DNA from: Paludibacteraceae bacterium
Lineage (GTDB): Bacteria > Bacteroidota > Bacteroidia > Bacteroidales > Paludibacteraceae
Length of the DNA stretch: 33,701 nt
Direction: 5' to 3'
Assembly (NCBI GenBank): GCA_017479885.1
Contig: JAFVBR010000011.1
Location: 1 to 33,701, forward strand
Numbering within the stretch: the first letter of the stretch is position 1; each line of letters begins with the position of its first letter. This document shows positions 1 through 33,701 of the stretch, piece by piece. The position numbers and the translations under genes were made by a program. Below the pieces are notes generated by a model. The model worked only from the letters and a program-made list of their open reading frames with translations, was not told the origin of the DNA and did no database searches.

Positions 1-165
1 ACAAGAGTTAAAGCATTATTTATCAACAAAATATATCATAATTTAACCATTGTTTTGCGATTGACCGTTTGTGATACATTTAGCATCCATTCGCACATGT
101 TGCATTACGAAAAATAAAATAATTTGATGCGGTTGCCGTGTTACTTCTGCATGTAGTTTTGCAAA

Positions 166-198
166 TAAAAAAAAGAAGGGCGGACAGACTCCGCCCTT
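166..198 (-). terminator. Rho-independent terminator of the acyl-CoA ligase gene
   Basis: A perfect 9-bp inverted repeat (aagggcgga / tccgccctt, 5-nt loop, 176-198) is followed, read on the minus strand, by a run of eight T residues (complement of 167-174). It lies about 80 nt past the stop of the minus-strand ligase gene, so it is a textbook intrinsic terminator for that gene. Positions 1-165 hold no gene that I can see. Confidence 0.85.
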
Positions 199-275
199 CG
201 GGTAAATAAAGTTGTGCTATTCATATTCCTCTGCACGAGAGGAATGGTGCAAATCCGTAATCTGTACAAAAAGGA

Positions 276-1922
276 TTACTTGTACAGGAATCTGCGGATG
301 CTGCGTTTGGGAGTTTTCTCGAACTCTTTCTCTACAAGTTCTATCTCCGAAATGTGTGAGTATGCCGGCAGCATGGCGTTGAGTTTCTTGAGGTTGTCGT
401 TCATGAGCTGCTGCATGGTCTGACCCTGCAGGTCGTACTTCTGGTCAGCAAACACAAGTGCAACCAATCTGCCGTTGCGGCTTACTACAACCGACTCCAC
501 TACTGCGGGCAGGTTGTTTATCTTGTCCTCAAGTTCCTCGGGATAGATGTTCTGACCATTGCTCGAAAGAATCATGGCTTTGGAGCGTCCGCGGATAAAG
601 AGGTGCCCGTCCTTGTCGATAGTGCCAAGGTCGCCGGTGTGCAGCCAACCGTCTTTGTCGATGGCTGATGCAGTTGCCTCTTCGTTTTTGTAGTAACCCA
701 TCATCACGTGCTCACCGCGGAAGAGGATCTCACCTACAATCTTCTCAGGGTCGGGCGAGTCGATCTTCAGTTCGTTGCGTGTGACGCACTTGCCGCAGCA
801 GCCCTGCACCTCGTTGAACCAATGGTCATAGCAGATGAGAGGACCGGCCTCTGTCATGCCATAGCCGACAACGAAGGGGAACTTGATACGGCGGAACACG
901 CGCTCAACCTCAGCATTGATGGCAGCTCCTCCGGTGATGAGCCAGATAAGGTTGCCGCCAAAGGCCTGCATAAGCTGTTTGTAGATTTTCTTCTCCACTA
1001 TCTTGCAGAGCAGGGGAGTGTTCCATAGGAATTTGACTACGGGTTTCTCCAAGGCGGGGAATATCTTGGCTTTGAATATTTTCTCAAGCACCAGGGGCAC
1101 GGTGAGAATCATGTATGGTTTGGTCTCAGCGTATGCTTTCATCAGTACGCTGGGCGAAGGAGTCTTGCTCAGGAAATATACGTGGCAACCGCCTGCAACC
1201 TGATAAAGGAACTCGATGGTCATGCCGAACATGTGCGCCAAAGGCAGCATGCATACTTCGCTCCAGCCGGCATGGTTGGGAATGGTCTCTTGCGAGTATT
1301 GCACATTGGCTGAGATGTTTCTGTAGCTGAGCATTGCACCTTTGGGCGCACTGGTAGTGCCCGAGGTGTAGTTGATAATCATCAGTTCGTCCAGATTGTC
1401 GGTCGGGAAGCATACGTCGCTCTCCTTGAAACCGTAGGGATAGCGCTTGAGGAAGAGCTCTTCGCTTTGTTTGTAAGCATTCTCCTGTTCGGGAGTTCTG
1501 GCATAGAGAAGTTCAAAATCGGTAGTGCAGAGAACGAGGTTCACGTTGGGCATGTTCTCAATCGACACTTTTTTCCATACGCTCTCGCCTACAAACAGGG
1601 CCTTGGCGTCGGAATGGTTGACGAGACCTTCGATGTCAGCTCCTACAAAGGCATCCATGATGGAAACAATAACGCCTCTGTTGGCTGCGATGCTGAGGAG
1701 GGATATGGCCCAGTTGGCGCAGTTCTTGCTGCAGATTGCCACTTTGTCGCCTTTTTTTATACCGGCTGCATCAAGCAGTATCTGGAGGTGTGCCATCTGC
1801 GCGGCCATCTCACCGAAAGTATAGTTGTTGTCGCCATCGTAGTCGGTCAGTGCCGGTTCGTTCCAATTCTGCGGAATACGCTCATTGAAGTAGTGAAAGA
1901 AATGTTTTGTCGGTTCTGTCAT
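276..1922 (-). CDS. AMP-forming acyl-CoA synthetase (long-chain fatty acid-CoA ligase family)
   Basis: The 548-aa protein is a member of the ANL adenylate-forming superfamily. It shows the P-loop motif YTSGTTSAPKGAML (about residues 185-198), GYGMTEAGP (353-361), GWLHTGDLG (425-433) and NGQNIYPEELE (455-465). The C-terminal catalytic-lysine region reads KTPKRSIRR rather than the common PTGKIxR, which is seen in some long-chain acyl-CoA synthetases. The expected reaction is ATP-dependent activation of a carboxylic acid, most likely a fatty acid, to its CoA thioester in the cytoplasm or at the inner membrane face. There is no signal peptide. The gene stands alone, with its own promoter about 110 nt upstream and a terminator downstream. 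The exact substrate cannot be told from sequence; family assignment is firm. Confidence 0.93.
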   Translation of the reverse strand: MTEPTKHFFHYFNERIPQNWNEPALTDYDGDNNYTFGEMAAQMAHLQILLDAAGIKKGDKVAICSKNCANWAISLLSIAANRGVIVSIMDAFVGADIEGLVNHSDAKALFVGESVWKKVSIENMPNVNLVLCTTDFELLYARTPEQENAYKQSEELFLKRYPYGFKESDVCFPTDNLDELMIINYTSGTTSAPKGAMLSYRNISANVQYSQETIPNHAGWSEVCMLPLAHMFGMTIEFLYQVAGGCHVYFLSKTPSPSVLMKAYAETKPYMILTVPLVLEKIFKAKIFPALEKPVVKFLWNTPLLCKIVEKKIYKQLMQAFGGNLIWLITGGAAINAEVERVFRRIKFPFVVGYGMTEAGPLICYDHWFNEVQGCCGKCVTRNELKIDSPDPEKIVGEILFRGEHVMMGYYKNEEATASAIDKDGWLHTGDLGTIDKDGHLFIRGRSKAMILSSNGQNIYPEELEDKINNLPAVVESVVVSRNGRLVALVFADQKYDLQGQTMQQLMNDNLKKLNAMLPAYSHISEIELVEKEFEKTPKRSIRRFLYK

Positions 1923-2033
1923 AATGAATGTATGTTGTTGGGTTAATAATTGTGATATGGTTACATTGTGTTTGTTGTGCGGCTGCTATCATGCAGTAAT
2001 GTGATTTCGGTACAACCGCACAAATTCACGCTG

Positions 2034-2041
2034 CAAAGATA
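2034..2041 (-). promoter_or_regulatory. Candidate -7 element of the ligase gene
   Basis: On the minus strand this reads TATCTTTG, a match to the Bacteroidetes -7 consensus TAnnTTTG. It would give a leader of about 110 nt before the ligase ATG. I do not find a clear TTTG -33 box 19-20 nt upstream, so this is weaker than other promoters in the window. The rest of the 1923-2218 interval shows no gene or convincing structure. Confidence 0.5.
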
Positions 2042-2218
2042 GTCACTTAAAATTGAAAATGCTGATTAAAAGGTGTGTTCTCAATGTGAATATTGTTTGT
2101 TTTGTTATTTCAGGGATAAAAATGTTTTATTCTGGGATGAAATGTCAGAAAGATAGATGTGATCCTCAGCGGAGGCTCGGTAGCAGTAAGTGCATTTTTA
2201 TCAAAATATGCAAAGAGA

Positions 2219-2250
2219 TTTGCACATATAAAAAATTTGCAGTACTTTTG
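2219..2250 (+). promoter_or_regulatory. Promoter of tRNA-Ser
   Basis: A -33 box TTTG (2219-2222), a 20-nt spacer and the -7 box TACTTTTG (2243-2250) match the Bacteroidetes housekeeping sigma consensus exactly. The tRNA begins 11 nt after the -7 box, consistent with transcription starting a few nucleotides upstream of the mature 5' end. Confidence 0.85.
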
Positions 2251-2261
2251 CAGGCGCTATT

Positions 2262-2350
2262 GGAAAGTTGTCTGAGTGGTCGAAAGAGCCGCACTCGAAA
2301 TGCGGTGTACGCATTACGTCGTACCGGGGGTTCGAATCCCTCACTTTCCG
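2262..2350 (+). tRNA. tRNA-Ser (anticodon CGA, decodes UCG)
   Basis: A 7-bp acceptor stem pairs GGAAAGT (2262-2268) with ACTTTCC (2343-2349), followed by discriminator G at 2350. The anticodon stem is CCGCA/TGCGG around the loop CTCGAAA, giving anticodon CGA at 2296-2298. A long variable arm typical of serine tRNAs follows, then the T arm with GGTTCGAATCC. The 3' CCA is not encoded. It is a single tRNA with its own promoter and terminator, lying between two minus-strand units. Confidence 0.97.
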
Positions 2351-2353
2351 CTG

Positions 2354-2392
2354 AAACAGATAAGGCATCCTCAACGGATGCCTTATCTGTTT
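2354..2392 (+). terminator. Hairpin terminator after tRNA-Ser
   Basis: A perfect 17-bp inverted repeat (arms 2354-2370 and 2376-2392, 5-nt loop tcaac) starts 3 nt after the tRNA. The T-run after it is short. A near copy of its right arm, ggatgcattatctgttttta, follows at 2401-2420 and is better endowed with T residues, so the left arm could pair with either copy. Confidence 0.8.
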
Positions 2393-2443
2393 ATAGTTGA
2401 GGATGCATTATCTGTTTTTATATGAGTAATGCACTAATTGACT

Positions 2444-3904
2444 TTAATTGAGTCTTACCATGACGGAGATGACTTGGCCAGCGGTGGTGTCGCCTGCTTT
2501 ATAGACACGCGCCTTGCCTTTGTTCTCGCCGGATACGGGCAGCATGATTGTTGTCTCGTAGCCGTCAATCGTGAGTGCGGACTTACGGAAAGCCTGTGCA
2601 CGCGGGCTATACACCCAATTGGCAGAGATAGTACTCTTGACGATAGAAGCATCGGCATTCAATTCGGTGTAGTCTATCACTACTCGTTCAGCCTCGGACT
2701 TGCTGAGGTCGCAGATATAGAACGACAGCTGGTCATCGCTCATCACATACGCAATACCTTGGTAATAGCCTTCGTCCGGATAGTAAACCGGTAGCGGACT
2801 GCTCGACAAACTCCATTTATTGAAATCAAAGAGATATTTCCTACCACCGAGCATCCATGTAGAGTACTCTCCGCGATTGACCTTGGGCAGATATTCCAAA
2901 TCATACCTGTTTGCACCACTGATTTCAGCGACTTTCTCCCCTGCGGTAGCTTTGCCATCTGCCTCGGAGAGCGTAACGGAAAAGACTTGGATAGCTTCCT
3001 CTAACGGGCGAAGGGCATAGAGTGTCTCGTTGACGGAGATAAGCTCGTAACTCTCATCAAAGCCGACAATCTTGCCGGAAGGGATAAACATAACGCCCGG
3101 TATTCCTTCGCCCGAATAGCTGCCATACGAGTCCTGATAGTACAGATTCAATCCGAACGCTCCACGTTTGTCCGGCATGATAATATCCGTCGTCAGTTTA
3201 TCGCTATGCATCGTGGTGACAGCCAGTTGGTCGCCTTCGTCTTTGAGGCGGAACAACGTATTGTGAAGCGGCATCGAATGGTAGTCCGAATTGGCATATA
3301 TCTCGCCCTTTATGGCTTCTACAATGCCGTAGATATCTGTTTGAGCGGCATCCCATTTAACATTTCCGTAAAAGGGGCGTCCTTGCGAACCATCCCAATA
3401 GAACAAAGCACCATCTTTACGGCGTACCAAGTAATTGTCGTGGTAGTCCGAATGCTCGGCAATGGCTTCTTTAATCTTGCTGTATGCCGGTTCTTGCAAA
3501 TCTTCCAAATCAGGATAGACATAGTTGCAGCCATAGAGCCAGAGCCACTCATCGCCGATAGTATAAACATACTGCATGCTCAGACGCAGGTTGGTTTTGA
3601 TGAGGTTCTTGGCATCGCCGCCTCCGCTGACATCTATGGCGTACGTTATTTCTACCATCGTGCCATCGTCAGAAACGGAATAAGCCATGCCGTCTTCAAC
3701 CAATTCGTCCTCTTCTGCTGCAACCATACGGGCAGGAGTTTTATTTCCTGCTCTGGCACCACGCGAAGCCAGTGCTAATGTATTGACACCGTCCAGATTC
3801 ATTCGTCTGAACTTGACACTATTGACGCTACCTCCGCCTTCGCAGGAGGTTATGCCGAGTGCAACTACTATCGCTGCAAGGGCGTAAATGAAACTATGTT
3901 TCAT
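2444..3904 (-). CDS. Putative lipoprotein, paralogue of the upstream gene (copy A)
   Basis: The 486-aa protein starts with a lipoprotein signal peptide; the lipobox ITSC places the lipidated Cys at residue 21. I recognise no enzymatic domain. It is clearly related to the protein encoded immediately upstream (3935-5422). Both have LRLS(M/I) followed by a GDxxLWLYGCxY block near residues 130-150, an RRKDGALF or RKTDGALF block, and similar N- and C-terminal layout. This suggests a beta-rich repeat or propeller-like extracytoplasmic fold, which is inference. It is second in a two-gene operon, only 30 nt after copy A's neighbour. The likely location is the outer membrane or cell surface. Function unknown. 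Confidence 0.85.
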   Translation of the reverse strand: MKHSFIYALAAIVVALGITSCEGGGSVNSVKFRRMNLDGVNTLALASRGARAGNKTPARMVAAEEDELVEDGMAYSVSDDGTMVEITYAIDVSGGGDAKNLIKTNLRLSMQYVYTIGDEWLWLYGCNYVYPDLEDLQEPAYSKIKEAIAEHSDYHDNYLVRRKDGALFYWDGSQGRPFYGNVKWDAAQTDIYGIVEAIKGEIYANSDYHSMPLHNTLFRLKDEGDQLAVTTMHSDKLTTDIIMPDKRGAFGLNLYYQDSYGSYSGEGIPGVMFIPSGKIVGFDESYELISVNETLYALRPLEEAIQVFSVTLSEADGKATAGEKVAEISGANRYDLEYLPKVNRGEYSTWMLGGRKYLFDFNKWSLSSSPLPVYYPDEGYYQGIAYVMSDDQLSFYICDLSKSEAERVVIDYTELNADASIVKSTISANWVYSPRAQAFRKSALTIDGYETTIMLPVSGENKGKARVYKAGDTTAGQVISVMVRLN

Positions 3905-3909
3905 ATTAG

Positions 3910-3937
3910 TTATTGGTAATTGGTTATTGGTAATTTA
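3910..3937. repeat. Short direct repeat between the two lipoprotein genes
   Basis: TTATTGGTAATT occurs twice with a 14-nt period (3910-3921 and 3924-3935). It spans nearly the whole 30-nt gap between the paralogous lipoprotein genes and reaches into the stop codon of the upstream one. Similar low-complexity repeats occur elsewhere in this window. Confidence 0.7.
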
Positions 3938-5422
3938 ATTGAGCTGTATTAGCGTTGCTACAACGGCTGTTCCACTGGCTTCGGTGCCTAAGATGATGGT
4001 CTTGAAGGCATTCTCGCCGGTCATGTATGTGATGAGCGAAACAGTAGAACCGTCGGGCATGATAGCTGTCTCAAGATAGGCTTTCAGAGCACGGTCATAC
4101 TCGCCACCGGAAATAACGTTATATTGCGGCACTTCGCTGCGGTCGATGTCATGGCGCGTAGCCGTGCGTGTGGGCAGATTATAGACAATCACATAACTCA
4201 TGTCAGCTTGTTTCTCTGTCTCAAACGAATAAGCATTGCCTTCTTCATCATAAGCCTGAGCCCACGAGGGGAAGCCGTCCGGCAGTTTTTCTTGCGTGAA
4301 CGTCAAGGTAATGGCATCAAATGTTTCAATGATGGCACCCTCTCCGTTATCTTTCAAATAGGAATAGGTCGAACCCTCAATGCGGTTCGGGTAACCATAG
4401 CCGTATTCGGGCAGCGAGTGTTTCTCGACACAGCGTGTGGCTTTGGCTGTATTGCCATCAAAAGAAAGGGTATAAATAGCCGGTTCCAAACTGCTGTCCC
4501 AACTATAGCCATGGGAAACGAAATACTTGCCGCCGATACAGTGCATACGCGGGTTAGCAGTGCTGACTTCGCTCGGTAGCCCTTGCACAAGATTCGCATT
4601 GTTGCCATTAATAAATGCAGGGTTAGTCGGTATATTGCTATCGTAACTAAGCACAGTGCCTAAATGTCCTTGACCATCTGCCAAAGCATAGGCGATATTA
4701 GCGTGGTAGTCAAGCTTCACAAGGTCCATCGTAGAACCGTTATCGACGAGTTTACGAACGCCACCGCGGTAATGACCTTCCGTCCAATAGAGTTCTTTGC
4801 CGACTTGCGCCACCATACCATATTGCTTGAGGTCATTGCTGGTCGGATTAGCGCTCATCGTGTTGTCGGCGATTACAATCTTGCCTTCCCAGTTCAGTGA
4901 CACAACATCGTTGATATCAAATAACGCGCCGTCTGTCTTGCGAATCATGAAATGGTAATGTCCCGGGCGGTTACGGCTGGCTTCTATCTCATGCTCAACA
5001 TAACCACGCGCACCCTTTGGCAGTGCACTAAGGTCGTCGCAATCATACTGACAGCCATAGAGCCATAAGTAGTCGTCGCCGACCGCAAAGATGTTCTCAA
5101 TGCTCAGACGCAAGGCTTTGGTGTCCATGGTAGAGTCCACTTCGTTGAAATAGAAAATCGCTACGTGCATGTTTCCATCCTCATCCACGGTGTAGAGGAA
5201 TTTGTGGGTTGGCTCATCTTGTTCGCCTTCTGCTGCAGGCATTCTGCGCGGCGCATTAGCGGGATTGCCGCCTTCCTGGACTAACGCAAGGGCTTTGGCG
5301 TTGTGCAAATCAACCCCCTTGAAGGTCATTTTATTACCCGATTGTTCTTCGTCCTGACAGGAAACGAGAAACAGCATGGCAATCACTGCAATGCCAAGTG
5401 CTACAGAAATTTTCTTTGTCAT
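3935..5422 (-). CDS. Putative lipoprotein, first gene of the tandem pair (copy B)
   Basis: The 495-aa protein has an N-terminal hydrophobic signal with lipobox LVSC (Cys22), followed by an acidic stretch DEE, a common pattern for lipoproteins in this phylum. It shares with the downstream gene the early ALALxxxG block, the GDDYLWLYGC motif around residue 120 and the KTDGALF motif, so the two are a tandem duplication that has diverged strongly. No catalytic motif is recognised. The gene is preceded by a long leader of about 210 nt containing a short ORF and several hairpins, so its expression is probably controlled after transcription starts. Function unknown; a surface or periplasmic sensor or binding role is only a guess. 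Confidence 0.85.
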   Translation of the reverse strand: MTKKISVALGIAVIAMLFLVSCQDEEQSGNKMTFKGVDLHNAKALALVQEGGNPANAPRRMPAAEGEQDEPTHKFLYTVDEDGNMHVAIFYFNEVDSTMDTKALRLSIENIFAVGDDYLWLYGCQYDCDDLSALPKGARGYVEHEIEASRNRPGHYHFMIRKTDGALFDINDVVSLNWEGKIVIADNTMSANPTSNDLKQYGMVAQVGKELYWTEGHYRGGVRKLVDNGSTMDLVKLDYHANIAYALADGQGHLGTVLSYDSNIPTNPAFINGNNANLVQGLPSEVSTANPRMHCIGGKYFVSHGYSWDSSLEPAIYTLSFDGNTAKATRCVEKHSLPEYGYGYPNRIEGSTYSYLKDNGEGAIIETFDAITLTFTQEKLPDGFPSWAQAYDEEGNAYSFETEKQADMSYVIVYNLPTRTATRHDIDRSEVPQYNVISGGEYDRALKAYLETAIMPDGSTVSLITYMTGENAFKTIILGTEASGTAVVATLIQLN

Positions 5423-5439
5423 AGAATAAGTGATTTGTT

Positions 5440-5461
5440 CCGGCTCTTACACCTTCGCCGG
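5440..5461 (-). promoter_or_regulatory. Promoter-distal GC hairpin in the lipoprotein leader
   Basis: A 5-bp stem ccggc/gccgg (5440-5444 with 5457-5461, 12-nt loop) lies 18-39 nt before the lipoprotein ATG. It could mask or expose the translation start region. A short stem on its own is weak evidence; it is listed because it is the third of three helices in the same leader. Confidence 0.4.
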
Positions 5462-5493
5462 TCTTGGGTTCTTATATATATATATACACAACA

Positions 5494-5523
5494 AGCGGTA
5501 CTTGACACAGGTCAAGCACCGCT
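5494..5523 (-). promoter_or_regulatory. Strong leader hairpin upstream of the lipoprotein operon
   Basis: A 13-bp stem (5494-5506 with 5511-5523) encloses a 4-nt loop. Position 5500/5517 is an A-C mismatch on the plus strand but a G-U pair in minus-strand RNA, so the structure is complete only in the lipoprotein transcript. The stem begins 1 nt after the stop codon of the leader ORF (5525-5527). No U-run follows, so it is not an ordinary intrinsic terminator. Confidence 0.75.
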
Positions 5524-5524
5524 A

Positions 5525-5593
5525 TTAGTCGGCCGGAGCATGCGAATGGTTAATGTCCCGCGTAGGGGGGGGTGATTCGCTGTATATATGCAT
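5525..5593 (-). CDS. Candidate 22-aa leader peptide
   Basis: ATG at 5593-5591 opens a 22-codon frame that starts MHIYSES, has Pro-Pro-Pro at residues 8-10 and ends NHSHAPAD before TAA (5527-5525). It lies about 40 nt after the predicted transcription start and about 100 nt before the first lipoprotein gene, within the same transcript. Three consecutive prolines are a known cause of ribosome slowing that EF-P relieves. The stop codon directly abuts a strong hairpin, so a terminating ribosome would cover the hairpin's base. I have an unverified impression that short frames ending in NHSHAPAD recur in Bacteroidales. That it is translated is inference. Confidence 0.5.
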   Translation of the reverse strand: MHIYSESPPPTRDINHSHAPAD

Positions 5594-5637
5594 CATGCAA
5601 TAGCATATTCACCTTTATGTTTTTTTCTTAATTTTTG

Positions 5638-5669
5638 CAAAAGTACTGCTAAATTTTAATATGTGCAAG
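5638..5669 (-). promoter_or_regulatory. Promoter of the lipoprotein operon
   Basis: On the minus strand, CTTG (5669-5666), a 20-nt spacer and TACTTTTG (5645-5638) fit the Bacteroidetes promoter consensus. Transcription would start near 5632, giving a leader of about 210 nt before the lipoprotein ATG at 5422. Confidence 0.8.
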
Positions 5670-5999
5670 AATAATCTGAGAAAAGTGTATTTTTTCATAT
5701 AAATCAAGATGTTTGTTATTTTGGGACTCAATCATCAGTGCGTGATTGTGATTATTTTGCTGCGTATGAGCAGAAGCATTCAGGTTGCAAAAGAGAGTGA
5801 GTGAGAATGACAAAATGTAAGCAAAACGGCAGAAAGGGTGACAAAATGTCAAAACGCGGAGTATGCTTACACTGAGCTTGAAGTTAGCATGATTTGAGCT
5901 ACCTCTTAACTTACACTTTGTGCAAGAAAATCGCAAAAACGTGACAAAGTGATTCCAGGGCTTTTCGTGTATCTGCGTTTAGAGGATATTCTGTGTCTG
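5670..5999. other. Intergenic region with repeated TGACAAAATGT motifs
   Basis: This gap of about 330 nt lies between the kdsB stop and the lipoprotein promoter. TGACAAAATGT occurs at 5808-5818 and again at 5839-5849. In the second copy it is a palindrome, TGACA-AAA-TGTCA (5839-5851), and a looser copy, TGACAAAGTGA, is at 5942-5952. The string tgtgcaagaa occurs near 5663 and near 5920, and small hairpins such as caatca/tgattg (5729-5748) are present. A 95-codon minus-strand frame here has no recognisable product and I do not call it. Confidence 0.5.
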
Positions 6000-6749
6000 T
6001 TATATATTGTGTGTTCGGAGGAATTGTTCGGCACGTATGAGGTCGGCAGGTGTGTCGATGCCTATAGACTGAATGCCGGTGACAGCGACCTTAATCTGAT
6101 AACCGTTTTCAAGCCAACGCAGTTGTTCGAGCGATTCCGCTTTTTCGAGCGGGCTTTGCGGGAGACGGGTTATCTGAGCCAGAATATCGGTGCGGTAGGC
6201 ATACATACCCAGATGTTTGTAGAATGTGTGGTTGCGGAGCCAGTCGCACTGAGGAACACCCCTGAAGTAGGGAATGACGCTTCGAGAGAACCAGAGAGCA
6301 TTGCCGCTTTGGGAAGAAAAGACCACTTTGGGTGTGTTCGGGTTGAGCAGGTCGTCGAGTGTGTCAGTCTCAGTGAAGGGCTTGACAAGTGTAGCAATCT
6401 GTGCGGGGAAACAGGCCTTGATTGCCTCTATCTGTTCGGGCCGCACAAAAGGCTCGTCGCCCTGTATATTGATAACCACATCAGCCTGTTTTCCGTAGCG
6501 AAGATATGCTTCGTAGCAGCGGTCGGTACCGCTTCGGTGCTCGGCAGAGGTCATAACGACATTGCCTGAGAAAGCGCGTACGGCATCGAAGATGCGAGTG
6601 TCGTCGGTAGCGACCAGAACGTCATCAAGCGCTTTTGATGCCTGACGATAAACACGTTCAATCATTGTAGTGCCTCCGATGAGGGCAAGGGGTTTGCCGG
6701 GGAAACGCGTAGAGGCATAGCGGGCAGGGATGATACCGATGAATTTCAT
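6000..6749 (-). CDS. kdsB: 3-deoxy-manno-octulosonate cytidylyltransferase (CMP-Kdo synthetase)
   Basis: The 249-aa protein has the family length and motifs: the nucleotide-binding N-terminus PARYASTRFPGKPL (8-21), EHRSGTDR (70-77) and NIQGDEPF (94-101). It transfers CMP from CTP to Kdo, the activated sugar needed for the lipopolysaccharide inner core, and acts in the cytoplasm. It starts 19 nt after the mfd stop codon with no promoter between, so it is probably co-transcribed with mfd. I see no obvious terminator immediately after it. Confidence 0.97.
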   Translation of the reverse strand: MKFIGIIPARYASTRFPGKPLALIGGTTMIERVYRQASKALDDVLVATDDTRIFDAVRAFSGNVVMTSAEHRSGTDRCYEAYLRYGKQADVVINIQGDEPFVRPEQIEAIKACFPAQIATLVKPFTETDTLDDLLNPNTPKVVFSSQSGNALWFSRSVIPYFRGVPQCDWLRNHTFYKHLGMYAYRTDILAQITRLPQSPLEKAESLEQLRWLENGYQIKVAVTGIQSIGIDTPADLIRAEQFLRTHNI

Positions 6750-6768
6750 ATAGCAGGTGTAAATGTTA

Positions 6769-9700
6769 TCAGTTTGACGGGACAGACTTGATTACGTTGA
6801 TGAGATTGAGTGCACCCTGAATGGTTCTGACCTGGTCGATTTCAATAGATTTCTTTGTTTCTGACTGGCGGAAGCGGCAGCGTGCAGGGCGCTGAGCCAC
6901 ATACTGCAGAATCTTGCCGAACTCGGGCGAATCGGAGTAGGCGGGAGTGATGTTAGAGGGCAGATAGATAATCATCTTATCGAACTTGAGCACCACTTTC
7001 TCTATTCCCAGAGAAATGCATGCCCAGCGGAGTTGCACAACCATAAGTAGTTCTTCGGCTTTCTGAGGCAGAGTGCCGAACCGGTCGATAAGGCGTTTCT
7101 TGAACTCAAGCAGTTCGCTGTCGTTGTGCAAGCCGTCGAGTTCGCGATAGAGGTTGATTCGTTCGGAGATGTTTTCAATGTAGTCCTCGGGGAAACCTAA
7201 TTCGAGGTCGGAGTCGAGTTGGCAGTCATTAACCCATTTGCCTGCATTGATGCCGAAGCCGACGGTAGTGACTTCATTCTGAAAGACATCGCTGAACTCT
7301 TCCTGTTTGAGTTCGAGTACAGCTTCGGAAAGAATGCGCTGGTAGGTTTCGTATCCGAGGTCTGCAATGAATCCGGACTGCTCGGCACCCAGCATATTGC
7401 CTGCACCCCGGATATCAAGGTCCTGCATGGCAATGTTGAACCCTGCACCGAGGTCTGCAAAAGTCTCAATAGCATGCAGACGCCTGCGTGCATCAGCAGT
7501 GATGAGTTTGAGTTCGGGCGCCACAAGGTAGCAATACGCCTTACGATTCGACCTTCCGACACGTCCTCTCAACTGATGCAAGTCGCTCAGTCCGAAGTGG
7601 TCGGCATGGTTGATAATCATAGTGTTGACATTGGGAATGTCCACGCCGGACTCGATGATTGAAGTTGAGACGAGCACATCGTACTCATAGTTGATGAAGT
7701 CGGCAAGAATCTCCTCAACCTGCTCGGGCGGCATTTGTCCGTGAGCGCAGACGACTCTTGCTTCGGGGCATAGGCGACAGATTTTGTTTTTTACAGTTTC
7801 CAGACTCTGGACTCTGTCGTTGACGACAAACACTTGTCCGTTACGGTTGATTTCTTCCTGAACCGCCTCCTGAATGATATCTTCGTCAGCGGGAGTGATG
7901 AGTTCGGTCTGAATAGGATATCGGTTGGGTGGAGGAGTGTTGATGACGCTGAGGTCGCGTGCTCCGAGCAGAGAGAACTGCAAGGTACGCGGAATGGGAG
8001 TGGCAGTGAGAGTGAGAGTATCAACATTCACTTTAATCTGGCGAAGTTTCTCTTTGGTGGCGACACCGAACTTCTGCTCCTCATCGATGATGAGCAGTCC
8101 TAAATCTTTGAACTTCACCTGTTTGCCCACCAGTTTGTGAGTACCGATGAGAATATCGATTTCTCCTTTGAGCAAGCGCTCGAGTATATCTTTGGTTTGC
8201 TTCTGGTTTTTGGCTCTGCTGAGATATTCGACCGTGACAGGCATATCTTTGAAGCGCTCCCTGAAGGTGTTGTAGTGCTGCAGGGCGAGCACAGTAGTAG
8301 GCACCAGAACCGCAGTCTGCTTACCATCGGAAGCGGCTTTGAATGCAGCACGCATGGCTATCTCCGTTTTGCCGAATCCTACATCGCCACAGATAAGGCG
8401 GTCCATAGGTACAGGCGACTGCATGTCGTGCTTGACATCGAGAGTGGCTTTCTGCTGGTCGGGAGTGTCTTCGTAGATGAAAGATGCTTCAAGTTCGTGC
8501 TGCAGATAGGAATCGGGCGAGAACCGGAATCCTTTTTCCTGACGGCGCTGAGCATAGAGTTGGATAAGGTCGCGGGCAATATCCTTCACTTTCGCCTTGG
8601 CACGGTCTTTCATGCGTTCCCACTGACCGGAGCCGAGTTTTGAAATATGCGGCGGTTCGCCGTCTTTGCCCTTGTATTTGGAAATGCGGTGCAGTGAGTG
8701 TATGCTTACAAACAGAATGTCGTTGTCACGGTAAGTAAGTTTGATCATCTCCTGCATTTTTCCGTTGACAGGAGTACGAACGAGGCCTCCGAAACGACCT
8801 ATGCCATGGTCGGTATCGACCACATAGTCACCTATCTGCAGCTGGTTGAGTTCTTTGAGTGTGAGCAATACTTTGCCTTTACGCGCTTCGTCGGCGCGCT
8901 GCTGGACTTTGTGGAAGCGCTCGAAGATCTGATGGTCGGTGAAGCAGCAGATGCGTGCATCGGCATCAACAAAGCCCTCGTGAAGCGTTTTGTCAACGGC
9001 AATGAAAGTGAGGTCCGCCTCTTTCTCAGCAAAGATGGCCTGAATGCGGTCTATTTGCTTTTTGGAGTCGGAGAGTAGGTAGATACGGTAGTTGTCGGCA
9101 ATATACTGCCTGAAACTGCCGATGATGAGGTCGAAGTTCTTGTGGTACAAGGGTTGGGGGGTGGTGTGGTAGTCGATTCTGCTATATGAGGGCAAAACCG
9201 ACTTCTGCGCAATCTCAACAGTGCGGTAAGAGACAAGAGCTTGATACACTGCCTCTGCGTCTATGGTCTGACTGACATTGTCACGGCTTTGGATGTAACT
9301 CTCGAGTTTGAATTTTACCAGAGAGAGGTCGTCTGCCACGATGACGGAGTCGGCGGGCAGATAGTCGAGCAGGGTAGCGGTTTGTGTGCTGTCTCGATTA
9401 ACCGAAGGTATGATGCTGACCTGACTGAGTCTGGATTTGGAGAGCTGTGTCTCGATGTCGAAAATACGTATTGAATCGATCTCATCACCAAAGAAATCAA
9501 TACGATAAGGCTCCTCGTGGGAGAAAGAGAAGATGTCAACTATTCCTCCCCTCAAAGCGAACTGCCCGGGTTCGTAAACAAAATCCACACGCACGAAACC
9601 GAGTTCTACCAATTGGCGGGTGAGTTTGTCGATTCCGGTTTCGTCGCCTTGGTTGAGAGTGAGAGTTTGAGTGGCAAGAGTGTGCTTGGCAGGAACAGGG

Positions 9701-10092
9701 TCGAGCAGTGCCTCGGGGTAGGTAAGAATGAGTGCACGCGGTTTGGCAGCAGACAATTTGCCGAGCAGCTCGGTACGCTGAATGGCATAACTCTCGTCAG
9801 GCTGATGGTTGCGCTGCCGAATGCGGTATGCAGAGGGGAACAGACTCACGCAATCTTCGGAAGCAATACTTGCAAGGTCGTGCTGAAGATAAGAGGCATC
9901 GTCGTGGTTCTCAGCGACATAAAGTATGGTTTGGTGTTTTGAATCAAAGACATTGGCGAGCGACAATGCTTTGGCAGATGCGCACAAACCTGTAAGCAAC
10001 AAATGCTGCTTACGTTTATCTGAGAGTGCTGAAAGAAGCAACTCGTTGGCAGGATGACGAGAATATAATGTGCTTAATTCCTGCAGTGTCAT
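6769..10092 (-). CDS. mfd: Transcription-repair coupling factor Mfd
   Basis: The 1107-aa protein (starting MTLQELSTLY) is an ATP-dependent translocase that pushes stalled RNA polymerase off DNA lesions and recruits UvrA. The UvrB-like N-terminal part includes FALRGGIVDIFSF (about 178-190). The CarD-like RNAP-interacting segment includes GDYVVDTDHGIGRFGG (about 421-436). The helicase core has Walker A GDVGFGKT (569-576), DEEQ (670-673) and SIIESGVDIPNVN, and a TRCF C-terminal domain follows. An ATG 19 codons upstream at 10149 would also be in frame, but it falls inside the rng terminator and upstream of the promoter at 10102-10133, so I choose 10092. The leader would then be only about 5 nt. 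Confidence 0.96.
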   Translation of the reverse strand: MTLQELSTLYSRHPANELLLSALSDKRKQHLLLTGLCASAKALSLANVFDSKHQTILYVAENHDDASYLQHDLASIASEDCVSLFPSAYRIRQRNHQPDESYAIQRTELLGKLSAAKPRALILTYPEALLDPVPAKHTLATQTLTLNQGDETGIDKLTRQLVELGFVRVDFVYEPGQFALRGGIVDIFSFSHEEPYRIDFFGDEIDSIRIFDIETQLSKSRLSQVSIIPSVNRDSTQTATLLDYLPADSVIVADDLSLVKFKLESYIQSRDNVSQTIDAEAVYQALVSYRTVEIAQKSVLPSYSRIDYHTTPQPLYHKNFDLIIGSFRQYIADNYRIYLLSDSKKQIDRIQAIFAEKEADLTFIAVDKTLHEGFVDADARICCFTDHQIFERFHKVQQRADEARKGKVLLTLKELNQLQIGDYVVDTDHGIGRFGGLVRTPVNGKMQEMIKLTYRDNDILFVSIHSLHRISKYKGKDGEPPHISKLGSGQWERMKDRAKAKVKDIARDLIQLYAQRRQEKGFRFSPDSYLQHELEASFIYEDTPDQQKATLDVKHDMQSPVPMDRLICGDVGFGKTEIAMRAAFKAASDGKQTAVLVPTTVLALQHYNTFRERFKDMPVTVEYLSRAKNQKQTKDILERLLKGEIDILIGTHKLVGKQVKFKDLGLLIIDEEQKFGVATKEKLRQIKVNVDTLTLTATPIPRTLQFSLLGARDLSVINTPPPNRYPIQTELITPADEDIIQEAVQEEINRNGQVFVVNDRVQSLETVKNKICRLCPEARVVCAHGQMPPEQVEEILADFINYEYDVLVSTSIIESGVDIPNVNTMIINHADHFGLSDLHQLRGRVGRSNRKAYCYLVAPELKLITADARRRLHAIETFADLGAGFNIAMQDLDIRGAGNMLGAEQSGFIADLGYETYQRILSEAVLELKQEEFSDVFQNEVTTVGFGINAGKWVNDCQLDSDLELGFPEDYIENISERINLYRELDGLHNDSELLEFKKRLIDRFGTLPQKAEELLMVVQLRWACISLGIEKVVLKFDKMIIYLPSNITPAYSDSPEFGKILQYVAQRPARCRFRQSETKKSIEIDQVRTIQGALNLINVIKSVPSN

Positions 10093-10101
10093 ATCCGAGT
10101 G

Positions 10102-10133
10102 CAAAATTACAGAAAGATTTCCAATTATGCAAA
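10102..10133 (-). promoter_or_regulatory. Promoter of mfd-kdsB
   Basis: Minus strand: TTTG (10133-10130), exactly 20 nt, TAATTTTG (10109-10102). The -7 box ends only 9 nt before the chosen mfd ATG, so transcripts should be nearly leaderless. Confidence 0.85.
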
Positions 10134-10147
10134 CGTGAGGCATCAAC

Positions 10148-10176
10148 AAAAAAACTGCCCGTGTGAGGGCAGTTTT
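10148..10176 (-). terminator. Terminator downstream of rng
   Basis: A 10-bp stem aaaactgccc/gggcagtttt (10151-10160 with 10167-10176, 6-nt loop) is followed on the minus strand by a run of T residues. It starts 17 nt past the RNase G stop. A T-run also follows on the plus strand, so it may work both ways. It isolates rng from the mfd promoter. Confidence 0.88.
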
Positions 10177-10193
10177 TCTTGCATAAAAGATGC

Positions 10194-11807
10194 TTAATCA
10201 CTATCTTTGTCATCTCTTGCTTCAGAAGGGCGTGTCTCGTCGTCCTGACCTGCATTGCGATGCGGTCTGAGCAACTGTTTGCCGTTAATGTCAGTGAACC
10301 TGTATTGCAGAAATGCCAGTTCCTGACTTTCCAAGATGCGTACTCCGAACTTAAATTGCCACTTCTGTTTTTGTGAGCAGATGAATCCTTTGTTTATGTA
10401 CGCGTAAACATAAGGATGAACGTATAGTTTCAAACCTTTGCCGAACAGCCTGGTGTATGTTTCCAACTCTTCCTGCAGAGTGTCAGTAAAGAGAATGGAT
10501 GGTCCGATTTTTCCTTTTCCCATGCATGTCGGGCAGACTTCCTGCGTAACCGTTTCCACTGCGGGGCGCACGCGTTGGCGTGTTATCTGCATCAGTCCGA
10601 ATTTGCTTAGTTTGAGCACGTTGTGTTTAGCTCTGTCGCGAACGAGCAGGTCGCGCATGTGCTCAAAAAGTTTCTGTTGGTTATCAGCAGAATCCATGTC
10701 GATGAAGTCAACAATAATTATTCCGCCGATATCCCTGAGGCGAAGTTGGTGCGCAATCTCCTCTGCAGCCAACATATTGACATTGAATGCATTCTCTTCC
10801 TGGTCAGCGCCTTGCTTTTTGCTACCGCTATTGACATCGATAGACCAAAGCGCTTCGGTGCGTTCGACAATGAGGTAACCTCCGTTTTTGAATCCGACCG
10901 TTCGTCCCAGCCCCGTCTTCATTTGTCGTGTAATCTGAAAATGGTCGAATATAGGCTGGTCGCCTTTATAGAGATGCACTATCTTTTTGCTGTCAGGAGC
11001 AATGAGTTCCACGTATGCACAAATGTCGTTGTAAACATCTTCGTCGTTGACCTGAATGCTCTCGAAGCTTGGATTGAAGATGTCTCTGAGCAGTCCAATG
11101 GTTCTGCCAATCTCTTCAGTAACGAGCGATACACCGGGCTGCTTGAGTTGTGAGAGTTTATGAGCAGTATCCTCCCATCGCTTAACCAGCAGTTGCAGTT
11201 CTCCGTCGAGTTCAGCCACACGTTTGCCTTCAGCCACAGTGCGCACGATTACTCCGTATCCTTGGGGTTTGACGGCCTGAATGAGTTGCCGCAGCCTGCT
11301 GCGCTCTGACTCTGATTTGATTTTGTTGCTGACCATCACTTTGTCGCCATAGGGAATGAGGACAATGTTACGTCCGGCAAGTGAGATTTCAGCAGTGAGT
11401 CGCGGTCCTTTGGTGTTGATAGGTTCTTTTGCAATCTGCACAAGGATATAGTCGCCTGTCTGCAGATAGTCGGCTATCTGACCGTCTTTTCCGAGTTCGG
11501 GCTGTGAATAAATCTTATTAAGTGCAGGAATGCGCTCTTTTTTCAGTGCAGCCTGTGTGTAAGAGTTGATACGCAGGAACCCTTCGCCTAAATCAAGATA
11601 GTGAAGAAAAGCATCTTTTTCATAGCCAACATCGACGAATACAGCATTAAGCGCGGGCATAACTTTTTTTACTTTGCCCAGATAGATGTTTCCGACAACG
11701 AAAGTCATTTCACGTTTTTCACGGTTGACCTCCATGAGTCTGTCATCTTCGGTAAGCGCCATAGCGATTTCGTCTTGTTTTACATCAACTACTAATTCGC
11801 TTTTCAC
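10194..11807 (-). CDS. rng: Ribonuclease E/G family endoribonuclease
   Basis: The 537-aa protein has the size of RNase G with a short tail and lacks the long degradosome scaffold of E. coli RNase E. An S1 RNA-binding domain lies at about residues 36-120 (GNIYLGKVKKVMPALNAVFVDVG). The DNase I-like catalytic core contains SIDVNSGS (322-329, metal-binding D324 and N326) and VDFIDMD (366-372). The Zn-link CPTCMGKG is at 425-432, with Cys425 and Cys428. It cleaves single-stranded AU-rich RNA and helps mature rRNA and degrade mRNA. The last ~20 residues are charged and low in complexity. It is the third gene after HU and the 29-aa protein on the same strand, 163 nt further on. Confidence 0.93.
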   Translation of the reverse strand: MKSELVVDVKQDEIAMALTEDDRLMEVNREKREMTFVVGNIYLGKVKKVMPALNAVFVDVGYEKDAFLHYLDLGEGFLRINSYTQAALKKERIPALNKIYSQPELGKDGQIADYLQTGDYILVQIAKEPINTKGPRLTAEISLAGRNIVLIPYGDKVMVSNKIKSESERSRLRQLIQAVKPQGYGVIVRTVAEGKRVAELDGELQLLVKRWEDTAHKLSQLKQPGVSLVTEEIGRTIGLLRDIFNPSFESIQVNDEDVYNDICAYVELIAPDSKKIVHLYKGDQPIFDHFQITRQMKTGLGRTVGFKNGGYLIVERTEALWSIDVNSGSKKQGADQEENAFNVNMLAAEEIAHQLRLRDIGGIIIVDFIDMDSADNQQKLFEHMRDLLVRDRAKHNVLKLSKFGLMQITRQRVRPAVETVTQEVCPTCMGKGKIGPSILFTDTLQEELETYTRLFGKGLKLYVHPYVYAYINKGFICSQKQKWQFKFGVRILESQELAFLQYRFTDINGKQLLRPHRNAGQDDETRPSEARDDKDSD

Positions 11808-11901
11808 TATTTTTCAATACTTATGCTTGTCTGCCATCGTTTTGCGCCCAAAGCCGACTTATGGGCAGAACAAGCGGGGTTAATAATAAGGTTATAATAA
11901 A

Positions 11902-11956
11902 ATAATTCATAATGCATAACATCAATGAAAAATATCAATTACGCATTATGAATTAT
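11902..11956. repeat. AT-rich inverted repeat between rng and the 29-aa gene
   Basis: A perfect 14-bp inverted repeat, ataattcataatgc (11902-11915) and gcattatgaattat (11943-11956), encloses 27 nt. It lies in the transcribed gap between the small basic-protein gene and rng. It may lower read-through or set a processing point. Similar AT-rich elements recur in intergenic gaps of this window. Confidence 0.65.
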
Positions 11957-11970
11957 AGATTCTGACCGTC

Positions 11971-12060
11971 TTACTTCTTCTTATGACGGTTCTTGCGCAA
12001 ACGTTTTTTACGTTTGTGCGTTGACATCTTATGTCTCTTATGTTTTTTTCCGTTAGGCAT
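11971..12060 (-). CDS. 29-aa highly basic conserved small protein
   Basis: ATG at 12060-12058 opens a 29-codon frame beginning MPNGKKHKRHKM and ending KNRHKKK, with nearly every residue of the second half Lys, Arg or His. It starts 8 nt after the HU stop codon on the same strand, which supports real translation. I recognise this as a tiny protein kept in many Bacteroidetes genomes, usually left unannotated or called hypothetical. Its composition suggests RNA or ribosome binding, like the smallest ribosomal proteins (bL36, Thx). That role is inference, and I cannot assign it to a named ribosomal protein. Confidence 0.8.
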   Translation of the reverse strand: MPNGKKHKRHKMSTHKRKKRLRKNRHKKK

Positions 12061-12068
12061 AGCAGGAA

Positions 12069-12341
12069 TTATTTAACAGATTTAACGAATTCCTTAGAGG
12101 GCTTGAAAGAAGGAATGACATGCTCGGGAACAACGATAGTGGTGTTCTTTGAGATGTTGCGGGCAACTTTCTCTTTGCGAACCTTGGTCTGGAAAGTTCC
12201 GAAACCACGGAGATAAACATTTTCTTTAGCTACGATAGAAGCCTTTACGCTCTCCATAGCAGCTTCTACTACGTTCAGAACAGTTGTTTTGTCATAACCT
12301 GTCTGAGCAGCGATTTTCGATACAAGTTCTGCTTTAGTCAT
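12069..12341 (-). CDS. HU/IHF-family DNA-binding protein
   Basis: The 90-aa protein has the exact family length. It opens MTKAELVSKIAAQTG, has the RGFGTF turn at 45-50, and the DNA-intercalating beta-arm region at 52-78 with the conserved Pro at 72. The usual GRNPxTG of the arm is replaced here by ARNISKNT. It acts as a dimer that bends and compacts DNA. It is the first gene of the unit HU, 29-aa protein, rng, with its own promoter about 100 nt upstream. Whether it behaves as HU or IHF cannot be told. Confidence 0.95.
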   Translation of the reverse strand: MTKAELVSKIAAQTGYDKTTVLNVVEAAMESVKASIVAKENVYLRGFGTFQTKVRKEKVARNISKNTTIVVPEHVIPSFKPSKEFVKSVK

Positions 12342-12443
12342 AATTGTAAAGTATTAAAAGATTTATACTATAATATTTTTAAAATCCGTTATTTTGATAT
12401 TCAGCGCAAACGGCAAATGTTCGCCAAAGCGCGAAATCGGTTG

Positions 12444-12475
12444 CAAAATTACATAAACTTTTTGATTTACAAAAA
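12444..12475 (-). promoter_or_regulatory. Promoter of the HU gene
   Basis: Minus strand: TTTTTG (12475-12470), an 18-nt spacer, and TAATTTTG (12451-12444). The spacer is slightly short of the usual 20. The leader would be about 95-100 nt. Confidence 0.7.
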
Positions 12476-12480
12476 CTTTT

Positions 12481-12515
12481 AGTGATTTTTTTGTGTTTTT
12501 CTCATAAAAATCACT
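12481..12515 (-). terminator. Weak AT-rich hairpin at the end of the thioredoxin-like gene
   Basis: Arms agtgattttt (12481-12490) and aaaaatcact (12506-12515) form a 10-bp stem that includes the stop codon (12511-12513). Read on the minus strand it is followed by aaaagtttttg. The stem has few G-C pairs, so termination would be modest. Confidence 0.45.
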
Positions 12516-13581
12516 TGTTGAGGAGTGCTTCAATTTCGTTGAGCGGCATGTTTCTGCCAACGATAACTCCCTCTTTATCAATCAATATGGTGCATGGGAT
12601 GGCATTAACGCCATAGTCTTGTGCTCCTTGTGCTTTCCAGCCTTGCAAATCGCTTATATGGCACCAATTCAGGTTCATAGCGTTGATGGCTCCTGTCCAC
12701 GCGTTTTTGTCTTCGTCAAGCGAAATGCCAAGAATCTGCAGTTTGCCTTTATACTTGTCGTACAAGGCTTTGACATCAGGCATGGCACGTCTGCATGGTC
12801 CGCACCATGATGCCCAGAAATCAACCAATACATAGTCGGTCTGGCCCACCAGTTGCGAGAGAGCGAGAGTGTTACCCTCGGGAGTTGATGCCGAGATATC
12901 TTTGTATTGTTTGCCGGTATTGCTGTCTTTCTGCACCTGAATATAATCGTAGATGGCACGCATATTCTTGTCGGAGAGAGTGTTTTCATTCATGAGTGAG
13001 CACAGGGTATCAACCTGGTCGAAACTGAGTACGGAGAAGAAATTGATGAAGCCGTATTGACCTGAAAGAGTGTTGATATCGGTAAGTGAATTCTCTTCTC
13101 CTTTCAGGGTGCGGTAAATGCGGTCGATGAGTTGCTGCAGCCTGTTGTCGCGCACTGTCTGGTCAGCAATGCCGACAGCATCGTAGAACTCCGCCTCGCA
13201 GTCATCATACATCTGAATGAAGTCGTTGTTGAGTGTGCCGTTTTTGGTTATAACGGGTTCGCCATCGTCGTTGAGCCCAACGGAGACGTTAACCACGCCC
13301 TTGCCCGGTTTGCCGGGTTCGACAGCCAGAATGGTTGCGCCGAGTTCGCCAAGGTCGAGAACAACGAGTTGCTCGTGAGGAATATCGAAACTGATTTTGA
13401 AAGCATTGTCTTGGACCATGCCGTTGTAAGTGGCAGTAGTGTCACCACTCTTAAGGTCAATACCGATTTCGGTACTGTCGGGGATTTGTAACTCGGGAGC
13501 AAACGTTCCGCGAATTTCGAACTTGTTGCTGCAGGATGCAAGAACGAGCACCAGTGCAAGCAGGAGATTAGTTTTTTTCAT
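12511..13581 (-). CDS. TlpA-like thiol:disulfide oxidoreductase lipoprotein
   Basis: The 356-aa protein has a lipoprotein signal (lipobox LASC, Cys17), an N-terminal beta-rich region of the DUF4369 type common in Bacteroidetes, and a C-terminal thioredoxin fold. The active site FWASWCGPCRR has its redox pair at Cys259 and Cys262 region (WCGPC 259-263), and the cis-Pro region is NAIPCTIL. It probably reduces or oxidises disulfides of exported proteins outside the cytoplasm. It begins 5 nt after the valS stop codon, so the two are almost certainly one operon, although no functional link is obvious. Confidence 0.92.
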   Translation of the reverse strand: MKKTNLLLALVLVLASCSNKFEIRGTFAPELQIPDSTEIGIDLKSGDTTATYNGMVQDNAFKISFDIPHEQLVVLDLGELGATILAVEPGKPGKGVVNVSVGLNDDGEPVITKNGTLNNDFIQMYDDCEAEFYDAVGIADQTVRDNRLQQLIDRIYRTLKGEENSLTDINTLSGQYGFINFFSVLSFDQVDTLCSLMNENTLSDKNMRAIYDYIQVQKDSNTGKQYKDISASTPEGNTLALSQLVGQTDYVLVDFWASWCGPCRRAMPDVKALYDKYKGKLQILGISLDEDKNAWTGAINAMNLNWCHISDLQGWKAQGAQDYGVNAIPCTILIDKEGVIVGRNMPLNEIEALLNK

Positions 13582-13586
13582 ATAAT

Positions 13587-16208
13587 TCAGTTGTTTTTTA
13601 GGGTGGCGATGCTTTCGTTGAGTGCAGCGATACGGCTTTGTGCGTCGGCGAGTTTTTTTCTCTCCATAGCCACTATTTCGGGTTTGGCATTTTGCACGAA
13701 TCGTTCGTTGCCGAGTTTGCGCATTACGCTTTGCAGGAATCCTTCCTGGTATTTGAGTTCCGCCTGGAGTTTTTGCAGTTCTTCGTCAACGTTGATGAAA
13801 TGGTCGAGCGGCACGGCAAATTCGGTAACTCCTGCGATGAAAGATGCGGCATTGGGTGCTTTCTGCTCAACGTATTGGATAGCGTCAAGATTGCCGAGTT
13901 TTGTAAGCAGCTCTTTTCCGGATGTGAGAGGCTTTCCTACAATTTGCAGAGTGAGAGCCTCTTTTTGAGGAATCTCGCGTTGTTGTCGTATATTTCGTAT
14001 TCCTGCGATAATCTGCTTGAGTTGCTCGGTGTGTACGAGCAGTTGCTCATCCTCGGCAGAGAGTGCATCGTTGTCAATGTGTTGGAACATGATGGTGTCG
14101 CCGTCTTTGCGTTCTTCGAGGTTCTGCCACAGTTCCTCGGTGATGAATGGCATGAACGGGTGGAGGAGTCGCAGCAGCCGGTCGAAGAAGTTGAGCGTGC
14201 GCGAGTAGGTAAGGGCATCGACAGGTTGTCCGTAGGCAGGTTTAATCATTTCGAGGTACCACGACGAGAACTCGTCCCAGAACAATTTGTAGATAGCCAT
14301 GAGTGCTTCAGAGAGGCGGTAGTTTTTGAACAATTTCTGCATTTCGTCGGAAGTCTGCCTTAGTTTGGCATCGAACCAATCGGTAGCCTGCCTGCATTCG
14401 TCGGGCTGCTGCATGTCAGCCACCTGCCATCCTTTGACGAGCCTGAAGCAGTTCCAGATTTTGTTGTTGAAGTTACGCCCTTGTTCGCAGAGCGACTCAT
14501 CGAAGAGGATATCGTTTCCAGCGGGAGCCGATAGCATCATACCCATACGCACTCCGTCGGCTCCGAACTTCTCGATGAGCACAAGTGGGTCGGGGCTGTT
14601 GCCGAGCGACTTGGACATTTTTCTTCCGAGTTTGTCGCGCACGATACCTGTGAAATACACATTTCGGAACGGCATTTTGCCTTCGTACTCATATCCTGCC
14701 ATTATCATACGTGCGACCCAGAAGAAAATGATATCGGGTCCGGTGACGAGGTCTGCAGTGGGGTAGTAGTAGTTGATTTCCTTGTTTCCGGGCTTTCGAA
14801 TACCGTCGAAGAGGGAGATAGGCCACAGCCATGACGAGAACCAAGTGTCGAGACAGTCGCTGTCTTGCTTGAGGTCGTCGGCAGTGAGAGAAGTGTTGCC
14901 TGTTTTTTGGATAGCCAAACGTAGTGCCTCTTCGGGAGTTTCGGCAACCACATATCCTCCTTCGGGCAGATAGTATGCAGGTATGCGATGCCCCCACCAA
15001 AGCTGACGCGAGATGCACCAGTCCTTGATGTTCTCAAGCCAGTGCCGATAAGTGTTTTTGTATTTGATGGGATAGAAACGTATGTCATCGTTGATAACGG
15101 GGTCGAGCGCAATTTTGGCAAGGTGCTCCATACGCAGGAACCACTGCATGGAGAGTTTTGGTTCGATAGGCACATTGGTTCGCTCGGAGAATCCGACGTT
15201 GTTGGTGTAGTCCTCGATTTTCTCCATCAGGCCTGCGGATTGTAGGTCTTTGGCGATCTGCTCTCTGCATTCGAATCGGTCGAGACCGACATAGAGGCCT
15301 GCTTTTTCGGAGAGAGTGCCGTTATCATTGAAGATATCAATGCTTGGCAGATTGTATTTTTCGCCGAGCATATAGTCGTTGACATCGTGTGCGGGAGTTA
15401 CTTTGAGGCAGCCGGTACCGAACTCCATGTCAACATAATCGTCTTCGATGACGGGAATGACGCGGTTGACGAGGGGTACAATAACTCGTTTGCCGTGCAA
15501 CCATGCCGTTTTGGGGTTGTTGGGGTTGATACACATCGCAGTGTCTCCCATGATTGTCTCGGGCCGTGTGGTGGCAACAACAGCATATCTGTCTTCGCCC
15601 TCAACTTTGTAGCGAAGGTAATATAGTTTGCCATGATGCTCTTTGAATATAACCTCTTCGTCGCTCAGAGCAGTGAGTGCTTTGGGGTCCCAATTGACCA
15701 TACGCACGCCACGATAGATAAGTCCTTTGTTGTAGAGGTCGCAGAACACTTTGATGACGCTTTCGGAACGTATTTCATCCATGGTGAAACCGGTGCGGTC
15801 CCAGTCGCATGAAGCGCCAAGTTTGCGAAGTTGCTTGAGAATGATTCCTCCATGCTCACGAGTCCAATCCCAGGCGTGCTCGAGGAACTGCTCACGTGTG
15901 AGGTCGGTCTTTTTGATACCCTGCTGTGCCAGTTTGCCGACCACCTTAGCTTCGGTTGCAATACTTGCATGGTCAGTGCCGGGTACCCAGCATGCATTCT
16001 TGCCCTCCTGACGTGCACGACGTACAAGAATATCCTGAATGGTGTTGTTGAGCATGTGTCCCATGTGGAGCACACCTGTCACATTTGGCGGGGGAATAAC
16101 GATTGTGTACGGCTCTCTCTCGTCAGGTTCCGAATGAAAAAACTTATGCTGAAGCCAGTATTCATACCATTTGGCTTCAATCTGCGTAGGATTGTACTTG
16201 GTCTCCAT
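13587..16208 (-). CDS. valS: Valyl-tRNA synthetase
   Basis: This is an 873-aa class I aminoacyl-tRNA synthetase. It has the HIGH motif as [12 protein letters not shown] (40-51), the editing-domain TTRPET (213-218), [15 protein letters not shown] (396-410) and KMSKS (530-534). The C-terminal coiled-coil arm is at about 810-873. Length and motif spacing fit bacterial ValRS. It charges tRNA-Val and edits misactivated threonine. [11 protein letters not shown] is a typical start and lies about 50 nt after a consensus promoter that faces a divergent promoter. It leads a two-gene operon with the TlpA-like lipoprotein. Confidence 0.98.
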
Positions 16209-16265
16209 TGAATTGATGTATGTTGTCAGTTTATGTTCAGTTGTGAATTAATGCATAAAAGCGTG

Positions 16266-16297
16266 CAAAGTTACTGCAAGTTTTCTGAATAGACAAA
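16266..16297 (-). promoter_or_regulatory. Promoter of valS
   Basis: Minus strand: TTTG (16297-16294), exactly 20 nt, TAACTTTG (16273-16266). The -33 box lies only 5 nt from the -33 box of the divergent plus-strand promoter. Confidence 0.88.
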
Positions 16298-16302
16298 TTA
16301 AA

Positions 16303-16334
16303 TTTGCAGATTCCGAAATATTGCACTACCTTTG
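16303..16334 (+). promoter_or_regulatory. Promoter of the DUF4293 gene
   Basis: TTTG (16303-16306), exactly 20 nt, TACCTTTG (16327-16334). Transcription would start near 16339, which rules out the in-frame ATG at 16332 as the translation start and supports 16377. Confidence 0.88.
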
Positions 16335-16376
16335 CACCAATCAAAACAACATCAAAATATAACACACACTGATAAT

Positions 16377-16856
16377 ATGATTCAACGTATTCAAACCCTC
16401 TATCTGACAATAGTAGTAATATCTGGTACACTTCTATGCTTCTTCGCGCCGGTTGATTTCATATCTCCTGAGAATGCGGAGAACTATCGTGAGCTAAGTA
16501 TGACCTTCACGGGTGTGTATGACATAACCAACAGGGCAATGCCGGTAAGACTTATGAATACGGTGTCTCTGTCTATAATCTCAGTAGTGATACCTCTGAT
16601 AGCATTAGTCAACATATTTCTATTCAAACGCCGAATTCTGCAGGCGCGCATCAATGTTGTCAATGTGGTATTATGTCTTGGCTGGTATGCCATTTATGCC
16701 GTTTACATTTGGTTTGCCAAAGAAAATTTCTTTGTGGAATGGTATATGACCCCTTGGGCAGCGATACCTCTTGTCAACCTTGTATTGACTCTGATGGCGA
16801 CACGTGCCATCCTCAAAGACGAGGCATTGGTGCGGGCAGCTGACCGACTCAGGTAG
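16377..16856 (+). CDS. DUF4293 family four-helix membrane protein
   Basis: The 159-aa protein starting MIQRIQTLYL has four predicted membrane helices, roughly at residues 5-25, 56-80, 93-112 and 122-145. It ends with a charged cytoplasmic tail. The MIQRIQTLYL opening and the layout match the DUF4293 family of Bacteroidetes, whose function is unknown. An upstream in-frame ATG at 16332 lies inside the promoter's -7 box and cannot be used by this transcript. It is divergent from valS and followed after about 90 nt by the TonB receptor gene, which has its own promoter. Confidence 0.85.
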   Translation: MIQRIQTLYLTIVVISGTLLCFFAPVDFISPENAENYRELSMTFTGVYDITNRAMPVRLMNTVSLSIISVVIPLIALVNIFLFKRRILQARINVVNVVLCLGWYAIYAVYIWFAKENFFVEWYMTPWAAIPLVNLVLTLMATRAILKDEALVRAADRLR

Positions 16857-16888
16857 CGCGTGCGAGTTAACAGTTAACAGATATAGAC

Positions 16889-16919
16889 TTGCGTGTTTGC
16901 CGTAAAAGCAGTACTTTTG
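16889..16919 (+). promoter_or_regulatory. Promoter of the TonB receptor gene
   Basis: TTG (16889-16891), 20 nt, TACTTTTG (16912-16919). A 7-bp hairpin ttgctat-ccg-atagcaa (16923-16939) sits at the predicted transcript start, 10 nt before the ATG at 16949. No cobalamin riboswitch fits in this short leader. Confidence 0.7.
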
Positions 16920-16948
16920 CAGTTGCTATCCGATAGCAATATTTCTAT

Positions 16949-18991
16949 ATGTACAAATCATTTTTCAAACAAACCACTTTCCGCTTCCGCAGATTCAGCA
17001 GGAAGGCATACGCGGCATTTGCTTCTATGCACAAGCAAGTAAGCATAGGTCACGTAAGCCGTTTGATAGCTGACAAAGAACTGCTTAAAGCGGGTAAGGC
17101 GGTAGCTACAACTTTTATGTCTGTAGTTGCTTCTGCCGTTCTCTATGCAGAAGAATTGCCGCCAGAAGGCACGCTTGACCCCACACTGCTTCAGTTGGAA
17201 GAAGTGAGTGTGACAGGTCAACGAAGCCAATTTCAATCGGATCAATTCCGATTAGTCACCAACATTTCTTCATCCGAGATTAGTCTCCTGCCTGTTCATA
17301 CGGCAAGCGACTTGTTGAAGTATATTCCCGGCATTGACCTTCGTGAGCGCGGTGCATCGGGTGTGCAGTCTGACCTCACTATGCGCGGAGGCACGGGTCG
17401 TCAGGTGAAGATATTGCTCAACGGAGTGGACATTACCGATCCGCAGACCGATCACTATTCGATGGACCTGCCTGTAGATGCGGAGATGATAGAGCGCATA
17501 GAAGTGCTTCAGGGCACGAACTATGCACTTGACGCTTTTTCCGGGGCGATAAACATCATCACCAAACAGGCCTCCGGCCATTCAGATGCCGCACGCTATG
17601 ATATTTCGGGTTCGCTTGCCGCCGGAGAATACGGCTATGTGAATCCACGGTTGTCGGCGCTGATAAGCAGGGGAGAATGGTATATCAATGCCGGTGCGTC
17701 CTACAACCGCTCCTCGGGTTACATGGCAGATACTGACTATAAGATTGCCAATGCTTATGTTCAGACTGCATGGCGAGGGTTGAGCTTTCAGGCAGGAGCA
17801 CAATTCAAAGATGCAGGAGCCAACTCGTTTTATACAGTGAAGTATCCCAATCAGTTCGACCAAACCAGAACGCTGATTACTTCGCTCAGTTATACCCACA
17901 ATTGGGGAGGGTGGAACCTGCAGGGGAATGTGTACTACAGAGCCCATTTCGACCGCTTTCACACCTATAGGAATGGAGTTGATATTGAGGGCAATGCGGC
18001 GCCTGAGTGGTATAAAGGTCCGAATCTTACATGGACTCACACTACCGGTGCACACATACAGGGCGGTTGGAACAACGATTGGACAAAAACAACGGCAGGA
18101 ATAGATCTGCGCGATGAACTGATTGAGAGTACAAGTCTTGGGGACCATAATCGGATAAATCTGCGCTATTTTCTGGAAGAACGTCTTTATTGGAACATTC
18201 TTTCCGTTGCAGCAGGTGCAAGCGGAACTTGGAATTCTCAGTTCGGACATGATTGGGCACTCGGAGTCAATCTGGGTGTACAGCCGATAAAGGATTTGGA
18301 TATATTCCTGAATTTCAACCGTGCAATACGTATTCCGACTTACACCGATTTGTATTATCATACTGCCACTCAGTCAGCCGATGAGAATACACGTCCGGAG
18401 AAAGCATTGCAACTGGAACTGTCACTTAAATATCAGTGGCAGCATCTGTATCTCAATGCTTCCGGTTTTTACCGTTGGGGACGCGATATCATTGACTGGG
18501 TGAAAGACCCTTCAACTGAAGTTACAGTATGGCAAAGCACTAACCACTCGAAGGTGGATGCAGCCGGTGCAGAAGCAACGATAGGAGTCCGGGGCTATGA
18601 ATGGTTGAAGAAAGTGGAACTGAGTTATGCCTTTACCAATGTAAGTGCAGATGCCGGCGACCTGCTTTCACTCTATGCTCTCGACTACCTTCGCCACAAA
18701 GCGGCATTGCGCATCGAACACAAAATATATAAAGGATTCGGAGCTACATGGTGCCTGCGCATGGAAAAACGCGAGGGCGAATATACCTCAATGGATGGTA
18801 CGGTAGAGAACTACAACCCGGTAGTGCTTCTCGATGGTGGCGTATATTGGGCTAATCAGATGCTGAGAGTAAGTATCGATGCCCGCAATATGACCAATAC
18901 CAAATATGTTGACATAGGAGGAGTGGTGCAACCACAGCATTGGGTAAGTGCCAAGGTGACATTTAACCTTACAAACAACAAACAAAATTAA
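16949..18991 (+). CDS. BtuB-like TonB-dependent outer membrane receptor
   Basis: The 680-aa protein has a plug domain (about 85-205: EEVSVTGQR, LLKYIPGIDLRERG, DLTMRGGTGRQVKILLNGVDITDPQ, IERIEVLQGTNYALDAFSGAINIIT). A C-terminal 22-strand-type barrel ends in aromatic-rich strands. The plug matches the BtuB/colicin I receptor type rather than SusC, because no CarboxypepD-like domain precedes it. It should import a scarce ligand such as a corrinoid or metal chelate with TonB energy; the ligand is not predictable. The hydrophobic signal core sits unusually late, at about 51-66, after a basic, aromatic-rich extension (RFRRFSRKAYAAFASMHK). The gene is monocistronic with a strong terminator. Confidence 0.9.
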   Translation: MYKSFFKQTTFRFRRFSRKAYAAFASMHKQVSIGHVSRLIADKELLKAGKAVATTFMSVVASAVLYAEELPPEGTLDPTLLQLEEVSVTGQRSQFQSDQFRLVTNISSSEISLLPVHTASDLLKYIPGIDLRERGASGVQSDLTMRGGTGRQVKILLNGVDITDPQTDHYSMDLPVDAEMIERIEVLQGTNYALDAFSGAINIITKQASGHSDAARYDISGSLAAGEYGYVNPRLSALISRGEWYINAGASYNRSSGYMADTDYKIANAYVQTAWRGLSFQAGAQFKDAGANSFYTVKYPNQFDQTRTLITSLSYTHNWGGWNLQGNVYYRAHFDRFHTYRNGVDIEGNAAPEWYKGPNLTWTHTTGAHIQGGWNNDWTKTTAGIDLRDELIESTSLGDHNRINLRYFLEERLYWNILSVAAGASGTWNSQFGHDWALGVNLGVQPIKDLDIFLNFNRAIRIPTYTDLYYHTATQSADENTRPEKALQLELSLKYQWQHLYLNASGFYRWGRDIIDWVKDPSTEVTVWQSTNHSKVDAAGAEATIGVRGYEWLKKVELSYAFTNVSADAGDLLSLYALDYLRHKAALRIEHKIYKGFGATWCLRMEKREGEYTSMDGTVENYNPVVLLDGGVYWANQMLRVSIDARNMTNTKYVDIGGVVQPQHWVSAKVTFNLTNNKQN

Positions 18992-19018
18992 TCGGATAAA
19001 TAATTAATCGGATAGCAA

Positions 19019-19055
19019 AGTCCGACCAAGATTGATTTCTTGGTCGGACTCTTTT
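19019..19055 (+). terminator. Terminator of the TonB receptor gene
   Basis: A perfect 12-bp stem agtccgaccaag/cttggtcggact (19019-19030 with 19039-19050) with an 8-nt loop is followed by cttttatctt. It lies between convergent genes; read on the minus strand there is no T-run, so it serves mainly the plus strand. Confidence 0.9.
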
Positions 19056-19088
19056 ATCTTAAAAGTAAGTTAATCTACAGAATGATTA

Positions 19089-21998
19089 CTACAAATCCAT
19101 GGGCGAGAATATTTTCTCTTTGGCAATCTTCTTTGTCTTGCCATATTTCGATTCAATTGACTTGATGTCAATCAACTTGGGGTCTCCCATGATGGCAACA
19201 ACTATATTCTTTCCCTGCAGGTTGTCCTTGTAGAACTGATTGATGCTTTCAAATGTTATATGTCTGATTTTCCTTACTTGCGTGATAGCCGGATCATGCT
19301 TGTAGCCAAAACGCATCCAGCTTGCGTATGTCTCGCTTTTGCGCCTCATTGAAGGTTTGTTCGAGAGAACTGACTGGCGAAGATAAGTCTTTATCCGCTC
19401 GGTGTTCTCAGTGTTCTGAGGCATATCTTTCACCAGACTCAAATATACATCCACCACGTCTGCCACTTTGTCCGACTGAGTGCCGACATAGCCATAGTAT
19501 ATTGTGTTCCTGCCTTGCTGTTGCGGAGTTATAAATCTGCCTGTCGCTGTGTATGCCATTGAACGTTTCTCCCTTATCTCGTTCATGATGATACCGGAGA
19601 AACTGCCGTCGAAATACTCGTTGAATGCCATATAATCCACATCTTGCTCAATAGAGTAGGGCTGTCCTTCCACGAAGAACCACACTTTTGCCTGCTGCAT
19701 GTCTCTGTTCGGCAGGAAGAATATCATCGGTTTGTCATATTGCTCGCGCTCTCTTGTTACCGGCGAATTGGTAGGTGTGGCACCGTCTTGCATTGGCAAG
19801 TGGTCTATAATCAGACTCTTGGCACTATCGGCTGGCAACTTGCCGACGTAGTGGATTTCAAGTTCGTAGTTGAGCGCCTTGTGGAACTGAGCCGAGAGTT
19901 GGGAGGCTGTCATATCCAGCACTTGCTTCATTGAAGGACGGTCAACAAATGTAGAGCGGTTGCCATATAAAACGTAAGATGAGAAAGCACTCGCTTGCAT
20001 GTCAATATTCTTTTTCTCTGTCGTGCGCTGCGAGTACTCCATACCCTTGATGCGGTTGAGTTGGGCGTTGTCGTCGGCAGAGAAGTCCGGGAATAGCATG
20101 TGCAGGTTTACAAGTGAGATTATCTCCGCCAGTTTATCTTCGTTACCAGTTATGTCAACATACATCCAGCTATCATCAACAGAGTATGAGCATTTGCCTC
20201 CCAACTGAGCCAATTCCATGCGGAACTCGTCGGAAGTCTTACCGGGTTTGCCTTGCAGACCGGCAAGGTTCATCAGGGGGACTGCATACTTGAGCAGTGG
20301 CAATTCTTTGGTGCCGACTCCATATTTCAAACGGATACTGAAGATGTCGTTCTTCGTGTTTTTGGTCGAGAAGATATGTATGTTCCGATACAGGTTATCC
20401 ATATCCACTTCTGTGAAATCGCAGAATATCGGTTGCACCTTGCCTGACGGAATATTCTGGAAGTCTTCGTAATAAGCGGAAGTACCGATAGGGGAGTCAA
20501 GTGGTTTTATTTTCGGTTTACTCAGTTTGTCTTTTTTGGGATTTCCTTCTGCAATATCGAAATACATGTGCGGGGCGCTAAGATACTTCTTGGCAATGCG
20601 CATCACATCTTCTTTAGTGTAGTATTTTGTCGCTTGCATTTGTTCCAGCACCTTTTCCAATGTCTGATTGTATGCAAAGCATGATATGAGCAGATTGGTC
20701 TTGTTATATGCATGTTCAAGCAGCAGTTCGTAGTCTTGTCTGTAGCTCTCGCGAACTGTCTCCAGCAGTTCGTCTGCAAAATTACCGTTAATGAGGTTCT
20801 CTATCTCTTTTTCTACCAGCTGTTTGGTTGACTTCTGATTTATATATGCCCCGCTTTCTGGGTCATACATCGGCACTGCGGCTATCTCTACACGTCCTCC
20901 GTCTCTGCGTGTGTCGCTTGCTGCTACGGCATACATTACTTTGCCATTCATTGCAAGGCGGTCTAATAGTCCTACCGACATATCGTTGCTAAGCAGCGAG
21001 AGGGCAAAATCAAGCAACTGCTCGTCTTCATGCCCCGCAGGAATACCTTTCCATACCCATACCGACTCAGGCATATCGGCAAGGCGGGCTGTATATGACT
21101 CGTTCTTGCTGAACTCGGTGTTGTCCACACTCTTTCTTTCTGGCAGAGGCTTACTTTCAAGACGAGAAAAAGTCTTCTCTATCAGAGGCCTTACTTCCTC
21201 AGTGTTGAAATTTCCTACGAGTATAAGCGCCATGTTGTTTGCAACATACCATGTGTTGTAGAAATTGATAAGTTGTCTCAGTTTCGGGTTCTTCAGGTCT
21301 TCAGGATATCCTATTATGTCGCGGGAATAAGGATGACCAGCCCAGATTATCTTATTTACAAACTCCTGAACATGTGTCTCGTTGTCGTCCTGATACATAT
21401 TATATTCCTCAAACACATTCTCCAATTCTGCCTGGAAAGAGCGAAAGACAGGGTTAATTAACCGGTCAGAGTAAAGAGTAAGCCAGCGCTCCATCTCATA
21501 CGAAGGAAAAGTGTTGAGATACACGGTCATGTCATAACTGGTGAAAGCGTTCAACCCTTCTCCGCCGATACCTTGCACCAAGTTGGAAAACTCGTCAGTA
21601 GCCGTATATTGTGCCGAGGCGAGTGATGCTTCGTTTATCTTCTGCTGAATCTGCACGCGCTGTTTCTCGTCTTGTGTTTGGGCAAGTTCGTCGTATAGAC
21701 TGAGAATCTGCTCGTAGTATGGCTTCTCTTTCTCCCAATCGAGAGCACCTATCTTGTCCGTACCCTTGAAAAGCATGTGTTCCAGATAGTGGGCTAAACC
21801 GGTAGCAGTCTCCGGCTCATCCAACGAACCGGCACGGGTTACGGTGAAGCCATACACGTCGGGCTGGTCGTGGTCTTCCCACAGATATACGGTTAACCCA
21901 TTGTCCAAAGTGTAGGTGGAAAAGCCTTCCGGTAGTTGAGCAAAGGCTTTGATAATTATTGCAAGAAGAGCAATAAATGTAAAAAGAATACGTTTCAT
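19089..21998 (-). CDS. Secreted M16-family zinc metallopeptidase (two-domain, pitrilysin/PqqL-like)
   Basis: The 969-aa protein has a cleavable signal peptide (about 1-20, ending KAFA-QLPEG). The inverted zinc motif HxxEH is at residues 70-74 (HYLEH), with catalytic Glu73. The third ligand is likely Glu198 in ENVFEEYN, which follows the family E-x6-E spacing. A second, inactive M16 half follows from about residue 520 to the end, as in full-length pitrilysin-like enzymes. It probably degrades peptides in the periplasm. It lies 58 nt after tdh on the same strand with no clear promoter between, so it may be read through from kbl-tdh. Downstream it converges on the TonB gene. Confidence 0.93.
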   Translation of the reverse strand: MKRILFTFIALLAIIIKAFAQLPEGFSTYTLDNGLTVYLWEDHDQPDVYGFTVTRAGSLDEPETATGLAHYLEHMLFKGTDKIGALDWEKEKPYYEQILSLYDELAQTQDEKQRVQIQQKINEASLASAQYTATDEFSNLVQGIGGEGLNAFTSYDMTVYLNTFPSYEMERWLTLYSDRLINPVFRSFQAELENVFEEYNMYQDDNETHVQEFVNKIIWAGHPYSRDIIGYPEDLKNPKLRQLINFYNTWYVANNMALILVGNFNTEEVRPLIEKTFSRLESKPLPERKSVDNTEFSKNESYTARLADMPESVWVWKGIPAGHEDEQLLDFALSLLSNDMSVGLLDRLAMNGKVMYAVAASDTRRDGGRVEIAAVPMYDPESGAYINQKSTKQLVEKEIENLINGNFADELLETVRESYRQDYELLLEHAYNKTNLLISCFAYNQTLEKVLEQMQATKYYTKEDVMRIAKKYLSAPHMYFDIAEGNPKKDKLSKPKIKPLDSPIGTSAYYEDFQNIPSGKVQPIFCDFTEVDMDNLYRNIHIFSTKNTKNDIFSIRLKYGVGTKELPLLKYAVPLMNLAGLQGKPGKTSDEFRMELAQLGGKCSYSVDDSWMYVDITGNEDKLAEIISLVNLHMLFPDFSADDNAQLNRIKGMEYSQRTTEKKNIDMQASAFSSYVLYGNRSTFVDRPSMKQVLDMTASQLSAQFHKALNYELEIHYVGKLPADSAKSLIIDHLPMQDGATPTNSPVTREREQYDKPMIFFLPNRDMQQAKVWFFVEGQPYSIEQDVDYMAFNEYFDGSFSGIIMNEIREKRSMAYTATGRFITPQQQGRNTIYYGYVGTQSDKVADVVDVYLSLVKDMPQNTENTERIKTYLRQSVLSNKPSMRRKSETYASWMRFGYKHDPAITQVRKIRHITFESINQFYKDNLQGKNIVVAIMGDPKLIDIKSIESKYGKTKKIAKEKIFSPMDL

Positions 21999-22056
21999 AA
22001 TAATTGTAATTTATACCTGATTGCAAAAAAAATTATATCCGGTTTATTTATATTAA

Positions 22057-23082
22057 TCACCATTCAAGCAAAACCTTGCCGCATTGACCGGTTTCCATAA
22101 GGTCGAATGCCTTTTGGTAATCGTTGAAGTGGAAGCGGTGTGTGATGACCGGTGAGAGATCAAGTCCGCCAAGCAGCATTTGCTCCATCTGGTACCATGT
22201 CTCCCACATGCGGCGACCCGTGATACCCTTGATTGTAAGTGCATTGAAGATTACATCAGACCAATTGACCTTTGTATCGGAAGGAAGAATACCCAACTGG
22301 GCGATGTTGGCACCTTTATACATGTGCTGTATCATGTCGTTGAATGCAGATGGTGCTCCGGACATCTCTAACCCGACATCAAAACCCTTGATTCCCAGTT
22401 GCTTCATTGCGTCGTCAACTGTTTCTCCCTTTGATGCATTAACAGTAAGTGTGGCTCCCATGCGCTTCGCAATGTCTAACCGAAGAGGATTGAGGTCGGT
22501 CACCACCACATTCTTCGCACCGGCGAACCGGCATATTCCGGCAGCCATTGTTCCTATCAGTCCGGCTCCGGTAATCAATACATCCTCGCCAAGCAGAGGG
22601 AAGGCAAGAGCTGTATGAGTGGCATTGCCGAACGGGTCCATGATTGCTGCAAAATCGTCAGGAATGGAGTCCTTCAGTTTAACGATGTTGCTCTCCGGAA
22701 TAGTTACGTACTCGGCAAAAGCCCCGTCTTTCCCGAATATGCCGACAGACAATGAGTTCTCGCAAACATGCCCCATACCTCTGCGGCAGTTTCGGCAATG
22801 ACCGCAGACTATATGTCCTTCTGCTGTAACCCGTTCACCGACGTGAACATTTCTTACACCTGCGCCCGTTTCTACCACGGTGCCTACAAATTCGTGTCCC
22901 ATAGTATATGGCGGGCGGCAGTGAGTCTGACTCCACTCGTCCCATTTGTACATGTGGAGGTCTGTGCCGCAGATTGCTGCTTTTTTAACTTTGATAAGAA
23001 CATCGTTTACTCCTACCTCTGGCATAGGAACGTCCTCCATCCAAATGCCGCGTTGAGCATGGCGTTTTACAAGAGCTTTCAT
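22057..23082 (-). CDS. tdh: L-threonine 3-dehydrogenase (zinc, NAD-dependent)
   Basis: This is a 341-aa medium-chain dehydrogenase with the residue numbering of E. coli Tdh: catalytic zinc ligand Cys38 (AAICGTDLH) and GHE at 62-64. The structural zinc cysteines are 93, 96, 99 and 107, and the Rossmann motif is GAGLIGTMAAG. It oxidises L-threonine to 2-amino-3-ketobutyrate. The adjacent upstream gene is kbl, which converts that product with CoA to glycine and acetyl-CoA. The pair is the classical threonine degradation pathway, and this context makes the assignment much firmer than dehydrogenase family membership alone. Confidence 0.96.
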   Translation of the reverse strand: MKALVKRHAQRGIWMEDVPMPEVGVNDVLIKVKKAAICGTDLHMYKWDEWSQTHCRPPYTMGHEFVGTVVETGAGVRNVHVGERVTAEGHIVCGHCRNCRRGMGHVCENSLSVGIFGKDGAFAEYVTIPESNIVKLKDSIPDDFAAIMDPFGNATHTALAFPLLGEDVLITGAGLIGTMAAGICRFAGAKNVVVTDLNPLRLDIAKRMGATLTVNASKGETVDDAMKQLGIKGFDVGLEMSGAPSAFNDMIQHMYKGANIAQLGILPSDTKVNWSDVIFNALTIKGITGRRMWETWYQMEQMLLGGLDLSPVITHRFHFNDYQKAFDLMETGQCGKVLLEW

Positions 23083-23120
23083 AAGTATGCAATTATAAAA
23101 TGAATATCTAAAATTATAGC

Positions 23121-23149
23121 AGTAGAGACATGCAAATGATGTCTCTACT
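23121..23149 (-). promoter_or_regulatory. Intercistronic hairpin between kbl and tdh
   Basis: A perfect 11-bp stem (agtagagacat/atgtctctact, 7-nt loop) lies in the 73-nt gap between the two genes of the operon, starting 6 nt after the kbl stop. On the minus strand it is followed by gctataatttta, which is only partly T-rich. It may act as a partial terminator or an mRNA-stabilising element that sets the ratio of Kbl to Tdh. Confidence 0.65.
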
Positions 23150-23155
23150 TTGATA

Positions 23156-24355
23156 CTACTTCAGTACCCCGAGTTTTTTTCCGACTTTTACGAATGCTTC
23201 CACACCTTTGTCCAATTGTTCTTGCGTGTGTGCCGCACTTACCTGAACGCGTATTCTTGCCTGTCCTTGAGGAACAACAGGATAATAGAATCCGGTCACA
23301 TATATTCCTTCCTCCTGCAGAGCTGCTGCAAACTCTTGACTCAGACGAGCATCATAGAGCATTACCGCACATATCGCCGATTGGGTAGGCTTGATGTCGA
23401 ATCCTGCTGCCTGCATACGGCTGATGAAGTATTCGGTATTGCTGTGAAGACGGTCTTGCAGAGTATTGTCGCGCGTAAGAAGCTCGAATGTTTTAAGTCC
23501 GGCAGCGGCAATCATAGGTGGAATGGAGTTGCTGAACAAATATGGACGTGAGCGCTGGCGTAGCATGTCAATAATCTCTTTCTTACCGGTAGTGAACCCG
23601 CCTACAGAACCGCCGAATGCCTTACCAAGAGTACCGGTGATTATCTCCACTTTGCCTCTCAGGTTGTATAGTTCTGTCACACCATGACCTGTTTTGCCCA
23701 CTACTCCTGCCGAGTGACTCTCGTCAACCATGACAAGTGCATTGTACTGCTTTGCCAACTCGTATATCTTGTCGAGCGGGCACACATTGCCGTCCATAGA
23801 GAATACGCCATCAGTAGCAATGATGCGGAAACGCTGTGCCTGTGCCTTCTTCAGTTGCTCCTCCAAGTCTGCCACATCGCCGTTTTTGTATCTGTATCTG
23901 ACTGCCTTGCATAAACGTACTCCGTCGATAATGCTGGCATGGTTGAGCGCATCGGAGATTATTGCATCCTGGTCTGTCAGCAAAGGTTCAAACAAGCCTC
24001 CGTTCGCATCGAAACATGCGGCATAGAGTATGGTGTCTTCTGTTCCGAAGAAGTCGCTGATGGCCTGCTCAAGTTGCTTGTGAGTGTCCTGTGTGCCGCA
24101 GATGAAACGCACGGACGCCATCCCGTAACCTCGTTCATCCATGCGGTCTTTAGCCGCTTGAATGAGCTCCTTGTTGTCGGCAAGTCCGAGATAGTTGTTG
24201 GCGCAAAAGTTGATTACTTCTTTCTCTTTGCCGGCGGCAGTCACTTTGATGCCGCTTGACTGAGGAGTGATGATAACACGCTCGTTCTTGTAGAGACCAG
24301 CCTCTTTGATTGACTGCAGCTCTGACTGCAGATGTTTTTGAAAATCGGTGTACAT
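23156..24355 (-). CDS. kbl: Glycine C-acetyltransferase (2-amino-3-ketobutyrate CoA ligase)
   Basis: This is a 399-aa PLP-dependent alpha-oxoamine synthase. The PLP lysine is Lys245 in TGTLGKAFGGS. Asp211 and His214 in VDESHSAG contact the cofactor, and CANNYLGLADN (51-61) is the typical substrate-side motif. It cleaves 2-amino-3-ketobutyrate with CoA to glycine and acetyl-CoA, in a complex or tandem with threonine dehydrogenase, which follows in the same operon. Related family members (BioF, HemA, SPT) are excluded by the closeness to Kbl and the tdh neighbour. The promoter is about 75 nt upstream. Confidence 0.96.
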   Translation of the reverse strand: MYTDFQKHLQSELQSIKEAGLYKNERVIITPQSSGIKVTAAGKEKEVINFCANNYLGLADNKELIQAAKDRMDERGYGMASVRFICGTQDTHKQLEQAISDFFGTEDTILYAACFDANGGLFEPLLTDQDAIISDALNHASIIDGVRLCKAVRYRYKNGDVADLEEQLKKAQAQRFRIIATDGVFSMDGNVCPLDKIYELAKQYNALVMVDESHSAGVVGKTGHGVTELYNLRGKVEIITGTLGKAFGGSVGGFTTGKKEIIDMLRQRSRPYLFSNSIPPMIAAAGLKTFELLTRDNTLQDRLHSNTEYFISRMQAAGFDIKPTQSAICAVMLYDARLSQEFAAALQEEGIYVTGFYYPVVPQGQARIRVQVSAAHTQEQLDKGVEAFVKVGKKLGVLK

Positions 24356-24431
24356 GGTATGATGTATTATATTGAATTAGTATAATTGTCCGTTTTGCCT
24401 GTTCTCTGTTCTGAATTCTGTTTTGGGCATA

Positions 24432-24463
24432 CAAAGGTAGTGCAATATTTTTGATTTTACAAG
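24432..24463 (-). promoter_or_regulatory. Promoter of kbl-tdh
   Basis: Minus strand: CTTG (24463-24460), 20 nt, TACCTTTG (24439-24432). It is back to back with the plus-strand promoter of the C10 protease at 24491. Confidence 0.8.
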
Positions 24464-24490
24464 AATATAGATAGATTTCTCATGACAAAA

Positions 24491-24522
24491 TTTGTGCCAG
24501 TCGTTTTTTTTATATACCTTTG
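24491..24522 (+). promoter_or_regulatory. Promoter of the C10 protease gene
   Basis: TTTG (24491-24494), exactly 20 nt, TACCTTTG (24515-24522). The leader to the ATG at 24573 would be about 45 nt. Confidence 0.85.
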
Positions 24523-24572
24523 CGCTCCCTAAAACAACTAAAGAGACCAATTGATGAAATTCAAGAAATAAT

Positions 24573-26693
24573 ATGAAAAAATCATTTTTAATAATGTTCG
24601 GACTGATTGTTTCAGTCGTATCAATAGCAACTGAACGCACTGCTGAGCAGGCTGCGGCGATTGCTGCACAGTTTACTAACGCTCAACCGCAACTCAGGAG
24701 AGTACTGAAATCACCACGGAAACCCGCTGATATGCAATTAGTGCAGACAAGAAAAAAACTTGACAGGGAGACTGCTGCATACTATGTGTTTAATCAGTCC
24801 GAGAACAACGGATTCGTTATTGTCTCCGGTGATGATCGTACCGATGAAGTGCTTGCCTACAGCAATGAAGGTGAGTTTGATGCGGAGAAAATCAATCCCA
24901 ACTTCCGTTTCTGGCTCGACCATATTACCAAAGTGATGTCTGCGATTGGAGATGACGAAGTAGTGGAAAAGACACCGCTTAAAGCGACTACTGCTATAGC
25001 TCCTTTGCTTGGCAAAACTACTTGGGAGCAAGGTGAACCCTACAACAATCTGTGTCCGATAGATATATGGGATAACACACGCTCATATACCGGTTGCGTG
25101 GCTACTGCAGCTGCTCAAATCATGCGCAAATGGAGATGGCCTGTCGTTGGAACTGGCAGCAAGACATATACTTGGGAGAATTATTCATACGACAAAAACG
25201 GTAATCCGAAAAGTGTACTGCAACGTGTGAAACTGTCTGCTGACTTCGGAGAAACAACATACGATTGGGACAACATGCTTGACCACTATTACGGACTCAA
25301 CTATACTGATGAGCAAGCTGAAGCTGTGGCAACTTTGATGTATCATTGCGGTGTGGCATGCGAAATGATGTATGGCGGCGACAAAGCCAATGGCAGCGGT
25401 TCGTTTACTGAAATGATGGGTGATGGTCTCGAGAAATACTTCAGTTACAGATACGACCGTTTTCTTAGTACTTATTCTGAAGCTGACTACACCTACAACG
25501 GCGAATATCCTATGCCGGAAGGTATGTTGGTTGAGTGGAAAGCTACTACCAACAGATTTATAGAATGTTTCAATCAGGATTTGGAGGCAGGTCGTCCTAT
25601 TCTTATGGGAGGGTCAAGCGATGATGCCGGTGGTCACGAGTTCGTATGCGACGGCAGAGATGTCTACGGCAAGTTTCATATCAACTGGGGGTGGGAAGGA
25701 AGCGGCAACTGCTATTGCACCCTCACCTTACTCAAACCACAAGGAGAAAACTACCATTTTTCCTCTACTATCGATGCATTGATAGGTCTTGAACCCGTAG
25801 ATACGGATATTGATACGGTTTACGTTACAGGCGTTTCCATGTCACCGAAATTCCTTACTCTCAAAATCAATGAGAAAGCGACACTAACAGCCACAGTCGA
25901 GCCCGAAAACGCTACGTTCAAATCATTGACTTGGACCAGTAGCAATCCCAATATAGCAGAGGTTGATGCAACCGGCAGAGTGATGGGCGTATCTGCCGGT
26001 CAGGCCGAAATCACTGCCACGACGGTAGACGGAGGCTTTGAGACAAGGTGCAAGGTCACGGTGACCAACGAAGTGCTTGTCAACACTGAATTTACACTTG
26101 TCAGCAAAGACAGCGAACTGCAAGACGGCGACCAGATAATAATAGTGGGTATCCGCAATTCTCAGGCACAGGCGGCAACCCTTGATATTACCTCCTCGCA
26201 GACGGTTTCCTATTTGGGTGTAGAGGATGTTGTGATAAATGGCAATGCAATCAGTCTGTCTGAAAGCAGCAATGTGGCTGTCTTTACCCTGAAAGGCAAC
26301 TACACACCCGCGTCTTACACATGGACACTTCTCAATTCGGAAGGTGATACGCTTGGAGCCAACTCCACGAAAAAGGTGATGTGGGGAGGCACACATAATG
26401 AATGGACAATAACTGTAAGTGCTGGCAATGCAACCATCTCTCCCGGAACGAACATGGGCAGAATAATATACAACTACAACAACGGAAATCCGCGTTTCAC
26501 AACGTATCTGTCTAACACCACTGCCAGTATGCTCTTGCCGCAGATCTATTCTCGAAAGGCTCCGCATATTCCGTCTTCTGTAACTGATACAGATGCTTTG
26601 CCGCTACAGAATGTAACAAAGCAGATTCGCGAAGGACGGCTCGTTATTATTCGTGACGGTGTGACTTACGATATTTTCGGCAGACGACTATAA
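24573..26693 (+). CDS. Secreted C10-family (streptopain-like) cysteine protease with Big2 domain
   Basis: The 706-aa protein has a signal peptide (about 1-19), then a Spi-type propeptide/inhibitor region (about 20-110). The C10 catalytic domain has nucleophile Cys175 in GCVATAAAQIM, His355 in GGHEFVCDG, and the NWGWEG stretch at 371-376. A Big2 Ig-like domain (about 416-498) follows, then a beta-rich region and a C-terminal tail RLVIIRDGVTYDIFGRRL. The tail resembles the short C-terminal sorting-type motifs (IIxDGxxYxxxGxxx) seen on many Bacteroidales secreted proteins. It is related to SpeB and prevotella interpain A, so an exported proteinase used for nutrition or host interaction is likely. 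It has its own promoter; no terminator was seen. Confidence 0.93.
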   Translation: MKKSFLIMFGLIVSVVSIATERTAEQAAAIAAQFTNAQPQLRRVLKSPRKPADMQLVQTRKKLDRETAAYYVFNQSENNGFVIVSGDDRTDEVLAYSNEGEFDAEKINPNFRFWLDHITKVMSAIGDDEVVEKTPLKATTAIAPLLGKTTWEQGEPYNNLCPIDIWDNTRSYTGCVATAAAQIMRKWRWPVVGTGSKTYTWENYSYDKNGNPKSVLQRVKLSADFGETTYDWDNMLDHYYGLNYTDEQAEAVATLMYHCGVACEMMYGGDKANGSGSFTEMMGDGLEKYFSYRYDRFLSTYSEADYTYNGEYPMPEGMLVEWKATTNRFIECFNQDLEAGRPILMGGSSDDAGGHEFVCDGRDVYGKFHINWGWEGSGNCYCTLTLLKPQGENYHFSSTIDALIGLEPVDTDIDTVYVTGVSMSPKFLTLKINEKATLTATVEPENATFKSLTWTSSNPNIAEVDATGRVMGVSAGQAEITATTVDGGFETRCKVTVTNEVLVNTEFTLVSKDSELQDGDQIIIVGIRNSQAQAATLDITSSQTVSYLGVEDVVINGNAISLSESSNVAVFTLKGNYTPASYTWTLLNSEGDTLGANSTKKVMWGGTHNEWTITVSAGNATISPGTNMGRIIYNYNNGNPRFTTYLSNTTASMLLPQIYSRKAPHIPSSVTDTDALPLQNVTKQIREGRLVIIRDGVTYDIFGRRL

Positions 26694-26899
26694 AACACCC
26701 CTCTGCTGAATTTAACCTCAAGTTATCCACACCCTACACTCAACCTTCCCTCTCCATATCCTCAAGTTACCATCTACGGCAAAAACACGGCAAAAGCACG
26801 GCAAAAGATAATAACACCGAAGGAAATACTAAACAAGGCAAAAGGATTTTCGATATTACGACATACCCCTATCCCGATAACCCGAAAAACATTATCAAC
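26694..26899 (+). other. Intergenic region with short direct repeats
   Basis: This 206-nt gap is rich in A and C and poor in G on the plus strand. It holds three consecutive copies of an 11-nt unit acggcaaaa(a/g)c at 26776-26807 and two copies of cctcaagtta, near 26717 and near 26759. I find no consensus promoter or terminator in it. Confidence 0.5.
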
Positions 26900-27220
26900 A
26901 TGGCAAAAGCAGATTTGGAATTTCCATTAGATGGTATTCATGGAAGCCCTTATAGCAAGAGTGAAATATATTACGCCAACCGGCTTGGAGAAACGGTCAT
27001 ATCGCATTATCCCAAGCACAAAGACCCGGCGAAAATCACCGCGCACCAGCACGAACTTAGCAACAACTTCCGCCAAGCCGTAGCCAAAGCCGGTAAGGAA
27101 CTGAACGACCCGCAGCGCAGAACTTACTGGCAGGAAAAATTCAACGCACAAAAGAAACCAAAGAAATATAAAACACTTAGAGGCTTTGTAATAGCACAAC
27201 TGACTAAAAAGTCCGAATAA
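26900..27220 (+). CDS. Conserved Bacteroidales protein of unknown function (106 aa)
   Basis: This small, basic, soluble protein has no signal peptide or membrane segment. It opens MAKADLEFPLDGIHG and ends with the block KTLRGFVIAQL. I recall small Bacteroidales proteins of unknown function with a similar LEFPLDGIHG opening and a TLRGYxxAQ ending, but I cannot name a domain. Its middle is rich in charged residues and likely helical (about 45-85). It follows the C10 protease after 206 nt of repeat-bearing DNA, and the next gene is convergent. No function is proposed. Confidence 0.7.
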   Translation: MAKADLEFPLDGIHGSPYSKSEIYYANRLGETVISHYPKHKDPAKITAHQHELSNNFRQAVAKAGKELNDPQRRTYWQEKFNAQKKPKKYKTLRGFVIAQLTKKSE

Positions 27221-27259
27221 TATATTTGCCTTATAAGTCTCAGTTTATATCTCCACTGC

Positions 27260-28738
27260 TTATATCTCCATTTCATCTCCTTTTTTAGGTACACTTATCT
27301 CTCTGAACCCTGCCTGATAAAGGTGATATTTATATGTCTCGGCAGCAGTTTCTTCGCCGTGCACCACAAAGGTGTGTTTAATCTGTGAGATGTCTTGGCA
27401 GGAGAGATATTGTATCATCTCCGTGTAATCGCCATGACCCGAGAAACCGTCAATACGGCGTATATCCGCCCGTACTTTGTGTTCTTCGCCAAAGATTGAT
27501 ATGTACTTGGGCGAGGTGGTTAATTGATGATTGGGTGATTTGGCTATTTGGTGTCCTTCGATGAATGGGCGCGGACTGTCGCCCAATCCTGCAAGGTTCA
27601 ATAACCGTGCACCCAGAGACGTAGGCGTACAATAGCCGACAATAAGAATAGTGGTGCGCGGGTCTTCAATATGATTGGCTACATGGTGTTTTACCCGTCC
27701 TGCTTCAAGCATGCCTGAAGCAGAGATGATGATAGCGGGTCGGGAATCAGTATTAAGTCGCTTTGAATCACGAATATCCGTAATGTAGTGCAGAGTGTTG
27801 AATCCGAAGGGGTCGGGGTCATGACGCATAACCTGTTGCACTTCATCATTCAACTGGTCCGTATATTGACGGAATATCTCAGTGGCATTGACAGAGAGAG
27901 GGCTGTCAACATATACATCTACATGGGGCAGAAAACCTGCATTATAGAGTGTATTGAGCACATACACTATTTCTTGTGTGCGTCCCACGGAGAAACTTGG
28001 TATGATGAGTTTGCCCTGCTTGCTGACACATGTATCACGCACAATCTCCAGCAGTTCGTTTTCAGTAACCTCTTTCTCATCGTGCAGTCTGTCGCCGTAG
28101 GTGGACTCGCAAATAAGATAATCGCATTGAGGGAAGGGTTTCGGAGGACAAAGTATATGGCTGTGTGGTCTGCCAATGTCTCCCGTGTAAGCAAGTCGTT
28201 TCACTTCGCCGAACTCGGTAATGGTGAAGTTGGCTATTGCACTGCCAAGCATGTGACCAGAGTCTGTGAAACGAAGCATCACTCCTTCACACAGGAAATA
28301 GTCGCGGTCGTACTCTATAGTCTTGAAAAGTCGCATACACCGTTGTGCCTGTTGAGCATCATATAGCACATCTGCAGGAGGCAGACCGAGTTTCTGCTGT
28401 TTGCGGTTGTACCACTTTATATCAAGCGCCTGAATATAGGCGGTGTCGAGCAGCATAATAGCACACAGATCTTTGGTGGCCGGAGTGCATATCACGGTAC
28501 CACGAAACCCCTTCCTATATAAATAAGGTATAAGCCCGCTGTGGTCAATATGGGCATGCGTGAGAACAATGTAATCGATATTGCTCGGCTCGAAACCAAG
28601 GTCGCGATTGGCACGGTCGGTGTCCATACCTTTGCCCTGATACATACCACAGTCAAGAAGAATATGTTTGCGGCCGACAGTTAGAAGATGTTTGCTGCCT
28701 GTCACTTCCCGGGCAGCTCCGAGAAATTGGAGTTTCAT
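27260..28738 (-). CDS. Beta-CASP metallo-beta-lactamase-fold ribonuclease-like protein
   Basis: The 492-aa protein starts MKLQFLGAAREVTGS. It has the MBL zinc motif THAHIDH (His61, His63, Asp65, His66), His162 in SGHMLGSA and Asp187. The beta-CASP blocks are ESTYGDRLH (211-219), SASGMLEAGRV (about 339-349), SGHGDYTEM (from about 433) and VVHGEE. This is the YSH1/CPSF-type exoribonuclease family (COG1236); it probably processes RNA. A start 10 codons upstream (28768) would fall inside the -7 promoter element, so I choose 28738. Residues about 381-410 (NLAGLGDSPR through TTSP) look like an insertion between LGARLL and KYISIFGEEH, and the DNA there resembles a short intergenic repeat. Confidence 0.92.
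   Translation of the reverse strand: MKLQFLGAAREVTGSKHLLTVGRKHILLDCGMYQGKGMDTDRANRDLGFEPSNIDYIVLTHAHIDHSGLIPYLYRKGFRGTVICTPATKDLCAIMLLDTAYIQALDIKWYNRKQQKLGLPPADVLYDAQQAQRCMRLFKTIEYDRDYFLCEGVMLRFTDSGHMLGSAIANFTITEFGEVKRLAYTGDIGRPHSHILCPPKPFPQCDYLICESTYGDRLHDEKEVTENELLEIVRDTCVSKQGKLIIPSFSVGRTQEIVYVLNTLYNAGFLPHVDVYVDSPLSVNATEIFRQYTDQLNDEVQQVMRHDPDPFGFNTLHYITDIRDSKRLNTDSRPAIIISASGMLEAGRVKHHVANHIEDPRTTILIVGYCTPTSLGARLLNLAGLGDSPRPFIEGHQIAKSPNHQLTTSPKYISIFGEEHKVRADIRRIDGFSGHGDYTEMIQYLSCQDISQIKHTFVVHGEETAAETYKYHLYQAGFREISVPKKGDEMEI
27518..27554. repeat. Repeat-like low-complexity stretch inside the beta-CASP gene
   Basis: The plus strand reads as imperfect tandem units of the type ggttaattgatgattgg, gtgatttggc, tatttggtg. 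This resembles the intergenic repeat at 3910-3937. It is in frame with the gene on the minus strand and encodes the HQIAKSPNHQLTTSP part of the apparent insertion. Confidence 0.5.
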
Positions 28739-28765
28739 GGTAGATATATGTTTGGTATTTGCTTG

Positions 28766-28796
28766 CAAAGATAATATGAATTCTTAATATTTGCAA
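28766..28796 (-). promoter_or_regulatory. Promoter of the beta-CASP gene
   Basis: Minus strand: TTG (28796-28794), 20 nt, TATCTTTG (28773-28766). It gives a leader of about 25 nt to the ATG at 28738. Confidence 0.75.
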
Positions 28797-28861
28797 CTTT
28801 TTTCTTTGTTGTAAAAATATACCTAATAATGGTGAATTTGCACTATTCCGAGAATAAATCG

Positions 28862-28892
28862 CTTGCGATATAAAATATTTGTTGTATCTTTG
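28862..28892 (+). promoter_or_regulatory. Promoter of the glutathione peroxidase gene
   Basis: CTTG (28862-28865), 19 nt, TATCTTTG (28885-28892). The leader to the ATG at 28931 would be about 33 nt. Confidence 0.75.
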
Positions 28893-28930
28893 CAACGAGA
28901 AAGATGGAATAATACTAAACATTAAATATT

Positions 28931-29407
28931 ATGGCAACAATTTATGATTTCACAGTGCTCAACACTAAGAAAGAGCCTGTCAAGCTTGAAGAGTACAAAG
29001 GCAAAGTCCTTTTAGTAGTAAACACAGCCACAGGTTGCGGGTTTACACCGCAGTATGAAGGTCTGGAGTCGCTTTACAAGAAATACAAAGACCAAGGTCT
29101 GGTAGTGCTTGATTTCCCCTGCAATCAGTTTGCTGGTCAGGCTCCCGGAACAGAAGAGGAAATAGTAAGTTTCTGCCAACTGAAATACAACGTAAGTTTT
29201 CCTCAGTTCGCCAAGATAAAAGTAAACGGTGATGATGCTGAACCTCTTTACAAATACCTTAAGGACCGGAAGGGCGGAATACTTGGTAAGGCTATTAAGT
29301 GGAACTTTACAAAATTCCTGATTGACAGAGAAGGCAACGTTGTAGAGCGTTATGCTCCGACTACAAAGCCTGAAGATATTGAGAAGGATATTCTCAAACT
29401 GCTTTGA
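28931..29407 (+). CDS. Glutathione peroxidase-family peroxidase (Cys type)
   Basis: The 158-aa protein has the full active-site set: peroxidatic Cys36 in NTATGCGFT, Gln70 in FPCNQFAGQ, and Trp124-Asn125 in KWNFTKFL. Cys82 in [12 protein letters not shown] sits where the resolving cysteine of thioredoxin-dependent members lies, so electrons probably come from thioredoxin rather than glutathione, which these bacteria generally lack. It is cytoplasmic and removes hydrogen or lipid peroxides. A consensus promoter is 38 nt upstream. The ferritin-like gene follows after 32 nt, and a terminator after that closes the pair. Confidence 0.95.
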
Positions 29408-29439
29408 AAACAATATTAACAACTTAAAGATATACTATT

Positions 29440-29901
29440 ATGACTAAAGAAGAAGCATTGAAAGGCCTGGCATATCTGGGCGCAGTATGGTTTGGAAATA
29501 GTAAACAACATTTCGCTTTCTCGGCTTATGACCGTCTGAACGGTTGGAACAAACTCGCCGACAAATGGAAAGAGGAAGCAGAAGAAGAGTGGGACGAGGC
29601 AGAGGAAGTGCTCAACCGTCTGGTAGAGCTCGGCTGCAAACCGGCTGACCTTCAGGAGGCAATGAAGACCATCGAGTTCCCGTTCTATGACGACCCCAAA
29701 CAACAAATCGAGACCGATTACAACGCTGATGCTATCCGTGAGCTTAGTGAATTGGCTAACGCTTTTGCTGATGATTACCCCACTCAGAAACTTATCCAGA
29801 AATGGATAGACGGCGAAGTTGAGCACATGGCATGGGAGAAGCAGTATCTCAACTACATCGACAAGCTGGGTTACGAGAACTTCTTAATCGAAATGATGTA
29901 A
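29440..29901 (+). CDS. Ferritin-like small helical protein
   Basis: The 153-aa acidic, all-helical protein has two blocks that recall ferritin-like metal sites. One is EEAEEEWDEAEEVLNRLVELG (about 45-65), where a ferritin would have ExxH but this has ExxD. The other is GEVEHMAWEKQ (125-135), with an intact Glu126-xx-His129. The first helices (residues 1-40) are short for a ferritin. It follows a peroxidase in the same transcript, and a role in iron or oxidative stress would fit. The fold assignment comes from pattern only and could be wrong; the gene itself is solid. Confidence 0.7.
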   Translation: MTKEEALKGLAYLGAVWFGNSKQHFAFSAYDRLNGWNKLADKWKEEAEEEWDEAEEVLNRLVELGCKPADLQEAMKTIEFPFYDDPKQQIETDYNADAIRELSELANAFADDYPTQKLIQKWIDGEVEHMAWEKQYLNYIDKLGYENFLIEMM

Positions 29902-29910
29902 TGTACGATA

Positions 29911-29950
29911 AGCCGTATTTCTGCTGCTATGCGGAAATACGGCTGTTTGT
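29911..29950 (+). terminator. Terminator of the peroxidase/ferritin-like operon
   Basis: An 11-bp perfect stem agccgtatttc/gaaatacggct (29911-29921 with 29934-29944) with a 12-nt loop is followed by gtttgttt. It lies 10 nt after the stop codon. An upstream in-frame ATG of the next gene (29929) lies inside this hairpin and is therefore unlikely to be used. Confidence 0.85.
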
Positions 29951-29967
29951 TTAAAATTAGTAATCTT

Positions 29968-30366
29968 ATGGAATCAGCAAAAAAAGTATTTGACTTCTTG
30001 GAGAATGCCAAGACGTTCTATCTCGCTACCGTTGAAGGCGACCAACCCCGCGTTCGCGTTTATGGGGCACAGTTGTTATTCGAGGACAAGTTGTACCTCA
30101 TGTCGTTTGCCCGCACGGCGGCGGCTGACCAGTTGAAGCAGAACTGCAAGGTAGAGTTCTGCGCATTCAAGGGCCTGACCCTGCGCGTAGAGTGCAAGCT
30201 GGTTGAGGACACCCGTCCGGAAGTGAAAGAAGCGATGCTGGAGCACATGCCGTCCCTCAAAGCCGCTGTCGGCGACCACGGCGAGAACGCTGTCATGTGG
30301 GAGGTGAAGGATGCCACCGCTACCTTCTTTAAACTCATGGAACCCGTAGAAACACTCAAGTTCTAA
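29968..30366 (+). CDS. Pyridoxamine 5'-phosphate oxidase (PPOX)-family flavoprotein
   Basis: The 132-aa protein starting MESAKKVFDFLENAKTFYLAT is a split-barrel FMN-binding fold of the PPOX family. The opening helix and the strand FYLATVEGDQPRVRVYGAQ (17-35) are typical, as is LYLMSFARTAAADQLKQN (FMN phosphate side). It is too short and lacks the C-terminal part of true PdxH, so it is more likely a general flavin- or F420/heme-binding redox protein of unknown substrate. I prefer this start over an ATG 13 codons upstream that lies in the preceding terminator. Confidence 0.85.
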   Translation: MESAKKVFDFLENAKTFYLATVEGDQPRVRVYGAQLLFEDKLYLMSFARTAAADQLKQNCKVEFCAFKGLTLRVECKLVEDTRPEVKEAMLEHMPSLKAAVGDHGENAVMWEVKDATATFFKLMEPVETLKF

Positions 30367-30367
30367 T

Positions 30368-30400
30368 AATTCGTAATTTTTAATTTTTAATTCGTAATTA
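30368..30400. repeat. AT-rich direct repeat upstream of the small HTH gene
   Basis: Two copies of aattcgtaatt flank a taatttttaa core, filling the gap between the PPOX-family gene and the next ATG at 30403. It is the same style of AT-rich intergenic element as at 11902-11956. Confidence 0.6.
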
Positions 30401-30402
30401 CT

Positions 30403-30576
30403 ATGCGTGATCAAGTATTAGCTGCCATGCGTGCAGCAGGCAAACCTGTTTCCGCAGGCGACATCACCAAAGCCTTGAACGCAGACCGCAAGGAAGTGGA
30501 CAAAGCGTTCGCTGAACTTAAAAAAGAGGGCGCTATTGTTTCGCCCGTTCGTTGCAAGTGGGCTCCTGCCAACTAA
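30403..30576 (+). CDS. 57-aa winged-helix-like small protein
   Basis: The frame starts MRDQVLAAMRAAGKPVSAGD and ends VSPVRCKWAPAN. The pattern helix, GKPVSAGDI, helix-turn-helix (ITKALNADRKEVDKAFAELKKEGAIVSP) and wing is that of a minimal winged helix-turn-helix. Similar short proteins are kept in Bacteroides relatives next to redox genes and are often called transcriptional regulators. It has no sensor domain. It lies 36 nt after the PPOX-family gene and 22 nt before the ZIP transporter gene, so the three may share a transcript. DNA binding is inferred from the fold pattern only. Confidence 0.8.
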   Translation: MRDQVLAAMRAAGKPVSAGDITKALNADRKEVDKAFAELKKEGAIVSPVRCKWAPAN

Positions 30577-30607
30577 ATGGTAAATTGTAAATGACCAAAT
30601 GGTAAAT
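30577..30607. repeat. Direct repeat around the ZIP gene start
   Basis: aaatggtaaat occurs at about 30574-30584 and again at about 30596-30606, separated by tgtaaatgacc. The second copy contains the ATG of the ZIP transporter gene. It resembles the other short repeats in intergenic gaps here. Confidence 0.5.
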
Positions 30608-31375
30608 CTTGTTGGTCTTCTTATCCCGCTGCTTGGCACGATGCTCGGCTCGGCGTTTGTATTCTTTATGAAGAAGGAAATGCCTGACCGTCTGCAGAAA
30701 GCCCTGCTTGGATTTGCATCGGGAGTGATGGTAGCGGCCAGTATATGGTCGTTACTCATTCCTGCTATCGAGGCTGAGTCCGGCAAAGGTGCGTGGGCAG
30801 TTATGCCTGCCGCAGTCGGCTTTCTGCTCGGTATTGTTTTCTTGCTCGCTATTGATGAACTGACGCCGCACCTTCACGTGGGTGCGGATGCACCGGAAGG
30901 TCCGCGAAGCAAATTATCCCGCACAGCCATGCTCGCCCTCGCAGTCACCATCCATAATCTGCCCGAAGGGATGGCGGTGGGAGTAGTATTTGCCGGAGCC
31001 GAAGAAGGTGTTGCAGGCATCTCCATGAGTGCCGCGATAGCCGTTTCGCTCGGTATAGCGATACAGAACATACCGGAAGGAGCCATCATCTCCATGCCGA
31101 TGCGGGCGGCAGGTAACAGTAGTTGGCGCTCGTTCCTCATTGGTTCACTCTCCGGCATTGTAGAACCTATCGGCGGACTGCTGGTTATCCTCCTTGCCGC
31201 ATGGCTCACGCCCGTTTTGCCTTACCTGCTCGCCTTCGCCGCAGGTGCAATGATGTATGTGGTGGTAGAGGAACTGATTCCCGAGGCCTCGCAAGGTACG
31301 CACTCCAACCTCTCCACCATCGGCTTCGCCCTCGGCTTTGTACTGATGATGGTCATGGATGTGGTGTTGGGGTAA
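30599..31375 (+). CDS. ZIP-family metal ion transporter (ZupT-like)
   Basis: The 258-aa protein has about eight membrane helices. Metal-site motifs are HNLPEG (119-124) in the fourth helix and QNIPEG (156-161) in the fifth, plus EELIPE (224-229). A short histidine-poor loop follows FLLAIDELTPHLHVG. These are the hallmarks of ZIP transporters that import zinc, iron or manganese across the inner membrane. The start at 30599 gives a first helix directly (MVNLVGLLIPLLG). The gene lies among redox genes, and metal supply for stress defence is a plausible but unproven link. Confidence 0.94.
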   Translation: MVNLVGLLIPLLGTMLGSAFVFFMKKEMPDRLQKALLGFASGVMVAASIWSLLIPAIEAESGKGAWAVMPAAVGFLLGIVFLLAIDELTPHLHVGADAPEGPRSKLSRTAMLALAVTIHNLPEGMAVGVVFAGAEEGVAGISMSAAIAVSLGIAIQNIPEGAIISMPMRAAGNSSWRSFLIGSLSGIVEPIGGLLVILLAAWLTPVLPYLLAFAAGAMMYVVVEELIPEASQGTHSNLSTIGFALGFVLMMVMDVVLG

Positions 31376-31443
31376 GGCACTATCGTTTTATTTCTGAATA
31401 CAGCGTTCAAAAAAGAAAAGTGAATGACCAAACATATTAAGAA

Positions 31444-32346
31444 ATGAAAAGGACAGTTTTTAATATACTATTACTTGTCCTGTGCGGATGTCAAAAGCCG
31501 TTAGGATTCATGGAATCAGTGCAAAAGGCGGATTCGTGCTATATGGCACAGGAGTACCGTCAAGCCAACAGATATTACAAGCAGGCGTTCAAGGCTTCCG
31601 ATGCTGCGCCGCAGAGTTATCATTATTCCAATGCCGCAGGGGTGGCTGCCATGGCTGGAGATGAACAAACGGCATTCATGCGTCTTGACCAATTGATAGA
31701 AAAGGATAAGGAATGGTACGCCTCGAACTTTGCGGAAAATCCGGATTACGTATATTTGCATGATTTCCCGCAGTGGCAGGTATTGAAAGACACGGTGGAG
31801 GCACGACAAGAACGTATCGAAAAGGATTACGACCATGAACTGATAGCCCGTTTGCAAGCGATACATGAACGCGACCAAAAGCCACGACATGATTTCCTGT
31901 TTGCATACCAAACAAAGGCTGTTGATTTGATAGATTCACTCGTTCGAGAGATGCAGATAGCTGATTCCGTCAATCTGATTGAAATCCAAGATATTTTGCA
32001 GACATACGGATTCCCGTCGAAAGCAATAGCCGGGACCAACAATAGTGCTATATGGCTTGTAATACAACATAGCGATGTCGAATGTCAAAAGGCTTATTAT
32101 CCAATGTTGCGCGCTGCCGCTGAAAGGGGTGAATTGAGGTGGGACGACATAGCACTTCTGGAAGACCGCATAGCCATGCATGAGGGCAGACCGCAGCGAT
32201 ATGGCTCGCAGGCCGTAGAGAATTCCGAAGGAGAACTTGTAATATATTCGCTTCTAAACAAGGATAGTGTGGATTTTTGGCGTGCGGAAGTTGGAATGTC
32301 GCCTTTAGCCGAATACGCTAAACAAATGAATGCTCTAATACCGTAA
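31444..32346 (+). CDS. Lipoprotein with TPR-like region and DUF6624-like C-terminus
   Basis: The 300-aa protein has a lipoprotein signal (LCGC, Cys16). It has a TPR-like helical region (about 25-90, AQEYRQANRYYKQAFKASD) and a C-terminal part with AIWLVIQHSD (202-211), QRYGSQ (251-256) and a closing MSPLAEYAKQMN. This pattern I associate with DUF6624, a domain of unknown function common in Bacteroidetes lipoproteins. It leads a tight group with the next two genes (4-nt gap, then an overlap). It is more AT-rich in codon use than the next gene. No function is assigned. Confidence 0.8.
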   Translation: MKRTVFNILLLVLCGCQKPLGFMESVQKADSCYMAQEYRQANRYYKQAFKASDAAPQSYHYSNAAGVAAMAGDEQTAFMRLDQLIEKDKEWYASNFAENPDYVYLHDFPQWQVLKDTVEARQERIEKDYDHELIARLQAIHERDQKPRHDFLFAYQTKAVDLIDSLVREMQIADSVNLIEIQDILQTYGFPSKAIAGTNNSAIWLVIQHSDVECQKAYYPMLRAAAERGELRWDDIALLEDRIAMHEGRPQRYGSQAVENSEGELVIYSLLNKDSVDFWRAEVGMSPLAEYAKQMNALIP

Positions 32347-32350
32347 GACG

Positions 32351-32878
32351 ATGAGACAGAAATTATTACTGATAATTATATGCTGCGGTTGGCTATGCGC
32401 CTGCAAGGTGCAGCAACCGACAAGTTCAGCGCAGTTCATGGCGGATGTGCAGCGCGACATGCCATTCAAGGTAATCTCTTTTTCCCCTGTGCCCGGTCAC
32501 GACAACACATGGTCATTCGCCTGTGACGATTACATCGAACTTTCCCCCGACTACGAGGTTGATACAGAAGGTGCGAGCATGGTCTATCGTACCACTTTCA
32601 TGTCCACGCACGACACACAGCCGGCGAATGTCATCTGGCGCAATATCGTCATCAACCGCAGGGCGAAACGCGTGCTGTGTATCGACCGTCTTGTGCGGAA
32701 CGGCAGGACTTTCGGCTATGTCTATGTGCTGCAAGCGGAGACCGCGCGTTACAGCGACTCCGGCACGTTCCATTGGGATGTGAGCGACCAGAGACTGATG
32801 CTCAATGTTGCCGATGCGATAGAGGGCATGAGCGAACTATCCGTCACGCAGTTGCAGACAATGAACAAACAGAGATGA
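32351..32878 (+). CDS. Putative lipoprotein of unknown function (175 aa)
   Basis: The signal peptide ends in LCAC (Cys18). The rest is a compact beta-rich domain (WSFACDDYIELSPDYEV, NVIWRNIVINRRAKRVLCIDR) that I do not recognise. It starts 4 nt after the DUF6624-like lipoprotein, and its stop codon overlaps the start of the YjbR-family gene (ATGA at 32875-32878), so translation of the three is coupled. The gene is visibly richer in G+C than its left neighbour. Confidence 0.75.
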   Translation: MRQKLLLIIICCGWLCACKVQQPTSSAQFMADVQRDMPFKVISFSPVPGHDNTWSFACDDYIELSPDYEVDTEGASMVYRTTFMSTHDTQPANVIWRNIVINRRAKRVLCIDRLVRNGRTFGYVYVLQAETARYSDSGTFHWDVSDQRLMLNVADAIEGMSELSVTQLQTMNKQR

Positions 32879-33228
32879 ATGTAGAAGAATATCGCGATTA
32901 CTGCCTGTCGTTAGGCAATGATGTAGAAGAAAAGTTTCCGTTTGTGAAGTTCAAAAACGGCGATAGTGTGCTCGTGTTTTATGTGTGCGGACACATGTTC
33001 TGCTTCTTTGACCTCAATGATTTTCAAGTTATTTCGCTAAAGTGCCAGCCGGAACGGATTGACGAACTGAAAGCGCAATACGACTGCATCGGTAATCCCT
33101 ACAACGAGTCGCCCAAACACTGGATAGGTCTTAATCCCCACACCGCGCCCGACTCCCTTGCCCGTGACCTCATCCGCAACTCCTACAACCTCGTCAAAGC
33201 CAAATACACCAAGAAGGACGAAAAATAA
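32875..33228 (+). CDS. MmcQ/YjbR family protein (DUF419)
   Basis: The 117-aa protein starting MNVEEYRDYCLSLG fits the YjbR family length and pattern. It opens with EYRxYCLSLxxxxExFPF, a middle strand VLVFYVCGHMFCFFDL, and the C-terminal NPYNESPKHWIGLNP followed by a helix of the type DSLARDLIRNSYNLVKAK. The fold is a small DNA-binding-like CyaY-type fold; function is unsettled. The ATG overlaps the stop of the preceding gene. Earlier in-frame ATGs (from 32677) would overlap the lipoprotein gene and are not supported. Confidence 0.9.
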   Translation: MNVEEYRDYCLSLGNDVEEKFPFVKFKNGDSVLVFYVCGHMFCFFDLNDFQVISLKCQPERIDELKAQYDCIGNPYNESPKHWIGLNPHTAPDSLARDLIRNSYNLVKAKYTKKDEK

Positions 33229-33235
33229 CGATTAT

Positions 33236-33417
33236 ATGACTAAACGTAAGATTGACATCTGCGAATACGCAGGACAGATTATCAAGGCGATGCAGCCGGG
33301 ATCTTGCTGACGACCAAGGTGGGCGACAAAGTGAGCTGTCGTTTCTATACTCAAGAAACCGCCAACCACACCGCCTTCTACGCCGAAATAGTGGATGCGT
33401 ATATTATTGAAGAGTAA
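33236..33417 (+). pseudogene. Decayed flavin reductase-family gene (frameshift plus internal deletion)
   Basis: From ATG 33236 the frame reads MTKRKIDICEYAGQIIKAMQPG, the typical start of Bacteroidales flavin reductase-like FMN-binding proteins, and then stops at TGA (33308-33310). Skipping one base gives ILLTTKVGDKV, the expected continuation. That second frame then jumps to a typical C-terminal end, NHTAFYAEIVDAYIIEE, before TAA at 33415. About 130 residues of the usual middle are missing. The 182-nt length is consistent with a lost base. It lies 7 nt after the YjbR-family gene, where the intact gene was presumably co-transcribed. Confidence 0.8.
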
Positions 33418-33458
33418 ATAAACTAACTAATTAATAATTAACTAAAAATACTAAAATC

Positions 33459-33701
33459 ATGAACATCTTTGAAAGACTGACTTCGGGTTACCCGCAAGGC
33501 GATGTGAGCCCGCAAGATTTTATTGACCATCTGAGTATCGGTGCTGACGGGTGGGTCGGTGCATGGATCGCTGTCGGCTTGGCAGTTATCTTCGGCATGC
33601 TGGTGTACATCATTCCGATTTATCTGACCGAGAAAGAGAAAGTAGGACCGTACCCGCTGTGGCTGCACACGTTCTATTGCGCCGCGGATTTTATGGGTAT
33701 C
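33459..33701 (+). CDS. Membrane protein, 5' part only (runs off the window)
   Basis: The 81 visible codons start MNIFERLTSGYPQGDVSPQD. They contain one clear membrane helix (about 32-54, GWVGAWIAVGLAVIFGMLVYIIPIYL) followed by KEKVGPYPLWLHTFYCAADFMG, which probably leads into a second helix. I do not recognise the family. It is preceded by an AT-rich 40-nt gap without a consensus promoter, so it may be read from upstream. Confidence 0.7.
   Translation, partial: MNIFERLTSGYPQGDVSPQDFIDHLSIGADGWVGAWIAVGLAVIFGMLVYIIPIYLTEKEKVGPYPLWLHTFYCAADFMGI

What the first reader, a model, noticed from the sequence alone, without database searches (positions are those of the whole stretch)
5423..5645. Leader peptide plus abutting hairpin upstream of a lipoprotein operon: candidate translation-coupled regulator
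Seen: after a consensus promoter (5638-5669, minus) comes a leader of about 210 nt. Within it ATG 5593 opens a 22-codon ORF with Pro-Pro-Pro at 8-10, ending NHSHAPAD. Its stop (5525-5527) is 1 nt from a 13-bp hairpin (5494-5523) that pairs fully only in minus-strand RNA because one position is G-U there but A-C on the other strand. Known: consecutive prolines slow ribosomes without EF-P, and leader ORFs ending at hairpins are used in attenuation. Inference: translation of the ORF controls folding of the hairpin and so the expression of the two lipoproteins. I have an unverified impression that ORFs ending in NHSHAPAD recur in Bacteroidales, which would make this a widespread unnamed leader.
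Basis: partly seen in the sequence, partly recalled or inferred. Interest (0 to 1): 0.75.

Follow-up and report, generated by a model that had tools for sequence, protein, structure and literature searches.

The report
Poly-C switch before surface-protein genes
Upstream of this gut bacterium's surface lipoprotein genes lies a short coding stretch with a run of eight C's followed by an RNA hairpin, one member of a family seen in front of many surface-protein genes of the genus, which most likely turns the gene up or down at random when the run of C's gains or loses a base.

Summary
In the window's genus the layout recurs: ATG, C-run, about 48 nt, 12-22 bp hairpin, gene. In a sample picked only by C-run, 61 of 130 sites have an ATG in this frame (others 18 and 6); a hairpin stands at the right place in 41 of 67 with such an ATG and 0 of 62 without. 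The stem covaries, 41 of 47 readable downstream ORFs look secreted, near-identical copies carry C7, C8 or C9, and 51 of 52 leaders have both a phase stopping early and one reaching the hairpin. Best reading: slippage-driven phase variation acting by transcription attenuation, the logic shown for Streptococcus gallolyticus pil1 (PMC3894217), here as a many-locus homopolymer form in Bacteroidota. Switching, termination and expression were not observed.

The parts
5638..5669 (-). Bacteroidetes-type promoter: TTG (5668-5666) and TACTTTTG (5645-5638); promoter type recalled
   Evidence: Read; TAnnTTTG lies 20-110 nt upstream in 26 of 43 leaders and in 9 of 62 C-run sites without the ATG
5550..5606 (-). 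Leader ORF in the conserved frame, MLLHDAYIQRITPPYAGH*
   Evidence: Read; open ATG in this frame within 45 nt at 61 of 130 genus sites, other frames 18 and 6
5565..5572 (-). Poly-C tract, eight C's, inside the leader ORF; proposed slippage site
   Evidence: 7-12 C's in relatives and different lengths in near-identical copies; 68 of 68 C-run in a codon-free search of a related subtype
5525..5596 (-).
   Evidence: L036: stop to hairpin -26, +12, -1 for 8, 9, 10 C's
5542..5580 (-). Helix GCGAAT (5580-5575) with ATTCGC (5547-5542) around the tract
   Evidence: a helix of about this strength in 54% of 52 leaders, 12% of shuffles
5494..5523 (-). Terminator-like hairpin, 13 bp
   Evidence: covariation in 51 distinct hairpins
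5405..5475 (-). Second 5' UTR stretch with CCGGC/GCCGG and the start of the lipoprotein gene, conserved also where the poly-C leader is absent
3935..5422 (-). First lipoprotein gene (495 aa; lipoprotein by eye), no Pfam or NCBIfam match
2444..3904 (-). Second lipoprotein gene (486 aa; lipoprotein by eye), no Pfam or NCBIfam match

Best explanation
The leader is a phase-variable attenuator. The leader ORF starts at 5606 and is translated into a C8 tract that gains or loses C's by slippage at replication. With the present eight C's the ribosome stops at 5550, 26 nt short of the hairpin, so the hairpin can form and end (or lower) transcription before the lipoprotein genes. With nine C's it would stop 12 nt inside the 5' arm, with seven or ten 1 nt before it; in both cases it would cover the arm, keep the hairpin open and let RNA polymerase go on. 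The same cassette stands before many other genes of the genus, mostly with signal peptides, each with its own tract, giving a combinatorial ON/OFF surface. Shown here: the family, the ATG frame, the kept C-run, length differences between near-identical copies, the covarying hairpin, the stop layout. Inferred: that the tract switches often within a strain, that the hairpin terminates transcription, and which phase is ON.
For: Frame: 61 of 130 sites, other frames 18 and 6. Hairpin (score 24 or more) beginning 40-70 nt after the ACC codon: 41 of 67 with in-frame ATG, 0 of 62 without; shuffles 3 of 330 at any place. Stem: 98.9% of cells paired in 51 distinct hairpins, dealt-out columns mean 83.3%, highest 85.6%; six pair types at one position (the hairpins had been found by their pairing, which raises the percentage). 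Tract: codon-free search TTYAAYTTYACNCCNCC, 68 hits in 43 of 178 genomes, 68 of 68 ACCCCCCC (NFTPP subtype only). Length: within one genome (G499) L173 C9 and L174 C8, 98% identical; in G498 L132 C7, L165 C9, L166 C8 and in G410 L214 C9, L215 C7, 92-97% identical. In these five the downstream ORF is in frame with the leader ATG only in L166 and has no Met before residue 122, yet pN is 0.016-0.048 and pS 0.14-0.25. Stop layout: of 52 leaders less than 75% alike 0 lack an early-stop phase (14.4% of shuffles) and 1 has all three early (6.6%). Cargo: 41 of 47 readable downstream ORFs signal-like by a crude rule, control 52 of 186. Precedent with similar stop distances.
Against: No strain-level or read-level length variation was seen; all genomes are single consensus sequences, many apparently MAGs, and tract-length errors are possible. 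After the window hairpin the T's are broken up (TGTTGTGTATATAT), so termination may be partial. The phase in the assemblies is early-stop in 36 of 60, 28.7 expected if random. 26 of the 67 sites with in-frame ATG lack the hairpin at its place, among them in-frame fused genes (L128, L160, L201, L246). At least four relatives have interrupted tracts (L034, L037, L057, L069), and L069 keeps Thr-Pro-Pro with other codons. Codon periodicity upstream of the tract is weak, and neither the recurring NQ..[FI]TPP nor the small helix is explained. GTG or TTG starts in the out-of-frame copies were not examined.
Confidence: 0.64

Rival explanations
1. Proline or EF-P sensing attenuator: ribosomes slow at Thr-Pro-Pro, uncouple from RNA polymerase and let the hairpin form, so expression follows EF-P or charged tRNA-Pro.
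For: [FI]TPP lies in the conserved frame; L069 keeps ITPP with ACG CCC CCA; a PPPPPP stretch before an intrinsic terminator lowered expression without EF-P in E. coli (PMC5021804, passages only).
Against: 68 of 68 hits of the codon-free search have the C-run although other Pro codons would serve; copies 92-98% identical differ in tract length; L034 and L057 have His in place of the first Pro.
Confidence: 0.14
2. Programmed frameshifting (ribosomal or transcriptional) at the C-run lets a fixed share of ribosomes enter the other frames, so tract length matters little.
For: Out-of-frame copies of the small membrane protein show pN well below pS, so they are made at some time; C-runs are slippery (recalled).
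Against: A recoding site would be expected to keep one length; near-identical copies have 7, 8 and 9 C's.
Confidence: 0.1
3. Structured RNA element (for instance ligand-binding) in which the C-run is a pairing strand and the ORF is incidental.
For: Helix near the tract in about half of leaders; covarying hairpin.
Against: Frame bias of the ATG; the hairpin is found at its place only where the ATG is; tract length varies; place of the small helix differs between subtypes; no Rfam match.
Confidence: 0.07
4. No regulation: a shared 5' region carried along by duplication of surface genes.
For: Some copies are near-identical.
Against: 52 leaders remain after removing those 75% or more alike, and the stem varies with compensating changes.
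Confidence: 0.05

Closest known systems
Streptococcus gallolyticus pil1 and pil3 attenuation-like phase variation (Danne et al. 2014, PMC3894217; abstract, passages and Discussion seen)
   Same: Repeat tract inside a leader ORF, stem-loop terminator downstream, surface genes; isolates whose leader stops at least 28 nt before the terminator behave like the mostly-low parent, those stopping just before it or extending through it are mostly high. Window: 26 nt before with C8, 12 nt inside with C9, 1 nt before with C7 or C10.
   Different: There a GCAGA pentamer (22 copies in pil1, 13 in pil3 of UCN34) in a Gram-positive; here a single-base C tract of 7-12 at many loci of a Bacteroidota genus, unrelated sequence, effect not tested.
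Homopolymer contingency loci (for instance Neisseria, Helicobacter, Campylobacter; recalled and from search listings)
   Same: C or G tract near the 5' end of an ORF, frame decides expression; the small membrane protein copies look like classical in-ORF ON/OFF.
   Different: In most members here the tract is in a separate leader ORF and the cargo has its own start codon.
Bacteroides phase variation by DNA inversion (passages of PMC11868660)
   Same: Stochastic switching of surface structures in Bacteroidales.
   Different: No inversion proposed here; the switch would be a homopolymer in a leader.
Leader-peptide attenuators such as trp and pyrL of E. coli (recalled; pyrL in passages of PMC5021804)
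   Same: Ribosome position decides whether a terminator forms.
   Different: No regulatory codons tied to the downstream function.

Membership tests
Phase-variable leader-peptide attenuator (pil1 kind) | Simple sequence repeat inside a translated leader ORF | tested here: met
   C8 in ORF 5606-5550; frame bias 61, 18, 6 of 130. Translation itself not measured.
Phase-variable leader-peptide attenuator (pil1 kind) | Repeat number varies | tested here: inconclusive
   7-12 between loci and different in near-identical copies; not tested within a strain or at the window locus.
Phase-variable leader-peptide attenuator (pil1 kind) | One phase stops well before the hairpin, others at or in it | tested here: met
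   Window -26, +12, -1; 51 of 52 leaders have both kinds of phase.
Phase-variable leader-peptide attenuator (pil1 kind) | Hairpin is a transcription terminator | tested here: inconclusive
   Terminator-like by pattern, shuffles 3.0 on average; 6 or more T's in the ten bases spanning the hairpin end in 41 of 61 leaders, the window having 6 but no run above two.
Phase-variable leader-peptide attenuator (pil1 kind) | Expression follows repeat number and needs the leader start codon | not testable with these tools
   Needs reporters.
S. gallolyticus pil1 element itself (homology) | GCAGA pentamer repeats | tested here: not met
   Window leader read in full, no such repeat.
SSR contingency locus | Near-identical gene copies in different frames because of tract length | tested here: met
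   L132, L165, L166, L214, L215; assembly errors not excluded.
Known Rfam leader families | Match at gathering score | tested here: not met
   Only a tRNA in the window; in 5300-5750 one chance-level match far below its cut-off.
Amino-acid biosynthesis attenuator | Regulatory codons match the downstream pathway | tested here: not met
   Window genes have no family match and look like lipoproteins; the named domains in relatives are of surface proteins.

The most novel reading that the evidence does not exclude
A gut (largely rumen) Bacteroidota genus runs a whole phasome on one portable cassette: a poly-C leader ORF plus attenuator hairpin placed before dozens of unrelated surface-protein genes, so that replication slippage, through translation-coupled transcription termination, sets a random combinatorial surface; in a subset the cassette is fused into the gene and the hairpin is translated.
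Probability: 0.58. Interest if true: 0.78.

Novelty: new variant of a known kind. Interest (0 to 1): 0.66.

Why it matters
Phase variation in Bacteroides is presented as DNA inversion in the passages that I saw of a recent review (PMC11868660), whose text holds neither 'leader peptide' nor 'attenuation'. A homopolymer-driven attenuator shared by many surface genes would be a second route, and an independent occurrence of the pil1 logic in another phylum. It predicts the state of each locus from the number of C's alone, which metagenome reads could test at once, and it would warn that consensus MAGs hide ON/OFF states. In the listings (at most the top 10 to 20 of up to 99 papers each) I saw no title or abstract describing it for Bacteroidota; most of those papers were not opened, and the library lacks most subscription journals.

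Tried and rejected
NHSHAPAD as a conserved peptide: 2 of 393 order genomes, window included. A Rfam family: none. An order-wide leader: WTTACCCCCCC exceeds its reversed control in several genomes of other families, but of 58 such sites outside the genus (two of the loci from the same family) the ATG frames are 6, 6, 9, and the 4 with a hairpin of score 24 or more at 40-70 nt (L084, L092, L283, L307) have no in-frame ATG (sites within 60 nt of a locus end were skipped). The 6 matches of the C-run plus stem pattern in 5 of 165 family genomes outside the genus do not look like leaders by eye. A Sel1-type annotation of the small membrane proteins, used in my notes, was dropped: Pfam gives no match for the six scanned. 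Peptide selection upstream of the tract: weak periodicity only (diversity 0.60 at third, 0.55 at first and second positions over 30 nt). The genome contigs pattern scan gave 8 named records.

Rows dropped: 13 of 50 model hits lacked the C-run pattern of the script and were left out, some because the tract is interrupted (L034, L057) and some because they are not leaders; repeats of the same site were merged (149 rows from 130 sites and 37 hits); L080, a locus already present as L173 and misplaced by the script, was removed from 61 leaders, giving 60; 129 of 130 sites entered. Of the 60, 17 come from a model that contains the hairpin; the figures free of that are those. Odds: after checking, I lowered the best explanation from 0.66 to 0.64 and the novel case from 0.60 to 0.58 and raised the proline rival from 0.12 to 0.14, because of L069 and of the in-frame ATG sites without a hairpin.

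Full report
What is there. On the minus strand a Bacteroidetes-type promoter (5669-5638) is followed by a leader of about 210 nt, then two genes that look like lipoproteins (5422-3935 and 3904-2444). The hairpin 5523-5494 has 13 pairs on the minus strand and 12 with one mismatch on the plus strand. The pattern scan calls it terminator-like, but such patterns are no rarer in shuffles (1 found, 3.0 expected). A second ORF starts at 5606: MLLHDAYIQRITPPYAGH, stop 5552-5550, running through eight C's (5572-5565).

Relatives. A DNA search of 101 genus genomes found two leaders 71-74% identical over the ORF and hairpin. A covariance model from these and the window gave matches at E up to 1 in 65 of 178 genus genomes; 19 matches in 13 genomes have E 1e-5 or better, three of them the model's own sequences and three more in the window's genome. 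The weaker hits are mixed and some are not leaders.

Test without selection on hairpin or ORF. I took sites by WTTACCCCCCC alone in the genus (133 of 178 genomes have one), namely places printed before the list was cut, and read 130 distinct sites (30 automatic loci and 100 fetched stretches). An open ATG within 45 nt upstream is in the frame WTT|ACC|CCC at 61, in the others at 18 and 6. A hairpin of score 24 or more starting 40-70 nt after the ACC is found at 41 of 67 sites with that ATG (within 99 nt) and at 0 of 62 without; shuffled downstream sequences gave one anywhere in 3 of 330. Outside the genus 58 sites give 6, 6 and 9, and a C-run plus stem pattern is matched in 12 of 35 genus genomes and 5 of 165 others of the family. 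So the unit is real and, as far as sampled, belongs to this genus. Eight named records with a strict pattern are labelled Paludibacteraceae (5, all with a ruminant in the title) or Bacteroidales (3); three of them have the contig lengths of genus contigs read here (33234, 10183, 68723).

Hairpin. In 51 distinct hairpins aligned by sequence 98.9% of cells at the 13 window pairs are standard pairs; dealing the 3' letters anew gives 83.3% on average and 85.6% at most, sliding the register gives 28-50%. One position shows six pair types. G-U pairs in the minus-strand sense are frequent. The hairpins had been found by their pairing, which raises the percentage but does not make the pair types so varied. 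Ten bases spanning the hairpin end hold 6 or more T's in 41 of 61 leaders; the window has 6, in runs of at most two.

Tract. With Thr and Pro codons left free, TTYAAYTTYACNCCNCC gave 68 hits in 43 of 178 genomes, reversed control 0; 68 of 68 read ACCCCCCC, while the first Phe codon is TTC or TTT. This covers the NFTPP subtype, not the RITPP subtype of the window. So the run of C's is kept, not only Thr-Pro-Pro; but at least four relatives have interrupted tracts and one of these, L069, keeps Thr-Pro-Pro with other codons. Length is 7-12. Copies 92-98% identical around it differ in length, also within one genome (G498: C7, C8, C9; G499: C8, C9). In the set L132, L165, L166, L214, L215 the leader ATG is in frame with a small protein (one hydrophobic stretch by eye) only in L166; the other four are out of frame and have no Met before residue 122, yet pN is 0.016-0.048 against pS 0.14-0.25. 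Two further out-of-frame relatives, L136 and L242, have earlier Met residues. Related proteins are in frame in L128, L148, L150, L160 and L201, and L246 is an in-frame protein with an AraC-type HTH (PF12833) that begins MFNFTPP. L128, L160, L201 and L246 lack the hairpin at its place.

Stop layout. For 52 leaders less than 75% alike, the number of phases that stop 15 nt or more before the hairpin is 0 in none, 1 in 32, 2 in 19, 3 in 1; shuffles give 14.4, 44.3, 34.7 and 6.6%. Of 73 early stops 44 lie at -24 to -30. The phase found in the assemblies is early in 36 of 60, 28.7 expected if random. The window is in the early phase.

Cargo. Of 60 leaders 47 have an ORF of 60 aa or more after the hairpin within the stretch held, and 41 of these look like signal-peptide proteins by a crude rule, against 52 of 186 control ORFs. 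Thirteen relatives' proteins were scanned in one or both of two libraries: BspA LRR (L069), DUF285 or PARCEL repeats (L043, weakly L038), Big_2 and BACON (L064, L065), a Listeria-Bacteroides repeat (L078), beta-helix repeat (L080), T9SS sorting tail (L042); the rest and the two window proteins had no match.

Mechanism. The layout is that of the S. gallolyticus pil1 leader, where out-of-frame changes in GCAGA repeats move the stop codon from 39 or 49 nt before a terminator (the paper gives both) to 4 nt before or inside it and raise transcription (PMC3894217). I infer the same logic here: C8 low, C7 and C9 high. No expression was measured. Proline stalling is the main rival and could act in addition (PMC5021804, passages).

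Novelty. The kind (phase-variable leader peptide acting by attenuation) is known from the S. gallolyticus work; the homopolymer form, the phylum, the many loci and the hairpin family did not appear in the listings that I saw. I call it a new variant of a known kind.

Noticed in passing
5475-5405 (minus): A second 5' UTR stretch (CCGGCGAAGGTGTAAGAGCCGG to the start codon) is 80-85% identical in L004-L008; in the two read (L004, L006) a different leader without the C-run stands upstream.
   Followed up: partly
L004 and L006, upstream of the lipoprotein start: An alternative leader with a shared stretch around ATATTGGAGTCTATGGGAGTGGAAGCCCGATAATACCAATAT in place of the poly-C cassette.
   Followed up: no
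Other families of the order, e.g. G363, G232: WTTACCCCCCC is commoner than its reversed control (28 against 6 in G363, 11 against 0 in G232) without the leader layout in the sites read. Cause unknown.
   Followed up: partly
L127, L164, L243 (strand opposite to the C-run): By hand translation, a poly-G tract encoding GGGK near the N-terminus of proteins that share K-S-A-N before it; possibly another tract-bearing gene family.
   Followed up: no
L191, L239, L249, L213: Some C-run sites without the ATG have a dyad like TTGATAATCAA just upstream.
   Followed up: no
L246:292-795: Protein with an AraC-type HTH and a hydrophobic N-terminal stretch whose first residues MFNFTPP are encoded over the same tract, so it may itself be phase-variable.
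   Followed up: partly
5580-5542 (minus) and relatives: A helix TGCGAAT/ATTCGCA lies around the tract in one subtype and just after it in another; its role is not explained by the attenuation model.
   Followed up: partly
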